A stretch of 64,000 nt of DNA, from NCBI GenBank assembly GCA_021797675.1, contig JAJZZH010000036.1, positions 1-64,000 of the forward strand, given 5' to 3'. The position numbers and the translations under genes were made by a program. The notes below the pieces were generated by a model. It saw only the letters and a program-made list of their open reading frames with translations. It ran no database searches and was not told where the DNA came from. How positions within the stretch are numbered: the first letter of the stretch is position 1; each line of letters begins with the position of its first letter. Source of the DNA: Bacillota bacterium (lineage in GTDB: Bacteria; Bacillota; Sulfobacillia; Sulfobacillales; Sulfobacillaceae). Below, piece by piece: positions 1 to 64,000 of the stretch.

Positions 1-72
1 TCCTATCCAACTGCCACCCCGACCGAACCCTCCAACGTATCGTTCCGCGAACCAGCACAACGGACGGAATTA

Positions 73-1710
73 TCACACAAATACTAAACGGGGAAGTCTG
101 AGGCCTGATAAATAGCGACTTGGCGACGTTCGCGGAGCGACATTTTGTAACACCAGTACAAGGTCCTTGGGTGAGGCTTTCTCTGACGGGCGACGGGTCA
201 CCCCGACGACGGTTTCCTGGCGGACCTGCCCCGTTTTCCCCGATCGTCGTTGTACGTTCGAGGACAAAGCCTTGCTGGGAACATCGAGGTAGGCGTTCAG
301 GGCCGTACTGGCTCGCCAGGACCGATGGGCGATGCGCCCGTGCCCTTTCTCCAGCGTTTCGGCCGGAGCGAAAAACGCGTCGGGGGACAACGCCCGGAGG
401 TCCGCTTCGAGGGTGGTGGGCGGATTCCCCTTGGCAATCACGAGGTAATCCGCGTGCTTGCCCCCCACGAGCTAGGTGGCCAGGTCCGGTGGGGTGTGCA
501 TAGCATCGCCCGTGACGAGGGCGCCCTGCAGATCGAGGGAGTCGAGGAGGGGATAGGCGGCGGGAATTTCGTTGGATTTCTCGTCGACTTCCGTCTGAGC
601 GAGGACGCGGGTGGTGCCATAGACGACCGCGGAGACCAGATGGCGCGCTTTCGCCGTCTCGCTGCGCGAGCCGCGCACGGTTTTTCCATCGAAGGCCACC
701 GCATCGGGCACGCCCTGCTCGCGCATCCATTCGGTCAAAATCCGATCCAAGGCCTCGACATCACTACGCTGCAGGGCCCGCCGAATCGCGGCTTCGCTCG
801 GCGGGACATAGCGGCCCTTCCACCGAGCCGCCTGGAGCGTGGCCAGTTGGTCTTGGGTTAAGGTCGCGGCCCACTCGCCAATGGCTAACAAACTGGTGCA
901 GCCGGCGGCGATGGCGGCTAAGGCGATGGTGAGGATGGTGATGTACGCGTGGCGCACGCCGCGCGGCTTGCGGACGTCCGGCAGAACCGCTAAGCGGGCC
1001 ATGAGGCTCCGGGGATGGTGTACTAAAGATTCCGTCGACAAGGTGATCGTCCCCCGTTGGGCAATCAAAGCGGGCGCGTCCCACACGGCGGTGAGCCACG
1101 CCCGCGCCTGCGGCACCAACGGCCGCACCGCAACGTGTTTGGCCTGACCATGCCACACATAGGTTCCCTGGTGGCGCCCAAAGCCGAGGGTCAGGCCCAC
1201 GGTTTGCCAATTGGCCGCGCGATAGACCGTCCCGCGGAAGCGGGACGGGTCAATAAAGGTTTCGGCCAATATCACGGGATGGCCGTGGATAGCCTGCCAG
1301 TCGCGAGCCAAGCGCCGCAGCGCCAAGCCGAGGACGCGGGATCCCAAATTGGGGACATGCGCGTCGGGCAGGATAAGAAACCGCGCATTGTTGGCCACAA
1401 ACCGCAAGCGCCGCCGGCGTTGCTCCGGCGTCCAGCCAATCCAAGCGTCCCGAGCGCGGCACCGATAGGCGGCAGCCGTCCATCCGAGTAACGCGACCCA
1501 CTGGCCGTTCCACTCCGCGACTTGATACAGGCGCTCCCCGACAAAACCGGGAAACCCTAAATAATGATGGCGTGCCATCAACTCCTGCCAGCGCGCGACT
1601 TCGTCGCGCGCCACCAGGCGGACGGTGATCTCCCGTATAGGAACCGATATCATGGAAGGTTCTGGTTTCATAATCCAATGATATACCTGTGAAAAGAGGC
1701 TGTCCACCAT
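73..1710 (-). pseudogene. Interrupted DUF4338 (DruA-like)-ISAs1 fusion transposase
   Basis: The first part (about residues 20-210) resembles DUF4338, the domain of Druantia protein DruA (motifs HHYLGF, WIGWTPEQR, FRGTVYRAANW). The second part is an ISAs1-type DDE transposase (DVRKPRGVRHAY, VAFDGKTVRGS, then GDAMHT). The frame runs from 1710 to an in-frame TAG at 472-474 just after the GDAMH motif. It then continues in the same frame (GGKHADYLVIAKGNPPTTL) to about 135, where similarity stops before the usual GHWGIEN region. The copy is therefore both nonsense-interrupted and truncated. DUF4338-ISAs1 fusions are known as a transposase architecture, so a defence role here is not implied. No terminal repeats were located. 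The start is uncertain: ATG codons at 1671 and 1656 are alternatives. Confidence 0.8.
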
Positions 1711-2130
1711 TTATTAATATCCATCAACCATCCGGGTTGCCAGAACTTTGCCGTAGCCCTGACGGCGTCCCCCACCGCCGTCCCTGCCTCTGGTACGGGC
1801 GCTTGGCCCTGGGGTCGATCGTCGCCTACCACCAGGCCTGGATCCGTGAGGGTGAAACAATCGCAGCCTAAGCGCCGCGGCGAAAGGAGGTGAGGCCTCG
1901 CCAGGGATCATACAGATTGGCAGGATCTGGCAATCCACAGATCCTCAGTAGAGTATACTCTCATCGCGGAGACTCCGGTAGCCGAGGACACCCAACCCGA
2001 GTTTGCCAATATCTCCCGATTGCAACATTTGACCCCACTTATTTTATGAAATGGCTCCTAGCCCTGGGGGCCACCGTCGCGACCGTACGATTGTATTTGC
2101 GCAAGTATGCCCAGGGCGGCCTCGACGCCC
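1711..2130. other. Non-coding or decayed stretch
   Basis: No intact gene is visible. On the plus strand at about 2047-2132 a short frame reads like the helix-turn-helix of an IS630-type transposase (KWLLALGATVATVRLYLRKY, then AQGGLDAL). It is immediately followed by the degenerate rpn copy. It may be a transposase remnant, but the match is short. Confidence 0.3.
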
Positions 2131-2583
2131 TGAATCGCATCAATCTCAGCCTCCGACAACCCCGTCACTTCCGCTATCTCCGCCGGCATGAGGCCTTTGC
2201 TGAGCATCTTGGTTGCGATCTCAATCGCCTTGAGTTGTGCGCCTTCGTCCCGTCCCTCCTTATGGCCACTTATGGCCTTCGTCCCATCCCTCCCGACGGC
2301 CTTCATCCCGTCCCTTTTCTTCAGCGCTGGCAATTGCGGACGCATAATCATGCAACGCCTTCTCCCGAGCTTCATAGAGCAGTCGTGTCTGTTCATCGTG
2401 ACTCAGAAATTCGAGGGTAGTCAACGCTTTTTCCATCATGGGATCTCCCTTTACCAATGGATCCGGTGCTGAATCTTGGGCGGTTCCAGAAAATGGATGG
2501 CGAGATGGTCGGTGAGCACCTGTCCCGCCGCATTTCTGAGGTGAAACACATTATGGTATGGTCATTCGCAATCTCTGCGAAGG
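2131..2583 (-). pseudogene. Degenerate partial duplicate of the rpn gene
   Basis: This block repeats most of 2684-3243, the 3' part of the neighbouring Rpn gene, with scattered substitutions. Compared with that copy it has lost part of the EGRDEG repeat and about 75 bases around 2461. It is also frame-shifted: residues MEKALTTLEFLSHDEQTRLL lie in one frame and the C-terminal LKAIEIATKMLSKGLMPAEI in another. No start or N-terminal nuclease domain is present. It looks like a non-functional tandem duplicate, possibly produced by recombination within the gene. Confidence 0.8.
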
Positions 2584-2665
2584 ATATCCCGGCCGCGCGG
2601 CATGTGGTCCGCTACACGGGGGAGCAGCGCTCCAACGTCGGTTGGCCCTTCGCCGCGCCACCACG

Positions 2666-3613
2666 TTATTGCAGGCGTTGTCGAATCGCGTCAATCTCGG
2701 CCTCCGACAACCCCGTCACTTCCGCAATCTCCGCCGGCATGATGCCTTTGCTGAGCATCTTGGTTGCGATCTCAATCGCCTTGAGTTGTTCGCCTTCGTC
2801 CCGTCCCTCCTTATGGCCTTCGTCCCGTCCCTCCCGACGGCCTTCATCCCGTCCCTCCTTATGGCCTTCGTCCCATCCTTCCCGACGGCCTTCATCCCGT
2901 CCCTTTTCTTCAGCGTTGGCAATTGCGGACGCATAATCATGCAACGCCTTCTCCCGAGCTTCATAGAGCAGTCGTGTCTGTTCATCGTGACTCAGAAATT
3001 CGAGGGTAGTCAACGCTTTTTCCATCATGGGATCCCCCTTTACCAATGTTTCCAGTTGTGCCGACGTTCTTAAGCTCAGAAACAGGAGCCACCGGAGGAG
3101 TCGGGACGTCGTAGCCAAGATCCGTTGCTGAATCTTGGGCAGTTCCAGAAAATGGATGGCGAGATGGTCGGTGAGCACCAGTCCCGCCGCATTCCTGACG
3201 TGAAACACATTATGGTATTGGTCATTCGCAATCTCTGCGAAGGCGAGTACATTGATGGCAATCGCCGGATGCAAGGTGTTATACGTGTCGCCCCCATGCA
3301 GTTCGCTTTCGTAGAGTCTGGCCCAATAGTACAGGCTACGCACGCGCATATCTCCGTAGTTCCGAATTTGGACTTCAATATTGACGAGCGTGCGTGCCTC
3401 GGTCCGCGCACGAATGTCGAGCACGGACATCTTGTCGGTCAGCGCATCCTTGTCAATGAAGGGATTCAGCAGCTGCACCGATTCCACCAACGGGTCGCCC
3501 GAATCCTCAAAGATGCCATTGAGGAACGCGATTAAGACATCGCTATTCTGCTCGTCCCCGAAAATCCGCTTAAAGAGAAAATCCACCAGCGGACTCAAGA
3601 GCTCCTCTGACAT
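2666..3613 (-). CDS. Rpn family (PD-(D/E)XK) recombination-promoting nuclease / putative transposase
   Basis: This 315-residue protein starts at ATG 3613 behind a clear AGGAGGTG ribosome site. The N-terminal two thirds match the Rpn/PDDEXK transposase-like family: an opening LSPLVDFLFKRIFGDEQN, then VLDIRARTEARTLVNIEVQI, which carries the D...E-x-Q nuclease residues, and RSLYYWARLYESEL. Around residues 225-265 lies a highly charged repeat built on (E/D)G(R/H)(D/R/K) units, presumably helical. The C-terminal tail (KMLSKGIMPAEIAEVTGLS) looks like a small helix-turn-helix. Members of the family promote RecA-independent recombination and are often multicopy. A broken partial copy lies directly downstream. 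The gene appears intact; its role in this organism is unknown. Confidence 0.85.
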   Translation of the reverse strand: MSEELLSPLVDFLFKRIFGDEQNSDVLIAFLNGIFEDSGDPLVESVQLLNPFIDKDALTDKMSVLDIRARTEARTLVNIEVQIRNYGDMRVRSLYYWARLYESELHGGDTYNTLHPAIAINVLAFAEIANDQYHNVFHVRNAAGLVLTDHLAIHFLELPKIQQRILATTSRLLRWLLFLSLRTSAQLETLVKGDPMMEKALTTLEFLSHDEQTRLLYEAREKALHDYASAIANAEEKGRDEGRREGWDEGHKEGRDEGRREGRDEGHKEGRDEGEQLKAIEIATKMLSKGIMPAEIAEVTGLSEAEIDAIRQRLQ

Positions 3614-4113
3614 TTTCACACCTCCTAAGGACCTGGTGCAAAACTCGGAAAAATCGCCTTTCGGGGATCGCAGCCACACAGGTTGCAGGATTCTAGATCT
3701 GGCATTTTGGGACTTATGCATCAGCCTCTTGACTAAGATGGTTACTCTTATTTTACCCGAGATGAACCGATCTGTCTTTAGACGTAGACATATAGAAGGG
3801 TGCCAGTCGATGCGCGCACAGTGTCGCAATTCGTGCGGCTATCATTTGCTGCCACGCTCCAACGTCGGGAACTACCCAGGCTTCTGGCCGCTCGACTACG
3901 GCAGGTGGCCTCGATCTACAGGGCAAGGGCTCTTTGGCCGACGAGGAAGTGGAAGTGATACCGTTTCCTGGGTCGCAATCGCCGAATTCCAGGATGTCGC
4001 GGGCTCCCTCGCAAAGTGGCAGTAGCCCAGTGATTGGCCGGGAACAGACGAATCCACCCAGAGCTTCCTCTTCAGGATCCGAGGCGCCGGTATCGCCGTG
4101 CGCAATGGGCCTC
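3614..4113. other. Intergenic, nothing recognised
   Basis: About 500 bases upstream of the rpn gene contain no frame with a recognisable domain on either strand. The rpn promoter presumably lies in its first 150 bases, but no convincing -35/-10 pair was found. Confidence 0.4.
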
Positions 4114-4383
4114 TCAGCCGAGGCGGAACCACGGACGCCTCCGCCCTGCCGGGGACGGGGATTTGCTCGTACAGCCCTCGGCTAGGCCTGGACTGGACTT
4201 TGTGGCGCGGATACCGGCAATTGCAACTTTGTTGGTGGACTCACCTGGCCCCAGGGCGGAAAGTTCGGTCTTGCCGTGATTCCGGTCGTATTTTGCGACG
4301 GGCTGTTGGGGTGCGCTCAATAGCGTCTCCACGAGACGGTTCCTTGCGGCTGGCGTGGTCGTCAGAGCGAGCCCTTCAGACAT
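4114..4383 (-). CDS. Possible small hypothetical protein (about 89 residues)
   Basis: An ATG at 4383 follows a GAGGTG ribosome-site-like stretch at close spacing and opens a frame reading MSEGLALTTTPAARNRLVET. I recognise no domain. It lies about 220 bases downstream of the HlyD-like gene in the same orientation, so it could be the last cistron of the bacteriocin operon. The arginine/serine-rich tail looks poorly coding, and it may be chance. Confidence 0.25.
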   Translation of the reverse strand: MSEGLALTTTPAARNRLVETLLSAPQQPVAKYDRNHGKTELSALGPGESTNKVAIAGIRATKSSPGLAEGCTSKSPSPAGRRRPWFRLG

Positions 4384-4608
4384 GATCACCTCATACGATG
4401 GTTCCTGCTAATGGGTAAGGATTACGGCTTTAGTCGTGGAGAATGGTTCAGTGACCAGTTCGTCACCACCCTTGCTGCTTTTTCGTGCCATGGTTTCTTA
4501 GGACGGATGGCATTGGTGGGGATTCTCTCCCGCTTGCGAGCCGGTAAACGTCAGCGCATCCCGTCGCCGAACACGTTGCGCGTTCTGTCGGGTCTTGGCT
4601 TTCGGTGG

Positions 4609-5895
4609 TTATCCCCGCGAAGTCGCCTTGAGAGCCACCAAGGATCCACGGGGCGGCCCGTCTACGGCCGCCTGGGAAGCCTCCACGGCGATGAGGCTGA
4701 CGGGGTGAAAAATCCATCGCCGGCCGGCGTGAAGATACACGCCCCCCTGCCCATGACGGTGAAAGTACGCCGTCCGTGGAATCAGCACCACCTTGACTAA
4801 GCGACGGGTGACGATTTCGAGGGGCTGGGGCAGATTGGCCATCTTAGGGCGCAGCGTTCCTTCCTCCTGCCCATAAAACCAGACCCCGGGGTGTCCCCGG
4901 TAGCGGACGATGGTCCGCGTGACATATCGCACCTTCCCGACCGTCCGCCCGTGCCAAACGATGCGCTCGCCAGCATGTACGCGCGACGCCAGCGACGCAG
5001 TCACAAAACCTTTCCAGGGCAGCACCGGCGTGCGTTTGGGCTCGACCACGCCCAGGGTTTGGCCCGCCGTGACGAACGACGACGACGGTACGGTAATCCG
5101 CAATCGTCCCTGCGCCGGACTCTGGAGGGGCTGGTCCCTCTGCCTGAGGATGTCCCAGGTATCCTTGGCCGCACGGGCCGTCGCCAGGTCCTGCACGACG
5201 GATGTCCGATACACCGCCAGAACGGGACCAACCGCTAGAAAACGCCCTGCCGTATGGTACCGCGAGACCGCTGCCGCTAGCTCTGCTCGCGCATGGTCCC
5301 ACGCTCGCGTGGCCTGACGCAGGTCCGTTCCTAGCGCCCACCGAAAGGTTGGAGCCTCCGAAGCCGCCCTGACCGTTTTCAGCCCCGCCCGCGCCCGAAG
5401 GACCCGGGTGTAGCGCTGTTGAACCGCATCCGCGGCGGCTAGCCAGGCCTGCCGAGCGCTCTGCAGATTAGCCTCGGCGGGGGTCCGCTGCATCGCGAGT
5501 TGACGCTTGGCGACGGTCACGGCGGCCTGGGCAGCCTTCCACGACTCGTACGCCGCTCCCAGCGACAGCTTGAAGAAAGGGGGAACCACGCTGCAAAGTG
5601 ACTGCCCGTGGCCGACCATGGCCCGCTGCCCCGCATGCGGCAGCCAGTTGAGCGTTCCGTTCCAGGGAGCCCTCAGGGGAAGCGGCGGTGAACGCCGCCA
5701 CCATCCCGTGGCGGCCAGGCCAACCACCATCGTCCCCTGATGCGCCCTGGCCCGGGGCACGGATACGCCGGGAGCACGCATGGGACGGACCGAAAGATAG
5801 GTGCCGAAGGCCATCATCCCCAAGCCCAGACCAGCCGCCATCAGCAAGCCGCTGCGGCGCCCCGACACCGACCTCCACGCCGTGCCCGCCACCAT
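4609..5895 (-). CDS. HlyD-type membrane fusion protein of the bacteriocin exporter
   Basis: This 428-residue protein starts at ATG 5895, overlapping the stop of the C39-peptidase gene (TAATG), so the two are translationally coupled. One membrane segment is seen near residues 14-33 (SGLLMAAGLGLGMMAFGTYL). Two half biotinyl-lipoyl motifs follow (LRAPWNGTLNWLPHAGQ and LQSPAQGRLRITVPSSSF). They flank an alpha-helical, alanine- and glutamine-rich stretch typical of the adaptor's coiled-coil hairpin, and a beta-rich C-terminal part follows. Proteins of this type join an ABC exporter to the outside of the cell in Gram-positive bacteriocin systems. The family call rests on architecture rather than strong signature residues. 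Confidence 0.75.
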   Translation of the reverse strand: MVAGTAWRSVSGRRSGLLMAAGLGLGMMAFGTYLSVRPMRAPGVSVPRARAHQGTMVVGLAATGWWRRSPPLPLRAPWNGTLNWLPHAGQRAMVGHGQSLCSVVPPFFKLSLGAAYESWKAAQAAVTVAKRQLAMQRTPAEANLQSARQAWLAAADAVQQRYTRVLRARAGLKTVRAASEAPTFRWALGTDLRQATRAWDHARAELAAAVSRYHTAGRFLAVGPVLAVYRTSVVQDLATARAAKDTWDILRQRDQPLQSPAQGRLRITVPSSSFVTAGQTLGVVEPKRTPVLPWKGFVTASLASRVHAGERIVWHGRTVGKVRYVTRTIVRYRGHPGVWFYGQEEGTLRPKMANLPQPLEIVTRRLVKVVLIPRTAYFHRHGQGGVYLHAGRRWIFHPVSLIAVEASQAAVDGPPRGSLVALKATSRG

Positions 5896-7259
5896 TATTT
5901 CGCATCCTCCCAAAAGTCGTGCAAACGATACAAGGAAGGTTGGGCAACCTGCCAAGCCACATATTTCTGGTACAGACTGTGAATCGCCGAGGTAAGATAG
6001 TTGACCAGGAAGAGCGTGCTAAGCAGCGGCGCCGTCCCCGGCGAGATTCCATGACGCAACCCAATTAACAGCAGAACCGCCAAAATGCCCAAAGCCGGCG
6101 TTTGACTGACCGCCACGCCGATGGGAATCGACCACAAGGTTTGCCGAAAGGTAACGTCGACCAACCCGTTCCAGCTGGCAAACACGGGCTCGGGCGCCTT
6201 CCCCCAGGCTTGGCGCAGCGCATTGTTCAAACGTGCCGATTTTAGCCGCACCTGATAGAGGTAGTCGCGCATGCGGCCTACGAACGGAGCGAGGCCACTT
6301 AATATCACCATCATCAGCCCGGAGAAGAACACCGCCAATGCGGGTTGCCGGTATAGCAGATAGCCCAGCGTACCCAGAGCCACGGTCAGCGTGTAGGGAA
6401 AATCCCGGGCCAAGCCCAAGATGACGTCGACCACGCTCTGCACATCCTGAAAACGGGTATAAGCGTCCCCCACGGTGAAAAAATGTGTGTTCAGCCGAGG
6501 GAACGCCGACTCCAACAGAAGGCCCCCGCGGTGGTTCAGCCGTCGCCGCAAAGACGCCGCCCACCAGGCGGTAAAGGCCGAAAGCACCAGGCTCACACCC
6601 AAAAACCCTGCCGTAATCGCCTCCAAGCGGGGCAAATCGGAGAGATAAAACGGCATAAAGATCGAAAACGCCGCGTTGGTTACGCCCAGCAACGTCGCTG
6701 GCCCGGCTAGCAGGATCAATCCACCCCAATCACGGCCGACCATCCGCCGAACCAGCGGCCGAACCGCGGGTCTGCTGCAACGGACGTCGCCCCCGCCTCG
6801 GCGCGGAATCAACACAATCGTGATGCCGTCCCAATATTGCAAGAAGGTGGACAACGGCATCCGCTGCAGTCCGTTGCCGGGGTCGCCAATCATCACCCCG
6901 GACGGGTCTACCGCCCATACCACCACGAAATGCTCCTGTTGCGGCCAAAACGCGATAAATGGCAACCCACCCGGATCCAATTGGCCAGGTTTTTGGCGTC
7001 CTAATCGAACCTGGAACAGGTCGCTGAGCCCCAGCTGAAACTGTTTAATGGTGGTGCCTTGCACGGGGTCCGTGACCAGGCGGCGCCGTACCTCGCCTAA
7101 GGAAATCGATATTCCATACCACTCCGCAATCGCCATGACGCAGGCCGGGGCGCAGTCGTTCGCCGCCAATTGAAAATGGAACGGCACCACCGCTCCACGG
7201 CCACGTGATTTCAAAGCCATCAACCTTACCGTGCTCAGGCAAACATAACCGCCGAGCAC
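5895..7259 (-). CDS. C39 peptidase-ABC membrane-domain protein lacking the ATPase domain
   Basis: This protein of about 454 residues would cleave double-glycine leaders and export the peptide. The N-terminal 140 residues form a C39 peptidase: QLAANDCAPACVMAIAEWYG holds the oxyanion Gln and catalytic Cys, EHFVVVWAVD the catalytic His, and GDPGNG the Asp. About six membrane segments follow (from GGLILLAGPATLLGVTNAAF to the segment around LVNYLTSAIHSLYQ). The protein ends at YRLHDFWEDAK, where the ATPase linker would begin. Usual family members are about 700 residues and carry a nucleotide-binding domain. Here the stop codon overlaps the start of the HlyD gene, so the short form looks genuine. 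The GTG start at 7259 is chosen because GGAGG lies upstream; ATG at 7274 or 7220 is possible. Confidence 0.85.
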   Translation of the reverse strand: MLGGYVCLSTVRLMALKSRGRGAVVPFHFQLAANDCAPACVMAIAEWYGISISLGEVRRRLVTDPVQGTTIKQFQLGLSDLFQVRLGRQKPGQLDPGGLPFIAFWPQQEHFVVVWAVDPSGVMIGDPGNGLQRMPLSTFLQYWDGITIVLIPRRGGGDVRCSRPAVRPLVRRMVGRDWGGLILLAGPATLLGVTNAAFSIFMPFYLSDLPRLEAITAGFLGVSLVLSAFTAWWAASLRRRLNHRGGLLLESAFPRLNTHFFTVGDAYTRFQDVQSVVDVILGLARDFPYTLTVALGTLGYLLYRQPALAVFFSGLMMVILSGLAPFVGRMRDYLYQVRLKSARLNNALRQAWGKAPEPVFASWNGLVDVTFRQTLWSIPIGVAVSQTPALGILAVLLLIGLRHGISPGTAPLLSTLFLVNYLTSAIHSLYQKYVAWQVAQPSLYRLHDFWEDAK

Positions 7260-7486
7260 CGCCCCCTCCTTCATCGAGTTTTGGCTTGCCTATGCATGGC
7301 TTGCCGGCTTCCCGCAGATCTTGGGTTATCCTATGCCCAATCGTTGCCCTCCGGCGCCGAGCGCGAGGGGTGGCACGGGACGTTCGGAAAACCGCCTTCA
7401 CCCACGACCGTCACCGCGCCGGCCATGCCCGCCGCAACCAAGGATTCACCACTGGCCGGAGGCGGTTGCCCCGTTCGGCAAAGCGG

Positions 7487-7879
7487 CTACAAACGCCCGT
7501 GATGCACCACCAGTGCAATGATGATTCCGATCACGAAAATACCGCCACCGGCGATCACCGACCATTGAAAGACCCGTTGCAACGGCATGCCCCACAGTCG
7601 GCCCGCCGGTAACGAACCGCGCGCCCCTTGGTACAGCAAGAAGAGACCAACCAAAATCAGCACCGTGGGGAGAAATTGCACGAGGTAATCGACGACGACG
7701 GGCAAAGTGGCAAAATAGCGACCGGCCGCCAGCCTGTCTTCGATCAAAAACAGAAAACACAGCGACCCGAGCATGATCATTCCGGCGCGATACGAGCGCG
7801 ACAAGAACCGCCAACGCCAAACCGTGGCACTGGTTCCAAAAATCAACGCAAATACCAAGAGCTCTTGGCTGCTACCCAT
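7487..7879 (-). CDS. Small multispanning membrane protein of the bacteriocin operon (possible immunity)
   Basis: This 130-residue, strongly hydrophobic protein has about four predicted membrane segments: residues 6-20, 32-48, 62-84 and 108-126. It ends in a short basic tail (VVHHGRL). It lies between the precursor gene and the peptidase/exporter gene on the same strand. ATG 7879 is preceded by GAGGGCGG and overlaps the stop of a tiny upstream frame. No conserved family is recognised. Position, size and topology fit a bacteriocin immunity protein or an export accessory subunit; this is inference only. A gap of about 230 bases separates it from the exporter gene. Confidence 0.7.
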   Translation of the reverse strand: MGSSQELLVFALIFGTSATVWRWRFLSRSYRAGMIMLGSLCFLFLIEDRLAAGRYFATLPVVVDYLVQFLPTVLILVGLFLLYQGARGSLPAGRLWGMPLQRVFQWSVIAGGGIFVIGIIIALVVHHGRL

Positions 7880-7907
7880 CGTGTTCCGCCCTCATGGCCA
7901 TCGTCAT
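7872..7907 (-). CDS. Possible 11-codon leader ORF coupled to the membrane protein
   Basis: ATG at 7907 is preceded by a strong AAAAGGAGCGAGC ribosome site and encodes MTMAMRAEHDG. Its TAG stop lies inside the first codons of the membrane-protein gene at 7879. The better ribosome site belongs to the tiny frame, so it may serve translational coupling. It could also be accidental. Confidence 0.35.
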   Translation of the reverse strand: MTMAMRAEHDG

Positions 7908-7951
7908 GCTCGCTCCTTTTCGCAAACCGTGGTCAGCCACCCCCCCGCCCG

Positions 7952-8004
7952 CTCTAAGGCGTCGCCATCGGCCCCGACGGCCGCCGGTGACGACGCCGCT
8001 AGAG
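7952..8004 (-). promoter_or_regulatory. GC-rich intercistronic hairpin after the bacteriocin gene
   Basis: The arms GGCGTCG and CGACGCC pair perfectly. They are extended outwards by CTCTA/TAGAG after a small bulge and enclose a GC-rich loop that can fold further. The hairpin begins 23 bases past the precursor stop codon and has no T-run. It could partly terminate transcription or protect the upstream mRNA, favouring precursor over exporter expression. Confidence 0.55.
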
Positions 8005-8026
8005 ACAGCATGCTACAGGTTACTGA

Positions 8027-8335
8027 TTAAAAGGCGGAGGACACCGCTCCCCACACCCAGCCAATGCCGCCGCCCAAGAAGGCTCCGGCAGCCCCTCCAA
8101 CGGCAGCTTGCGGCACGGAAAATACGCAAGCAGAGTCCGCACACCCAGCAATGCCACCCACCACGGCTCCCGCGCCGCCGCCAATAAAGGCACCCGCCGT
8201 GCCATCTTGGTTGGCCTGACTGATCCAACTTCCTCCGCCCTGCAACGCCAACTCATCGGCGGTTAAAGGCTCCAATGCTAGACTGTCGGCGGAAATCCGC
8301 AAATTGAAATCTGCCGAACGGGTTTCTTCGTGCAT
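8027..8335 (-). CDS. Double-glycine-leader bacteriocin-like peptide precursor
   Basis: This 102-residue precursor starts at ATG 8335 behind AAGGAGGAGG. The leader of about 34 residues is acidic and ends LTADELALQGGG, close to the class II consensus (L, T/S, E-L, then GG). Cleavage is expected after Gly34 or Gly35, since register slightly favours the latter. The mature part of about 67 residues is rich in Gly and Ala with GxxxG spacing (AGAFIGGGAGAVVGGIAG and AVGGAAGAFLGGGIGWVWGA). It has two cysteines in CADSAC that could form a disulfide. Such glycine-zipper helices are typical of pore-forming class II bacteriocins. A C39 peptidase gene downstream in the same operon supports the call. No second peptide gene was found nearby. 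Confidence 0.8.
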   Translation of the reverse strand: MHEETRSADFNLRISADSLALEPLTADELALQGGGSWISQANQDGTAGAFIGGGAGAVVGGIAGCADSACVFSVPQAAVGGAAGAFLGGGIGWVWGAVSSAF

Positions 8336-8365
8336 ATTGCTTGCTAACCTCCTCCTTCAAAATGA

Positions 8366-8386
8366 GCCTTCGGACGCACCGAAGGC
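8366..8386 (-). promoter_or_regulatory. Perfect hairpin at the 5' end of the bacteriocin mRNA
   Basis: GCCTTCGG and CCGAAGGC form a perfect 8-bp stem around a five-base loop. It begins about seven bases past the -10 box, so it sits at the very 5' end of the predicted transcript and about ten bases before the ribosome site. It could stabilise the mRNA or bind a regulator. Confidence 0.65.
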
Positions 8387-8392
8387 AAGCAT

Positions 8393-8422
8393 AGTATAAA
8401 ATGCATAGAATCTACCAGTCAA
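8393..8422 (-). promoter_or_regulatory. Sigma-A promoter of the bacteriocin operon
   Basis: On the minus strand TTGACT (8422-8417) and TATACT (8398-8393) are separated by 18 bases. An AT-only stretch with AATATT repeats (8425-8440) lies directly upstream and could act as an UP element or an operator. The local AT content contrasts with the GC-rich surroundings. Confidence 0.75.
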
Positions 8423-8440
8423 GTAATATTTTATAATATT

Positions 8441-8911
8441 TGGGGATTGATTAACATAAACATCACCAATTGTCACCCCGCAAACGGTTGTACAGGAAGC
8501 TCCCTCGCATCACGCCGAATTAGCGTCACCCGGGCACGCTACCTGCAACGTCTGCAGCATGTTTCGGTGTGCCACGATCGCTAAACCCTCGACCCATGAT
8601 GGGTTAAAACGCCTCGAACGATTCCCGATGACGCAAGCATTGGCCATCCCGGCGCGGCGCGATTTAGGAGACGCTCGCCGTGGCCGAAGCATGGCTATCC
8701 ACGATGCCTGGCAACGGGCAATCGAGTCAGTTTCCGGATAACGAAAACCCCATACCTCGGTGCTGAGGCCCATCGTCCACCCATCTGGAGCATCCGCCGA
8801 ACCGGACATAGCCTGGGCAGCGCTATACGCTCGGGAGGGGGGCGATCGGCCAAGAAGGCGGAGTTATACACTAACTTGCTGCTCTATGCCTAAAGGTGTG
8901 TAATATAGGTC
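8441..8911. other. Intergenic, nothing recognised
   Basis: Between the bacteriocin promoter and the IS607-type element no frame shows a recognisable family. Short frames at 8559-8741 (+) and 8510-8809 (-) have no visible domain. The left end of the insertion sequence probably lies near 8880. Confidence 0.4.
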
Positions 8912-9520
8912 ATGGAACGCACATTAACCCGTCATGAAGTGGCTCACTTGCTTGGGGTGAACGTCAAGACGATACAACGGTGGGATCGCGAGGGCCGACT
9001 CAAGCCCGCCGGTCGGACGGCAACGGGGCGTCGCTATTACACCGAAGATCAAATTGTTGCCTCTCCGACATCAGCGGCCTGCCACGACGGGTCCTCGTAA
9101 GACCGTGGCGTATTGCCGAGTCAGTCGTCAGAGCCAGCGGCCCGATTTGAAGAACCAACGGGTCGCACGGGAACCGTTCTGTACCGCCCGCGGGCTCGCT
9201 AATGTGGAGTTTGTCGAGGAAGTCGGTGGCGGCATGAACTTTGGCCGCAAGCGGTTTTTAGCCTTGATGGATGCCGTGAATGCCGGGGAAATCGGCACGT
9301 TGATTCTGGCCCATCAAGACCGATTGCCTCGGTTTGGTGTTCGAGCGATTCTGCCACCAACACGGGTGCGAGATTTTAGTCCTCCACCAAGAGCACTGGT
9401 CGCCCGAGCAAGAGTTGGTCCAAGACCTACTCACCATTATGCAGGTCTTTTCAGCCCGGTTGTACGAATTACGGAACTATCGCAAGAGCTTAAAGGAGGC
9501 CATCCATGCCGACGTTAGCC
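8912..9520 (+). pseudogene. tnpA: Frameshifted IS607-type serine recombinase (TnpA)
   Basis: The N-terminal MerR-like helix-turn-helix (HEVAHLLGVNVKTIQRWDRE, then RRYYTEDQI) is intact. The serine-recombinase domain follows in a second frame from about 9100 (TVAYCRVSRQSQRPDLKNQ, LILAHQDRLPRFG). The C-terminal part lies in a third frame from about 9334 (CEILVLHQEH, ELVQDLLTIMQVFSARLYEL). At least two frameshifts, near 9095 and 9330, split it. The catalytic Ser in YCRVSRQSQ is still present, but no full-length protein can be made. Confidence 0.85.
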
Positions 9521-10660
9521 CACAAGATCCGACGCCGGATCAGATCCGATTCTTTAAGCAAGCCGCCGGTACCGCGCGGTTGGTTTGGAACTGGGCGCTG
9601 GCCGAATGGGACTGACAATATGAGGCCGGGCAAAAACCCCAAGCCTCTACATTAAAGAAGCAGTTTAACGCTCTGAAGTACGAGCGGTTTCCGTGGCTGC
9701 GCGACGTGCACCGAGATGCTCATGCTCAGCCGTTTGCGGATTTAGCGGATGCCTGGCATCGCTTCTTTACCGGGCAGAACGAACGCCCGGCGTTTAAGAA
9801 AAAAGGGGAAACCTCCGACAGTTTCTATGTGGCGAACGATACGTTTCAGATTGTCGACCGCCGCGTGAAACTGCCCAAAATCGGCTGGGTGCGCTTGCGC
9901 GAATCGCTCCGATTCCCCGGCAAAATCTTGGGCGCCCGGATGGTTCGTGAAGCCGATCAATGGTTTTTCGCGGTGCACGTGTCCAGGCCTGATTCCATCA
10001 ATTATCGGACCCGCACGGGGCATGGCGTGGATGTCGTGAAGACCTTCGCCACCCTGTCCACCAGCGACAAGATCGCGGGGCCGAAAGCCCCTCGCCGCGC
10101 TTTGCGCCGCTTCAAAAGACGTCAACGCGCCATCACCCGGACCATGCAAGCCGCCAAAGTTCAGATGGGCTTGGCTTCGCAAGATCCGCTCCCGAAAGGA
10201 ACGCGGTTGCCGCGCGGCCGGAATTGGGACCAGGCCAAAAACCACGTCGCCCGGACCCATTTTCGGGTCGCGAATCTTCGCCGCGATTTCTTGCCCAAAA
10301 CGTCCACGGACCTCTGTCGCAAAAACCAAGCCACCGGGAGCGAAACGTTGTCGGATGACGAATCATCGGTTGGCGCGGAGCATCACAGACCAGGGGTTTG
10401 GTCAGTTCTTTGCTTTGCTGCAATATAAAGCCGGTCGGTACGGAACGCAATGGACCGAAGCCCACCGCTGGTTTCCCAGCAGCAAACTGTGTTCGACGCC
10501 TGGTTGTGGCTATCTCAAGAACGATCTCACCTTAAAAGACCGTGTGTGGACTGGTCCATCGTGCGGAATGACGCATGATCGGGACATTAACGCGGCAATG
10601 ACCCTGAAAGGGCTGGCAACCCCAACTGCCCTACCTGTAGCGACGGCTTCGGGGCAGGCA
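9506..10660 (+). pseudogene. tnpB: Degenerate TnpB RNA-guided nuclease of the IS607-type element
   Basis: A start at ATG 9506 follows AAAGGAGG. The reading shifts frame near 9530 (DPTPDQIRFFKQAAGTARL). It meets TGA at 9613-9615, then continues (DVHRDAHAQPFADLADAW, VKLPKIGWVRLRESLRFPGK). The first RuvC motif reads GHGVDVVKTFATLS, several residues shorter than the family's usual GVDLGVTT. The second RuvC region near 10330 is lost to another frameshift. The C-terminal zinc motif retains CSTPGC but reads WTGPSC where TnpB proteins have WTCPSC. It is clearly inactive. Confidence 0.88.
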
Positions 10661-10661
10661 G

Positions 10662-10693
10662 AAATCGGGGTGCACTATTGCGCACCCCGATTT
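10662..10693 (+). repeat. 12-bp perfect hairpin at the right side of the IS607-type element
   Basis: AAATCGGGGTGC and GCACCCCGATTT pair perfectly around an eight-base loop, followed by TATT. It lies directly after the TnpB coding remnant, where the right-end guide RNA of such elements is expected. It could be part of that RNA or a terminator. Confidence 0.6.
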
Positions 10694-11151
10694 TATTACC
10701 GAGGATGGACCAGGCTCCTGGCCCCCGCGTTGGCAGCTGGGGGTCGTGTCTGGCACCGAAGAAGCCTTCGCGGACATCGAATCCTGGGGTGCGGGGCTAC
10801 GGCAGCGCTGGGCCGAGGCGATCCAGGGAGCTTACGCGCGAGCCCAGATCAACACCCACTGCGGAATAATGCGGTCATCACCGACGCATTCCTCCGGCGC
10901 CGTTCGGGTAGGGAGGACCGCCAGCGCAGCCCTTCCCGTCTCCGCGTCGGGACGGAGCAGCCACCGCCACTCCTCAAAGCGCATCGAGGCCTCGGGAGTC
11001 CGATCGACATGCCTGCCGCCGGTGGCCACATCAGTCCTTGCCCGCTGCGGGATGGCGTCCCAAGACCTGGCCCGGATCTTCCGGAGACTCGGCGCTATCT
11101 TCCCTGAACTCCATCTCGGACCGTACTCCCCGTGGCTCAGGGTACGACGGA
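10694..11151. other. Intergenic, nothing recognised
   Basis: A plus-strand frame from 10746 (GTEEAFADIESWGAGLRQRW) looks protein-like for about 40 residues and then loses coherence. It could be a fragment of a lost gene. No domain can be named. Confidence 0.35.
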
Positions 11152-12459
11152 TCAGCCGCCCGCAACCCGGACCGAGTGCGCCCAAGCCCAAGGGGCGGCT
11201 TTTTTCCAATGATACCAAAGTGCCCGCTTGGCCAGGGTTTCAAGACGCATCTCGGTCTCCGTTTCACGCCAAAGGCAGGGGGTTCGGTCGCAAAGGACCT
11301 CCCGCTCAACGGTGCCAAGCTGCACTGCGGAGCCGTCCCCCAGGGCATCGCCCGCCCATTCCGCCAAGAACCGAAACGCCTTGTCGTTCCAACCCGCCAC
11401 TGGCACGAAGTCGTGCCAATCCGCGATGGTGGCATCCGCCCCAAAGCCCTCCGCCGTAGGAAAGGCCCCCGATTCCAGCTGCCCGCCCAGAAAACGCTCC
11501 AGCGCGCCGGCAGGGGCAGGCCGTTGGTAGAGATAGTAGCAGCGCAAAATGTCCGCGGCTCCCGCCACCCAGCGCGGTCCCTCAGCGCGGCGGCCCGATC
11601 CATACACAATTTGTGGCCAACTGCCGTCGGGATTCACGGTGCGGGTCAGGAATTCCACGATGTTTCCGGCGGCGTCCGCGTAGCGTTTTACACCCAGGAA
11701 TTCCGCGGCTTTGAGCAAGGGAACGACGCAACGCGCATTATAGTAGGGAAACAGTCGGCCATCGCCTGCTGCCGCCGCCGGGGCATATTGATGCACCGCC
11801 CCGGCATACGGACCGTCGGGCACTTGATAACGGAGCACGGTGTCCAGGGCCGCCCGCGCCTTATCCACGTAGGTTTCAGAGCCCGCTAGGCGACCGTACT
11901 CCAACAGCGCCTCCGCCATGGTCGCCAGTTTGTTGGGTACCCGGCCGGTCACCGTGCGATGGTCGTTGAAACTCTGTCCGGCCTCGTCCCAATAGGCATC
12001 GATCAAGTGATCGAGATTGGCTTTGGCAACCCCAAGCGGCCATGAAAGGTCCGTGGCCACCGAGGCTGCGGCCAGAAGGCCTAAACTCGCCGCTGCCTCA
12101 TGAGGCGTGCCATGGGTGCCCGGATTTCTTTCAAAGCCGGACCCGCGATAGGCGCCGTCGTGCCGCTGTTGAGATCGCACGTCCTCCATCGCCGCCCGCA
12201 TCCGGGCGTTCCAGAGCGGCTGGTCTTCATGCCCATTGGCCAACAGGGCATAGCCCGCCAAGATCCCCTCGTAGCGCCAGTCGACGGCAGGCCCGGCAAA
12301 CATAAGACTGTGGCGCCACCAATGCACAACCGGCCCTCCGTAGCCTCCCGGTTGGCGCATCGTTTGGAGCCATCCATCCAAACGCCGCAAGGCCTCCGTC
12401 CCCCGGGCCTTAAGCCGCGTCCAGCCGTCCACCGCCCCCGTTGATCCCCCGCTATCCAT
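11152..12459 (-). CDS. Alpha/alpha-toroid (six-hairpin glycosidase-like) protein, function unknown
   Basis: This 435-residue protein is made of repeated helical pairs with aromatic/Gly turns (HGTPHEAAASLGLLAAASVA, GRVPNKLATMAEALLEYGRL, FPYYNARCVVPLLKAAEFLG, NPDGSWPQIVYGSGRR). This pattern is typical of the alpha/alpha barrel found in glycosidases, polysaccharide lyases and terpene cyclases. No signal peptide or membrane segment is seen, so it is probably cytoplasmic. Its start overlaps the end of the upstream gene by eight bases, which implies coupled translation. The substrate cannot be told from sequence, and the catalytic acids were not identified. Confidence 0.55.
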   Translation of the reverse strand: MDSGGSTGAVDGWTRLKARGTEALRRLDGWLQTMRQPGGYGGPVVHWWRHSLMFAGPAVDWRYEGILAGYALLANGHEDQPLWNARMRAAMEDVRSQQRHDGAYRGSGFERNPGTHGTPHEAAASLGLLAAASVATDLSWPLGVAKANLDHLIDAYWDEAGQSFNDHRTVTGRVPNKLATMAEALLEYGRLAGSETYVDKARAALDTVLRYQVPDGPYAGAVHQYAPAAAAGDGRLFPYYNARCVVPLLKAAEFLGVKRYADAAGNIVEFLTRTVNPDGSWPQIVYGSGRRAEGPRWVAGAADILRCYYLYQRPAPAGALERFLGGQLESGAFPTAEGFGADATIADWHDFVPVAGWNDKAFRFLAEWAGDALGDGSAVQLGTVEREVLCDRTPCLWRETETEMRLETLAKRALWYHWKKAAPWAWAHSVRVAGG

Positions 12460-13093
12460 GACTGGCCGTCTTCCCGTCTCGGCGCTGGTAGATGGCTAAC
12501 TGGTATTCTGCCCGTCGATCGCCATCTTGGCCAAAGTCCGCCCGCATGCCGGCCATCGTTCGGTCAACCCAGTCTGCGCGCCCGATCAGCCGGGATGCCC
12601 GAATGGCAACACCCCACCAGCGCACCTTTGGCGTATACCAACCCGCAATCGAGACGCGTCGCCAAGCGCCCGGTGCCAAGGCTCTGACCGATCCTCGGCG
12701 ACGGATCCAATAGAGCCGCTCTCCGTTCACCACCGAGGCGACGGAATCCACCGCGATCACCCCCCGGAGCCCGCTCGGCTTAATCGGAGTCAGCTCGGCC
12801 CGAAGCTCCAATTCAGGCAACCATGCGCGGCCGCCGTACCACACCAGCGTCTCCAGACCTGCGTGGTACGCATCGGCGAAAATGGCGTCCAACACGTGCG
12901 CCAGTGCAAGCTCATGGGCGCCCTCCGTTTCGAGCACGGCGCCACCCCGCCCGTTGTCCATCCATTCAATTTGCATGCTGCAGGTCGCGACTACCTTTCT
13001 CCCCATTTCGGGGTCGCTCATTGACCAATCATTCGAGCTCCTCGCGGTGCTATGGATTCCCCAAAACGTGGTCGAATTCCTGCTCGTTTCCAC
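12452..13093 (-). CDS. Hypothetical protein coupled to the toroid protein
   Basis: This protein of up to 213 residues is not recognised. The central part alternates hydrophobic and charged residues with several Trp and Tyr (TLVWYGGRAWLPELELRAEL, GERLYWIRRRG, GWYTPKVRWWGVAI), suggesting a beta-rich fold. The start is uncertain: GTG 13093 has GGAG ten bases upstream, while internal ATG codons at 13021 or near 12976 lack good ribosome sites. It overlaps the toroid gene and is probably co-transcribed with it. Confidence 0.5.
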   Translation of the reverse strand: METSRNSTTFWGIHSTARSSNDWSMSDPEMGRKVVATCSMQIEWMDNGRGGAVLETEGAHELALAHVLDAIFADAYHAGLETLVWYGGRAWLPELELRAELTPIKPSGLRGVIAVDSVASVVNGERLYWIRRRGSVRALAPGAWRRVSIAGWYTPKVRWWGVAIRASRLIGRADWVDRTMAGMRADFGQDGDRRAEYQLAIYQRRDGKTASHG

Positions 13094-13185
13094 CTCTGGA
13101 AATCTCCATCACCACCAAGACCGCATAACGCGGCCGCAAACCGCCATCCTAACGTAAAGCGCAACAAGGTGGGGAGGCGATAGGG

Positions 13186-13638
13186 TTGGCGATGTTCGCG
13201 GTGCTCTTCAACACGCCGGAAGCGGCTCGCCATGCACGCCAACGCCTGCGCACGGCGGGATTCGACGCCGCCACGCTGCACGTCATCGACCGCGGCATCG
13301 AGGCCGCCCGCGAATTGCCGGGAAATACCGACCTCGACGGCCGTGCGATGGGATCCACGTTGGGCACCGGCATTGAGTTGGGCGTGCTGGCCGCGATCCC
13401 GATTTTGGGACCGCTATGGGCGGCCAAGCGGCTCGGACCCCTGGCCAATCAAACCGATGCCGATTTCGATACCGCCTTTGCCGACTACGGAAAATTGTCC
13501 GAGCGGGCCGAGGGCGTACTCCGAGCCGTCACGGCGGGCAAGGCAGCACTCCTCGTGGAACATGCAGACCGGGCTCGGCTGGCTGCGGCCTTGGGCGCGG
13601 ACACGGTGATTGAAGACATCACACCGGCATCCCACTAG
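13186..13638 (+). CDS. Hypothetical 150-residue protein with a glycine-rich hydrophobic centre
   Basis: TTG 13186 or ATG 13192 follows GGGGAGG. The N-terminus reads like a short alpha/beta domain (FAVLFNTPEAARHARQRLRT). A Gly-rich hydrophobic stretch follows at residues 55-80 (GSTLGTGIELGVLAAIPILG), then an alanine-rich helical end. This resembles small general-stress-type proteins with a membrane-inserting Gly segment, but no family can be named. It is a single gene, convergent with the DUF4012 gene. Confidence 0.6.
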   Translation: MAMFAVLFNTPEAARHARQRLRTAGFDAATLHVIDRGIEAARELPGNTDLDGRAMGSTLGTGIELGVLAAIPILGPLWAAKRLGPLANQTDADFDTAFADYGKLSERAEGVLRAVTAGKAALLVEHADRARLAAALGADTVIEDITPASH

Positions 13639-13655
13639 GATGTCGCCGCCGAGCA

Positions 13656-15566
13656 TTAATAATACGGATGGGCCACCCAGCCGTGCGGGGTGAGCCGCAG
13701 CAAGGTGTCCCGCGTCAAATTGAAGGTGTAGCGGTGCCGCCCGAGGATGACTGTTTCCCGCTGAGCCAAGACTCCCGGCTGTTTTTGGATGAGATAGGTG
13801 TGCACGTTGGTCCCCGGCGGCAAGAGATAGCGCATCGTCATCGTCCAAGTGGCCGGCGGAGCCGACGCTCGCTCGCGCACGGGCATTTTAAACATCCCTC
13901 CGAACACTTGCTTGTTTTCCGTAGCGTTATAGTAATTCGCCGGATAAAGCTGCCATCCCTGGCCACTGACCCACTGCGAACCGGCGGGCACATAGATGCG
14001 GGTCCAGGCCTGGTACGGGGCGACCGTCCAGTGATTGGCGACGGCCGGATTGACCCAATGAATCTGCACCGTCTCCTCGTACTGATTGCTGTTGTAGGGA
14101 ACAATCGTCGACGTCACCGATTCTTTCAAGTAGTAGTTGTCCTTGTGGCCGCCTAGGTTTTCGTCCACGGCTTGCAAGTAATTCCCGTTGCCAGGCACCT
14201 GGGCGGGGATAATGCCGCCCCAGTCATAGCGCTGCACCAACGCCTCGGCTTGGGGATTGTTGAAATAGAAGAGCAGCAGTTTTTGGTTCAAAGCCGTGTC
14301 GACCGTCCCCGCCACCCGCAACAACTCGGCTGGTGACCCATGAAAGATTCGGTGCAACAGCACGTGGATCATCTGCTTGATAAAGGCTTTGTGCTCACCC
14401 GCGGGCAATTTCGCCTTCTCCGACAGATACTCCATCTCGTAGTTGGCGTTCTGTTGGGTGATGGTCACATTATAGGGGGCCCCCAAATGAATGGCTCCCA
14501 CGTCGCCGATGAGTCGGTCGACAAACCAGGTGGTAATCAGACCCACTCCGTTGAGCGGCTTGGGAACAAATGGGATGGAATTGTAAAACGCGTAAATATT
14601 GGCGACGCTGAGCGGAACGTCGGGAGACGTGTTAGCGTCCTCGATATGCCAGTGACGCACGCCGAAGGCATAGGTAAACATCGGCGGCGCCGGCGGGCGA
14701 TACGTCGTTCCCAAGTAGAGTCCGTAAATATTGTGGGTGATGATCTTCTTAATCTTGCCCTGACTGACCAGGGTATCGCCGTAGGCCGTCATAAACCCGC
14801 CGGTGGGCCGCAACTCGCCGCTGTTTTCAAATACCAGCCAATAACGCTGGGGGTTCGGAATGCCGAGCAAATTCTGCACCAAGGGCAGGTCGGCTTCCAC
14901 CGTCTTCACATTCTTCGTAAGGTTCGCCGATAAATGCTGCAGGGTCGCGACTTCGTTCACCGTATTGGCCCCGAATAGGCCGAGCTCTGCGGGCCGCACG
15001 CCGACTAACGCACGATTCGCCGCCTTAAACGCGGGCGTGGCGGTAATCAGCGAACGCCGCAGCGTGGGCAAATGGGCGACGACCGCCGCCAAGATCTTGC
15101 TCGACGCACTATACCTGGCCAAGGGGGGCAAAATGATTTGCGCTGCCTTGAGTTCGTACGTCCCGGCCTTCGCCAGCCCATCCAGACTGCGGTACACGCC
15201 GCCGGCGAAGGGCACCCAGGCCCAATAATGCAGTCGGCCCATCGCTTGGTCAACGGTATCGACGTGGCGGTCAATTTGCGGCAAGGCGGCAACCAGGTTC
15301 CGCAACGGGTGCTGGTGACCGCGGACGGACTTCAAATCGGATCGGACCGCCAAGCCTGCCAAAGCGATATGCGTCAACGGCCCTACCAAAAAGTACCACA
15401 GCACCCCGGCCGACGCCAAAATCACTGGGATGCGCAACAGCTTTCCCCGCTTCATGCGGATGCGCGACGGACCCCGGGGGGGCCGTCGGCGCTCAGCGGG
15501 CGAGGGGTACGCGGCACCTGAGTCGGCCTGCGATCGCTTCGTTGCCTCTTTACGGTGAGTCCTCAT
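13656..15566 (-). CDS. DUF4012 domain-containing membrane-anchored protein
   Basis: This 636-residue protein starts at ATG 15566. Its ribosome site GGAGGT lies inside the 3' end of the HAD gene, so the two are coupled. A basic N-terminus of about 45 residues precedes one membrane segment (ILASAGVLWYFLVGPLTHIAL). The large outer part carries DUF4012 features: the line RYWLVFENSGELRPTGGFMT, the region DANTSPDVPLSVANI, and a C-terminal beta-domain. DUF4012 proteins are usually found with cell-surface polysaccharide genes; their activity is not established. It is probably extracytoplasmic with a single anchor. Confidence 0.85.
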   Translation of the reverse strand: MRTHRKEATKRSQADSGAAYPSPAERRRPPRGPSRIRMKRGKLLRIPVILASAGVLWYFLVGPLTHIALAGLAVRSDLKSVRGHQHPLRNLVAALPQIDRHVDTVDQAMGRLHYWAWVPFAGGVYRSLDGLAKAGTYELKAAQIILPPLARYSASSKILAAVVAHLPTLRRSLITATPAFKAANRALVGVRPAELGLFGANTVNEVATLQHLSANLTKNVKTVEADLPLVQNLLGIPNPQRYWLVFENSGELRPTGGFMTAYGDTLVSQGKIKKIITHNIYGLYLGTTYRPPAPPMFTYAFGVRHWHIEDANTSPDVPLSVANIYAFYNSIPFVPKPLNGVGLITTWFVDRLIGDVGAIHLGAPYNVTITQQNANYEMEYLSEKAKLPAGEHKAFIKQMIHVLLHRIFHGSPAELLRVAGTVDTALNQKLLLFYFNNPQAEALVQRYDWGGIIPAQVPGNGNYLQAVDENLGGHKDNYYLKESVTSTIVPYNSNQYEETVQIHWVNPAVANHWTVAPYQAWTRIYVPAGSQWVSGQGWQLYPANYYNATENKQVFGGMFKMPVRERASAPPATWTMTMRYLLPPGTNVHTYLIQKQPGVLAQRETVILGRHRYTFNLTRDTLLRLTPHGWVAHPYY

Positions 15567-15573
15567 GTCGCGC

Positions 15574-16275
15574 TTACCTCCGAAATGCATCGTCCCGGCG
15601 TGTACGCTGGGCCAAAAGTCGCTGAATAAGCTGGGGGAGTTCCCGGAAGTCTTCAATGTCCCAGTCGGGTTGGATGTGGCCGTTGGCCAGGCGATCCATG
15701 CGGTCACGACCCGTTGCCCGAGGACCACACTGGATCGCCACCACCCCCGCCCGCCGGGCCGCCACGGTGTCGTGGTCGGGCCGGTCTCCCACGTGGCAGA
15801 GCACGGGGCCCAAACGGCAAAATACCCGCGGGTCCGGCTTCGCGGTTCCGACCCGATCGGGCGTGATCACCGGAGAAAGCCAATCGAGCCATCCCAACGC
15901 CTGGAGATACGGTGCCTGATACGCGTAAAATCCGTTGGTCACCACGGCGTAGCGCACCGGCAACCGCAACAGTTGGGGCAGGGTCTCCACCACATATGGC
16001 ATGACCAAGGTGCGCACCGTCCGCGGATCTGGCACCTGGGGATTGGGAAACGCCATGCCCAGCGTCTTTTCAATCAAGGCTCCCCAAGCGAACGCCCCGA
16101 CCCAGTCCCCCGCCCGCCACAATGCGTCGGCAGCCTGGTCGACGGGGTTCCATAAATCTTCCACGGTCGCCCTCTGCGCTTGGGCCACCCGTTCCAGCCA
16201 GGGCCGGAGATGAAGCCGCCAGAACGGCGAACGCATCAGGGTACCGTCCAAGTCAAAGGTTACCGTATATCTCAT
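15574..16275 (-). CDS. HAD-superfamily phosphatase-like hydrolase
   Basis: This 233-residue protein has all four HAD motifs: DLDGTLM with nucleophile Asp at the N-terminus (motif I), VVTNG (II), the Lys of TAKPDPRVF (III), and GDRPDHD (IV). A helical cap domain lies between motifs I and II. The layout is that of small-molecule phosphatases such as phosphoglycolate- or pyrophosphatase-type enzymes; the substrate is unknown. It is the first gene of a coupled pair with the DUF4012 gene. Confidence 0.88.
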   Translation of the reverse strand: MRYTVTFDLDGTLMRSPFWRLHLRPWLERVAQAQRATVEDLWNPVDQAADALWRAGDWVGAFAWGALIEKTLGMAFPNPQVPDPRTVRTLVMPYVVETLPQLLRLPVRYAVVTNGFYAYQAPYLQALGWLDWLSPVITPDRVGTAKPDPRVFCRLGPVLCHVGDRPDHDTVAARRAGVVAIQCGPRATGRDRMDRLANGHIQPDWDIEDFRELPQLIQRLLAQRTRRDDAFRR

Positions 16276-16735
16276 CGCCGCCAGCTCTGAACCACTCCTC
16301 CGAAAATCCGCTTAGCCTTCGGCCCGAATCTGGGTCGGGGGCTTTACGCCTCCGTTCAGAGCCTGGCCGCCGAAACCACATCGTTAGGTAGCCAAGCCAC
16401 GCGTCGACTCCACGATGCCGGTTCTCTTCTTTCATACCATAGCGGAGCCGATTTAACCAAACCAATTTCTGCATGCTCTTCATTCTAAGTGGAAATCCTG
16501 GGAGAAACAAATTCCCGCCAGAGAACGTGCCCACACGCCATCAGGCTAGCGAGCCACCGCGCCATACCCCCCTCACGGGTGACACCCGCCGAGGCTTTCC
16601 GGCGGAGCGGGCTTTCGCGGCGATTTGTGCCGATGCGCGGAATTTTGTACCATGAGCACTGTGCATGGCCGATATCGCGTGAGCATGGAGATTAGCCAGT
16701 CCATCGTGCAGTGACGGAAAAGGAGATGGTTCACC
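16276..16735. other. Intergenic, nothing recognised
   Basis: About 460 bases lie between the divergent HAD and methyltransferase genes. They presumably contain both promoters, but no clear -35/-10 pair, repeat or small gene was found. Confidence 0.4.
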
Positions 16736-17359
16736 GTGTCCGAAGAGATTTCCCATCCGCCCCGATCCCACGGCTGGGCGTGGGATCGCGAACAGTTGGC
16801 TCGCCTCGATCGTCCCGACCGGGAGCGCACCATGCCCAAGGAGCCGGTACTGGCGGCGCTTGCCATCGCTTCCGGTATGCGTGTCGCCGACATCGGCGCT
16901 GGCGTCGGGTACTTCACCCTTCCCCTGGCCCATGCGGTCGGGGTGAACGGTCAGGTCTTCGCCGTCGATTCCAGCCCGGCCGCTTATGACGCAATCACGC
17001 GGCGAGCGGCGCGCTCCGCGTTGACCCAAATTCGCGGTCTCTTGTGCAGCGCAGAGCGCATCCCGATAGCGGACGCGTCCATCGACCGCATGTTGTGGCA
17101 CACGGTGTATCACGACCTCGCCGACCTTCCCGGTGCGCTCCGAGAGGCCACCCGAATCCTGAAATCGGGAGGGCGGTGGGTGATCGTCGACTGGATCAAG
17201 GCCGAGACGGGCATGGGGCCGCCGCTTGATCTCCGCGTCGATCGTGACGACGCCGAAACCCAGTTGACGGAACAGCCAGGACTGCGCGTGGTGGATCGAT
17301 TTGTCCCCGGTCCGGTAACCTGGGGACTGGTGATCGAAAAATCGGGACACGGCCGCTAA
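16736..17359 (+). CDS. Class I SAM-dependent methyltransferase
   Basis: This 207-residue protein starts at GTG 16736, eight bases after AAAGGAGAT. The SAM-binding motif I is VADIGAGVGYFTLPLA, and the acidic residue ending strand 2 is in VFAVDSS. Later motifs (AERIPIADASIDRMLW, EATRILKSGGRWVIVDW) fit the UbiE/Methyltransf_11 group. The acceptor is unknown. It is a single gene facing the hydrolase gene downstream. Confidence 0.85.
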   Translation: MSEEISHPPRSHGWAWDREQLARLDRPDRERTMPKEPVLAALAIASGMRVADIGAGVGYFTLPLAHAVGVNGQVFAVDSSPAAYDAITRRAARSALTQIRGLLCSAERIPIADASIDRMLWHTVYHDLADLPGALREATRILKSGGRWVIVDWIKAETGMGPPLDLRVDRDDAETQLTEQPGLRVVDRFVPGPVTWGLVIEKSGHGR

Positions 17360-17499
17360 GAAAGGTCCAGGGGTTGCGATTTGCCGCTGGACGACCGTGA
17401 GCGGCTCGGGCTACCGCGGGCGGGGCCAGCCCGTCGCCACCCGCAGCGCTTGGCTTTCCGCTGCTCCTCGCCAGACGATCGGCTCGCGAGCGAATCCGG

Positions 17500-18558
17500 T
17501 CAAAGGTCGTCGAGGTGAGCCAGCACGACGTTGTGAAAAATCGGTCGCAGACGGAGCGGGGCATTGATCTCGCGCCCAAAATGAACGCGGTTGGTCAACG
17601 CTACCATCGACACGCCGTACTCGAAGTCTATCCATAACGACGTGCCGGTAAAGCCCGTGTGGCCAATGGCGCGCGGCGACATCAAGTCGCCCGCCGAGGA
17701 CAGCGGAAAGGGTTTTTGATAGCCTAAGGCCCGCAGTTCCCCCGGAACCCCTGCCGTCTCCGCCCGCAAAAGCCGGTCCACGGTGGCCGCCGACAGCCAG
17801 CGGCCCCGCGGTCCAACCCCGCCGTTCAGCAACGCCTGACCAAACCGCAAGAGGTCGTCGAGGGTGCCGAAGAGTCCGGCATGGCCGGATACGCCACCCG
17901 CCGAGCGCGCGTTCTCGTCGTGCACCACCCCCAGCCAAGGTCGGCCGGTGGCCGGATCGGCCTCGGTGGCGGCAAATTCGCCGTCGTCGGGGGGTGGCAA
18001 AAATCGCATGGCGCTCAACTGCAGGGGATCCTGGACCTCGCGGACAAACACCTGATCCAGTCCCTGCCCCGCGATCCCTTCCAAGATATACCCTAAGGCG
18101 ATGAAATTGAGGTCTGAATATAAGACCCGCTCCCCGGGCGCGGAGAGGCGGCGCGCCCCGCGAATCGCCGCCAAGCGCTGGTCACGGTTAGGTCCCACCG
18201 CGCCGAGGTCCAGCCAAGCCGGAAATCCACTCGTATGGGTCAGCAAATGGCGCAGGCGCAAGGTCCCAAAGCCCCCGCCGAGAAAACTGGAAACCAAATC
18301 GTCCAAGCGCACTTCACCGCGCTCCAGCAGACGAAAAAAGATGCTGGTCGTGGCCACCACTTTGGTCAAAGATGCCAGGTCGAACCGGGTGTCCACCGTC
18401 ATCGGCAGCGAATCCGGCCGCACCTGCCGAAATCCCAGGGCCTCACGAAACAACACGCGAGTACCGGTCGCCGCGCCGATGACGGCTCCGGGCAGGGTTT
18501 GCTCGGCTATCGCTCGTTCAAACGGCCGCCGAACGGCGGCAATGCTGGCACGGTCCAC
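17500..18558 (-). CDS. Serine hydrolase of the class C beta-lactamase / penicillin-binding fold
   Basis: This 352-residue protein starts at GTG 18558 after AAGGGGGGAG. The active-site SxxK is SLTK (in FDLASLTKVVATTS), the Tyr motif is YSD in ERVLYSDLNFIALGY, and the KTG-equivalent is HTG in AIGHTGFTGTSLW. HTSGFPAW is the usual companion motif. No signal peptide is seen, which suggests a cytoplasmic esterase or peptidase rather than a periplasmic beta-lactamase. It follows argS by 40 bases on the same strand and may be the last gene of that operon. Confidence 0.85.
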   Translation of the reverse strand: MDRASIAAVRRPFERAIAEQTLPGAVIGAATGTRVLFREALGFRQVRPDSLPMTVDTRFDLASLTKVVATTSIFFRLLERGEVRLDDLVSSFLGGGFGTLRLRHLLTHTSGFPAWLDLGAVGPNRDQRLAAIRGARRLSAPGERVLYSDLNFIALGYILEGIAGQGLDQVFVREVQDPLQLSAMRFLPPPDDGEFAATEADPATGRPWLGVVHDENARSAGGVSGHAGLFGTLDDLLRFGQALLNGGVGPRGRWLSAATVDRLLRAETAGVPGELRALGYQKPFPLSSAGDLMSPRAIGHTGFTGTSLWIDFEYGVSMVALTNRVHFGREINAPLRLRPIFHNVVLAHLDDL

Positions 18559-18597
18559 CGTGCTCCCCCCTTTTTAATGGCCTTGCTCCGGTCGGAC

Positions 18598-20268
18598 TTA
18601 CATACGCTCGGGCACGCTGACCCCGATCACCCCCATCGCCTGGGTGATGACCACCAAGACCGCCCGAATCAATTCGATACGCGCTCGGCGGACCGCTGGC
18701 GCCTCTTCCAAGATCCGGTGCTGGCGGTAAAATCCGTGAAAATGCCCCGCAATTTCGGCGAGATAGTGCACGATCAGTTGGGGAGCACGCTGTTCGCCGG
18801 CACGCCGAAGCACAGCCGGCAACCGCGCGACGTCCCGAATCAGCGCGTGTTCAAGCGGGTTCCGGAACGCTGCGGGGTCAATGGCTTCGGGATCGTTGGC
18901 CGCCAATCCCTGATATGCTCGCAGCACGCTATGAATGCGCGCGCCGGCGTACTGCACGTAGTAGACCGGATTATCCTGGGTCTTCATCTGGGCCAGGTCC
19001 AAGTCAAAATCCATCGGCGTGTCCGCCGACCGCTCCAAGAAAAACCAGCGTGCAGGATCGACGCCCACCTCGTCGATGAGTTCGGCCAGGGTGACAAAAT
19101 CTCCGCCGCGCTTCGACATGCGCACCACCTTGCCGCCCCGCAGCAAGCGCACCAACTGGATGATCTGCATTTCCAGCCGCTCGGCCGGCAGCCCGAGCGC
19201 CGTCATCATCGCCTGCATCCGACGCTTGTAGCCGTGATGGTCGGGCCCCAACAAGTCAATGATGATGTCATAGCCCCGTTCGAACTTATCGGTGTGATAG
19301 GCGGCGTCGGGCACCACGTACGTAAATTCGCCGTTCGACTTGACCACCACATAGTCTTTTTGATCGCCGAATTGCGCAGAGCGAAACCACACCGCACCAT
19401 CCTCGCGATATAGCACCCCGCGTCCTTCCAATTCGGCCACCATGCGCTCCGGCGCTCCCGCTTCCCGTAGCGCCCGTTCCGAAAACCAGCGGTCAAAATG
19501 CACGCCAAAGCGTTCCAGTTCCTGTTCCTGTTGACGGCGCAGGCGATCCGCGCAAAACGCCCCCAACGCCTCGGTGCGTTCCGCGTCCAGGGCGTGCTCC
19601 GCCCAATCGGGGGTTAGAGCCCGGTACGCTTCGGCCAAGTCGCGAACGTATTCCCCGGGATAGACCCCCTCCGGCCAGGGATCGGGAAGGGGATCGCCGG
19701 CCAATTCGCGCAGCCGGATCGCCATGGCCTGTCCCAGCTTTTGTAGCTGTTGACCGGCATCATTGACGTAGAATTCCCGATCCACGGCATACCCGTTGGC
19801 CTGAAAGATTCGCGCCAAGCTGTCGCCCAAGGCGGCCGCTCGGCCGTTGACCACCACCAGGGGGCCGGTCGGATTGGCCGAGACGAACTCGATGAGCACC
19901 CGCTCGCCCCGGGCGGCACGGATCCCGTAGGTATCGGCTCGGGTCACGGCTTCGGTCAATTCCCCAGCCAGCCAATGCCTATCCAGCCAAAAATTGATGA
20001 ATCCGGGGCCAGCGACCTCCATCCGTTCAATCATCGGCCCGGCGGGCCACCCGCCGACCAGTCGGCGGGCGATCACCGCCGGGCTTTGGCCCAACACCTT
20101 GGACAAGCGAAACGCAGCACTGGAGGTAAAGTCGCCGTGGCCTTCCTCGGTGGGCTCCATGACCTCAATCCACGTCTGCGGATTTTCCACCCCCATCGTG
20201 CGGGCGCTCGTCACCAGCCCCTCGCGAATGGCGCTTTGAGCGGCCTCCCAGCGCGGCTCACCCGCCAT
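18598..20268 (-). CDS. argS: Arginyl-tRNA synthetase with altered HIGH signature
   Basis: This 556-residue class I synthetase would charge tRNA-Arg. ATG 20268 follows GGGGAGGTGAAGG and lies within the end of speB. The order fits ArgS: an N-terminal additional domain (to about residue 105), the Rossmann core opening LIEFVSANPTGPL, the KMSKS-like VVRMSKRGGDFVTL, and a C-terminal anticodon domain. The HIGH motif is unusual: where relatives read PLHVGHGR (or PLHIGGTR), this protein reads PLVVVNGR, losing both histidines. The rest of the active-site context (SANPTGP, ALGDSLARIF, EFYVNDAG) is intact. Either it uses another residue, or it is a divergent or non-canonical ArgS. It is co-transcribed with the polyamine genes, whose precursor is arginine. 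Confidence 0.9.
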   Translation of the reverse strand: MAGEPRWEAAQSAIREGLVTSARTMGVENPQTWIEVMEPTEEGHGDFTSSAAFRLSKVLGQSPAVIARRLVGGWPAGPMIERMEVAGPGFINFWLDRHWLAGELTEAVTRADTYGIRAARGERVLIEFVSANPTGPLVVVNGRAAALGDSLARIFQANGYAVDREFYVNDAGQQLQKLGQAMAIRLRELAGDPLPDPWPEGVYPGEYVRDLAEAYRALTPDWAEHALDAERTEALGAFCADRLRRQQEQELERFGVHFDRWFSERALREAGAPERMVAELEGRGVLYREDGAVWFRSAQFGDQKDYVVVKSNGEFTYVVPDAAYHTDKFERGYDIIIDLLGPDHHGYKRRMQAMMTALGLPAERLEMQIIQLVRLLRGGKVVRMSKRGGDFVTLAELIDEVGVDPARWFFLERSADTPMDFDLDLAQMKTQDNPVYYVQYAGARIHSVLRAYQGLAANDPEAIDPAAFRNPLEHALIRDVARLPAVLRRAGEQRAPQLIVHYLAEIAGHFHGFYRQHRILEEAPAVRRARIELIRAVLVVITQAMGVIGVSVPERM

Positions 20269-21142
20269 CGCCTTCACCTCCCCGGCGTGGCGCGATGTTG
20301 AGGAGTGCGTCACGCACCATTTTAGCGGCCAACAGCGCCGTGCGCTGCGAGATATCCTGCAGCGGCATCGCTTCGACCAAGTCCATGCCGACCACATTCA
20401 TCCCGGATAAGAGACGTAGCGACGCAAACGCCTCGGCGGCCGGGATTCCTCCCGGCTCGGGAGTCCCGGTGCCGGGAAACGCGCCCGGGTCAATCACGTC
20501 GAGATCGATGGTGACATACAACGGACGGCCTTTCAGTTCGGGCAGCACCCGCATCAACGGCTCGCGCACGGCTTCCAGGTACCAATGCGAATGGGCACGA
20601 GCATACTCCGTCTCCTCGCGGGTGGCTGAACGAATCCCAAACTGATACAGGTTGCCAGGGCGGATAATCTCCGACACCCGCCGCAGCACCGTGGCGTGCG
20701 AATAGGGATCGCCCAAATAGGTATCGCGAAGATCGGCGTGCGCGTCCCAGTGGACCACCACCACGTCCGGATACCGTTGGATCACGCTCCGGACCAGCGG
20801 TAAGGTAATCAAATGTTCCCCGCCTACGGCCAGAAACCGCTGGCCGCGTTCCAAAATCTCCCGAGCGGTGCGGGAAATCCGGTCCAGGGCTCCGGAGGTG
20901 TCCCCGAAGGAAAATTCGAGATCGCCGATATCGGCTACCGCCAGTTCGGTCAAGTCGCGTTCCAGCACCGGCGAATAGGTTTCCAGGCCATAGGATGCCT
21001 CGCGAATCCGCGGAGGGCCAAACCGCGACCCGGGAAGAAACGACGCCGTAAAATCCATTGGCGCACCAAAATAGATCCAATCGGCGGTGGCTTCGGTGGC
21101 CGTCATGCCCAGGAAGCGGCCGGGAGCGACCAAGTCCGTCAT
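20258..21142 (-). CDS. speB: Agmatinase (agmatine ureohydrolase)
   Basis: This 294-residue enzyme of the ureohydrolase family hydrolyses agmatine to putrescine and urea using two Mn ions. Metal-binding motifs are complete: GGEHLITLP, HWDAHADLRD, and DLDVIDPGAFPGTGTPEPGG. ATG 21142 overlaps the speE stop (ATGA), and its own 3' end overlaps the argS start by 11 bases, so the three genes are tightly coupled. With the arginine decarboxylase and SpeE genes upstream it completes arginine to agmatine to putrescine to spermidine. Confidence 0.93.
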   Translation of the reverse strand: MTDLVAPGRFLGMTATEATADWIYFGAPMDFTASFLPGSRFGPPRIREASYGLETYSPVLERDLTELAVADIGDLEFSFGDTSGALDRISRTAREILERGQRFLAVGGEHLITLPLVRSVIQRYPDVVVVHWDAHADLRDTYLGDPYSHATVLRRVSEIIRPGNLYQFGIRSATREETEYARAHSHWYLEAVREPLMRVLPELKGRPLYVTIDLDVIDPGAFPGTGTPEPGGIPAAEAFASLRLLSGMNVVGMDLVEAMPLQDISQRTALLAAKMVRDALLNIAPRRGGEGDGG

Positions 21143-21963
21143 GCCAGCAGATCCTCGACGAAGCGAGGTAATACGAAGGCCGCGGCGTGCACGGCAGGCG
21201 TCCAGTAGCGGGTCGGGGTGACCGCCCGCTTGGCGTCGATGGACCCGGGCAGCGAATGCTTCGCGCCGAGCGTAAACGACCACAGTCCGCTGGGATAGGT
21301 GGGCACGGCAGCCAGATAAAGGCGCACCACCGGAAATGCCGTGCGCATCCCCCGTACCACCGTCTGGATGACGTTTGGCTGCAAGAAGGGAGACTCGGAC
21401 TGGGCCACCATGACTCCCTCGGGGCCGAGCGCCTCGGCCACCGAGCGATAAAATTCGGGCTGGAAAAGCCCTACCGCCGGACCCACGGGGTCTGTCGAGT
21501 CTACCATCACCACATCCAAATTGCGGACTTGGCGTATCCATTGGATGCCGTCGGTAAAGTGCACATGGGCCTTGCGATGGCTGAGACTCTCGCTTAAGGC
21601 CGGAAAATAGTGACGCGCGATCTCCACCACCCGCTGGTCGATCTCAATCAGATGGACGGCGTCCACGCTGGCATGCTTCAGCACCTCGCGTACGGCGCCG
21701 CCGTCGCCGCCGCCGATAATTGCCACCTGACGGGGATTCGGATGGATCGTCAAGGGAACATGGGTCAGCATCTCGTGATAGACGAATTCATCCGTCATCG
21801 TGGTTTGCACGGCGCCGTCCAAAACTAGCATCCGTCCGTAGGCCGCGGTGTCGGCGACCACCAACTCTTGATACGGCGTCTTTTCCTTCGCCAAGATCGC
21901 ATCGACACGCAGCCCCAGCCGTACCGATGCCGCCTGCTGTTCCGTAAACCACACTTCCAACAC
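21139..21963 (-). CDS. speE: Spermidine synthase
   Basis: This 274-residue protein starts at GTG 21963 after GTGGAGGCG. It transfers the aminopropyl group of decarboxylated SAM to putrescine. The N-terminal beta-domain reads KTPYQELVVADTAAYGRMLV. The Rossmann motif is AIIGGGDGGAVREVLKH, followed by the acidic pair in HLIEIDQRVVEIAR and the catalytic loop VVMVDSTDPVGPAVGLF. The decarboxylated SAM must come from SpeD, which is not encoded here. It overlaps speB by four bases. Confidence 0.95.
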   Translation of the reverse strand: MLEVWFTEQQAASVRLGLRVDAILAKEKTPYQELVVADTAAYGRMLVLDGAVQTTMTDEFVYHEMLTHVPLTIHPNPRQVAIIGGGDGGAVREVLKHASVDAVHLIEIDQRVVEIARHYFPALSESLSHRKAHVHFTDGIQWIRQVRNLDVVMVDSTDPVGPAVGLFQPEFYRSVAEALGPEGVMVAQSESPFLQPNVIQTVVRGMRTAFPVVRLYLAAVPTYPSGLWSFTLGAKHSLPGSIDAKRAVTPTRYWTPAVHAAAFVLPRFVEDLLA

Positions 21964-22046
21964 GCATCGCCTCCACGATTCCCCCGACGAGGGCCCTTTT
22001 TGCCCGACGCCGCCTCCCCCACCGTGCTCGGATGTCGGCTCCGGGG

Positions 22047-22508
22047 TTAGTACCAGAGTGCCACGGCGGCAAAAGCGCAGCCAATCTGTTCAACCCGATG
22101 CTCGGTGGCCCGGACCAACAGCCGCTCGACGCGCCGTCCACGACTGGCGAAAGCTTGGCGCGCCATCTCGGCCACCGTCTCCTCCGCCGTGCGGCGGTCG
22201 GTGCGGCCGGAAAATTCCATGATCACGCCATATTGGTCACGTTCGCCAATGGCCACCGCGATGGCTGCCGCCAACGTTTCCCCTTCCATTTCCGAGGTAA
22301 TGGTTCCATAGGCTGTCGGCACCAGTGCCCCGGGCACGATCTCCAAGTGATCGTGCTCCACCGCTCCGGGAGGCAAAATAGAACTCACCCGAATCAAGTT
22401 CACGTTGCCGATCCCCGCTTGCAAAAGGGCGTTGTCAAAGGCGTTGAGCCGTGTTGGGCCTTCGGCCGACCCCGCCAACAGGGTAAATTTTCGAGGGGTG
22501 GGTAACAC
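22047..22508 (-). CDS. pdaD: Pyruvoyl-dependent arginine decarboxylase
   Basis: This protein of about 153 residues decarboxylates arginine to agmatine. The self-cleavage site is the Ser-Ser pair in NLIRVSSILPPGA, where the second Ser becomes the pyruvoyl group of the alpha chain. Other family features are AFDNALLQAGIGNVNL, GALVPTAYGTITSEMEGETL, and a C-terminal CAFAAVALWY. Start GTG 22508 is chosen because AAGGAGG lies six bases upstream; an ATG at 22526 overlaps that ribosome site. It is the first gene of the polyamine operon. Confidence 0.9.
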   Translation of the reverse strand: MLPTPRKFTLLAGSAEGPTRLNAFDNALLQAGIGNVNLIRVSSILPPGAVEHDHLEIVPGALVPTAYGTITSEMEGETLAAAIAVAIGERDQYGVIMEFSGRTDRRTAEETVAEMARQAFASRGRRVERLLVRATEHRVEQIGCAFAAVALWY

Positions 22509-22574
22509 CGGAATCCTCCTTAACATTGACCTTGAATCGTTACCACACGGCGAGCGGCAACGCGCATCGAAACG

Positions 22575-22580
22575 ATTATA
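22575..22580 (-). promoter_or_regulatory. Extended -10 promoter of the polyamine operon
   Basis: The minus strand reads TTTGCTATAAT, an extended -10 (TGC plus TATAAT), about 70 bases before the decarboxylase start. No good -35 is seen (TATGTG at 17-base spacing). Confidence 0.5.
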
Positions 22581-23019
22581 GCAAATTGCCCAAAAACCAC
22601 ATAGCAGGATGCGGAACCGGCCACCGGCGCGCTACACGTCGCATTGCCTGATGGTTGCCTGGCCGATGAGCTGTTCGGTATCCGGGTTACCAACTCCCCG
22701 CCCGAAAACCGCCACGGTCTCCATGCATGCCCTGTATTCAAGGGGGCTCCTGGAAAACGCGGTATATCTCTCTCCTGCGAGCGCACCCCTGCCGGTGACG
22801 GCTTCCTGATCGAGCCGGTCCGAATATGGCCGGGGGTCTTCTCCGTGCCCCATGCCTTGCTTTCGCACGTCGTCACGATAGCGGTCACCTGGCCGATGGG
22901 AACATCAACGCCCGAATTTCGCATCGGCAGCCCGTCGTCCTGAACCGCGAATGAAATCGGATATCGGACGCGACACTATACCATGGTTCCGAAACCCTGG
23001 AGGCGGTTGGGAGGCTACC
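22581..23019. other. Intergenic between divergent operons
   Basis: About 440 bases lie between the polyamine operon and the penicillin-binding protein gene. Overlapping short frames show no recognisable product. No terminator or repeat is apparent. Confidence 0.4.
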
Positions 23020-25119
23020 ATGCGATCACGAAAAGAACGGGCCGGCGCGGTCAAGGCCAAGACCCGGCAGGCTTTGCGAACCCGGTTGGGAACGGGGCTC
23101 ACGCTAATCGGTTTCCCGGTGGTCGCGGTTGGCGTGGGCGTCTTGCTCCTGCCGACGGCCTGGGCCGGCTGGCCGCTGCCCCCGCTTCCCGCCGACACCC
23201 TGTTCTATGCCCAAGACGGTCATCTGCTAAGCGTTTTGTACGCGCGCCAAAATCGGATGCCGATTCCCTACCGAGACATCCCGCCCGTGATGTCCAATGC
23301 GTTGGTCGCCATCGAGGACGATACCTTTTGGATTGAACCCGCCATTGACCCCATGGGCATATTCCGGGCGGCCGCGGTGGACATCATGCACCGCCGCATT
23401 TTACAAGGCGGCAGCACGATTACCCAACAGTTGGCCAAGAACCTGTATCTGACCCAACAGCGCACCTTCACCCGGAAGCTGCTGGAACTGCTGATCTCGC
23501 TGAAATTGGCGACCACGTACTCCCGACGGCAAATTCTCAACCTGTACCTCAACGACGTCTACTTCGGTGAAGGCGCATGGGGCGTACAGGCGGCCAGCCT
23601 TGCCTACTTCGGCCACGGTGCCCGTCGTTTGACCCTGCCCGAATCGGCCCTATTAGCTGGATTGGTCAATGCCCCGAGCTACTTCGATCCCTACCGCCAC
23701 CCTCACGCCGCACTCCTGCGCCGAAATCTCGTCCTCCAACGCATGCGGGCCCTGGGCTACATCACGCCGGCGGCCGCGCGCCAGGCCACGCAAACCGGTC
23801 TTCACCTCAGCGGTTCGTCCCGGGCCGCCGACCCAGCTCCCTATTTCGTCCAATTGGCCGCTCGCGAAATCGCGCTGCGCGCCCCCGCGGTAGCCAAGGA
23901 GCTTGCCGGCGGCGGCTATCACGTCGTCACCACGCTGAGCTGGCAGGACCAACGGGCGGCAAACGCCGCCGTCGCTGACTACCTGCCACCAACCGGGCTC
24001 GTGCGCGGCGTCCCTCAACCCGAGGCGGCCTTGGTCGCCCTCGACCCACGAAACGGCTACGTGAGGGCCTTGGTCGGCGGCGACAATTATGGGCGCACAC
24101 AGTTCAACCGGGCGCTGTACGCCCGGCGGCAACCGGGGTCGACGATGAAATATTTTCTGTACACCACCGTGATTGATGACGGATATCCCACCTCCAGCAC
24201 CCAGGTTTCCGCGCCAATCCGCTTTGTCGGGGCCCAGGGATCGGTCTACGCCCCCCATAACTACGGCCACGTCTATCATGGGCGCTTGACCCTCCGCCGC
24301 GCCATCGCCCTGTCCGACAACATCGTCGCCGTCAAGTGGATGCAGGTGGTGGGGCCACCGGCGATGACTCGCACGGCAACGGCGATGGGAATCACGAGTC
24401 CGCTGGCCGACAATTTGGCCACCGCCTTGGGCGCGTCCGGGGTCACTCCCATCGAAATGGCGCGCGCGGTGGCTCCCTTAGCCAACGGAGGCCAGCGCGT
24501 ACGGCCAATCTCCGTCCTGCGTGTGACCGACGCCTACGGGCGTCCGGTGTTTGTGCAGCGTCCGCACCGCACGCCGGTACTGCAGCCCCAGGTGGCCTAT
24601 GTAGTCTCTCAGCTTTTCCATGCTCCGTTGGACGACCCCACCGGCACCGCGCACAACTTGCGCTCCATCCTTCAGCGCCCGGCGGCTGCCAAAACCGGTA
24701 CCTCCAACCGGCAGCGCGACGCGTGGCTGGTGGGCTACACCCCACAATTGACCGCTGCGGTGTGGGTTGGCAACGATAACGATGCCCCGCTCGGTCTCAC
24801 CGGCGACCGCGGGGCAGGGCCCATTTGGGCCCATTTCCTGCGTTGGGCGCTGGCGGGACGGCCGCGGCGCACCTTTTCCTCACCACCCGGCCTCGTCTGG
24901 CAAAGCGTCTGCCGGACCGACGGCCTCCTACCTAATGGGTGCTGCTCGACCTACCGCGAAGTCTTTGTCGCGGGCCACGTCCCCACCGCGGTCAGTCCCA
25001 GCTGCCGCGGCGGCAACCCGGGGCCCTTGCCGGAGACCGGTCCGCCAGCGCCCATCGTCCCTCCGAGCAGTCCCTGGGACCGTTTCGTACACCGCCTGAT
25101 TAAGTCCCTGTTTCCGTAG
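23020..25119 (+). CDS. Class A penicillin-binding protein (transglycosylase-transpeptidase)
   Basis: This 699-residue peptidoglycan synthase starts at ATG 23020 after GGGAGG. A basic tail and one membrane anchor (TLIGFPVVAVGVGVLLLP) precede the GT51 domain: VAIEDDTFW holds the catalytic Glu, followed by GGSTITQQLAKNLYL and RKLLELLISLKL. The transpeptidase follows with QPGSTMK (catalytic Ser), LSDN and AKTGTS. The last 80 residues carry five cysteines (VCRTDGLLPNGCCSTY and SPSC) and a Pro-rich stretch before a basic end, a tail seen in some PBP1A/2C-like proteins. Its 3' end overlaps the convergent small gene by 20 bases. Confidence 0.93.
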   Translation: MRSRKERAGAVKAKTRQALRTRLGTGLTLIGFPVVAVGVGVLLLPTAWAGWPLPPLPADTLFYAQDGHLLSVLYARQNRMPIPYRDIPPVMSNALVAIEDDTFWIEPAIDPMGIFRAAAVDIMHRRILQGGSTITQQLAKNLYLTQQRTFTRKLLELLISLKLATTYSRRQILNLYLNDVYFGEGAWGVQAASLAYFGHGARRLTLPESALLAGLVNAPSYFDPYRHPHAALLRRNLVLQRMRALGYITPAAARQATQTGLHLSGSSRAADPAPYFVQLAAREIALRAPAVAKELAGGGYHVVTTLSWQDQRAANAAVADYLPPTGLVRGVPQPEAALVALDPRNGYVRALVGGDNYGRTQFNRALYARRQPGSTMKYFLYTTVIDDGYPTSSTQVSAPIRFVGAQGSVYAPHNYGHVYHGRLTLRRAIALSDNIVAVKWMQVVGPPAMTRTATAMGITSPLADNLATALGASGVTPIEMARAVAPLANGGQRVRPISVLRVTDAYGRPVFVQRPHRTPVLQPQVAYVVSQLFHAPLDDPTGTAHNLRSILQRPAAAKTGTSNRQRDAWLVGYTPQLTAAVWVGNDNDAPLGLTGDRGAGPIWAHFLRWALAGRPRRTFSSPPGLVWQSVCRTDGLLPNGCCSTYREVFVAGHVPTAVSPSCRGGNPGPLPETGPPAPIVPPSSPWDRFVHRLIKSLFP

Positions 25120-25303
25120 GGCGATCCCCGGCGAGCAACGCATGGCGGGCCAAGAAGGCCGCCGTTCCGTCTGCCATCCGGTCAGCCGGCAACGGCTCCG
25201 CCAGCCTGGCGGCTTCTGGCCCGAAGACGCGATCCCCCTCGCGCAGCAGGTCGGTCGCGTACGCCCGCACCACCTCGTGGTAGAGCGTTGCCCAGGGCGT
25301 CAT
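25100..25303 (-). CDS. 67-residue hypothetical protein coupled to the VIT transporter
   Basis: ATG 25303 overlaps the stop of the transporter gene (ATGA). The product is acidic and helical (MTPWATLYHEVVRAYATDLL) and ends at a stop inside the 3' end of the convergent PBP gene. No family is recognised. The coupling suggests a role beside the transporter, such as a regulatory or metal-handling partner, but nothing in the sequence shows metal ligands beyond a few His, Glu and Asp residues. Confidence 0.55.
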   Translation of the reverse strand: MTPWATLYHEVVRAYATDLLREGDRVFGPEAARLAEPLPADRMADGTAAFLARHALLAGDRPTETGT

Positions 25304-26016
25304 CGAAAGAGTCCCCGAAAGAGGTGCCCGGCAGCAATTCCCACCGCAACCGCGGCGGCGGTCACCAAAACGAACTGCACGCCGCTGCGTAGCCAGTTGC
25401 CGCGGCCTATCCGCGCTTTCAACACGCCTAACGAAAACGCGGCCAGGCAGGCGAGGACGATGGCAACCATCATCGCCGTATGGGAATTGCTGAACACCAC
25501 GTAGGGAACCATGGGCGGCAGCGAGCCCAAAACCACCGCCACCGCCATGATCCAAGCATTGCGCCAGGGATTGTCCATGGCATCGACCAAAATGCCGAGT
25601 TCCTCGCGCATCATGAAAGCCACCCAGCGCTTACGATCGGACGTCACGTGATCGGTCAGCTTGCGCGTGTCGTCCCGGGTGAAGCCTTGGGCGCGGTAGA
25701 TCGCCTCCACTTCCTTGCGTTCCTCGTCGGGGATCGTCTCCACTTCATATTCTTCGCGGTGCAACTCCGCCAGAAAATATTCATTTTCGGCCATGGTGGA
25801 CAAATAAGCGCCCAACCCCATTGACACCGTGGCGGCGGTAACCGCAGAAAGCCCGGAAATCACGATGTCGTGGGGCGTCAAACGTGCGCCAGTAACCCCC
25901 ATCACGATGGCGGTCACCGAGACTAAGCCGTCGTTCACCCCGAACACCAACTCGCGAATGGATCGGGCGCTCGGGGTGTGCAGCGTCTCCGGGTGTTGCT
26001 GTTCCTGGTCCACCAT
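25300..26016 (-). CDS. VIT1/CCC1 family iron/manganese transporter
   Basis: This 238-residue membrane protein starts at ATG 26016 after a G-rich ribosome site. Hallmarks are RELVFGVNDGLVSVTAIVMG (first membrane segment), GLSAVTAATVSMGLGAYLST, and the soluble Glu-rich metal-binding domain around AELHREEYEVETIPDEERKE. Three more membrane segments lie toward the C-terminus. Family members move Fe2+ or Mn2+ out of the cytosol. This would suit an organism facing high soluble iron, though the metal is not shown here. It lies 11 bases past lipB. Confidence 0.88.
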   Translation of the reverse strand: MVDQEQQHPETLHTPSARSIRELVFGVNDGLVSVTAIVMGVTGARLTPHDIVISGLSAVTAATVSMGLGAYLSTMAENEYFLAELHREEYEVETIPDEERKEVEAIYRAQGFTRDDTRKLTDHVTSDRKRWVAFMMREELGILVDAMDNPWRNAWIMAVAVVLGSLPPMVPYVVFSNSHTAMMVAIVLACLAAFSLGVLKARIGRGNWLRSGVQFVLVTAAAVAVGIAAGHLFRGLFR

Positions 26017-26027
26017 GTTTAACCCCC

Positions 26028-26762
26028 CTATTCCGCCCTCTCCCTGCGCTCCACCGGCGGACGGCGGGATCCGTGTTCCCCCGGCGCGACCAAGACCGGC
26101 GGTGCCCACGCCAAATCCAGCCTGAGCACCTCGCCAAGGTGGCGGATCAAGCTCGGCTTCACGTCATCGGGGGTGATCGGGCGACCGAGGCAGCGCTCCA
26201 TCGACGTCACGCCCTTGTCTCGGATGCCGCAAGGGACAATGCCTTGAAAGGGATCGAGATTGGTGCAGACATTGAGCGCAAGCCCGTGCTGGCTAATCCA
26301 ATGGGACGCTTTGACCCCGATGGCGGCCACCTTGTCCGTACCGACCCACACTCCGGTGTGAGGAGGGCTGCGCATCCCCTGAATATTCCACTCGGCCAAG
26401 GTCCGCATCACGGCTTCTTCGAGATTCCGCAGATAGCGGTGCAGATCCCGTCCCTGATCGTTCAGATCGATGATGGGATAGGCGACGATCTGCCCGGGTC
26501 CGTGATATGTGATATCGCCACCGCGGTCGACCTCATAAAGTTCAATTCCGCGAACCTGGAGTTCCGCCGGGTCAAGCAGCAGGTTCCCTCGGGAGCCGTG
26601 GGCCGCCCGCCCAATGGTATAGACGGGAGGATGTTCGACCAACGCTACCGTATCGGGCCATTCCCGCCGCCAGACGGCTTCGGCCGCACGGCGCTGCCAT
26701 GCCCACGCCTCCCCGTAGGACAGGTGGCCTAAGTCCACCAGCCAGGCTTGTTTGGTGGCCAT
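26028..26762 (-). CDS. lipB: Octanoyltransferase LipB
   Basis: This protein of about 244 residues transfers octanoyl groups from acyl carrier protein to lipoyl domains. Motifs are VEHPPVYTIGR, RGGDITYHGPGQIVAYPI, the Lys of KVAAIGVKASHWISQHG, and the catalytic Cys of FQGIVPCGIRDKGVTS. A start at ATG 26762 is likely, but the nearest GGAGG is rather far; TTG 26768 is the alternative. It stands after lipA and the E2 gene, whose lipoyl domain is its substrate. Confidence 0.92.
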   Translation of the reverse strand: MATKQAWLVDLGHLSYGEAWAWQRRAAEAVWRREWPDTVALVEHPPVYTIGRAAHGSRGNLLLDPAELQVRGIELYEVDRGGDITYHGPGQIVAYPIIDLNDQGRDLHRYLRNLEEAVMRTLAEWNIQGMRSPPHTGVWVGTDKVAAIGVKASHWISQHGLALNVCTNLDPFQGIVPCGIRDKGVTSMERCLGRPITPDDVKPSLIRHLGEVLRLDLAWAPPVLVAPGEHGSRRPPVERRERAE

Positions 26763-26817
26763 CTGCAACCGCGGCGCGCGTCGCCGCTCCCTCCTTCTTT
26801 CGTTCTTCCAAAAGACG

Positions 26818-27732
26818 CTATGCGTGTTGCGCGGGTTGGGGCACCTGCGAGGCGGCGTGATAGGAACTGCGCACTAAGGGTCCCGACTCCGCATGCAAAA
26901 ACCCCAGGTCCAAGGCTTCCTGCCGAATCGAACGAAACTCTTCCGGCTCGTAATACCGCACCACCGGCAGATGGTTGAGATCCGGGCGAAGATATTGCCC
27001 CACGGTCAGCACGTCAACCTCATGCGCTCGCAGGTCCACCAACACCTGATGAATTTCCTCCCGGGTCTCCCCCAGCCCCACCATAATCCCCGACTTGGTC
27101 ACCATGCCCGGGTCCTGTGCTTTGACCCGGGCGAGCAGTTCCAGCGTCCTGGGGTAGCGTGCCTTGGGCCGTACCCGAGGATACAATCTCGGCACCGTTT
27201 CCGTATTGTGATTGTAAATCTCCGGACGCGCCCGCACAATGGCCGCCAGGGCCTCCCAGTTCCCCAACAGGTCGGGAGTCAGGACTTCAATTCCGCAGCC
27301 GGGAACCTCCTCCCGGATGGCGTCGATGGTGGCGGCAAAGATTTCGGCTCCCCCGTCCTTCAGGTCGTCGCGGGTTACCGAGGTAATAACCACGTGGTGC
27401 AGCCCCATGCGCTTAACGCTGGCCGCCACCCGCATCGGCTCCTGGCGATCCAAATGGGTTGGTCGACCCGTCGTAATGGCGCAAAACCCGCAATTGCGGG
27501 TGCAGATGTCTCCCAGAATAAGGAAGGTGGCCGTGCGGGCTTCCCAACATTCATAGATGTTGGGGCAGCGGGCTTCCTCACATACCGTATGCAACACCTG
27601 CGAGCGCATCAGTTCTTTGAGATCGGTATAGTTTTTCCCCTGGGTCAGCCGAACCCGGATCCACGAGGGCACTTTGGGTCCGGGCTCTCCCCGCTTGCCC
27701 GGTTCTAACATCGGTATGGCTGAATCTGTCAC
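26818..27732 (-). CDS. lipA: Lipoyl synthase
   Basis: This 304-residue radical SAM enzyme inserts two sulfurs into the octanoyl group on lipoyl domains. The auxiliary cluster cysteines are in [13 protein letters not shown], the radical SAM cysteines in CTRNCGFC, and the C-terminal cluster-ligand Ser in VRSSYHA. GTG 27732 is preferred because AAAGGAGG lies upstream. It is followed by lipB, and the E2 gene lies upstream on the same strand, so the cofactor is made beside its target. Confidence 0.95.
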
Positions 27733-27791
27733 CCGGTGCCTCCTTTCTGCGTTCTGCACTTTGTGCTTGGTACGCCGCATGCACTGGCCGG

Positions 27792-29072
27792 CTAAAGCTC
27801 GGTGTCCGGACCGTACGCCTCCAGACTCCGCTTCAATTCGCGCAAGAACCGAGCGGCATCCGCCCCGTCCACCACGCGGTGGTCAAAGGAAATGCAACAA
27901 TTCACCATGGAGCGGATCGCGATCATGTCGTCGACCACCATGGGTCGGCGAACCACCGCTTCCATGGTCACGATGGCGACCTCAGGCGCGTTGATGATCG
28001 GGTAGGTAAGCATGGTCCCCACCGCCCCCGTGTTATCCACGGTAAACGTTCCCTGCGAGAGATCATCCATCGTCAGCCGGCCGGCACGGGCCCGCTGGGC
28101 CAAGTCCTGCGTGGCCTGGGCGAGGCCGACGATGCTGAGCCGGTCAGCGTCGCGGATTACGGGCACCACCAGTCCCCGTTCGGTATCCATGGCAACGCCC
28201 AGATTGATCCGCTTCTTCATCACAATGGAATCGCCATTCCATTGCGCGTTAATAATCGGGACCTTGCGCAGCGCCGAGGTCACCGACTTGAGCATAAAGG
28301 GGAGATAGGTCAACGATACCCCTTCGCGTGCCTTAAACGCCGCTTTGGTGCGGTTACGCAGGTTCGCCAAATTGGTCACGTCGATTTCCACCATCAACCA
28401 GGCATGGGGGACCGTCGCCTTGGAACGCACCATCCGCTGGGCGATGATGCTCCGCACCGAAGACAGCGGCACCACCTCATCGCCCTCGGCGATGACCGCC
28501 CTGGCACCTTGAATTTCCATCCCCGCCGGCTCGGCCACGGCTCGGCTGGAGGTTGCAGATGGCGCCGGTTTTACCGTAGCGGCCCCTTCCTCAAGCGCCT
28601 TTAGCACGTCGTTGCGCGTGACGCGGCCACCTGACCCGGTTCCCGTCAATGCGCCCGGATCGATGCCATTTTCCGCAGCCAAACGCCGCACCGCCGGCGA
28701 ATAGCGGCCGCGATCCGACTCTCCCGCCTTGGCCGCCGCCGGTTCCCGGCTTGGCGCAGGCGCCGCTGCGGGGGATGGCGCCGGAGTCGGCTCCACCGAC
28801 TCCCCGGCGGCCTTTTCGCCGTCGTCCGCACCGCCCTCGACCGCAATTTCACAGATTGCGGTACCGACGGCGACCAGCGCGCCCTCTTCGACCAAAATCT
28901 TGCTCAAGGTTCCCGCCACCGGAGACGGCACCTCCGCATTGACCTTGTCGGTGAGCACCTCCAACAGCGATTCATATTCCTCGACCGAGTCCCCGACCTT
29001 TTTCAGCCATTGACCGATCGTACCCTCCGTCACCGACTCCCCTAACTGGGGCATGACCACCGTATGGGCCAT
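27792..29072 (-). CDS. Dihydrolipoamide acyltransferase (E2) of a 2-oxoacid dehydrogenase, Bkd-like
   Basis: This 426-residue E2 starts at ATG 29072 after GGGGAGG. One lipoyl domain (residues 1-80) carries the acceptor Lys in [14 protein letters not shown]. An Ala/Pro linker is followed by the E1/E3-binding domain ([31 protein letters not shown]). The catalytic domain ends with [15 protein letters not shown], the HxxxDG active site. It stands third in the order E1 alpha, E1 beta, E2. Confidence 0.93.
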
Positions 29073-29095
29073 TTTCCTCCCCTCCTCCCCCGGCC

Positions 29096-30079
29096 TCAAA
29101 ACCTGGCCAGCTCGCGCGCCGCTTCAGCAATCTTCTCCGCCGTAACCATAAACGCATGTTCCAGCGGCGGGCTGAATCCCATCGCGGGAACATCGGGACC
29201 CGTCAAGCGGACGATGGGGGCGTCGAGGTAAAATAGGGCCTCTTCGGCGATGACCGCGCTGATTTCGGCGCCGAACCCGCCGGTCTTGTTATCCTCGTGC
29301 ACGATCATGACTTTTCCCGTCTTGCGGGCCGATTCCAGGATAGCCTCCCGGTCAAACGGCCGGATCGACCGGAGGTCTATCACTTCCAGGGAGATCCCTT
29401 CTTCCGCCAGGGTTTGTGCCGCGCTGAGGGCAAACCCGACCATCAATCCGTAACCGATTACGGTCACATCGCGGCCCTCGCGCTTGCGGTCCGCCTTGCC
29501 CAACGGAATCACGTAACGCTCCTCGGGAACCTCAGCCCGAACGGATCGATACAGCGCCTTATGTTCTAAAAATAGGACCGGATCCGGCTGATCAACCGCC
29601 GCCGCGAGCAGCCCCTTGGCGTCATACGGCGTGGAGGGGATAACCACACACATGCCGGGCACGTGGGCAAAGAAGGCTTCCACGCTCTGTGAGTGGTAAA
29701 GCCCCCCGCGCACGCCGCCACCGAACGGCGCCCGGATAACGATCGGCACCTCAAAATCGTTGTTCGACCGGTAACGCATCCGTGCCGCCTCTTGGACGAT
29801 TTGATTGATCGCCGGAAAAATGAAGTCGGCAAACTGAATCTCGGGAATCGGCCGGAGGCCGTTGACCGCCGCACCGATGGCCGTGCCTACAATCGCCGCT
29901 TCGGCCAGCGGGGAATCCATGACCCGATCCGCCCCGAATTCGGCCTGCAAACCGTCGGTCACGCGAAACACGCCACCGCGCACGCCTACGTCTTCCCCAT
30001 AAATAATCACCCGGGGGTCTCGCGCCAGCTCTTGGCGCAAGCCCTCGCGGATTGCTTCCAAAAACGTCTTTACCGCCAT
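29096..30079 (-). CDS. 2-oxoacid dehydrogenase E1 beta subunit, branched-chain type
   Basis: This 327-residue transketolase-like subunit starts at ATG 30079. The strings IPEIQFADFIFPAINQI, EAARMRYRSNNDF, APFGGGVRGGLYHSQSVEAF and PSTPYDAKGLL strongly resemble BkdAB-type E1 beta proteins. It pairs with the E1 alpha subunit encoded upstream to decarboxylate 2-oxoacids with thiamine diphosphate. Branched-chain substrates would feed branched fatty acid synthesis; the substrate is inferred. Confidence 0.92.
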   Translation of the reverse strand: MAVKTFLEAIREGLRQELARDPRVIIYGEDVGVRGGVFRVTDGLQAEFGADRVMDSPLAEAAIVGTAIGAAVNGLRPIPEIQFADFIFPAINQIVQEAARMRYRSNNDFEVPIVIRAPFGGGVRGGLYHSQSVEAFFAHVPGMCVVIPSTPYDAKGLLAAAVDQPDPVLFLEHKALYRSVRAEVPEERYVIPLGKADRKREGRDVTVIGYGLMVGFALSAAQTLAEEGISLEVIDLRSIRPFDREAILESARKTGKVMIVHEDNKTGGFGAEISAVIAEEALFYLDAPIVRLTGPDVPAMGFSPPLEHAFMVTAEKIAEAARELARF

Positions 30080-30151
30080 CTTCCGCCCGTCACCCTCGGC
30101 ACGGGCCTTCCCTCCTTAGACATCACACGAGTCCCGGGATTCCGGGCGATC

Positions 30152-31138
30152 TTAGGCTAATGCCCCACCATAGACGTACTGACCCAGCGTCGACGGGTCC
30201 GGCAAGGCCGCTTTATCCGCGTAGGTGGTGGCGTCGTCCACCACCTGCTTGATCTTGGCTGCCATGGCCTTTTTGTCGGCTTCGGTCAAAATCTTGTCTT
30301 TGAGCAAACGTTCGGCAAATGTGATTACCGGATCGTGTTTCTTATGCTCCTGTACTTCTTCCCGGGAACGATACGCCCGATCATCGTCTTCGCTGGAATG
30401 CGGAACAAAGCGATAGGTCTTGGCCTCGATTAAGGTTGGGCCTTCTCCACGCCGGGCGCGGTCGGCGGCCGCTTTGGTCACCTCGTACACCTTGACCGGG
30501 TCGCTGCCGTCCACCATAATCCCCGGAATGCCGTACGCGGCGGCGCGGGCACTGATATCCTGCACCACCGTCTGCTTGCTCAGCGGCACCGAAATCGCGT
30601 AGCCGTTATTTTCGTTGAAAAAGATGACGGGCAGCTTGTGGACGGCGGCGAAGTTCAGTGCCTCGTGGAACTCGCCCTGACTGGTCGAACCGTCCCCGAA
30701 ATAACAGACCGAAACCCGTCCGTCCTTAAGAATCTTCGAAGCTAGCGCCAGACCCGCCGCATGCGCGTCCTGAGTAGCCACCACCGCCCCGGTGCTCAAC
30801 ACGTGCAGCCGCCCGGAACCCCAATGGGCCATCATCTGTCGGCCGCCTGAATTGGGATCCTCGGCCTTGGCAAAGAAGTGCAACATCACTTCGCGGGCCG
30901 TCATCCCCCACGCCAGCACCAAAGCCATGTCGCGATAATATGGAACAATCCAGTCCTCTCCCCGACGAAGGGCGAACGCCGACCCCACCTGAGTCGCTTC
31001 GTGGCCGTTCGATGAATACACGGTAGGGGCGCGCCCCTGCCGGTTCAACACCCATAAACGGTCGTCCAAGGCCCGCGAAAGCGCCATCACGTAATACATT
31101 TCCTTCATCAATTCAGGGGTCAAACCGCTCTCCGGCAA
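30152..31138 (-). CDS. 2-oxoacid dehydrogenase E1 alpha subunit, branched-chain type
   Basis: This 328-residue subunit starts at TTG 31138 after GGGGAG. The thiamine diphosphate motif runs from CYFGDGSTSQGEFHEALNFA to FFNENN. The regulatory-loop region PHSSEDDDRAYRS fits BkdAA-like proteins. It forms an alpha2beta2 E1 with the next gene. Confidence 0.92.
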   Translation of the reverse strand: MPESGLTPELMKEMYYVMALSRALDDRLWVLNRQGRAPTVYSSNGHEATQVGSAFALRRGEDWIVPYYRDMALVLAWGMTAREVMLHFFAKAEDPNSGGRQMMAHWGSGRLHVLSTGAVVATQDAHAAGLALASKILKDGRVSVCYFGDGSTSQGEFHEALNFAAVHKLPVIFFNENNGYAISVPLSKQTVVQDISARAAAYGIPGIMVDGSDPVKVYEVTKAAADRARRGEGPTLIEAKTYRFVPHSSEDDDRAYRSREEVQEHKKHDPVITFAERLLKDKILTEADKKAMAAKIKQVVDDATTYADKAALPDPSTLGQYVYGGALA

Positions 31139-31254
31139 CCCGAATCTCCCCTTTCTGCTGTCCTGCCTACGCTTTCCACCGGGCCGTTCGGCCCGCGTGC
31201 CAATCTTTCCCGATAGCGTATCCCCGAAGGCCGAAACCCACGCACCTGCCGAAC

Positions 31255-32658
31255 CTACATATGAATGGCGCGCTCGTCAACCGCCAGCGCCGCCTCATGC
31301 AACACTTCGGCGACCGTGGGATGAGCGTGCACGCTTTCCCCGATTTCCCACGCGGTTCCCTCCAAAAACCGCGCCAAGGCCATTTCGTTAATGAGTTCGG
31401 AAGCATTCGGCCCCACCATGTGGGCCCCCAGCAAGGCATCGGTCTTGGCGTCGGCGACCAGTTTCACCATACCTTCCGCTTCGCCCAGGATTAGCGAACG
31501 GCCGTTGGCCTTAAACGGAAACACCCCCTCCTTCACCGTGTACCCTTCCCGCTCGGCCTCTGCCGCCGTCAATCCCAGCGAAGCCACTTCCGGGCGCGAG
31601 TACGTCACCCGCGGCACGCGTGCGGAATTCAACACTTCCGGGCTCTGGCCGGCAATCGTCTCGACCGCAATAATTCCCTCGTGCGTTGCCACGTGCGCCA
31701 ACAGGTATCCGCCAATCAGATCCCCAATCGCATAGAGATGGGGAATGTTGGTGCGATAGTGGTCATCCACGGCGACAAATCCGCGATCCAAGCGGACTCC
31801 GACCTCTTCGAGGCCGATTTGATCGCTCACCGGGCTCCTTCCCACGGCCACCAACAACACGTCCCCGGCCACCTTGACCGTCTTGCCGTCCGCCGCCTCG
31901 ACCACCCCTTCGACCCCGTGGTTGCCGACCTTGACCTGGTCCACACTCAACTTCGCGCCAGCATGGATCGCAATACCGCGCCGCGTCAACAGCCGGGCCA
32001 GTTCTGCCGCAATGTGTTCGTCGTCCTGGGGCAAAATGTGAGGCAACATTTCGACCAAGGTGACCTGACTGCCAAAGTCATTATACATGGAGGCAAACTC
32101 CACGCCGATCGCCCCTGCGCCCAAAACGAGCACCGATTTCGGCACCTCGGTCATCTGCAGCACATGGTCGGAGTTGATGACGCGCTTTCCGTCGAAAGGC
32201 AAGTTCGGTAAGCTCCGGGGCACCGAACCCGTGGCCAAAATCACATCTTTGCCCGTCAGCGTGGTCTTGGTGCCGTCCTTGGCTTCGACCTCGACCGTGG
32301 TCGGCCCGGTCAGGCGTCCACGCCCTGCATACACGTCAGCCTGATTCTTCTTCAGCAGGAACTGCACGCCGCGGTACAATTGCTGAACCACTCGGTCCTT
32401 TTTGGACACCGCCCCCGCATAGTTCAAGGCGACGTTCCCGCTTAAGCCAAAGTCTTCCGCATGGTGAAAGGTGTTCAACAATTCCGCCGTATGCAGGAGG
32501 GCCTTGGTGGGGATGCAGCCTTGGTGCAGACACGTGCCCCCCACCTTGGCCGCCTCCACCACCGCCGTTTTCAGCCCGAGTTGGCCGGCGCGAATGGCGG
32601 CCACATAGCCTCCGGTCCCACCGCCCAAAATAATGACGTCATAGGTTGTCTCTGCCAT
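31255..32658 (-). CDS. lpdA: Dihydrolipoyl dehydrogenase (E3)
   Basis: This 467-residue flavoprotein starts at ATG 32658 after GGGAGGATGG. The FAD motif is ILGGGTGGYVAAIRAGQLG and the redox disulfide is GGTCLHQGCIPTK. The NAD-binding motif is LGAGAIGVEFA, and the C-terminal catalytic His-Glu pair lies in ESVHAHPTVAEVLHEAAL. It reoxidises the lipoamide of the E2 encoded downstream. Confidence 0.95.
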   Translation of the reverse strand: MAETTYDVIILGGGTGGYVAAIRAGQLGLKTAVVEAAKVGGTCLHQGCIPTKALLHTAELLNTFHHAEDFGLSGNVALNYAGAVSKKDRVVQQLYRGVQFLLKKNQADVYAGRGRLTGPTTVEVEAKDGTKTTLTGKDVILATGSVPRSLPNLPFDGKRVINSDHVLQMTEVPKSVLVLGAGAIGVEFASMYNDFGSQVTLVEMLPHILPQDDEHIAAELARLLTRRGIAIHAGAKLSVDQVKVGNHGVEGVVEAADGKTVKVAGDVLLVAVGRSPVSDQIGLEEVGVRLDRGFVAVDDHYRTNIPHLYAIGDLIGGYLLAHVATHEGIIAVETIAGQSPEVLNSARVPRVTYSRPEVASLGLTAAEAEREGYTVKEGVFPFKANGRSLILGEAEGMVKLVADAKTDALLGAHMVGPNASELINEMALARFLEGTAWEIGESVHAHPTVAEVLHEAALAVDERAIHM

Positions 32659-32685
32659 CTCGTCCCATCCTCCCGCTTGTTCGCC

Positions 32686-34287
32686 CTAAAATCCTAACGT
32701 CTGACCCACGCCACGAGGGTCGGTGGCACCTACCCAACCTGCCGGCCGACGCTGCAGGACGTGCGCTGCCCCGCCTCCCTCATAGGGGCCCACCACCCTG
32801 ACCTGGTGCCCCCGACTGCCTAATTCGGCCCAAATTCGGGGGCTGAAGCGTGACTCCAGCACCACCCGCTCGGATTCCCCTAAGCTGTGGGCCTCCGTTC
32901 CCGGCGAAATGGTAAGGCGAGGCAATGAGACGGCTTCACTCGGTGTCCGCCCCGCCCACAACAAATCCGTCAAAATGGTTAGGTTCCATTGTGCCTGACC
33001 GTCCCCCCCAGGGGTGTTGCCCACCAGGACCGTCTGTTGCTCCATTTGGACGACATACGTATGCAACGCGTGCAAGGGACGCTTCTTGGGCAATGCTTGA
33101 TTAGGGTGTCCATGCACACGGTTGAACGAGCGTCCCGCTCGGTTATTCAAGAAAAATCCGCCTTCAGCCACATACACCAAGGAACCGAATTCCAAGCCTA
33201 GGCTGTGAATGAGGCCGACCGCTCCCCCGTCGGCATCTGCTGCCACCAAGGATGCGGTGTCCCCCCCGATGACCGAAAAACCGCCATCAACGGGTTCCGG
33301 AAGCACCGACTTTCCTTCGTGAATGGCACTGCGCCGCCGTTGCAGGTGGTCCGCCGCCAACAATTTTTGCGCCACGTCGCCGACGAAATCGGGATCACCG
33401 AGATGCCGTCTCAGGTCATAGAAGCTCCAGCGGAGGGCCTCAATCATCCGATGCACCGGCTCGGACCGACTTCGCCACTCGGGATCCCAAGAGTCTGCCG
33501 CCAACAAATCGAGGGCTTCCAAAAGCACGATGCCGGACGACGGCGGCGGAGGCACCATCACCGTGTAGCCACCCACGCGATGCGTGAGGGGCCGCTCCAC
33601 CCGGGTGCGATGCTCGGCCAGATCCGCATGCGATAAAAATCCTCCGTCGGCCGCGACCCGTCGCTCGATGGCGCGCCCCATGGCACCTCGATAGAACGCA
33701 TCCGCATCCCCCGCCGCCAGGGCCCGCAACAGATCGGCCAGTTCTGGCTGACGGAGGACATCGCCGGTGCGAAGGGGAACGCCAGCGGGATAAAAGCGCT
33801 GGCGCAGGGCCGGGTCCGCGGCCAAGGCTTCTTCATAGCGAGCAAGCGACGCGGCCAGCGCATCATCCACCAGAAATCCGTCGCTAGCCAGGCTGATTGC
33901 CGAAGCCATCACGTGCGACAAGTCCAAACGGCCAAACCGTCGATGTAAGGTCAAATAGGCTCCGGCGGCCCCCGGTACCGTCACCGACTGCGGCCCGCGC
34001 AACGGCAGGAGCAGGTCATGAGCCGTATTCAGACGATCTTCCGCATACGCTGCGGGCAAGCCTCCGCTTCCCATCACCGCCGTGACCGAGCCGCTGGGGG
34101 CACTATAGAGCGCATAGGCATCGCCGCCCAGTCCGCAGTGTCCGGGCTGAACCACGATCGTGGCGAAAGCCATGGCCAGTGCCGCATCCACGGCGTTCCC
34201 GCCACGGTGTAAAATACACAGTCCCGCCTGGCTGGCCAGCGGGTGTCCCGCGCTGACGATCCCCTGACTTGCCCATACATTCGCCAC
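32686..34287 (-). CDS. ggt: Gamma-glutamyltransferase family protein
   Basis: This protein of about 533 residues belongs to the Ntn-hydrolase family. It opens GIVSAGHPLASQAGLCILHR and GGNAVDAALAMAFATIVVQP. It is expected to self-cleave before the Thr of GGDTASLVAADADG; classical enzymes read DTTH here. GNTPGGDGQAQWNLTIL is the usual later motif. GTG 34287 is chosen after AGGAAG; the upstream part of the frame looks non-coding. No signal peptide is seen, as in cytosolic YwrD-like members, so it may act on gamma-glutamyl amides rather than external glutathione. It is 27 bases from lpdA and may open the bkd transcript. Confidence 0.88.
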   Translation of the reverse strand: MANVWASQGIVSAGHPLASQAGLCILHRGGNAVDAALAMAFATIVVQPGHCGLGGDAYALYSAPSGSVTAVMGSGGLPAAYAEDRLNTAHDLLLPLRGPQSVTVPGAAGAYLTLHRRFGRLDLSHVMASAISLASDGFLVDDALAASLARYEEALAADPALRQRFYPAGVPLRTGDVLRQPELADLLRALAAGDADAFYRGAMGRAIERRVAADGGFLSHADLAEHRTRVERPLTHRVGGYTVMVPPPPSSGIVLLEALDLLAADSWDPEWRSRSEPVHRMIEALRWSFYDLRRHLGDPDFVGDVAQKLLAADHLQRRRSAIHEGKSVLPEPVDGGFSVIGGDTASLVAADADGGAVGLIHSLGLEFGSLVYVAEGGFFLNNRAGRSFNRVHGHPNQALPKKRPLHALHTYVVQMEQQTVLVGNTPGGDGQAQWNLTILTDLLWAGRTPSEAVSLPRLTISPGTEAHSLGESERVVLESRFSPRIWAELGSRGHQVRVVGPYEGGGAAHVLQRRPAGWVGATDPRGVGQTLGF

Positions 34288-34493
34288 GAACTCTGGACTT
34301 CCTTCCTGCCTCGCGCTGTGCCGTCGTTCCGCCAGCCGGCCCCATGCGGCCCGGGAATTGGGACCCTTGGGATAACGAACCTCATCCCGACAACGGTACC
34401 TTATCGCTTTTGGGATCAACTAGCAAGGATGGTCCCCGATCCTGCCATATATCGTCAGAAAACTGACAAAAACAGGAGCATCGATGGGGCAGG

Positions 34494-34817
34494 CTACGGT
34501 GACGTTTTGCGGGTCCAACGGTTGGCATCGCGGGCTTGAAACTTCTCCATCACCGCCGTAAACACGTCATCCAATCGAATGTCCAACGAATTGGCAAGTG
34601 AAATGAGCACAAAGAGGCAGTCGCCGAGTTCTAACTCGACCGAGCCTTCGGGCTCATCGGGTCGTTTCGGCTTCATTCCGAAACGGTCGTTGATTTCCCG
34701 AGCGAGCTCGCCGACTTCTTCGGCTAACCGCAACATGATGATCGCGGGCGGAAAGTATCCTTCTTCGAACTGCCCGATCCACCGATCGACCCGCTCCTGC
34801 ATCTCCTCAATATCCAT
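34494..34817 (-). CDS. MazG-like nucleotide pyrophosphohydrolase
   Basis: This protein of about 107 residues hydrolyses nucleoside triphosphates to monophosphates. The start at ATG 34817 gives MDIEEMQERVDRWIGQF, as in the short MazG family. Metal-binding acids are in RLAEEVGELAREI and VELELGDCLFVLISL. GTG 34883 would add 22 residues lacking conserved features. Confidence 0.85.
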   Translation of the reverse strand: MDIEEMQERVDRWIGQFEEGYFPPAIIMLRLAEEVGELAREINDRFGMKPKRPDEPEGSVELELGDCLFVLISLANSLDIRLDDVFTAVMEKFQARDANRWTRKTSP

Positions 34818-35697
34818 CACATCACCGATTCGCGGTGTCTCGCCCCGAAGATACCGCCTGCCTCCTTCTTCGTTGGTGGCCACCCACTTGGTGTCTCGCG
34901 CTCAGGGTTAGCGCGTATTCCGCTCAACATCCCGAGGCGGCCTGACCATCGTCCACCCTGATCGCGAAGACGCGGGAACTCGCCAGCCCGGACCGTCCTG
35001 GAACCCAACCCGAGCCGATTCATCATTTATCATAGCACGTGTCCGCGGCGCCCAAGTACCAAGAACCCTGCAGGCATAGCCCCATCTCCAAGGGTTTCAC
35101 GCCTCGGTAGGGTGCAACGGGTGAGGGATGCCTGGTCTCGGGTGCGGCGCCTGCCGATCAAGATGCAAGCGATCGGATGATCCCTGGTTAACCTGCGGAG
35201 TGCTTGATCTGGCACACGGCGAACCCCCCGCTTGAGGATCCGGCACGCCGACTAAGAGACCGGGGCACATCCGCGGATGGTGTTGTCCACCCGCTTCCGG
35301 AGTGGCTTGGGCGCTTGCCTGACGAAAGGTCTCGGCTAATCACGATGGGATCGGGCGGAAGCCGCTTCGTACCATCGAGATCCTTACGAACCGCGCAGTC
35401 TGAGAGCCCCGCACCAATCGTGGGCTGATCGCGATCGCGTTTCGACGGGTGTGTCGTCCGCCCGCGTTGGTTTGGCCAAAAGCGTCTCGAACTCGTTGGC
35501 CACTGCCGACCGCGTTCCCCGCAAGCGCTGGTGGAATGGATGGAATTCGGGTCGATGGGCATGCATTCCGCCAGTCCCAGCCAAGAAAAGGCTGGGCGGT
35601 GTTAGGGGCCGTGGCGCCCATGGCTCGATCCCTTCATAGAGAGAACGGGCCAACGCACTTGAGGATAATCAGGGGATTGGCGGCCAACCTTCGCATA
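34818..35697. other. Gene-poor stretch, nothing recognised
   Basis: About 880 bases carry many short overlapping frames but no recognisable domain, ribosome site or repeat. It is probably decayed sequence next to the broken HepT gene. Confidence 0.4.
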
Positions 35698-35740
35698 GTA
35701 CCCCCTTCCCCCAGGAAATTTTTTGGGGGGAAGGGGGTAC
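35698..35740. repeat. Perfect 15-bp inverted repeat (hairpin)
   Basis: GTACCCCCTTCCCCC pairs perfectly with GGGGGAAGGGGGTAC across a 13-base loop containing a T-run. The arms are pure purine/pyrimidine blocks apart from the GTAC ends. It could be a transposon end, a bidirectional terminator or a REP-like unit. Confidence 0.75.
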
Positions 35741-35759
35741 CGTGGTTCTGATCACCACG

Positions 35760-36125
35760 CAGAGATTGCTGAACAAACTGTCTTTTACGTGGGCCTTGAA
35801 TGCCGGATCGGCTTGCAGCCGTGCTCCCCAGGGCGATTCAGTGGGGGTCCCGGCTTGTAGGCGGATTATTCGTTCGATAGCCTCTTTAAGCGGCGGTAAA
35901 TCTTTTCTGACCACGCTCCACACAGCCTCAACAGGTATTGATGCGCAATGATATCGCGTAATCCGGCAATATCTCGCCACGGAATGCCGGACTTGGTCGC
36001 CAGCAGGTCATGGGGGAGTCGTTTGACCATTTCCCCAATATGTTCTAACGCCTTACTGACGGCCAGTTGAATGAGGGCGGATTCCAAAAATCTTTCGAGG
36101 CCAAATTGCGTAAATTGTTCGCTAT
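35760..36125 (-). pseudogene. Frameshifted HepT-like (DUF86) toxin gene
   Basis: The minus strand reads RLNIQYSEQFTQFGLERFLE and SALIQLAVSKALEHIGEMVK, then DIAGLRDIIAHQY, the R(x4)HxY active site of HepT-type RNases. Near 35938 the frame shifts, and the tail continues as PVEAVWSVVRKDLPPLKEAI in another frame. No start codon lies in the N-terminal frame. The partner nucleotidyltransferase antitoxin gene would lie upstream (36.1-36.7 kb). Only a possible tail fragment (LVGALRDLILAEAV) remains there, next to the MITE-like element. Confidence 0.75.
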
Positions 36126-36235
36126 ACTGAATATTGAGACGTATTCTGGTTAAGGTACACCTCCGGCATTTTTGTCATAGACGCACCGCCTCGGCTAATA
36201 TGAGATCGCGCAGCGCGCCGACCAGGCTCTTTTCT

Positions 36236-36258
36236 GGCTCTTGCACAAAGACTGCTGC
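36236..36258 (+). repeat. Solo copy of the MITE end sequence
   Basis: TGGCTCTTGCACAAAGACTGCT nearly matches the left end of the element at 36417. No matching inverted end was found for it, so it may be a remnant of an earlier insertion. Confidence 0.5.
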
Positions 36259-36416
36259 GTGACCAGAGTGAGAACGGATGTATGCTTATTTGAACGGTTG
36301 TGCCGTGGACGGGTTGGCTTTCCAAGTATCCTCGTTTCAGTGATGGACAACATCGCCATTCTGCCGTAAAGTATTAGGCAAAATTTGGCGAAGGGCGATG
36401 GTTCGTGATGGAATCT

Positions 36417-36586
36417 GGCTCTTGCACAAAGGCTGCTATCAACCGTTGAGGCCAGTTCTCGGAGTAAAGCAACTCGCAATATACGATGACCCAAGATGGG
36501 CTTGGGTGTTCTATTTGTGCGTCAGTGAGCCAAACCGATGAGCTCGGCATATTTGAACGGATAGCAGTCATTGTGCAAGAGCCCAA
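36417..36586. mobile_element. MITE-like element of about 170 bp with 25-bp inverted ends
   Basis: The left end TGGCTCTTGCACAAAGGCTG, continuing CTATC, and the right end on the other strand (GGGCTCTTGCACAATGACTG, continuing CTATC) match at 22 of 25 positions. The interior has no coding capacity. Non-autonomous elements of this size are moved by a transposase encoded elsewhere. Ends beginning GGCTCTT resemble those of some ISL3-type elements, but this assignment is tentative. No target duplication was recognised. Confidence 0.6.
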
Positions 36587-36692
36587 AAAAGTTCATTAAA
36601 ATGGAACGACAAATTGCGCCCTCGGCCCTTCAGGGACTTTGACGGGATCTTGACACGTCACCCAACGCGTACAAATTTTCCATCAAGAGCAG

Positions 36693-36698
36693 TATAAT
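36693..36698 (+). promoter_or_regulatory. Possible -10 box before the ABC exporter pair
   Basis: TATAAT lies about 47 bases before the first exporter start. No good -35 is spaced 17 bases upstream; a TTGACA at 36651 is too far away. Confidence 0.35.
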
Positions 36699-36744
36699 CA
36701 ACGGTTAGGATGCGATATCCTCTCCGTCCCAGGGGAGCGGATGA

Positions 36745-38481
36745 ATGGGGTGGATCATGCTCAGATTGTTGAAGTTCTTGGCACCATACCGGGTCTTTGT
36801 GGTTTTGGTGGTGATTCTCGCCTTTGTTCAGGTCTTATCGACGCTGTATCTGCCGCTACTCCTGTCCGACATCGTCGATATCGGGATTGTCCAAGGCAAT
36901 CCTTCCTATATCATCCGTATGGGGCTCATCATGTTAGCGGTCACCGGGTTGGGCGGGATCGCGGCGATTGGCGCCAGTCTTCTTGCCGCGCAATCCGCTG
37001 CCGGATTCGGCAAACTCCTACGCAGTGGGATTTTTCGGCATGTGGAAAACTTTGGCCCCACGGAATTTGACCGCTTGGGCAACTCTTCCCTCATCGTGCG
37101 CACCACGAATGACGTCATGCAAGTCCAGCAACTTGTGAACATGATGCTGCGGGTGATGATTGTCGCGCCCTTAACCTCCATCGGGGGCATTATCATGGCC
37201 ATTCACACCAATGGCCGCTTAGCGCTATCCATGATGATAGTGGTTCCAGCCCTGGCTGTCACCGTCTACGTCATACTAGGTCGCGGCATTCCGCTCTTTC
37301 GCACCATGCAGACCAAAGTTGATAACCTAAACCGGGTGGTCCGGGAAAATCTCATCGGCGTGCGCGTTGTGCGCGCCTTTGACCGCCAAGCTTACGAGCG
37401 AGAACGCTTTTATGGGACGAATGCGGACTTGACGCAGGTGTCGACCCGCGTCTTTCAAATGATGGCCCTCATGCTGCCCTTCGTCATGCTGATCATGAAC
37501 TGGGCGACCGTCGCCATCTTTTGGTGGGGGAGTTTGCGCCTGAGTCACGGAGCCCTGCAAGTGGGAAGTCTGATGGCCTTTATCCAGTACTTCATGCAAA
37601 TCATGTTCGCGGTCATGATGGTCTCCATGATGGCTTTCATGCTGCCGCGCGGTCAGGCCTCGGCGCTTCGGATCTGGCAAATTTTCGACACCCCCGTGGC
37701 CATTGAGACCCGGCCCGGTCAGCCTTCAGTCCAGCCGCTTGGGCGTCTCACCTTGGACCAGGTCACGTTCGTATACCACGGAGCGGAAGCGCCTGCCTTG
37801 GAATCGGTGTCGTTTAAAGCCCATGTCGGCGAGACCATTGCGATTATTGGCGGCACAGGCTCGGGCAAATCCACCCTGTTAAATCTTATTCCGCGATTCT
37901 ACGACGTTGCATCCGGTGCCATCCATTGGAACGACACCGATATCCGTGAGGTGTCCCTGACGTCCTTGCGATCGCATATTGGCCTTGTCCCCCAGCGTCC
38001 CGTGTTATTTAGCGGCACTATTCTCGACAATGTCCGCTATGGGAATCTGGAGGCCTCCGAGTCCGAGGTGCGACATGCCTTAGAAGTGGCCCAAGCCTGG
38101 GACTTTGTAAGCCGCATGCCTGAGGGACTCTATAGCCTGATCAGCCAAGGAGGAAGCAATCTGTCCGGGGGCCAGCGCCAGCGCCTGGCCATTGCGCGCG
38201 CCCTCGTTCGCCAAGCCTCCCTGTATCTCTTTGACGATAATTTCTCGGCGCTAGATTCCCGCACCGACGCGGCGCTCCGCCAAGCCCTGCGCCATACCAT
38301 CCACGACGCGATCGTGTTCATCGTCGCTCAACGCGTTACCACCATTATGGATGCCGATCGCATCGTGGTCTTGGATGATGGTCGCTTGGTGGGTCAGGGC
38401 ACGCATCATGAGTTGATGGACACCTCGGAAGTCTATCGCGAAATTGTCGCATCTCAATTGTCGCCGGAGGAGATCGCATGA
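36745..38481 (+). CDS. ABC exporter half-transporter, degenerate-site subunit
   Basis: This 578-residue protein starts at ATG 36745 after GGGGAGCGG. Six membrane segments occupy residues 1-310 and one ATPase domain the rest: Walker A IIGGTGSGKST, Q-loop VPQRPVLFSG, signature LSGGQRQRLAIARAL. The catalytic positions are degenerate: Walker B reads LYLFDDNFSALD (Asp where Glu is catalytic) and the H-loop reads IVAQRVTTI (Gln for His). This matches one half of heterodimeric multidrug exporters such as TM287/288, BmrCD and LmrCD. The next gene overlaps it by four bases and supplies the other half. Confidence 0.92.
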   Translation: MGWIMLRLLKFLAPYRVFVVLVVILAFVQVLSTLYLPLLLSDIVDIGIVQGNPSYIIRMGLIMLAVTGLGGIAAIGASLLAAQSAAGFGKLLRSGIFRHVENFGPTEFDRLGNSSLIVRTTNDVMQVQQLVNMMLRVMIVAPLTSIGGIIMAIHTNGRLALSMMIVVPALAVTVYVILGRGIPLFRTMQTKVDNLNRVVRENLIGVRVVRAFDRQAYERERFYGTNADLTQVSTRVFQMMALMLPFVMLIMNWATVAIFWWGSLRLSHGALQVGSLMAFIQYFMQIMFAVMMVSMMAFMLPRGQASALRIWQIFDTPVAIETRPGQPSVQPLGRLTLDQVTFVYHGAEAPALESVSFKAHVGETIAIIGGTGSGKSTLLNLIPRFYDVASGAIHWNDTDIREVSLTSLRSHIGLVPQRPVLFSGTILDNVRYGNLEASESEVRHALEVAQAWDFVSRMPEGLYSLISQGGSNLSGGQRQRLAIARALVRQASLYLFDDNFSALDSRTDAALRQALRHTIHDAIVFIVAQRVTTIMDADRIVVLDDGRLVGQGTHHELMDTSEVYREIVASQLSPEEIA

Positions 38482-40364
38482 GCCGGCCACCCGACCAAGG
38501 ACCCTCCCAGGGAACCGGATCGTGGAATCGAGGGCCCGAAGGCATGGGCCCCGGTGGAGGCTTTGCACGCCCCGTCGAAAGGGCCAAAAATCCCCGGCGG
38601 ACCATGGTGCGTCTGGTGAAGGAGTTCCGCCCGTACCGGCTGCGCCTCGGTCTCGTCGCGGTGGCCGCCATGTTAAGCACCATTTTTGCCATTTGGAGCC
38701 CGAAAATCTTAGGAGATGCCACGACCGTCCTGTTCGTCGGCTTTATCGCGCGAATTCGCCACATTGCGCACGCGCATGTGGATTTCTCAGCAATTCTGCG
38801 TGACTTAACGCTCTTAGCCCTGCTCTACCTGGTAAGTTCCGGCTTCAGTTATTTGCAGCAGTATACGATGTCGGGCGTGGCGCAGACCATGGTCTTTCAT
38901 CTGCGCGAGAGCCTCATGGAAAAACTTAATCGACTCCCGGTCCGATTTTTTGATACTCATCCCCATGGAGAAGTCCTAAGCCGCTTCGTCAACGACTTCG
39001 ATAATATTAGCAGCACCTTGCAGCAAAGTCTGGCTCAGATGATAACGGCCATCGTCACCTTTGCGGGCGTGGTCGTGATGATGCTCACGATTAGCCCGTT
39101 AATGACTCTGGCGGTCGTCATTACCATGCCGTTAAGTCTCGTGGTCACCATGGTTATCGCCCGTCGCTCCCAGCGGTATTTTGTCTTGCGCCAGCGGCAG
39201 CTGGGAGAAATCAATGGCCACGTGGAAGAGATGTACACGGGCCACCTTATTATCAAGGCCTATGGCCATGAGGAGCGAGCCATCGACCACTTTGAAGCGA
39301 TCAACGAACGCCTCTACGCTTCCAGTTGGAAGGCGCAGTTTATCACGGGCATCATTTTCCCCTTGGTGAACCTCATCGGCAACTTGGGGTATGTGTTGGT
39401 GAGCGTCTTAGGCGGCCTCTTAGTGGCCCGGCGGGCTATCCAAATTGGGGATATTCAGGCCTTTATCCAGTATGCTCGTCAGTTTTCCCAACCCATCACC
39501 CAGTTAGCCAGTATTTCCAACACCATTCAGTCCACCATGGCCTCGGCGGAACGGATCTTTGAAATCCTGGATGAATCCGAAGAGGCCCTTGATCCGAAGG
39601 CCTCCGGGGATGATAGCGCCCCGATAAGGGGACACGTAGTGTTTGACCAGGTATCGTTTCGCTACGATCCCGATCAATCGCTCATCGACAACTTGACCAT
39701 CGATGTGCAGCCCGGCGAAACGGTGGCCATCGTCGGACCCACGGGAGCCGGCAAAACCACCTTGGTCAATCTCCTCATGCGCTTTTATGACGTCCATGCC
39801 GGCCGCATTTATATCGATGGCATCGAGATTCGCGATCTGCCCCGCGCGCGATTGCGCAGCGAATTCGGCATGGTGCTGCAAGACACCTGGCTCTTTCACG
39901 GCACCATTCGGGACAATATTGCCTACGGACAAGAAGGTGCGACCGATGCCAACATTCGGGCGGCGGCGCAGTCGGCCCATGCGGATCATTTTATTCGCAC
40001 CCTGCCCGAAGGCTATAACACCGTATTAAACGAAGATGCGTCGAATATTTCCCAGGGTCAGAGGCAATTATTAACCATTGCCCGGGCCTTTTTGGCTAAC
40101 CCGTCCATGCTGATTTTCGACGAGGCGACATCCAACGTAGATACTCGCACAGAGATTGCCATTCAAGCCGCCATGCAAACTCTGATGAACCATCGCACCA
40201 GTTTCGTCATCGCCCACCGTCTCTCCACCATTCGCGGAGCGGATCTCATCCTGGTCATGGACCACGGGCATATTGTGGAACAAGGGTCCCATGAAGCGCT
40301 GATCAGCCGGCGCGGCTTCTATTACCAGCTCTACGAAAGCCAGTTCCACCGGGCGGTGATTTGA
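38478..40364 (+). CDS. ABC exporter half-transporter, catalytic-site subunit
   Basis: This 628-residue partner has a basic/Gly-rich N-terminal extension of about 40 residues, six membrane segments and one ATPase domain. Walker A is IVGPTGAGKTT, Walker B LIFDEATSNVD keeps the catalytic Glu, and the H-loop VIAHRLSTI keeps the His. The signature is non-canonical (ISQGQRQLLTIARAF for LSGGQ), as expected when it completes the degenerate site of the partner. Translation starts at ATGA overlapping the first subunit. The substrate is unknown; drugs or lipids are typical. Confidence 0.92.
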   Translation: MSRPPDQGPSQGTGSWNRGPEGMGPGGGFARPVERAKNPRRTMVRLVKEFRPYRLRLGLVAVAAMLSTIFAIWSPKILGDATTVLFVGFIARIRHIAHAHVDFSAILRDLTLLALLYLVSSGFSYLQQYTMSGVAQTMVFHLRESLMEKLNRLPVRFFDTHPHGEVLSRFVNDFDNISSTLQQSLAQMITAIVTFAGVVVMMLTISPLMTLAVVITMPLSLVVTMVIARRSQRYFVLRQRQLGEINGHVEEMYTGHLIIKAYGHEERAIDHFEAINERLYASSWKAQFITGIIFPLVNLIGNLGYVLVSVLGGLLVARRAIQIGDIQAFIQYARQFSQPITQLASISNTIQSTMASAERIFEILDESEEALDPKASGDDSAPIRGHVVFDQVSFRYDPDQSLIDNLTIDVQPGETVAIVGPTGAGKTTLVNLLMRFYDVHAGRIYIDGIEIRDLPRARLRSEFGMVLQDTWLFHGTIRDNIAYGQEGATDANIRAAAQSAHADHFIRTLPEGYNTVLNEDASNISQGQRQLLTIARAFLANPSMLIFDEATSNVDTRTEIAIQAAMQTLMNHRTSFVIAHRLSTIRGADLILVMDHGHIVEQGSHEALISRRGFYYQLYESQFHRAVI

Positions 40365-40764
40365 CCGTCGGGGTGCCTCACCCGGCAGGCTTCAACCATC
40401 CGCATACTCGCGCCGGAACATGACCGAGCGTGTCGTCACCTTCCCTCGCGAAAAGGAGACCCTCATCGACCCCGCCAAGCGACCGACACCCGTGGCCCTC
40501 ATGGTGACCTTGCGGCCCCCATCGGGTACCAGCGCTTTTTGCCGGCGGTGATTCACCGGGGCAAGGCTTTTTCGTCGGATAATGCCACGGCATTGCTAAA
40601 TTGATTGACGAATTCCCTTCGATGCACTATGCGTTTTGGCATGGTGATGTTGTTCAGCGGTCCTGCGCTTCGCTGGTGGGTTCGACCTATTTTCTGACGC
40701 TGCCTTCCCCGTGGTGAGTCCCACCAGAGCGGCCTCTAAAACACCCAGCGTGGGCAACGCTCTG
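40365..40764. other. Intergenic, nothing recognised
   Basis: About 400 bases follow the exporter pair. No gene, repeat or clear terminator hairpin was found before the promoter at 40765. Confidence 0.4.
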
Positions 40765-40793
40765 TTGAGTAAGTAAGTAAATTAGCTTATTCT
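40765..40793 (+). promoter_or_regulatory. Promoter of the third ABC exporter
   Basis: TTGAGT and TATTCT are separated by 17 bases, 34 bases before the start codon. The spacer holds the short repeat AAGTAAGTAA, and TAAG/CTTA half-sites could bind a repressor. Confidence 0.6.
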
Positions 40794-40826
40794 TGGAACA
40801 AAGACCGCGCGGGAGGCGTTTACCAC

Positions 40827-42740
40827 ATGGGACTGGGGATGGGGCTCGGTATGGGCGGGGGCGGGATGCGTTCCGTATGGCAGCAGCAACGTAGCCTCTC
40901 GCAATTAAAAGACGGTCAGATGCCCGACATCAAAAATACCCTGCGGCGTGTTTGGCGAACGTTACTGAGACCGTATCGCCGTAATCTTTTGGCGGCCGTA
41001 GGACTGGTGGCGATTAGCGTGGTGATTGGCCTGATTCCGCCTTTGTTGCTTCGCGCGTTAATCGACCAAGCGATTCCCCACCGGAATTTTCACGCGGTCA
41101 TGGAACTGGCATCGGGGATGTTGCTCTTTCCCATCGCCGGTAGTCTGAGTTCGGTCGGTCAAACGTATGTCAACACGATGATTGCGCAACGGGTCATGGC
41201 GGATTTGCGCGATCAACTGTATCGCCATGGACAGCGGCTCGGCTTAGACTTTTTCACCTGGTCGCGGGCGGGGGAAATTCACTCACGGTTCATTAACGAC
41301 ATCAGCGCTTTGCAAAACGTGTTGGCGGGCACGTTCACCGGAATCGTTTCGGGCGTGTTCACGATCACGTTTACCTTGGCCACGATGGTGATCATCGACT
41401 GGAAACTGGCGGTGGTTTCGGCCATCGCCCTACCCTCGTTTGCGTTTCCGGTCTTGCATTTTGGTCGTCGCCGGTATCAGGCCGTGCAAGCGACGCAACA
41501 AGAGTTAGCCCGGTTGACCATGCTCTTGGAAGAGACTTTAACCTTGTCGGGAAGCATCGTCGTCAAAAGTTTCGGCACCCAGAGCTATGAACACCAACGG
41601 TTTGCCGAAGCCACCGAGGGGGTGCGCAAATCCCAAATTCATCAGACCTTGGTGGGTCAGTGGCTGGCCGTAGTCGTCCAAGCCTTATCGAGCCTGGGAC
41701 CTGCGCTATTATATGGTTACGGCGGATATTTGGCGGTCACCCATCAAATTCGGGTGGGAACCATCGTCGCCTTTGCCGCCTATCTCGGTCAATTGTATGC
41801 GCCGGCGTCAAATCTGGCTGGAATCAACACGACTCTGCTGGGCGGTTTGGCGCTGTTTGACCGGATTTTTCAGTTCCTGGATGTTCCGGTGGCGGTGCCC
41901 TTGCCCGACCCTGGAGTTCAGATTCCTCCGCTTCGGCAGGATTGCCCGGTGATTCGGTTTAAGGGCGTATCCTTCGCCTATAATGCAACGACGCCAGTCT
42001 TGTTCAACGTCGATTTTTCGGTGCGCGCCGGCCAATTGGTGGCCTTAGTCGGTCCGAGTGGCGCCGGCAAGACGACGATTCTCTCGTTGATGGCGCGGTT
42101 TTACGACCCCAGGGAAGGTCAGGTTCTGATCCACGGGGAAGACTTGCGGGTGGTCAACGACGACGACTTTCGACAGAAAATCGGCTTGGTGACGCAGGAA
42201 TTGTTTCTTTTTCACGCGTCACTCTTGGAGAACATTACCTACGGCGGACGTGCCGTTCGTCCCCAGGACGTGGAGCGGGCGATCGAGGCCGCACAACTCT
42301 CCGAACTGATTGAGCGCTTGCCCGAAGGGGTCAACACCCTCGTCGGCGAACGAGGGTATCGCCTATCGGGAGGCGAAAAACAACGGGTGGCCATTGCCCG
42401 TGCGATCTTGCACGACCCGGAAATCCTGCTCTTAGATGAGGCGACCAGCTCCCTAGACTCGCACTCGGAACGCTTAATTCAAGACGCCTTGAGCCATCTC
42501 TTTCAAGGACGCACTGTGGTGGCCATTGCCCACCGCCTGTCGACCATTTTGGCCGCCGAGCAAATTTTGGTCATCGACCGCGGACGGGTGGTTGCCCATG
42601 GCCGCCATCAGGAGCTTTTGCAGCAAGGCGGCTTATACGGGTTGCTCTATGAAGAACAATTTGGACCGCAGCACTCAACGTCCGAACCGAAGTCCGCTTC
42701 TTACACGGCTCGCGGATACGACTTTGCTAACCGGCATTAG
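40827..42740 (+). CDS. ABC exporter half-transporter (homodimer type)
   Basis: This 637-residue protein starts at ATG 40827 after GGGAGGCG. The first 25 residues are Gly/Met-rich (MGLGMGLGMGGGGM). Six membrane segments follow and then an ATPase with intact motifs: VGPSGAGKTT, LSGGEKQRVAIARAI, ILLLDEATSSLD and AIAHRLSTI. All catalytic residues are present, so it probably works as a homodimer. It has its own promoter, unlike the pair upstream. A small GC-rich hairpin (AACCGGC/GCCGGTT) surrounds its stop codon. Confidence 0.9.
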   Translation: MGLGMGLGMGGGGMRSVWQQQRSLSQLKDGQMPDIKNTLRRVWRTLLRPYRRNLLAAVGLVAISVVIGLIPPLLLRALIDQAIPHRNFHAVMELASGMLLFPIAGSLSSVGQTYVNTMIAQRVMADLRDQLYRHGQRLGLDFFTWSRAGEIHSRFINDISALQNVLAGTFTGIVSGVFTITFTLATMVIIDWKLAVVSAIALPSFAFPVLHFGRRRYQAVQATQQELARLTMLLEETLTLSGSIVVKSFGTQSYEHQRFAEATEGVRKSQIHQTLVGQWLAVVVQALSSLGPALLYGYGGYLAVTHQIRVGTIVAFAAYLGQLYAPASNLAGINTTLLGGLALFDRIFQFLDVPVAVPLPDPGVQIPPLRQDCPVIRFKGVSFAYNATTPVLFNVDFSVRAGQLVALVGPSGAGKTTILSLMARFYDPREGQVLIHGEDLRVVNDDDFRQKIGLVTQELFLFHASLLENITYGGRAVRPQDVERAIEAAQLSELIERLPEGVNTLVGERGYRLSGGEKQRVAIARAILHDPEILLLDEATSSLDSHSERLIQDALSHLFQGRTVVAIAHRLSTILAAEQILVIDRGRVVAHGRHQELLQQGGLYGLLYEEQFGPQHSTSEPKSASYTARGYDFANRH

Positions 42741-43043
42741 GCCGGTTCGAGACGAGCTGAACGTGGTCGGAGATTTTGGAAGGATATCCCCAAGGTCGCC
42801 CAGGGACAGGGCTGGGCTAACCCGTGACCGTCATGGAATGGGTAAATCCATTCCTCACCTGGTGGTCGACAAATCCGCTCAATTATGTCCTTCCCTTATG
42901 ATCGACGTTCCGCAAGTCAGGGAACGAGAAATCGGGGTATTTATTTGGACGGTTACCCGGAGGGTTCCCACACAAACCCCTGAACCCTCGGCACCTTGAG
43001 AGCCTCCAAAAAGCGGCCAAGCCGTTACCATCGCTTTGGGCGG
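42741..43043. other. Intergenic, nothing recognised
   Basis: About 300 bases between the ABC exporter and the TetR promoter show no recognisable gene. Confidence 0.4.
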
Positions 43044-43073
43044 TTGACAGGACGTCGGAACATCATCTATATT
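43044..43073 (+). promoter_or_regulatory. Promoter of the tetR-MFS operon
   Basis: TTGACA (43044-43049) and TATATT (43068-43073) are separated by 18 bases, about 30 bases before the TetR start codon. Confidence 0.75.
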
Positions 43074-43074
43074 C

Positions 43075-43089
43075 AAGCAAGACTTGCTT
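43075..43089. promoter_or_regulatory. Palindromic TetR-type operator
   Basis: AAGCAAG and CTTGCTT form a perfect 7+1+7 palindrome directly downstream of the -10 box, covering the expected transcription start. This is where an autorepressing TetR protein would block transcription of itself and the pump. Confidence 0.7.
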
Positions 43090-43102
43090 ACAGGAGACAC
43101 CG

Positions 43103-43711
43103 ATGCATCACCCTGAAGAAACCAAGCAACGAATTCTGAAAGCCGTGCGAGCGCTTTGGGAAGAAGGGGGATTTCCCGCCATTACCACCCGCGCCGTGGC
43201 GGTAACCGCCAAAGTCAACGAAGTAACGCTGTTTCGCCACTTTGGCAGCAAGGAAGGCCTGATCCGAGCCATGATCGACGACGTCATCGGCCGCCTGGAC
43301 AGCCGCAACCTGGTCGCCGCCGACGAGGCGCCCACGCTGGCTGCCGACCTGGAGCACTGGGCGCGGACGTATGTGGAGCAAACCCTGCCCATTGCCGACG
43401 TGATGCTATTAAACCTGGTGGAAGCGACCCGCGATCCGGAGAGCAGTCCCTGGCCCCAGGAGTTTGCAACGCGGCTCCCGCAAGCCCTGGCGCGTCACTT
43501 GGAAAGCCTTCAGGCCCGGGGTCGGATCAGCGCGGTACCCTGCGAAGAGGTCGCGCGATACTTTTACGCCGCCTTGTTTGCTCATGTCGTGAGTGCCCGC
43601 GCCCGACCGAATTTCGATGCCGACGCGCTGAGCACCAACATTGCTGGAACCTTTGCGGCTCTCTTGGCGCCGCCAGCCCCGGTCGGTGGCGACGGCCGGA
43701 GCCCCTCGTAG
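43103..43711 (+). CDS. TetR/AcrR family transcriptional repressor
   Basis: This 202-residue protein has an N-terminal helix-turn-helix typical of TetR (FPAITTRAVAVTAKVNEVTL, then FRHFGSKEGLIRAMIDDVI) and a helical ligand-binding C-terminal domain. ATG 43103 follows CAGGAGAC. It lies 105 bases before an MFS pump gene and just after a palindromic operator, which suggests it represses both genes until it binds a pump substrate. Confidence 0.9.
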   Translation: MHHPEETKQRILKAVRALWEEGGFPAITTRAVAVTAKVNEVTLFRHFGSKEGLIRAMIDDVIGRLDSRNLVAADEAPTLAADLEHWARTYVEQTLPIADVMLLNLVEATRDPESSPWPQEFATRLPQALARHLESLQARGRISAVPCEEVARYFYAALFAHVVSARARPNFDADALSTNIAGTFAALLAPPAPVGGDGRSPS

Positions 43712-43816
43712 ACCGGCGTTCGTCCCGCTTTCGATTCCGGTCGGGTGGACTCCGACCTGAGATAATGACGGTTTGATGGGCTGGCCGGCGTTTGGGCCGG
43801 CGACGAGGAGGAGAGA

Positions 43817-45955
43817 ATGACAAGCATGGCAACCCCCAGTGTAAACGAACGCCGCGTCGTCCTCGTAGGCATCTTTCTTTGCATCTTTTTGAGTGCCTTG
43901 GACCAAACCATTGTGTCCACGGCTTTGCCGCGCATCGTGCAGGATTTGGGCGGAACCAACCTGTATGCTTGGGTGGCGACGAGCTATCTGCTGGCTTCGA
44001 CCATCGCTCTGCCGATTAGCGGACGGCTCGCCGATCAAGTCTCCCCCAAATATATTCTGTTGGTGGCGGTGGCGTTGTTCTTGGTGGGTTCTGCGCTATC
44101 CGGGCTGTCTCACTCGATGGAAGAGTTAATTATCTTCCGCGGCATCCAGGGACTCGGCGGCGGCGCCATCTTTTCCGTTGCCTCGACCGTGATCGGCCTC
44201 TTGTTTCCGCCGCGCGAGCGCGGACGGGTCCAAGGAATGTTCGGTGCCGTCTTCGGCCTGGCCAGTGTCGTTGGTCCCTATCTCGGCGGGCTCCTGACCG
44301 ACAGCCTGTCTTGGCGCTATGTCTTCTATGTCAATATGCCTTTTGGCGTGGTCGCCTTATACGTCCTTTTGGTGCATATGCCGCTCCTGCGGGTTCCCCG
44401 CCGGCAGGCGTTTGACGGGGCCGGCGTCGTCGCCTTGATCGCTTGGACCGTGCCGCTGCTCTTAGCCCTTTCCTGGGCGGGAACCCGCTATGCCTGGCTC
44501 TCTCCTCAAATCCTAGGCCTGTTGACGTTCGCCACCGCCGTCTTGGTCCTGTTTTACTGGATCGAGCGGCGTTCATCCGCCCCGTTGTTTCACATGGGGC
44601 TGCTCGGCAACCCGACTTTTACCTGGGCCGGTATCGGCACCTTATTTTTTGGCGCCTCGTTTTTGGGATCGGTCCTGTTTCTGCCTTTTTATTTAGTGAT
44701 GGCCAAGAACGTGTCGCCGCTCCATGCCGGCCTGGTGATGACGCCGCTGACCGCCGGCGTCGTGATAGGCAGCATGCTAGGCGGCATCTGGGCATCGCGG
44801 TTAGGCCGGGTGAAGGTGCTGCTCCTCATAGGCAACATCTGGGCGATGACCGTCTTCTTCGTCCTCTATGCGACGTTACGGCCGACCATGCCGATGGCAC
44901 ACCTGATTCTCTTCATGATTTTGCTTGGCGTAGGCATCGGTCCCGGCTTCCCGCTCTATACGTTGGCCGTGCAAAACGTGGTGCGCATGGACCAGATGGG
45001 TGTGGCTTCCAGCGGGAATCAGTTTTTCCGGCAGATCGGCTCGTCTATTGGCGCCGCGGTCATGGGGGTCTTGGTGGTCAGCACGCTGAAAACAGAGATC
45101 CCGCAGCATCTGCCGTCTGCCCTGCGAGGTCGAGCTGCGGCATTTTCCGTCCATTCGAACGCTCTCACCGACCAAACCCAGACCCGGCACCGCATCATGG
45201 TCCACTTTCGCCAGACCGCAAACCTGGCCGAGGCGGCCATCCGCGGCAATCCCGCCGCCTATCGCACCCTGACGGTGCATCAGACGTTGCCGCCGCGCTT
45301 CGCCCGCGACATCCCGCCGGGGGGCGTCCCCGCCCTGGTCCGGGCGTCGACCGCGCGCACGCTAAAACAGGTGGCAGCCGCCATGGCGGGTAACCCGGCA
45401 GCGCTAAGCGCGGTCGCCGCCGACCGCGCGCTGCCGCCGTCGATCAAGCAGCTGGCCATCCATCCGCCGCACGCTCTCTCTGCCCGCCGGGCGGCGCTGG
45501 CCCGGGTGCGCGCCGATCTCACGGCCAGGGAGCCGGACTTCATCCGCCGGCTCGAGCAACGCGCCATCTCGTCTGTACGCCGCGCCATCCTGCAGGCCGG
45601 CGCCAAGACCTCCGCTCAGGTCGTACGCGCCTTGACCATCAGCATCAGCAATGCGGTCAAACGTGTGATGGGCATGGCGGGCATCCTGGCCATCATGGCC
45701 CTGGGAGCCAGTCTCCTGTTGCCCAATCTTGAACTCCGGCGCAAGGCGGCCACCCCGCCAGCGCCGGCCAATGGGCAGCGCGGCGCGATCCTCCGGCTCG
45801 CCCTGTTGGCCGTGGTGCATCACCGCCGCGGGGCGCGGCCCGATGCGCCGCCCCGCGATCGCGAGCGGATGGAACGGGCGTTGCAACTATTGACGGGGAT
45901 CCTCGGCGGACCGAACCGAGGCCAACCGGACAAGACCGACGATGCAACCCCCTGA
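43817..45955 (+). CDS. MFS drug efflux pump (DHA2/EmrB-QacA type) with a large inserted loop
   Basis: This 712-residue protein starts at ATG 43817 after GAGGAGGAG. It has the MFS features LDQTIVSTALPRIVQDLGG, GRLADQ, RGIQGLGGGAIFSVASTVIG and GLASVVGPYLGGLLTDSLSW (motif C). Membrane segments cover residues 15-425. A polar Ala/Arg/His-rich region of about 200 residues (roughly 430-610, with repeats such as RGNPAAYRTL and AGNPAALSAV) separates the last membrane helix (MGMAGILAIMALGASLLL). A basic tail follows. DHA2 pumps usually have about 500 residues; this loop would lie outside the membrane on the extracytoplasmic side. Confidence 0.9.
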   Translation: MTSMATPSVNERRVVLVGIFLCIFLSALDQTIVSTALPRIVQDLGGTNLYAWVATSYLLASTIALPISGRLADQVSPKYILLVAVALFLVGSALSGLSHSMEELIIFRGIQGLGGGAIFSVASTVIGLLFPPRERGRVQGMFGAVFGLASVVGPYLGGLLTDSLSWRYVFYVNMPFGVVALYVLLVHMPLLRVPRRQAFDGAGVVALIAWTVPLLLALSWAGTRYAWLSPQILGLLTFATAVLVLFYWIERRSSAPLFHMGLLGNPTFTWAGIGTLFFGASFLGSVLFLPFYLVMAKNVSPLHAGLVMTPLTAGVVIGSMLGGIWASRLGRVKVLLLIGNIWAMTVFFVLYATLRPTMPMAHLILFMILLGVGIGPGFPLYTLAVQNVVRMDQMGVASSGNQFFRQIGSSIGAAVMGVLVVSTLKTEIPQHLPSALRGRAAAFSVHSNALTDQTQTRHRIMVHFRQTANLAEAAIRGNPAAYRTLTVHQTLPPRFARDIPPGGVPALVRASTARTLKQVAAAMAGNPAALSAVAADRALPPSIKQLAIHPPHALSARRAALARVRADLTAREPDFIRRLEQRAISSVRRAILQAGAKTSAQVVRALTISISNAVKRVMGMAGILAIMALGASLLLPNLELRRKAATPPAPANGQRGAILRLALLAVVHHRRGARPDAPPRDRERMERALQLLTGILGGPNRGQPDKTDDATP

Positions 45956-45995
45956 CCCCCGGCGATCTCCGGGCATCGCATCCATCGTATAGCCA

Positions 45996-47051
45996 TCATC
46001 CATCGCCGTCGTTCTCGGCGTCGGGGATGGATGGGGCGGGAAAGGCCCGATAATATTGACGGGGCACCTGCACGCTCCCGCCCAGGTGGAGTGCGGAGGA
46101 ATTGGCCCAGTAGGGGTCGGCCAGCATTCCGCGGCCAATGGCGACCAGATCCGCCTCACCTCGGCCCAGGACCGCTTCGGCGACCCGACAGTCTTCGAGC
46201 ATGCCCACCGCAATCACCGGCACCTCGCAATCGCGTTTGATGCGGGCGGCATACGGCACCTGATACCCTGGATAGACGCGGTCAGGTAGCGCCGCCGCAT
46301 TCCCCCCCGAAGAGACGTCAAAACCATCCACTCCGGCATCGCGAAATCGCCGTGCCATTTGCACCATCTCGTCAAGGTCATAACCGCGAGGGTCGTACTC
46401 CACCGCCGAAATCCGCATCCAAAGCGGCATCTGGGCGGGAATCGCCGCACGTACGGCCTCAATGACTTCCAGCGCAAACTGGGGCCGGTCGCCGTAGCGA
46501 TCCTCGCGATGGTTAGACATCGGCGACAAAAACTGATGAATCAAATAGCCGTGGGCCCCATGCAGTTCGACGGTGTCGGCGCCGGCGGCAACCGCCCGCC
46601 GGGCTCCGTGATGAAAGGCCTCGACCACCGCCTCGACCTCGCTCGTGGTCAAGGCGTGGGGCACGCGGTAGCTTTGCGCGAACCGAAGCGCCGAGGGCGC
46701 GACCGGCCGCAATTCGGCCGACTCTGTCTTGCGCCCGGCATGGGCGATTTGAATCCCCACTTTGGCTCCATAGCTGTGAATCTGGTCGATGATCTCCCGA
46801 AACGCGGGGACCTGCGCATCGTCCCAAATCCCTAGGTCACGCGTCGTAATCCGGCCGTCCGGCAAAACATCGGTCATTTCCATCATGACCAGGCTCGTCC
46901 CGCCCACGGCCCGGCTGATATAGTGCGTTCGGTGCCAGGCGTTGGGACGACCATCGCCATCCCAGACCGAGTATTGGCACATGGGCGACATCATGATGCG
47001 GTTCCGCAAATGGAGTCCCTTGTAGTGAAACGGTTGCAGCAAGTGAATCAT
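45996..47051 (-). CDS. namA: Old yellow enzyme NADPH dehydrogenase (YqjM/NamA-like)
   Basis: This 351-residue FMN enzyme starts at ATG 47051 after AGGAGAG. It reduces activated C=C bonds with NADPH. Features are RNRIMMSPMCQYS (the Cys typical of the YqjM group), IQIAHAGRK, VELHGAHGYLIHQFLSP (the substrate-binding His pair), and the FMN phosphate-binding region GEADLVAIGRGMLADPYW. It is a single gene convergent with the MFS pump gene. It may detoxify reactive electrophiles. Confidence 0.93.
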   Translation of the reverse strand: MIHLLQPFHYKGLHLRNRIMMSPMCQYSVWDGDGRPNAWHRTHYISRAVGGTSLVMMEMTDVLPDGRITTRDLGIWDDAQVPAFREIIDQIHSYGAKVGIQIAHAGRKTESAELRPVAPSALRFAQSYRVPHALTTSEVEAVVEAFHHGARRAVAAGADTVELHGAHGYLIHQFLSPMSNHREDRYGDRPQFALEVIEAVRAAIPAQMPLWMRISAVEYDPRGYDLDEMVQMARRFRDAGVDGFDVSSGGNAAALPDRVYPGYQVPYAARIKRDCEVPVIAVGMLEDCRVAEAVLGRGEADLVAIGRGMLADPYWANSSALHLGGSVQVPRQYYRAFPAPSIPDAENDGDG

Positions 47052-47285
47052 ATGGTTGCTCTCCTAGCTAGATGTCTTGGCACACGCCACGGGAACATCA
47101 GAAAGACGACTCCCATCTGGATAACTGTACACCTTTTTTTCCATGGTCTTCGCCCAAAGTCCCTCAGGGCTCCCATCGTCTTCGCGGTGGCGCCCCGAAC
47201 CCTGCGCGATCGCACCCCAAAACGCCCCATGCGGCGCACCCTCCTCGCGAATGGCAACCCGCCGCCAGCGCACTTTGTCGTCCGA

Positions 47286-47759
47286 CTACGCCTTATGGTA
47301 CGGGTGGTGAGCCTCGATGGTCGCTAACCGGTAGAGTTGTTCGGCGACCAAAAGCTGGGCCAGCGCATGCGGAAAAGTAAGCCGCGACAATGACCAGCGT
47401 GCGTCGGCGCGGTTCTTGACCGCTGCATCGACGCCCAGGCTTCCGCCTACCACGAATACCACGGGGCGGCCGGACTCGCGCCAGTGCCGAACTTCCACCA
47501 GAAGTTCTTCGGTGCTCCATTGTCGCCCCAGCACATCGAGCAGCACAACGAATGCCCGCGGTGGGATTTTGGCCAAGATGCGCTCGCCCTCCTGTCGGCG
47601 CGCGACATCCGCCGCACTGCGGCGATATCCCACTTCGCTGACCGTCGTCCAGGTCAATTCCCCAAAAGGCGGCTTGAGGCGGCGTACATACTCCCGCACG
47701 GCCTTGGCGATAGCCGGGTCAGAGGGGGTGCCCACCGTGAGCAGAAAAATCCTCGGCAT
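47286..47759 (-). CDS. rlmH: 23S rRNA (pseudouridine1915-N3)-methyltransferase RlmH
   Basis: This 157-residue SPOUT methyltransferase starts at ATG 47759 after a G-run ribosome site. The SAM-binding knot holds VVLLDVLGRQWSTEEL and VFVVGGSLGVDAAV. The C-terminus LSRLTFPHALAQLLVAEQLY and AHHPYHKA is the family signature. The length is normal. It modifies helix 69 of the large ribosomal subunit RNA. Confidence 0.94.
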   Translation of the reverse strand: MPRIFLLTVGTPSDPAIAKAVREYVRRLKPPFGELTWTTVSEVGYRRSAADVARRQEGERILAKIPPRAFVVLLDVLGRQWSTEELLVEVRHWRESGRPVVFVVGGSLGVDAAVKNRADARWSLSRLTFPHALAQLLVAEQLYRLATIEAHHPYHKA

Positions 47760-47881
47760 CGCTCCCCCCCCAAATTCGGTGATAACCTGCAGCGGTTTGC
47801 CATAGATTGTACTGCAAGACCGGGCCCGTCGCTCTGTCGCGACGGGATTTCTGCGCGACCCGCCTGGCGAGGAGGCACAAC

Positions 47882-48214
47882 ATGGACAAGCCGAACCGAC
47901 GATTGCCAAGCATGGTTGCCTCCAGCGTCTCCTGGGCCCTGACGGCGGCCGTGGAGACGGCCACCGGGGGCATCCTGATCGGCCTCGCCTGGGCCGGTCT
48001 GTCTCGCCCGATCCCCGTCCTCATCATCCTCACCCTGACCACGCTCGCCGCCACTTTGCTGTTTTGGGTCATCTGGCCCTGGCGACCTCAGGTAACCTGG
48101 TCGCTGGACGAATGGGTAGGATTCGCCATCGGCGCCGTGATCATCCTTGGGCTCTTGAATGGGTGGGGGTTTCCCTGGTACTTCCATTGGCTGCAGGGAT
48201 TCGCCCCATCGTGA
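47882..48214 (+). CDS. Small membrane protein, function unknown
   Basis: This 110-residue protein starts at ATG 47882 after GAGGAGG. Three hydrophobic segments are seen, at residues 12-34, 39-60 and 76-95, with aromatic-rich loops (FWVIWPWRPQVTW, WGFPWYFHW). No family is recognised. It is divergent from rlmH and about 190 bases upstream of the ABC pair. Confidence 0.6.
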   Translation: MDKPNRRLPSMVASSVSWALTAAVETATGGILIGLAWAGLSRPIPVLIILTLTTLAATLLFWVIWPWRPQVTWSLDEWVGFAIGAVIILGLLNGWGFPWYFHWLQGFAPS

Positions 48215-48403
48215 CAAGAAACCCGTGCGGCCCTGGCAACAGCCCGTGGCGGAACTCCCCGTTGATGCCCGGCCAGCCGGCGCGTTACCGCGGGCGCTCT
48301 TTCCGATCGCCCAAGAAGGGATTGGGCGGGCAAATAGCGAAGTCTAAAGTCTAAGCGATCCCCCCGGGGGGAAAATGTCACGGCTTGGAGGAACGGGCGT
48401 ACA

Positions 48404-49210
48404 ATGCTGGCAGCGTTAGAAGACGTGTCATTTGGTTACGGCGACCACGCGGTGTTGGATGAAGCCAGTCTCAGCCTGGAGCGGGGACAGGTGGTCGGCT
48501 TGCTAGGACTCAACGGTTCCGGCAAGACCACGACCATGCGCCTCATCGCGAATATTTTGCAGCCGGTGAAAGGCAGCGTCCGCCGGGAATTTCGAAAGCT
48601 GGGATACCTGCCGGAAGAGCGCGGACTGTACCGCAAAATGGCCGTTGGCCGCTATCTCGAGTTCATCGCGGCGCTCGACGGCCTGCGCGGCCGCGCCGCG
48701 CGCCTGGACGTTGCCGAATGGATGGAACGCTTTGGCTTGGACATTTACGCAACGAGCCGCATCGATACGCTCTCCAAGGGCAATCAGCAGAAAGTCCAAT
48801 TGGTGGCCACGCTCATGGGACATCCCGATTTATTGCTTTGGGACGAACCGTTTTCCGGACTCGATGCCCTCAACCAAGAACTCTTGATTGAGGTGCTGAA
48901 AGACAGCCGCAAACACGGGGTCACCATCCTGCTTTCGACCCATCGCATCGAGGATCTGGAGTCCTGGGCCGACTCGCACTTCATGTTGGTGGAAGGGCAT
49001 TTCTATCCGTATCACCCGCCCGAGCGCCCTGCCCACTATGCTATCGACACCGGCCTCACCACCACCACGGTGGCCGCGGCCGAGCTTCCCCAAGCCATTA
49101 CCCGGCTCACGGCAAACGGTCAAGTCATTCGCCAAGTACGGGCGGAAAGCGGCCTGGCGCACACGTTCAAGACCTTGCTAGCGGAGAGAACTGGCCATGC
49201 TGCGCAATAA
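48404..49210 (+). CDS. ABC transporter ATP-binding protein (NatA-like)
   Basis: This 268-residue ATPase starts at ATG 48404 after GGAGG. Walker A is LGLNGSGKTTTMRL, the signature LSKGNQQKVQLVATL, Walker B LLLWDEPFSGLD, and the H-loop LLSTHRIEDLE. A C-terminal regulatory domain of about 60 residues follows, as in ABC-2 type exporters. It overlaps the permease gene by 14 bases. Confidence 0.92.
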   Translation: MLAALEDVSFGYGDHAVLDEASLSLERGQVVGLLGLNGSGKTTTMRLIANILQPVKGSVRREFRKLGYLPEERGLYRKMAVGRYLEFIAALDGLRGRAARLDVAEWMERFGLDIYATSRIDTLSKGNQQKVQLVATLMGHPDLLLWDEPFSGLDALNQELLIEVLKDSRKHGVTILLSTHRIEDLESWADSHFMLVEGHFYPYHPPERPAHYAIDTGLTTTTVAAAELPQAITRLTANGQVIRQVRAESGLAHTFKTLLAERTGHAAQ

Positions 49211-50381
49211 CGCAAGGGTGATTGCGCTTCGTGAATTCAACGAGCGGGCCAGTCGGCCAGCATTTTGGCTGACCACCCTCTTCGGGGTGCTGCTCATGAT
49301 TGCCCTGATCCTCGGTCCCGGACTCATTCAACAACTCGCCCATCCGACGGTCACGGTGGGGAGCGTGGGCGTGCCGCCGGTTCAACTTGAGCGTCTATAT
49401 CAAGCTATTCCCCATCAGGGAAAATTGGTGGTGCAGCCCTATTCGTCAAGCCGGTTAGCGCGGGCGCAGGTTGCCTCCGGCCATCTGCCCGGGTACTTTG
49501 TCCGGCCACACGGCCGCCTGGTCTTCGTCGGAGTGCCCAGCGCCGCCATCGACAGCCTTATCGCGCAAATTAACCATCAAGCGTTGTTGCAGCGTGTCTC
49601 ACCAGCGACGCTGAGGCAGATCGCGCGGGCGCAGCGGGCTACCCAAGTCGGGCTGATTCCACTCTCGCCCACGACGTCCTTCATCGTCCGCTCCGCCTCC
49701 ATCTATGTGTTGGGTTTAGTGCTCTTCATGGTGGTCTTAATGTATGGCATGTTAATCGGCATGTCCGTGGTTGAGGAAAAAGAGACGCGGCATGCCGAGA
49801 CGTTGTTGACCCGGGTCACGGCCGACGGGCTTTTGGCCGGCAAGGTGATGGGGGTTGGCGCCCTGGCCTTCCTGCAGCTCTTTATTTGGGGCGTGGCCGC
49901 CTGGGCGACGTTCGTCGCCAACGGCAGTCACTTGCCCCTCAACGCCTTGCCCGCCGGAGATGTCGGGCTGTTTTTGCTATGCGCGGTCATCGGCTATGCG
50001 CAATACGGGTCGATCTTCGCCGGTTTGGCCGCACGGGCGTCGCGCACCAGTGAAATGAATCAGGCCACCACGCCCGTGGCGATGATAGTCATGGTGGGCT
50101 ATATCGGATCCGCCCTGGCGGCTAGCCATCCAACCGGCGTGATCGCCGAGGTCTTGCACGTGATGGCATTCATCCCCTTTTGGGCGCCGATTCTGGCCTT
50201 CGCCTTGCTCCAGCTGGGCGGTCTTCCCTGGTGGCAGTTGCTCCTCGACGTAGCCCTGCAGTTGGCCGTCGTGGTGTGGATTATCCGCTTCGCTGCCGGG
50301 ATTTTTCGCCGTCGCCTGCTCGACTATCGTGCACTCGCTCGACCGCAACGCTGGGGAAGGCGCCGCAAAGCCTCATCATAG
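49197..50381 (+). CDS. ABC-2 type permease (NatB-like)
   Basis: This 394-residue permease has an N-terminal membrane segment (residues 20-40), a large extracytoplasmic domain (about 45-165), and five to six C-terminal segments. GMSVVEEKETRHAETLLTRV is the typical ABC-2 motif. It pairs with the ATPase encoded upstream. NatAB is a sodium exporter, but the substrate here cannot be told. Confidence 0.9.
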   Translation: MLRNNARVIALREFNERASRPAFWLTTLFGVLLMIALILGPGLIQQLAHPTVTVGSVGVPPVQLERLYQAIPHQGKLVVQPYSSSRLARAQVASGHLPGYFVRPHGRLVFVGVPSAAIDSLIAQINHQALLQRVSPATLRQIARAQRATQVGLIPLSPTTSFIVRSASIYVLGLVLFMVVLMYGMLIGMSVVEEKETRHAETLLTRVTADGLLAGKVMGVGALAFLQLFIWGVAAWATFVANGSHLPLNALPAGDVGLFLLCAVIGYAQYGSIFAGLAARASRTSEMNQATTPVAMIVMVGYIGSALAASHPTGVIAEVLHVMAFIPFWAPILAFALLQLGGLPWWQLLLDVALQLAVVVWIIRFAAGIFRRRLLDYRALARPQRWGRRRKASS

Positions 50382-50981
50382 GCCAAGCGGCCCTGATTTT
50401 CCTTTCCCTTTACGCAGGACGAACCTGGATGATGGGTGATTCTCTCTTCCCAGCAGATCCGCTCTGAGCTAATCTCTGCCCACTCTCAGGAATCTATTAC
50501 CATATTGGGTCTTGTGGGCCCATCATGCCTGAAGGGTTTAGGATGACGCCCCCACGTTGTTCGCTTTGCTCGTCATCCTGATTCGACCGTGCTTCTCCCA
50601 TACCCCCGCAGGCCCTCCTGGGTTGCTTCTACCCATTCTTGCCCCAGAAGAGCAACTGCCTTCTCTCGTCGGCATCAAGCTCGGCGTTCTGATTTGGTAC
50701 ATTGGACTAAACCGCTGCGCGGTGGTTTAAAAAACGGTCGACCTGGTTTTCCAGCTTGTTCGGTTTTACGGTAGTGCCGAGCGTGATCGTATAATACGAG
50801 GGTAGGCAATCGGCGACGGAACTAGGTGGAAGGAGGTTGGCATCGTGCGATATGATCGAACCGCCTCTCGAGCACGTTGATGCAATTCCTGATCGGCCAG
50901 TTCCTCGCGCATTCGCGTCCTTACTGGGTCACACGATTGATTGTCCATAGAGGTCGCCGTTCGACCGCGGTGTAGTCCAAC
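50382..50981. other. Gene-poor stretch with a possible decayed gene start
   Basis: A TATAAT-like box near 50790 and a GGAAGGAGG ribosome site near 50830 precede GTG 50842, but that frame stops after 11 codons (MRYDRTASRAR). It may be the beginning of a lost gene. Nothing else is recognised. Confidence 0.35.
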
Positions 50982-51052
50982 AGAGTTATCGAAAGTCCTT
51001 GGCAGTGCCTCTCCGAAGACTTTTTTTGTTCCCCAGGACTTCCGATAACTCT
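50982..51052. repeat. 71-bp imperfect inverted repeat
   Basis: AGAGTTATCGAAAGTCCT and its partner AGGACTTCCGATAACTCT pair over 18 bp with one mismatch, across a 35-base centre containing TTTTTTT. It could be a palindromic MITE, fused transposon ends, or a transcription terminator hairpin. Confidence 0.65.
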
Positions 51053-51389
51053 CTGCTTATTATTCGGTGTTGCAGTTCGTAACCTCCCCATCCCTGCAGG
51101 GAGAATCTGCGACGCTAAATTGCCCATTCAGCGTCAAGCCAAGTGGACATCTCGGGTGGGCGACCCTCGGCATGAAAGCTCTATGGGACATGTCCTGGCC
51201 GCCGTGAGGTGGGGGGGCCATCAGGAGGGCTAGCCATCGACCGGGCCGTAGCATCAGGCGAATCCTGCCGCCTCGTCAATGTGCCCGAATGAAGTGGACT
51301 TGCGGACAAATCAGGTAAACATTGGGTGAACCCGGCATAAGTGGGGAAAAGCTTTCCCCCGATGCACCCCGATGCATCGAATCTTGACA

Positions 51390-51745
51390 CACGAAGAAAG
51401 CGAACGATGGCCCGCGACACCAGATAAACTGCGGTGACATTCACCGCCAGCACCGCATCCCACACCGCGCTGATGCCGGCGTTGTTGAAGAGGACGTCGA
51501 TGCGGCCATGCCGCGCCAGCGCCGCAGTCGTCCATTCCGTGATGTTGTCTTCATCGGTGACATCCACGCGCTGCCAATGGACCCGCTCCCCAAGTTCCCG
51601 GGTAATGGCCGCGCCGGTAGCGGCCGCGGCTGCGTCGTCCACGTCAGTAATTTCAACCCACGCCTCTTCGCGAGCGAAGGCTTTGGCCGTTGCCGACCCG
51701 ATTCCCTTGCCCGCGCCGGTAATGCAACCCGGGGCATGGGCGTCT
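51390..51745 (-). pseudogene. Decayed short-chain dehydrogenase (SDR) gene
   Basis: The frame keeps the SDR cofactor motif (TGAGKGIGSATAKAFAREEA), the strand DVTDEDNITEW, and NNAGIS. A deletion joins NNAGISAVWDAVLAVNVTAV, which removes the loop that normally follows. The catalytic Ser-Tyr-Lys part is absent: after VSRAIVRFL the frame loses similarity. No start codon precedes the Gly motif. Confidence 0.8.
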
Positions 51746-51915
51746 CTTGACAATATACACCTGGCGGGTTCGTTACTCTCCCGCGTGCTTAACACGGCGA
51801 GGATTCGCGACCCGATCGGGGCGATTGTCGCGCTCATGCTGCATGAAGGGGCGGATCCCACCGGCCACCAAGACCCTGCTCTTAGACCCGTGGACGGCGC
51901 TGTTACAGGGATAGC

Positions 51916-51960
51916 AAGTTGGTTAAGTTGGTTAAGTTGGTTAAGTTGGTTAAGTTGGTT
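51916..51960 (+). repeat. Five tandem copies of a 9-bp unit
   Basis: AAGTTGGTT is repeated five times exactly, followed by AA. In one frame it reads (Ser-Trp-Leu)n. It lies in decayed sequence beside the SDR remnant. Confidence 0.95.
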
Positions 51961-52452
51961 AACCGATCACGCATGTTTCCGCATACACCAGCTGGCGCAG
52001 TATGCAGGGATAACCTGCCCGCGCAACACCAGCAATAATGTGAAGTGCCGAATGCGCTCCACATCAAACTGCGTCACCGATCATGATCCCACATAAACGA
52101 CGAGCGTCACGAGAGAACGCAGGGTGTGGTTTTCGTAGCGTCTCACCAAGCTTCATGCCGCAGGGTTACGAAACAACGCCATGGGGAACTAAGACGGCGA
52201 GTCATGGTAAAACTACCACTGGTGGTCGTGTTCGCTGGCAAAAAGGATGGAAAGGCCATCACGAAGTCAGTGCGACATGCACATCTCATCCCCAGATCGC
52301 CCGGAATGGCAGCACTTGCGGCAGTGATAAGGGACTATTGTACCTAATTTATGTGGTAAACCGTTGTATGTTCCGCGACTTTCTTGTCACGTATATATTG
52401 ACAAAAGATTCGAGGCTATGAAAAAATGAAGAGTGTGAATCGCGCTCTTTAG
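51961..52452. other. Intergenic, nothing recognised
   Basis: About 490 bases with falling GC content show no recognisable gene. A short frame at 52126-52347 has no visible domain. Confidence 0.4.
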
Positions 52453-52469
52453 TTGTGTATTTCACACAA
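52453..52469 (+). promoter_or_regulatory. Inverted repeat upstream of the beta-helix gene
   Basis: TTGTGT and ACACAA flank ATTTC, 57 bases before the gene start. It may be an operator. A TTGACA at 52398 lies upstream, but no well-spaced -10 box was found. Confidence 0.4.
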
Positions 52470-52526
52470 GTAGCGAACCTTCGCAAGTAAGTAGTCACGC
52501 CTGATTCTGAAGGGAGATGTTTCTTC

Positions 52527-53633
52527 GTGTTGCAATTGCTAGAAAGGTTCAGAAAGATAGCGGTTTTATGGTTACCTATCGTTGGGTTGCTCGCTGCCGG
52601 ATTTATAGGATTGCGGAGCGTGGCATACGCGCGATCAGCATCATCTCACAGCGTTGCTGTCATTCCACATAACCCTTATGTATTAGTGGAGTTCTCGCAT
52701 TCAGCGAGTGGAATCCCGCAACCAATGGTTATATCTCCGTCTGGTCGCGTTCTCGTCAATAGCCACGGGGAAATTCTTAGCTCGTCGGCCGGTGCAGTAG
52801 GAAGCTATACGCAAACGGATGGTCTACAAGAAGCGATAAATTACGCACTGAAACAAGGCTTGGACGTGTACATCGAAGGTGGGGCCGCGGTCGGCCACAC
52901 CAACAATAACGTGTACTTCCTAAACCGTACCCTTGTCATTCCGCCAGCTCAGGATTTTCGTATTGATGGTGGAGAAGCCGTAATCAACTATAACCCATCG
53001 GTCGGTAACGCAATCGACATCAACAGTTGTGAGGACTGCCATTTCCGCTTCGGAATTATCGTTACCGGTGCTACCAACGGTAGCGCGGTGGACTTTCACC
53101 CCACCCAACCTACACCGATTGATAACCTAGTGGTCATAACGGACAGCACTTTTCAGTTTTCGTCCATTGCCAGTTCAAAACCGCCAGGAACTTCTGCATC
53201 GGGAATTTTGTTTGACGCCTCATCAGGTCCTATCCTGTGGAATCATGTTTTTGCAACGGCTGTAGTCGGATTTCAAAATAACGTCATGGCGTTGAGCACC
53301 AGTGGCAGCAATGCTGTTACCTTTAATCGGATTACGGTCGGACATAACCACCAAGCGACTCAAGCACTGGCATCCATTAGCAGACTATCGGTCGGTAACA
53401 TGTGGAACCTCAACGATGATCGGAACGGAACCAATTCAGTGGGCATAGTAGACGCCGCGCAAAACAATACGTTTCTATTGCAATCGTCTGGATTTCCATC
53501 GAAACAAGATGTGGTCCTTAAGCCAGGGGCTACGGGCAATTTGATTATCGGAATTGGCTCGGTGTCGGTTTCTGATGCCAATCCACCCGGGATGAATCGA
53601 ATTGTATTAGGTACCGTCAGTACAGTTCCCTGA
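52527..53633 (+). CDS. Secreted right-handed beta-helix-like protein
   Basis: This 368-residue protein starts at GTG/ATG near 52527 after AAGGGAGATG. A signal peptide (residues 1-36) has a basic start, a hydrophobic core (LWLPIVGLLAAGFIGL) and a likely cut after VAYARSA. The body is rich in Asn, Ser, Thr and Val, with short regular strands (DGLQEAINYALKQGLDVYIE, then NRTLVIPP, FRIDGGEAVINYNP, NAIDINSCEDCHFRFGIIV). This is the look of pectate-lyase-like beta-helices. One CxxC pair is present. Its base composition is lower in GC than its neighbours, suggesting transfer. A terminator follows directly. Confidence 0.6.
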   Translation: MLQLLERFRKIAVLWLPIVGLLAAGFIGLRSVAYARSASSHSVAVIPHNPYVLVEFSHSASGIPQPMVISPSGRVLVNSHGEILSSSAGAVGSYTQTDGLQEAINYALKQGLDVYIEGGAAVGHTNNNVYFLNRTLVIPPAQDFRIDGGEAVINYNPSVGNAIDINSCEDCHFRFGIIVTGATNGSAVDFHPTQPTPIDNLVVITDSTFQFSSIASSKPPGTSASGILFDASSGPILWNHVFATAVVGFQNNVMALSTSGSNAVTFNRITVGHNHQATQALASISRLSVGNMWNLNDDRNGTNSVGIVDAAQNNTFLLQSSGFPSKQDVVLKPGATGNLIIGIGSVSVSDANPPGMNRIVLGTVSTVP

Positions 53634-53648
53634 CTGGAACAAGTGACC

Positions 53649-53690
53649 GGGCTCGCACTGCCAGGTCGCCAGGCAGTGCGGGCCCCGTTT
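53649..53690 (+). terminator. Rho-independent terminator of the beta-helix gene
   Basis: GGGCTCGCACTGCC pairs with GGCAGTGCGGGCCC with one mismatch around a nine-base loop, followed by CGTTT. It stands 16 bases after the stop codon. Confidence 0.75.
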
Positions 53691-53737
53691 CTGACCTAAT
53701 GTTGGATTCTCAGCATGTTCGTGATCTAAATTCCCCG

Positions 53738-54691
53738 TTAATGAAACGTCCTGGACACCATGTGGATGGTTTCGATGAATCGTATGGTACCGGTCTTAGC
53801 TCTCATGACGAGTGAATGGGTCCGGACACGGTTGCTCGCCGCATACTTCACGCCGTGTAGGAGTTCACCATCCGTGACCCCCGTTGCAGCGAAGATGACA
53901 TCGTCCCCAGACACCAAATCGTCAATGGATAGTATTCTATCAGGATCGATCCCCATCGCCCAGCACCGTTGTTTCTGTTCCTCAGTGTCGGGCATCAATC
54001 GTCCCTGAAGATCGCCCCCCAAGCATCTTAGGCCTGCCGCAGCCAAAACTCCTTCCGGCGACCCACCCGTGCCGAGGAGGATATCAACTCCAAGCTGTTC
54101 AAAGGCGGTACTCAACGCACCAACGAGATCGCCGTCGGATAAGAGCTTAACCCTAGCGCCAACCTGACGGATTTGGTGAATGATCTGTTCATGTCGCGGA
54201 CGCTCCAGGATCGCCACCACTACTTCCGAGACATCCTTTGAAGTCGCTTGAGCCACCGCATGAAGATTCTCCGCTAGGGGATGGCGAATATCCACCCGGC
54301 CACGGCATAACGGCCCCACCGCAAGTTTTTCCATATACATGTCCGGCGCATGCAATAACGTACCGGCCGGTCCAGCCGCGACGGCACACAGCGCATTCCA
54401 GGCACCGCAGGCCAAGATGTTGGTGCCTTCCAGCGGATCCACGGCAATGTCAATCCCAGGAGGGGCGCCAGTCCCGAGCCGCTCCCCAATATATAACATC
54501 GGTGCCGCGTCCATTTCTCCTTCGCCAATCACTACGGTTCCTTCCATGGGAAGGGTATCCAGCAGCGTTCGCATGGCCGAAGTGGCGGCTTCGTCCGCTT
54601 CGAGCTTCTTTCCGCGGCCTATCCACGGAGCACAGTTCACGGCCGCTGCTTCTGTCACCCGAACCATCTCCAGTACGAGCTCTCGCTTCAT
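53738..54691 (-). CDS. glpX: Class II fructose-1,6-bisphosphatase
   Basis: This 317-residue enzyme starts at ATG 54691 after AAAAGGAGAG. It dephosphorylates fructose-1,6-bisphosphate in gluconeogenesis. Family motifs are [18 protein letters not shown] (metal site), [14 protein letters not shown], and [20 protein letters not shown]. It lies 137 bases after ppdK on the same strand, closing a gluconeogenic set regulated by the CcpN-type gene at the other end. Confidence 0.94.
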
Positions 54692-54828
54692 CAGCCCTCT
54701 CCTTTTGGTGCATGTATCGAAATGCATCTGGATACGACCAAGCATGGGCACCATCATCCGTACATGATCTCGAAGACGGGCATCGACGACCGCAAGGATT
54801 GAGAATTTCGCAGGTATGCCCAGCTGCC

Positions 54829-57507
54829 TTACTTTTCACTGGGCCCATAACGGGACAAGACGGCGGCTTGGGCAGCCGCCAAGCGAGCCAAAGGGACGCG
54901 AAATGGCGAACAGCTTACGTAGGTCAAGTGGGCCTTATGACAGAACGCGATGGATCGCTTCTCTCCACCATGCTCTCCACACAGGCCCAATTTTAGTGAC
55001 GGGTTGATCTCGCGACCGTGCTTGGCGGCCATCTCGATCAACTTCCCGACTCCCTGTTCGTCCAATACGGCGAAAGGATTATCTGACAGCAGCTTGTCGC
55101 TCAGATATATCGGGAGAAATTTGCTTTCCGCGTCGTCGCGGCTGTACCCCAGGGTGGTCTGCGTCAGGTCGTTCGAACCAAAGGAAAAGAAATCGGATTC
55201 CTTAGCAAGTTCCGCCGCGATCAGCGCCGCGCGCGGAAGTTCGATCATCGTTCCGACGAGATAGGGAATCTCCCTGGCATGTTCCTTAAAGATCTGCTGG
55301 GCGGTCTGATCTACGAGTCTTCGCATACGCCGTAATTCTTCGACGTGTCCGACGAACGGGATCAGGATTTCGGGTTGCGGACGACCGCCTTCGCGCAATA
55401 ACATCATAGCAGCGTGAAAGATTGCCCAAACTTGCATGGCATACACGTCGGGAAACGTTATCCCCAGACGACAGCCGCGATGCCCCAACATGGGGTTGCG
55501 TTCATGCAGACTTTGCACTGTTTTAAGCAGATGACTGACCCGTTCGCGTTCTGCTTGCAGGAGGTGGTTGTCGGGTTCATATTCGCATCTGACGCGAAGC
55601 TCCGCTTGCTGGGCTGTCAGACTGTGCAGATCGGGCAGGAACTCGTGCAAAGGCGGATCCAACAGTCGAATGGTCACTGGCAGCCCATCCATCGCTTTCA
55701 AAATGCCATAAAAGTCGGCCTGTTGTAGCGCCCGGAGGCGTTCTATCGGCCCCCGACGTTCCCTCTCGTCCGCGGCTAAGATCAACGATTGCACGATGGG
55801 CATTCTATCCGGTGACAGAAACATGTGCTCGGTTCGGCACAGACCAATACCTTCGGCTCCATAGTCGCGCGCCAAGCGCGCATCCTCGACCGTGTCGGCG
55901 TTGGCTCGAACCCCGAGCGATCTTTCGTGATCCGCCCACCCCATCAGTAGATGAAATGCCTCCGACATCTGAGGTGCATGGACAGGGACTTCGTTCAACA
56001 TCACGCGCCCGGTTGCCCCGTCGATCGATATGATGTCGCCCTCGGTTAACATGGTATCGGCGATCTGACATATCTTCTCGTCGGTTCGGATCGATAACGC
56101 CTGACATCCGCAAACGCACGGTTTTCCCATGCCCCGAGCGACCACCGCCGCGTGACTCGTCATTCCACCGCGACTGGTCAGAATACCGGAAGCGGCCAAT
56201 ATGCCGTGAATATCGTCCGAGGTGGTTTCCGGCCGAACCAAAATTACCTGTTCTCCCCGAGCCGCCCGGTGCACCGCGTCGTCTGGATCGAAGGCGACAT
56301 GACCGGAAGCCGCCCCAGGAGATGCCGGCAGACCCTGGCCGAGGACGGTCATTGTTGCTCCTTCATCAATACTCGGATGCAGCAGTTGATCCAATTGAAC
56401 GGGATCGACTAAGGTTAAGGCGTCTTCACGGTCGATGATCCCTTCTTGCACGAAATCCGTCGCAATGCGCACGGCAGCCTGACCGGCGCGCTTGGCGTTT
56501 CGCGTCTGCAAGATGTATAAGCGCCCTTGTTCAATCGTAAATTCAATGTCTTGCACGTCGCGATAATGGTGTTCGAGTTGACGCCCCACGGTGAGTAACT
56601 GCCGGTAAATCGCAGGCATTTCGTCGGCCAACCGGTGGATGGGGTTGGGGGTTTGTATCCCTGCCACGACGTCTTCACCTTGAGCATTGGTCAAATATTC
56701 CCCAAACATCTCGGGTTCTCCGGTCGAGGGATTGCGCGTAAAAACCACTCCCGTTGCTGAGTCCTCGCCTAAGTTGCCAAAGACCATGCCTTGAACCGTG
56801 ACCGCGGTGCCGAGATCGTCGGCGATTTGATGCGCCTTACGGTAGGTCTGAGCGCGAGGCGTACGCCATGACCGAAACACGGCTTCAATCGCCCGCATCA
56901 ACTGGTCCTCAACCTTTTGTGGAAAGGGATGTCCCGTCTCGTCCACCACGATCCGTTGATATTGCGCAATGCGTTGCGGAAGGGGCTCAGCGGCTAAGTT
57001 TCTGTTGGGGATGGTACCCCCTTGAGCGTACCCTCTCTCCCAGGGATCGCCAAACCGAGACCGGGGAATCCCCAGCACAACTTGTCCGTACATAACAATA
57101 AAGCGTCGATAGCAATCATAGGCAAACGCTGGATTGTGCGTTTGCGCGGCCAATCCCTCAACCGTCACATCATTCAATCCGAGATTGAGCACCGTGTCCA
57201 TCATGCCCGGCATCGACACGGGCGCTCCACTGCGTACCGACACGAGCAACGGATTCTCTCCGTGTCCAAATCGCCTTCCGCTGGTTTGCTCTAGAATTAT
57301 CATGCCGTCCTCAATTTGCCTCCGCAGTGGTTGCGGCAACGTCCCGCCATTGTCCAGGACGAGGCCGCAGGCGACCGTGGAGACAATAAACCCCGGAGGA
57401 ACCGGGAGCTTAGCCTTGGTCATGTCCGCAAGGTGGGCTCCCTTGCCTCCCAAGAGTCGTTGGTCGGGTTTATCCACCGCATCAAAGTGATAGACCCACT
57501 GGGTCAT
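54829..57507 (-). CDS. ppdK: Pyruvate, phosphate dikinase
   Basis: This 892-residue enzyme interconverts pyruvate, ATP and phosphate with phosphoenolpyruvate, AMP and diphosphate. The N-terminal ATP-grasp part begins [20 protein letters not shown]. The phosphohistidine loop is [20 protein letters not shown], with the regulatory Thr next to the His. The C-terminal barrel holds [19 protein letters not shown] and [16 protein letters not shown], and LGLCGEHGG lies near the end. Its start overlaps the PpsR gene stop by four bases, so enzyme and regulator are coupled. Confidence 0.96.
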
Positions 57508-58328
57508 AGTCGACCTCCTCGAGTGATATATTCCAAAATCATTCCGGCCGTCTCTTCGACCGCTCGGTCACTGACATCGACCACCGGGCATCCCAGTCTT
57601 TGCATCGTGACCGCCGCGAATTCTAATTCATCCACAATGCGCTCATGGCTGGCGTAAGTGGCCTCCAGCATCAATCCCATCGCTCTAAGCCGTTCCTTGC
57701 GGATGAGATGGAGGTTGTCAGGACGTATGGTGAGACCAATAATCTTTCGACGATTTTCTGGGAGAAATAACTCTTTCGGCGGAGACACTTCAGGAACGAG
57801 CGGAAGGTTCATCACTTTCAGGCTCTTGTGGGCCAAGTACATGCTGAGGGGGGTCTTGGACGTTCTTGAGACTCCAATGAGGATGAGATCCGCGGCGACG
57901 ATGCTGTGGGTAGTTCCCCGTCCATCGTCGGATTTCACGGCAAATTCAATGGCTTCCATCCGTCGAAAGTAGTCCGCGTCCAACTGATGGAGCAGGCCCG
58001 CCTTATTTTGAGGAGGGCGGCCCATAGCAATCTCCATGGCTTCCAACATCGGGGTCAACACGTCGACGACCGGTATCTGCAATTCGGCCGAGCGTTTGAG
58101 CAAGTGCTGTTTCAACTCAGGCACGACGATGGTAAAGGCGACCACACCATGGTTTAGTTTCGCGTGATCGAGGGTCTCGTCGATGGTCGGGACGTCGTGC
58201 ACATGGGCTACGCGCCGAATGATCGCGGCGCTTCCGTTAAACTGAATGGCTGCGGCCTTGGCGACGAACTCCGCCGTTTCTCCCAAGGAGTCCGAGACGA
58301 CATATAGGATGGGCAAATGCACGGTCAA
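57504..58328 (-). CDS. ppsR: PPDK regulatory protein (bifunctional kinase/pyrophosphorylase, DUF299)
   Basis: This protein of about 274 residues phosphorylates and dephosphorylates the PPDK active-site Thr to switch the enzyme off and on. The N-terminus is ILYVVSDSLGETAEFVAKAA and the P-loop-like motif is LIGVSRTSKTPLSMYLAH. The region GLTIRPDNLHLIRKERL and a C-terminal CPVVDVSDRAVEETA fit the family. TTG 58328 has GGGGGA six bases upstream; GTG 58322 is possible. It sits between ccpN and ppdK, as in the ccpN-yqfL pair of Bacillus. Confidence 0.93.
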   Translation of the reverse strand: MTVHLPILYVVSDSLGETAEFVAKAAAIQFNGSAAIIRRVAHVHDVPTIDETLDHAKLNHGVVAFTIVVPELKQHLLKRSAELQIPVVDVLTPMLEAMEIAMGRPPQNKAGLLHQLDADYFRRMEAIEFAVKSDDGRGTTHSIVAADLILIGVSRTSKTPLSMYLAHKSLKVMNLPLVPEVSPPKELFLPENRRKIIGLTIRPDNLHLIRKERLRAMGLMLEATYASHERIVDELEFAAVTMQRLGCPVVDVSDRAVEETAGMILEYITRGGRL

Positions 58329-58377
58329 TTCCAATCCCCCTAGCCAATCCAATCTATCTAGTGTCATCCAAGAAGGG

Positions 58378-58995
58378 TTACACACCGCCGAGGTCAACAA
58401 ACGCGCGAGTGACCGTGGTTTTGGTGACTCGGCCCACAACTTCCAGGGATCCGTCAGGCAAGCCCTGCACGACCGGTAACGCATCCACCGCGTGGGTAAT
58501 CATTTTACGGGCCGCGCTCAGCAGAGGATCATCCATTTCAACGTACACGACGTGCGGAACTCTGGTCATGGCCATCGTGATGGGAATATCGCGAGTATCC
58601 CGTCCGCCGATCGCGGTCTTCAGCAGATCCTTACGAGACACCACCCCTTGCAGTTTTTCCTTGCGCACAACCATCAAGGTTCCAACGGCTTCGGTAAACA
58701 TCATCACGACCGCGTCATATACGGAGTTCGTGTCCGCGATCACGATCGGGATTGCGGTGTAGTCACGCACCAGCAGTTTCTGTATAGCGCCTGCAAAGAA
58801 CGCATGAGCCTTCTCGGCCTTGAAAAAGTACCCGACATGCGGTTTCGCGTCGAGGTATCCCGCCATGGTGAGTACGGATAAATCGGGCCGCAGCGTGGTT
58901 CGAGCGACCGCCAAGAAATCGGCAATCCGCTCTCCGGTGATGGGTCCGTGCTGCTTCACAATCTCAATGATGGATTCTTGTCGTCGGGTAAGCAT
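58378..58995 (-). CDS. ccpN: CcpN-like transcriptional repressor (HTH plus CBS pair)
   Basis: This 205-residue protein has a winged helix at residues 1-60 (LTRRQESIIEIVKQHGPITG, LSVLTMAGYLDAKPHVGYFF), then two CBS domains (PIVIADTNSVYDAVVMMFTE, GVVSRKDLLKTAIGG, and VVGRVTKTTVTRAF). CcpN represses gluconeogenic genes during growth on glycolytic substrates. Here it leads ppsR and ppdK. An inverted repeat on its promoter suggests self-control. Confidence 0.93.
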   Translation of the reverse strand: MLTRRQESIIEIVKQHGPITGERIADFLAVARTTLRPDLSVLTMAGYLDAKPHVGYFFKAEKAHAFFAGAIQKLLVRDYTAIPIVIADTNSVYDAVVMMFTEAVGTLMVVRKEKLQGVVSRKDLLKTAIGGRDTRDIPITMAMTRVPHVVYVEMDDPLLSAARKMITHAVDALPVVQGLPDGSLEVVGRVTKTTVTRAFVDLGGV

Positions 58996-59048
58996 GTCAC
59001 CAATCCCTCAATAGCAGGTCGTAATATCCAGGCCAGGCCTAACTACTA

Positions 59049-59083
59049 CATCATAGTTTACATTATGATGTGATTAATGTCAA
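59049..59083 (-). promoter_or_regulatory. ccpN promoter with overlapping inverted repeat
   Basis: On the minus strand TTGACA (59083-59078) and TAAACT (59060-59055) are separated by 17 bases. CATCATA and TATGATG (59049-59055 and 59064-59070) form a perfect inverted repeat with eight bases between the arms, covering the -10 box. The half-site resembles the TRTG-type sites known for CcpN, so autorepression is likely. Confidence 0.7.
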
Positions 59084-59099
59084 TATACAACGTCATTAT

Positions 59100-60181
59100 T
59101 TGTTGCCGCTACTTGGGCGCTGCGTTCTCACGACTGTCTGCCGCCATCAGCATCACGGACGACAATGTGTTCCGGCTTGCCTGGCGCGAATCCACAACGT
59201 CTGCGATCCGGCGAGAGTCTATGGTGGCCACCAGGGGATAAGACAGATGGGGATGACGTGCGAGCGGGCGACGGGTCGCGACCTTCCAAAGGCGAATCTG
59301 CCAGGCCAAACGCATTCGCGACCCACGGGCCGATCCGTTCATGGTCAGAATGCGTCACGACCTCAAGGTCCAGGTTTGCTCACTGTCGCAATCGCCTAAG
59401 CGTTGAGTCCAGCGCGGAACGTCTCACGATCTCCTCCAAAAACGCATTCACGCAATGCGGCAGGATTGGATTTCGCACTCCTATGCTCGATATGGCGCCA
59501 TTACCCAGTCAGGCAAACGCAATCCATCGCCTTCCTTAGATTCTCTGCACGGGCGGGATCCAGGCAAGCTCATTCGGAGGAGCGAAACCTCTTCATCAAA
59601 CCGGCAAGATGTCCTTACCTGGGAGGCGTATCTTCGGAGTCGGGATTGCCCAAGGCCTGATGATCCAAGGCCTGATGATCCAATTCCTTGTTATCAACCC
59701 CTAACGAAGCCACGAATGAATACGGCTCATCTAGGGAAGCAGCCCAAAGCAATAAATTAACTTGGCGAGAAGATTCAAGAAGGCATCGTGAAATTTTCCC
59801 GAGAACAGTCAAACTTCGTCGCATCTACGTCCCCTTGTCTTTGCGTAAATCCGTAGCGCCGATTAGGATCGAAAAGGCCGGTTACGGCAAATCGGCGACT
59901 GCATTTCTGAATGTCTTGTGCATCCGCGAACTCTGAAGTTCCCGACCCTTGTCCTAAAAACGGGAAAGCCCCTGAACGGCTGCTTGGCAAGGATGTCCAC
60001 GGCGCCGAAACTCAGGCCATCCTTCGAGGTATCTCTCGCATGGCAAAAGGCCCTATGTTCGGTGCCCAATTCCTACTACAAAACCAAACTGCTGGAGCAG
60101 CCCTTGGCGCACGCCGGTACGCTGATTTCCTTGCCTCTGAGCAAATGTTGCATCGCCCGCCCAGTTCTACGCGTTTGACCG
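59100..60181. other. Gene-poor kilobase, nothing recognised
   Basis: Many overlapping short frames on both strands show no domain, ribosome site or conserved motif. GC content and frame pattern suggest decayed coding DNA. The only visible structure is a small direct repeat at 59650-59679. Confidence 0.4.
59650..59679 (+). repeat. Two tandem copies of a 15-bp unit
   Basis: CCAAGGCCTGATGAT occurs twice in tandem, followed by a diverged third start (CCAATTCCTTG). Confidence 0.9.
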
Positions 60182-61045
60182 TTACTCTTGAACTTGCAAA
60201 GTGACCGCACGAAATATTCGGTTCTGAAAAAGCAAAAACAAGATGAGTGGTATGACGGTGGTAATGGCTAAAGCGGAGAATTGCTGCGCCCAACCAAAAG
60301 TCAGCTGACCCGTAGCGCCTGCAGAGAGGGCCGCCAGCGCGGGTTGTACCGTCATTTTCGACGGATCCTGGATCAAGCTAACCGCAAACAGGAATTCATT
60401 CCACACACTGCCGAATGTAAGAATTCCTACCGTGATCATGGGCCCGACGGACAGCGGAACGACCACGCGCCAAAAGGCATACCACTCGGTACATCCGTCC
60501 AACAAGGCAGCTTCCAAGATGTCCGAGGGAAAATTAGAAAAGAAGCCTCGCATCAGGGTAATTGCCAGCGCCAAATTGAAGGCGGCATAAACCAAGAACA
60601 AGCCAACCCGGGAGTTGGTGAGACCGAGAGTATGCATGTATGACCAAACCGGCACCATCACCGCAAATTGCGGAACAGGAAGCAGTACCAAGAGAAATAG
60701 CTGAAACGCTTGAGCGCCTCCAAAACGGAAGCGAGCTAGGGCGAATCCTGCCAACGATCCTACTAAGATCACCACTGTCACCGCTGGAATTCCGATGATG
60801 AGCGTGTTCAGAATGTTGGTCAGAAATGGCACACTGTTTACCGCCGAGGTTAAGACCGTGATCCAATTTGTCCACACCCAGGGATGGGGCAAAGCCCATA
60901 CATTGGCCACGATCTGAGAATTGCTTTTGAACGATGAATAGTAGACCCAGAAGATAGGTCCCACAGAAATAATCGCCCAAATGGTCAAGGCTCCAATCAA
61001 GGTAAGTCGCGTTGCCCGCTGTTGCAATGACATTCCCTTGCTCAC
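60182..61045 (-). CDS. Sugar ABC importer permease (MalG/CUT1 type)
   Basis: This protein of about 287 residues has six membrane segments. The ATPase-docking EAA loop is SDILEAALLDGCTEWYAFWR followed by VVVPLSVGP. The ending RAVTLQVQE matches the short polar C-terminus of MalG-type permeases, which usually end in ...GLTAGAVKG-like sequences. GTG 61045 is chosen because GGAGGA lies nine bases upstream. It is the last gene of the importer operon; no ATPase gene follows. Confidence 0.92.
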   Translation of the reverse strand: MSKGMSLQQRATRLTLIGALTIWAIISVGPIFWVYYSSFKSNSQIVANVWALPHPWVWTNWITVLTSAVNSVPFLTNILNTLIIGIPAVTVVILVGSLAGFALARFRFGGAQAFQLFLLVLLPVPQFAVMVPVWSYMHTLGLTNSRVGLFLVYAAFNLALAITLMRGFFSNFPSDILEAALLDGCTEWYAFWRVVVPLSVGPMITVGILTFGSVWNEFLFAVSLIQDPSKMTVQPALAALSAGATGQLTFGWAQQFSALAITTVIPLILFLLFQNRIFRAVTLQVQE

Positions 61046-61124
61046 GCACTCCACTCCTCCACACGCACTTCATTTTTGACTCGACAGTCCGTCAAGCAGG
61101 GCGCAAGAGAGCCGACCTTGCCAT

Positions 61125-62078
61125 TTAACCCGGCTCGGCAATCCGAGCAAATTTCATCGCCACCATCATACTGGCCCCGGCCACCACCGCGACGATCACC
61201 GACATTGCATTGGCATAGCCGAAACGGTTGTATTCAAAAGCCGTATTGTAGAGGTAAATCCCCAACACATACGTCGCATATCCCGGTCCCCCGCCGGTCA
61301 TCACCCACACGGTGGCAAAGACTTGGATCGAAGATATAATCAGCATTAGGGTCGTGACTATCATGACTGGCTTGAGCAAGGGGAGGATTACATACCACAC
61401 CCGCTTAACTCCAAACGCCCCATCCAGGTCGGCGGCTTCTAGCAAGGCTGGTGAAATGCGCATCAACCCGGCAGAAAAGAGGATCATTGGGAGCCCAACG
61501 CCTATCCAAATGCCGACAAATATGATGAGAGGCAAAGCCAAATGGGGGTTTGCTAACCATAGTCCTTCAAACTGTCGTAGTCCGATCGCACCAAGGAATG
61601 CGTTGAGTAGTCCATCGCCGGGGTTAAATATCAGCCCCCACGTGATGCCGGTGGCGACAATGGGCATAACGCCCGAAAGATAGAACAACGTACGAAATAT
61701 TTTCCATCCGCGAAATTTGGTGAACAGCGCTAAAGCCAGGCTTAAGCCAAGGACGTTGCATCCCAAGGTGGTACCAAAGACATACCACAGGGTGATTGCC
61801 ACGCTGTGCCAAAATTTTGGATCCGAAATGGCCGCAACAAAATTAGCGAGTCCCACAAACGTGGCCGAACCGAGCCCATTCCACTGAAAAAACGCCAGGA
61901 TAATGCCGAGCATAAGAGGCACCACGACAAATCCCCCCAAAAGCAAGAAGGACGGAAGGAGAAACAACCAGCGTCCCTTGTGCTGCGTGAGCCTGCGCCC
62001 AGAGTTCGGCGGCGATCTTCGAGAGGTTCGGACCGGATCCAAGGGTTTTGTAGCAAGCCGTCGGCGGGCTGTACTCAT
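61125..62078 (-). CDS. Sugar ABC importer permease (MalF/CUT1 type)
   Basis: This 317-residue protein starts at ATG 62078 after TGGAGGTC. It has six membrane segments after a basic N-terminal tail of about 35 residues. The EAA loop is SPALLEAADLDGAFGVKRVW followed by YVILPLLKP, and WVMTGGGPGYATYVLGIYLY is the usual conserved C-terminal block. It partners the MalG-type gene 79 bases downstream. Confidence 0.93.
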   Translation of the reverse strand: MSTARRRLATKPLDPVRTSRRSPPNSGRRLTQHKGRWLFLLPSFLLLGGFVVVPLMLGIILAFFQWNGLGSATFVGLANFVAAISDPKFWHSVAITLWYVFGTTLGCNVLGLSLALALFTKFRGWKIFRTLFYLSGVMPIVATGITWGLIFNPGDGLLNAFLGAIGLRQFEGLWLANPHLALPLIIFVGIWIGVGLPMILFSAGLMRISPALLEAADLDGAFGVKRVWYVILPLLKPVMIVTTLMLIISSIQVFATVWVMTGGGPGYATYVLGIYLYNTAFEYNRFGYANAMSVIVAVVAGASMMVAMKFARIAEPG

Positions 62079-62239
62079 CGTTATAGACCTCCACTGCATT
62101 TTGGAACATCTTGGAGACAACACTTCGGAACGCAGCCTGTTCGATCGAGTGTGATGATTCTATAATAAAACCGTGCCTTCTGACGAGACGAACGATATTA
62201 TCTTCAAAAGCTAGGCTGCAGCATTGATTAGAACATCCA

Positions 62240-62273
62240 GCGCGGAACTAACCCATCACGTGTAGTTCCGCGC
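62240..62273 (-). promoter_or_regulatory. Intercistronic hairpin between binding-protein and permease genes
   Basis: GCGCGGAACTA and TAGTTCCGCGC pair perfectly over 11 bp around a 12-base loop, 27 bases after the binding-protein stop codon. Such hairpins commonly protect the binding-protein mRNA or cause partial termination, giving more binding protein than permease. Confidence 0.7.
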
Positions 62274-62300
62274 CGATGCCTGCTTAACGTGTGACGTCTT

Positions 62301-63623
62301 CTATGGATGCCGCAATTTGTTGGTAAGCGTTTGCAATTGGTGGCAGATCTGCACCGGAGTGGCGGTGCCGGCTACGATTTCTTCAGCCCCTCGCGCCACC
62401 AGACTCTTTTGCTGAGCGGCAAGCCATCCATCCAGATTTTGTTCCGCTCCATATTTCTTAACCCACCCCAACACCTTAGTAGCCAACGGTCCTATTTCTT
62501 TGGTCAAGTACGCCTTCGGAATCCCGGTAGTGATTTCCGGCGGGAACCCATTAGCTGCCACGATCTTTTGCGCAGGAACACTGAGGTAAAAACGAATCCA
62601 TGCGTTAATTGCTGCTTGATGATGCTTGTACGCTCGCGCTGGCACAGAAAATTCCCCATTTGCCAAGGCAACATTCTGGTAAGGGGGAATCGAAGGCACT
62701 AACTGAGGATATTGAAAGATCCCTACTTGAAAACGATGCCCGATCAAAGATTGGATGGCCTTGGGTGTCCAGGCACCCAAGGGAATCGACTGCATCAGAG
62801 CCTTGCCGCTGGCAAACAACGTAGTCGTCTCCGCATTCGTCAATGAACTGAAGCCAGGCGCAAACACGCCCGCCTTGGCCCAGGTTTTGAGAGTCTTGAA
62901 GGCATCCACCACACGAGGATCGGTCCATTTGGTGGGATTGGACACCGCTGAATCCCACGAAAGCTTCAACTTATTGTACGCTGCCACTGGCAGTTCTCGT
63001 TGGATCAAAATCGACATGAGGTGGACTGCCGGCCACTGGTGGGCGCTCCCTAATCCGATGGTTTCATATCCCGCCGCGCGAATTTTCTTGGCAAGCGCCA
63101 CTAGCTGAGCGCTGCTTTTGGGTGGGGAAAGGTGCAACTTTCTGAACATGGTGGCGTTGTAGAACACGTAGGGCTGCGCCCCGATCCACCCGTTGACGTT
63201 ATACATCTTGCCGTGAATCTCTTCACCCTTGGTGCTTGAAGGGAGTATCTTGAACAAGTGATATTTGTTGTATACGGGGGTTAAGTCCGCCAAAATACCC
63301 AGACGAGCGGCCCGGATTTCCCCGTATCCGGGGCCCACCGGCCAGTACAACATGTCCGGGGGATTATTGGATGTGGCCACCAAGCGCTCTGTAACGTCGA
63401 TTTGATTAGAGCCCTCAACCGTGACGTTTACCTTGACATGCTTGTGCTCGCGATTAAACAGTGCCGCAACCTGACCGACCGCCACTCCGTACCCGCCCGA
63501 AGGGGCAATGAACTGCAGAGTGGTTACCCCTTTGGACGGGGCGGCAGCCAGGGCAACGCCTGAATAGAGGGTCAGACTGCCAAGCAAAGACGCCATCGCG
63601 ATATTTTTCCGCACCTTTGTCAT
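62301..63623 (-). CDS. Sugar ABC importer substrate-binding protein
   Basis: This 440-residue protein starts at ATG 63623 after AAGGAGAGG. A signal peptide (MTKVRKNIAMASLLGSLTLY, ending ...GVALAAAPS) is followed by a family 1 extracellular solute-binding fold: LVATSNNPPDMLYWP, GKMYNVNGWIGAQPYVFYN, LFASGKALMQSIPLGAW, and a C-terminal helical region. Gram-positive importers usually have a lipoprotein here, but no lipobox Cys is present after the hydrophobic core. It is read before the two permease genes. Confidence 0.9.
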   Translation of the reverse strand: MTKVRKNIAMASLLGSLTLYSGVALAAAPSKGVTTLQFIAPSGGYGVAVGQVAALFNREHKHVKVNVTVEGSNQIDVTERLVATSNNPPDMLYWPVGPGYGEIRAARLGILADLTPVYNKYHLFKILPSSTKGEEIHGKMYNVNGWIGAQPYVFYNATMFRKLHLSPPKSSAQLVALAKKIRAAGYETIGLGSAHQWPAVHLMSILIQRELPVAAYNKLKLSWDSAVSNPTKWTDPRVVDAFKTLKTWAKAGVFAPGFSSLTNAETTTLFASGKALMQSIPLGAWTPKAIQSLIGHRFQVGIFQYPQLVPSIPPYQNVALANGEFSVPARAYKHHQAAINAWIRFYLSVPAQKIVAANGFPPEITTGIPKAYLTKEIGPLATKVLGWVKKYGAEQNLDGWLAAQQKSLVARGAEEIVAGTATPVQICHQLQTLTNKLRHP

Positions 63624-63677
63624 CGTACACCTCTCCTTGGGTTTTGGTTGAAACATCAGTCCACATGCCTGTCACTA

Positions 63678-64000
63678 TCAACGAGCGGTTGCGTCGACGG
63701 ATTCGCCACCCACGGAGGAAGGATTTGCAGCACACAAGATGCGTTCCACCAATCCTCCCGCGGTGACCGGACCACTGACATCTTGGCCTTTTAGAGCGGC
63801 CACGAGCGCCCACAACATCATGTTTTGATAGTAGTCTCCCCCGTAGACGACCTCTCCCGTATCGCCACGCAGCAAATTGGGTTGGTCCCACACTCTTCCG
63901 AGTGCCGCAATGCGCTCCCAGCACCGGTAACACAAATCTAACCCCTCATTCTTGCGCCCGGTATACATGTAGGTCATCCCCAGCATTAAGACCTCCGGTG
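63678..64000 (-). CDS. GH116-type glycosidase (glucosylceramidase-like), 3' end only
   Basis: The window edge cuts this gene; only about the last 107 residues are seen. They read MLGMTYMYTGRKNEGLDLCY, WDQPNLLRGDTGEVVYGGDY and YQNMMLWALVAALKGQD. This is the conserved C-terminal block of GH116/GBA2-like beta-glucosidases. The catalytic residues lie outside the window. Its stop is 55 bases before the binding-protein gene, so it likely heads the importer operon and cleaves the imported glycoside in the cytoplasm. Confidence 0.78.
   Translation of the reverse strand, partial: PEVLMLGMTYMYTGRKNEGLDLCYRCWERIAALGRVWDQPNLLRGDTGEVVYGGDYYQNMMLWALVAALKGQDVSGPVTAGGLVERILCAANPSSVGGESVDATAR

Follow-up and report, generated by a model that had tools for sequence, protein, structure and literature searches.

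Results

The window, by which we mean the whole 64,000-nucleotide stretch of DNA that was analysed, comes from a draft genome of 242 contigs. It carries genes for a peptide, a small membrane protein, a C39 protein and an adaptor, followed by mobile-element debris. The features are given below with reference to G018, a near-complete genome in 3 contigs from another genus of the same family, which holds the nearest complete homologue of the C39 protein.

8027..8335, minus strand: putative bacteriocin precursor, 102 aa (from the sequence and the leader consensus)
7487..7879, minus strand: small membrane protein, 130 aa, with 3-4 predicted helices (from hydropathy)
5895..7259, minus strand: C39 peptidase with an ABC-exporter-type transmembrane domain and without a nucleotide-binding domain (NBD) (from Pfam, phmmer and alignment)
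4609..5895, minus strand: divergent MacA/HlyD-type membrane-fusion adaptor, 428 aa (from similarity to the G018 adaptor)
472..4608, no single strand: transposase-like and Rpn-like ORFs, where G018 has an NBD and a MacB-like permease (read from the sequence)

The C39-membrane gene lies in an uninterrupted ORF, 5895-7274 (-), and the in-frame GTG at 7259, directly 3' of AAGGAGGGGG, is its likely start. Pfam places Peptidase_C39 at residues 32-158 (E 3.7e-17), and the catalytic triad noted in an earlier, sequence-only reading of this DNA is indeed present, with the active-site Gln, Cys, His and Asp all found (FQLAANDC, HFVVVW, GDPG) and invariant in three relatives. The same reading had counted about six membrane helices, and hydropathy gives about 5-6. 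The Pfam ABC_membrane match is sub-threshold (E 0.13), and the phmmer alignment with PCAT1 (4ry2) spans residues 38-354 (E 7.6e-15), reaching into the membrane domain. Pfam found no ABC_tran in the protein and none lies downstream, in agreement with the earlier remark that the protein ends before the NBD; the reported overlap of its stop with the next gene is likewise real, the stop TAA and the ATG of the adaptor gene sharing one base at 5895 (TAATG). The closest NCBIfam models are those of the NHLM and ComA bacteriocin exporters (TIGR03796 NHLM_micro_ABC1, TIGR01193), at 34.7 bits against a cut-off of 853. The AlphaFold model is of low confidence. Built from two sequences, it is usable for the C39 domain and unreliable for the membrane domain, and we therefore base no structural claim on it; its best PDB match is PCAT1 over 410-425 columns, and the TM-score of just 0.29 reflects the poor modelling of the membrane part. 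No second C39 domain was found in the host genome, which has one broken paralogue of the membrane part only.

The precursor and small membrane protein genes lie upstream of the C39 gene in the same direction. The leader of the precursor, ...L24TADE28L29ALQGGG35, fits the consensus L(-12)xxxE(-8)L(-7)xxxxG(-2)G(-1) quoted for leaders of PCAT substrates (PMC6959990), and the core is hydrophobic and glycine-zipper-rich, with weak Pfam Gly-zipper matches only. The 130-aa small membrane protein gave no significant family match in Pfam or NCBIfam and is a possible immunity protein or AS-48E/YknW-like accessory protein. The adaptor has no direct family-model match. Compared with the G018 adaptor, to which its identity is 30-36% (E 1e-45), it is full length. 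Beyond it, a sensitive tblastn search of window positions 1-4700 with the G018 NBD, the G018 MacB, the MacB of the host genome and a PCAT NBD as queries revealed no trace of an NBD or MacB, the best E value of 0.28 being at chance level.

Several other features of the window were noted by eye. An Rpn/PD-(D/E)XK-like ORF at 2058-3829 (-) has a C-terminal EGRDEGHKEGRDEG repeat tract and is adjoined by a partial second copy of its own 3' end. At 73-1710 (-) lies an ISAs1-like transposase fused to an extra N-terminal DUF4338-like domain and broken by a stop near 480. A broken IS607-like element occupies 8911-11107 (+), where a MerR-like start, serine-recombinase fragments and a TnpB-like ORF are spread over several frames.

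Relatives and distribution

Relatives of the C39-membrane gene were found in 4 of 34 genomes of the same family. The G018 homologue, of 442 aa, is 54-56% identical to the window protein, ends at the same point before an NBD and is followed directly by an adaptor gene, as in the window. A natural C39 and membrane protein without an NBD, as the sequence-only reading had proposed, is thus present in both genomes, and it is not the case that close homologues all carry the NBD, since the nearest complete one is without it. A frameshift or truncation of the C39 gene, of which that reading had seen no sign, is ruled out by the G018 homologue, which ends at the same point, and by the absence of an NBD downstream. 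A third copy, in G021 (PXYV01000006, deposited as Sulfobacillus acidophilus AMDSBA3), is 45% identical and has its C-terminus cut by the contig end; it has the same membrane-domain deletions as the window and G018 proteins and is predicted from its sequence to be without an NBD.

Broken copies were found in the host genome (contig C50, 3 stops; L011 2395-3027) and at three places in the genome G020, and a further fragment of a C39-membrane gene lies upstream of the G018 operon (L012 5440-5523). Such fragments, beside and apart from intact operons, suggest repeated gain and decay of the locus. At two places in G020 a 115-aa membrane protein gene (L014 7669-8016 and L016 4461-4808; 81% identity), likely a cognate immunity or accessory gene, lies directly upstream of a C39 remnant. 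Other small membrane proteins hold this position in the relatives, and apart from the two G020 copies they share no mutual similarity. By eye, a 667-aa S53 (sedolisin) peptidase-like ORF (L011 117-2120) adjoins the broken paralogue on contig C50.

An alignment-model search of 154 genomes of the class gave no intact copies outside the family of the window. Among 398 genomes of the phylum, matches outside the family lie in frames of full-length size, 722-1054 aa, except for one 257-aa fragment at a contig end. In the contig collection, the single-protein query gave no further relatives and the alignment query gave only PXYV01000006, the G021 contig itself. No relatives were found in viral contigs, and the plasmid and phage collections held only distant matches, at 22-28% identity among the matches listed; nearly all of the plasmid matches listed are annotated as ordinary peptidase-domain ABC transporters. 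Given its presence in 4 of 34 family genomes, the broken copies and the lack of intact copies elsewhere in these searches, the clade is therefore small, patchy and decay-prone.

The G018 operon and possible ATPase partners

In G018 the gene order is two GG-leader peptides, a 153-aa membrane protein, the C39 protein, a MacA-like adaptor, an NBD and a MacB-like permease, and no NBD is fused to the C39 protein. The adaptor matches RND_mfp (TIGR01730, 2e-16) and HlyD_3 (4e-4), the stand-alone NBD matches ABC_tran (8e-37), with FtsE, LolD, DarD and the lactococcin-972-exporter among its best models, and the permease matches MacB_PCD (8e-13), the NBD and permease genes overlapping. The PCAT leader consensus is matched by both G018 precursors as well as by that of the window. 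One G018 leader ends in GG and the other fits best with GS, which is listed among the double-glycine-like motifs in a published account (PMC10885120). The same adaptor-NBD-MacB order is reported for AS-48FGH and DdHIJ, and DdGHIJ reportedly provides up to 75% of EntDD14 transport as well as some of the resistance (PMC5985334, PMC9865063).

Because the window protein has no NBD, energy for any export must come from elsewhere, as the sequence-only reading had argued. The orphan MsbA/ComA-type NBD that it proposed as the source was not found: the host genome has no stand-alone exporter-type NBD, and all strong matches lie in fused half-transporters of 578-655 aa. Its interpretation is partly supported, as regards the natural NBD-less form and the outside energy and not as regards the orphan NBD. 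The host genome also has no relative of the G018 MacB. It has FtsEX and, on another contig, one MacB-like protein with no recognisable adaptor beside it, a candidate partner in trans for the window copy. A broken MacB of the G018 kind lies at the end of a contig in G003, a genome from the window's own genus.

The membrane domain compared with ordinary PCATs

We aligned the three proteins of the NBD-less clade (window, G018 and G021) with 18 full-length PCATs of the phylum, and apart from deletions the match covers the entire membrane domain, which is of the six-helix type IV exporter kind. Two anchor-to-anchor segments measure 85 and 60 residues in 18 of 18 PCATs and 76 and 48-49 residues in the three. 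Hydropathy places the 12-residue deficit between predicted helices 4 and 5; all three proteins show it and none of the 18 PCATs does. In type IV ABC exporters the intracellular loop between these helices bears coupling helix 2, which contacts the opposite NBD, and intracellular loop 1 is the other NBD contact. The 9-residue deficit consists of 6 residues in the first outer loop and 3 immediately before intracellular loop 1. The latter loop itself (VGDAYTRFQD) is retained; with 55-65% identity it ranks among the most conserved parts of the membrane domain, and it has the arginine common to all 18 PCATs.

Identity between the window and G018 proteins is 53% in the membrane domain and 63% in the peptidase; for the window and G021 proteins the values are 46% and 47%. 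Clade-specific invariant charges occur in the membrane domain at R272, D273, R325 and K419 (numbered from the ATG at 7220), and judging from the alignment it has acquired invariant charges that are unusual in PCATs, notably R272 and D273. No glutamate in this domain is invariant among the NBD-less proteins, and the SLiPT glutamate ladder was not found; the aspartates that are invariant (D252, D259 and D273) map to intracellular loop 1 or close to it, and at two of the three most ordinary PCATs also have an acidic residue. Conservation near the level of the peptidase, together with the gained charges, fits a domain still selected after the loss of the NBD and not a fresh truncation, and the loss of part of the NBD-docking loop argues against simple sharing of an NBD. 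A PCAT, as described, combines three domains in a single chain. The C39-membrane protein is clearly PCAT-derived, but since it departs from PCATs in two defining respects, the NBD and the length of the docking loop, it should not be filed as one.

Discussion

We propose that this motor-less former PCAT acts as a membrane-bound leader peptidase for which a MacAB-type pump supplies the ATP energy, and we give this explanation about an even chance of being right. An ancestral PCAT would have lost its NBD together with part of the NBD-docking loop. The bacteriocin-like peptide encoded alongside would have its GG leader bound and cut by the cytosolic C39 domain, and its core would be passed on by the membrane domain, acting as anchor and entry gate. 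The MacAB-type pump, made up of the adaptor, the FtsE/LolD-type NBD and the MacB-like permease, would power export or release of the peptide, self-protection, or both. Only the pump adaptor is left beside the window gene, and this copy has therefore probably lost its pump and is either uncoupled or dependent on a pump in trans.

This division of labour between two modules is modelled on the complete operon, which is found in one relative only (G018), the G021 contig stopping inside the gene. The counterpart module of AS-48 serves mainly immunity, and the G018 module may therefore serve immunity and not export. MacB-family pumps have been described as acting from the outer face of the membrane, on substrates already beyond the cytoplasmic membrane (PMC5985334), which leaves the crossing of the peptide without an explanation should the membrane domain be passive.

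A rival explanation is that the window gene is an inactive relict of a bacteriocin island in decay, even if the family was formerly functional. Broken copies are common: the host genome has one (C50), G020 has them at three places, and a fragment precedes the G018 operon. The MacB-type remnants of G003, from the same genus, are broken as well, mobile-element ORFs lie downstream of the window adaptor and any copy at all is seen in only 4 of the 34 family genomes. Against this, the window has uninterrupted frames for the peptide, the small membrane protein, the C39 protein and the adaptor, with an overlap between the last two, the catalytic residues are intact and identity with G018 spans both domains. 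We consider a relict unlikely, while still giving it some weight. That the genome is a 242-contig draft might instead suggest that a sequencing or assembly error cut short a normal PCAT, but this is almost certainly not so: the G018 gene has the same end in a 3-contig genome, none of the downstream frames encodes an NBD, the adaptor gene begins within the stop codon, and the loop deletions sit within the preserved part.

Two further explanations concern the source of energy. The NBD-less ABC fold could move the peptide by the proton gradient, like SbmA/BacA (SLiPT). The proton gradient is steep in acidophiles, and a named relative is Sulfobacillus acidophilus. SLiPTs have been proposed to descend from full ABC transporters after loss of the NBDs and coupling helices (PMC13316013); in this clade the NBD is similarly gone, along with at least part of one coupling-helix loop, and the membrane domain is constrained and has gained invariant charges (R272-D273 and others). 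On the other hand, no SLiPT glutamate ladder was found among these proteins, the invariant aspartates sit at or near intracellular loop 1, and the peptide would be exported, in the reverse direction to transport by SbmA, so that proton-driven transport seems improbable to us. We find it about as improbable that the membrane domain uses an NBD in trans as a split PCAT would, whether the LolD-type NBD of G018 or another cellular NBD in the window host. The kept intracellular loop 1, with its 55-65% identity and the arginine of all 18 PCATs, and the free NBD encoded in the G018 operon would suit such an arrangement, but the coupling-helix-2 loop is 12 residues short in all three proteins and in 0 of 18 PCATs, the operon NBD is of the FtsE/LolD/MacB type with a gene that overlaps the MacB permease gene, and the host genome is without an orphan exporter-type NBD.

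The literature searched, most of it outside subscription journals, held no report of a natural C39 and membrane protein without a motor, and the accessible parts of a survey of cyanobacterial C39 proteins and of a review of RiPP proteases mention no NBD-less form. A clade that is without the motor and part of the docking loop, and that keeps the peptidase, the membrane domain and GG-leader substrates, would separate processing from ATP-driven export. With the G018 operon it can be tested whether a MacAB-type pump drives the export of peptides whose GG leaders a motor-less peptidase has removed. In a wider form, which we put forward with little confidence, a PCAT lineage may have lost its ATPase and part of the docking loop independently of SbmA/BacA and become either a secondary, proton-driven peptidase-transporter or a peptidase gate powered by a neighbouring MacAB-type pump; if true, this would be a second case of an ABC exporter turned into an NBD-less peptide transporter.

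Comparison with known systems

The window protein resembles PCATs (PCAT1, ComA, LahT) in its intact C39 active site, in a membrane domain that aligns through helix 4 and in the GG-leader peptide and membrane-fusion adaptor encoded nearby. It differs from them in having no NBD, in the 12 residues missing between helices 4 and 5 and the 9 missing between helix 1 and loop 1, and in scoring far under the NCBIfam equivalog cut-offs. FapD, from amyloid export in Pseudomonas, is likewise a C39 peptidase that works in a secretion pathway with no NBD fused to it, but it is periplasmic, has a Sec signal and is without an ABC membrane domain (PMC5557850).

The G018 operon shares a small membrane protein and, later, an adaptor, an NBD and a MacB-like permease with AS-48EFGH, EntDD14 DdGHIJ and YknWXYZ, while the window shares only the adaptor. 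The known modules act for circular or leaderless bacteriocins or protect against SDP, and their descriptions include no C39 peptidase; in contrast, the G018 operon includes GG-leader peptides and a C39 membrane protein.

Like SbmA/BacA (SLiPT), the window protein has an ABC-exporter fold minus the NBD; of the NBD-docking elements, the coupling-helix-2 region is shortened and intracellular loop 1 is kept. It differs in having neither a glutamate ladder nor a recognised TM0, in carrying a C39 peptidase and in being derived from PCATs and not from YddA-type transporters. The joint loss of the NBD and part of the docking loop parallels the origin proposed for SbmA/BacA.

Follow-up and report, generated by a model that had tools for sequence, protein, structure and literature searches.

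The closest described systems are the peptidase-containing ABC transporters (PCATs) and related C39 exporters of bacteriocins and other peptides with double-glycine (DG) leaders, such as PCAT1 (PDB 4ry2, 6v9z), ComA, LcnC and CvaB. A PCAT is a protein of about 720-750 aa in which an N-terminal C39 peptidase domain with catalytic Cys, His and Asp is followed by an ABC-exporter membrane domain and a C-terminal nucleotide-binding domain. In ABC exporters coupling helix 1 touches the ATPase. Class II bacteriocins, most of which are cationic, are unmodified peptides made as short precursors with a DG leader of the L-12/E-8/L-7 pattern and linked to a C39 peptidase, an HlyD-like accessory protein and a small membrane protein. 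A C39 peptidase can also act outside an ABC transporter, as in FapD of Pseudomonas amyloid secretion, a periplasmic protein with a Sec signal and no ATPase that serves amyloid export (PMC5557850). Finally, among enterocins, the ABC systems AS-48EFGH and MR10EFGH, the latter made up of a 163-aa protein (mr10E), an adaptor (F), a 227-aa ATPase (G) and a permease (H), are thought to remove a pore-forming bacteriocin from its producer (PMC8306556).

Here we compare with these systems a locus in a 64,000-nucleotide stretch of DNA (the window) from a genome of the Sulfobacillaceae, an acidophile-type family, in line with a preliminary description of the same DNA that had spoken of an acidophile-type genome. 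We consider it likely that the locus is an operon of the bacteriocin type in an acidophilic bacterium of the Sulfobacillus family, with a DG precursor cut by a C39 protein, a secreted Gly-rich peptide and a 130-aa immunity protein.

The precursor is encoded by an ORF of 102 codons on the minus strand (8335-8027; all operon features below are on this strand), and the ORF list with translations placed it exactly where and as previously described. Its 34-aa leader MHEETRSADFNLRISADSLALEPLTADELALQGG (8234-8335) ends in LTADELALQGGG, with a predicted cut site of LEPLTADELALQGG followed by G, that is after G34 or G35. The leader follows the pattern L24-x-x-D-E28-L29-x-L-x-G-G(G), then SW, with a spacing one residue shorter than that of class II leaders unless the cut follows the third G. 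Such a short precursor with a double-glycine leader is of the class II type. The mature part (8030-8233) would be 68 aa, or 67 if the cut follows the third G, close to the length of about 67 residues given earlier. It is Gly/Ala rich and hydrophobic (GRAVY 0.85) as in class II bacteriocins, and the motif CADSAC with its two cysteines sits between two GxxxG-rich halves (8 GxxxG pairs vs 3.8 in shuffles, p=0.008). The double-glycine leader, GxxxG richness and two cysteines of the preliminary description are thus all borne out. Unlike most class II bacteriocins the mature part is acidic, with a predicted charge of -2.6 at pH 7 and about +1 at pH 2.

The start codon is preceded by a purine-rich Shine-Dalgarno-like sequence AAGGAGGAGG (8348-8357), with the ATG 12 nt further. 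Upstream lies a sigma-70-like promoter TTGACT-18-TATACT (8393-8422; 10/12 consensus matches), a pattern found about as often as expected by chance (2 sites in 5.5 kb vs 1.9), so that the site is argued for by its position alone and by itself is weak evidence. Between it and the ribosome site, in the presumed 5' untranslated region, is an 8-bp hairpin GCCTTCGGTGCGTCCGAAGGC (8366-8386) with a terminator-like tail, possibly an attenuator or regulator site.

Downstream of the peptide gene follow three further ORFs. A small membrane protein of 130 aa with at least 3 hydrophobic segments (7487-7879) matches no Pfam family over cut-off and is a candidate immunity protein by its position and by the unrelated membrane proteins that occupy the same slot in relatives. 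About 750 bp downstream of the peptide gene and in the same direction lies a gene for a C39 peptidase with an ABC-exporter-type transmembrane domain (C39-TMD; 5895-7274, 459 aa; Pfam PF03412, E 3.7e-17), the co-encoded C39 peptidase claimed previously. Comparison with its relative in another genome of the family (G029) makes a start at 7220 more likely, giving 441 aa. The last gene encodes an HlyD/MacA-like adaptor (4609-5955, with a likely start at 5895 giving 428 aa), whose ATG overlaps the C39 stop codon in TAATG and which is 31% identical over 425 columns to the G029 adaptor, itself matching HlyD_3 / RND_mfp. None of the four ORFs is broken, the ribosome site is strong and TAATG couples the last two genes.

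The C39-TMD protein carries the catalytic residues of PCAT1, ComA, LcnC and CvaB (Q35, C41, H115 and D131), which are invariant in three sequences compared. Its sequence matches PCAT1 residues 20-355, covering the peptidase and much of the membrane domain, and also ComA. A low-confidence structure model (pLDDT 57, pTM 0.43), used for the overall fold only, showed the peptidase and long membrane helices, and Foldseek with this model returned PCAT1 first (E 4e-15), so the ABC-exporter membrane domain is indicated by this search and by the profile match up to PCAT1 residue 355. The protein stops where the PCAT ATPase should start. Past Peptidase_C39, Pfam gave nothing above cut-off and no ABC_tran match (PF00005), and the nucleotide-binding domain is absent from the G029 protein too. 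The window protein is built on the PCAT plan and is not a complete PCAT. A sequencing break was considered and rejected as the G029 protein ends alike and the adaptor starts within the window C39 stop codon. The coupling helix 1 region is strongly conserved (VGDAYTRFQD, aligning with VGEIISRFMD of PCAT1), which would be odd if an ATPase never docked there; the region past coupling helix 2 is unmatched. The missing ATPase domain was overlooked in the preliminary description.

We sought relatives of the C39 protein in 34 genomes of the family and found close ones only there: in G029 (54% identity), G019 (45%) and G004, where the gene is in three pieces. Weak matches in two more genomes of the family (G006 and G014) are ordinary PCATs of 736-737 aa with an ATPase domain, and across a sample of 299 genomes of the phylum most of the remaining matches were frames of about 720-750 aa, which are full-length PCATs. 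A search of viral contigs with the C39 protein gave no relative, and a literature search that left subscription journals mostly outside returned no description of a motorless C39-TMD protein. We make no claim that none occur elsewhere; these proteins are restricted to the family as far as searched.

The relatives share the order of the locus. G029 has two DG peptides (77 and 71 aa), a 153-aa membrane protein, C39-TMD, adaptor, a 231-aa ABC ATPase and a MacB-type (MacB_PCD) permease; G019 has a DG peptide (76 aa), a 182-aa membrane protein and C39-TMD, where the contig ends; and the decayed locus of G004 has a DG-like peptide (80 aa, start uncertain), a 115-aa membrane protein and the C39-TMD pieces. 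In all three, the genes directly upstream of C39-TMD on the same strand thus encode DG-leader peptides and a small membrane protein, and absence of the precursor-peptidase linkage from relatives, which would have spoken against a bacteriocin system, is not what we found: as in bacteriocin systems, the C39 peptidase shares the operon. The cases are few, with 3 intact loci and 1 broken one. Where the small membrane proteins in the putative immunity slot were compared, they did not resemble one another convincingly. By gene content and size the G029 locus is like AS-48EFGH/MR10EFGH in its small membrane protein, adaptor, 231-aa ATPase and MacB-like permease, and the Sulfobacillus-family set differs in having the C39-TMD gene inside it. 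The window locus has the adaptor with neither ATPase nor permease linked, a point also missed previously, and in the window genome we found no relative of the G029 permease and no orthologue of its ATPase, the matches to the latter being at the level of any ABC ATPase (36-38%).

Local alignment scores against shuffles were used to compare leaders and mature parts between loci. Leaders are alike for the window and the first G029 peptide (z 7.1), the window and G019 (z 6.2), G019 and the first G029 peptide (z 4.8) and G019 and G004 (z 4.3), while the second G029 leader showed no likeness to the others by this test. Mature parts can scarcely be told from shuffles, with 0 of 10 pairs beyond z 2.5. 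A single family of mature parts was considered and is unsupported by the shuffles: the G004 peptide is 41% identical (gapped), and its mature part gave p 0.11. Nor is the glycine zipper a family-wide feature since GxxxG is not enriched in the G029 and G019 peptides. A regular expression for DG leaders matched 8 of 1112 small ORFs of family sequence examined, 5 of them, all the C39-adjacent ORFs, directly upstream of a C39-TMD gene in four genomes; it was written after the leaders were seen and the count is descriptive only. A constant leader with a changing cargo and neighbouring membrane protein is the pattern that exchange of bacteriocin/immunity cassettes would leave.

The mature peptide seems to have no detectable named relatives, as judged from sequence searches. 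No Pfam or NCBIfam bacteriocin precursor model matched over cut-off, a result that agrees with the earlier remark that the mature sequence was not recognised as any named bacteriocin; a match would help a bacteriocin assignment and is not necessary for it, the curated models covering known cargo or leader classes and being insensitive to new cargo. Membership of a known non-bacteriocin family had been proposed as grounds for refutation, and only sub-threshold glycine-zipper matches turned up in Pfam/NCBIfam (YiaD/OmpA glycine-zipper and Gly-zipper_Omp, E 0.02-0.05, far below cut-off), which we rejected as composition. PHROGs and NCBIfam assigned no function to the peptides, 61 related genomes gave only low-complexity Gly/Ala matches and plasmids gave none. 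The structure prediction suggested in the preliminary description reached pLDDT 38 and the model is not usable.

Taken with the bacteriocin system proposed there, the leader/peptidase part is supported by the linkage kept in relatives and by alike leaders with unlike cargo, the signature of a bacteriocin-type leader/peptidase system, whereas the usual export system is not what the locus encodes, its C39 protein being without ATPase. In the mechanism that we propose the precursor would be made with its double-glycine leader, the C39 domain of the membrane-bound protein would bind the leader and cut after GG on the cytosolic side, and the adaptor would help the Gly-rich mature peptide out of the cell. 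The peptide, perhaps a helical hairpin closed by a disulfide, would probably insert into membranes of related competitors and the 130-aa membrane protein would protect the producer. With no ATPase domain in the C39-TMD protein, energy would have to come from a separate ABC ATPase, or the protein may be a leader peptidase only and leave export to another transporter; the three serious options are a motor in trans, a leader peptidase working alongside a separate exporter, and a system in partial decay. A more specific version, which we hold tentatively and regard as somewhat doubtful, is a lineage-restricted split PCAT that shed its ATPase, relies on a trans ABC ATPase or a MacAB-like handover, and delivers acid-stable Gly-rich toxins from swapped peptide-plus-immunity cassettes. 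Counting against a bacteriocin-type operon are the lack of a matching bacteriocin family model, the lack of a linked ATPase in the window, the acidic mature peptide, the small number of loci behind the linkage and the unusable peptide model.

Decay of the system could account for the lack of an ATPase in another way: insertion sequences arriving next to the operon would have cost it the ATPase and permease genes and so ended export of the peptide. The transposase and PDDEXK_2 genes on the downstream side, an IS607-like element upstream, the missing orthologues of the G029 ATPase and permease, a second and broken C39-TMD copy in the window genome and the decayed G004 locus would all fit such a remnant. 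However, the four window ORFs are intact with their strong ribosome site and TAATG coupling and the catalytic residues of C39 are kept, and we think a remnant unlikely. That the ORF is no gene at all, a chance frame with a chance GG motif, is hardly credible: many small ORFs occur in this GC-rich DNA (149 of at least 50 aa in 20 kb), but the leader resembles those of the G019 and G029 peptides, which occupy the same place (z 6-7), and this is strong counter-evidence; in addition, a ribosome site and promoter-like site are present.

Other functions for a genuine peptide were also weighed. C39/PCAT systems mature signal peptides too (ComA and PDB relatives), and as killing remains putative the precursor might encode a quorum-sensing type DG-leader signal processed by the C39-TMD protein and sensed by a receptor elsewhere. 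Yet at 67 residues the strongly hydrophobic, Gly/Ala-rich mature part would make a long signal, the mature parts of different loci are unrelated, every locus has a gene for a small membrane protein after its peptide genes and no kinase or regulator gene was recognised within the operon, which makes signalling improbable. It seems to us very improbable that the peptide is a surface component of a structural or amyloid type, an idea drawn from the analogy to FapD, which likewise lacks an ATPase. As a C39 peptidase, FapD is known to work outside an ABC transporter, and its NCBIfam model gives a weak hit to the C39 protein of the window (E 4e-4), but FapD is a periplasmic, stand-alone C39 domain with a Sec signal (PMC5557850) whereas the window protein, which retains a membrane domain of the PCAT type, resembles PCAT much more closely.

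In a title-based literature search we found no bacteriocin of Sulfobacillus described. A peptide suited to low-pH habitats would offer an antimicrobial that is naturally stable in acid. The motorless C39-TMD protein in turn raises the question of whether peptide processing and ATP-driven export are separable in this transporter family, and is a natural construct for testing it.

Mobile elements flank the operon in the window. On its downstream side are a PDDEXK_2 nuclease-family transposase gene (2666-3829, minus strand), whose product has charged repeats (KEGRDEGRREG) in its C-terminal part, and an ORF (472-1710, minus strand) that joins a DruA domain (PF14236) to a DDE_Tnp_1-associated domain and probably codes for a transposase rather than for Druantia defence. 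On the upstream side of the peptide gene lies an IS607-like element (8912-11107, plus strand) with a MerR-like start, resolvase and OrfB_IS605 in several, apparently broken, frames. Further C39 sequences were noted outside the main loci. Contig 50 of the window's own genome (L037:2422-3046) carries the second, broken C39-TMD copy, about 44% identical to that of the window, comprising the membrane part with stops. Besides its decayed peptide/C39 locus (L034:7666-9368), G004 has C39-TMD fragments elsewhere in the chromosome (L035:6801-7170, L036:6836-6952), a sign of repeated gain and loss. In G029 a short C39 gene remnant lies directly upstream of both peptide genes (L032:8440-8523), and G019 has a separate, longer C39-containing frame (L038:877-1257, within an open frame of 1560 aa).
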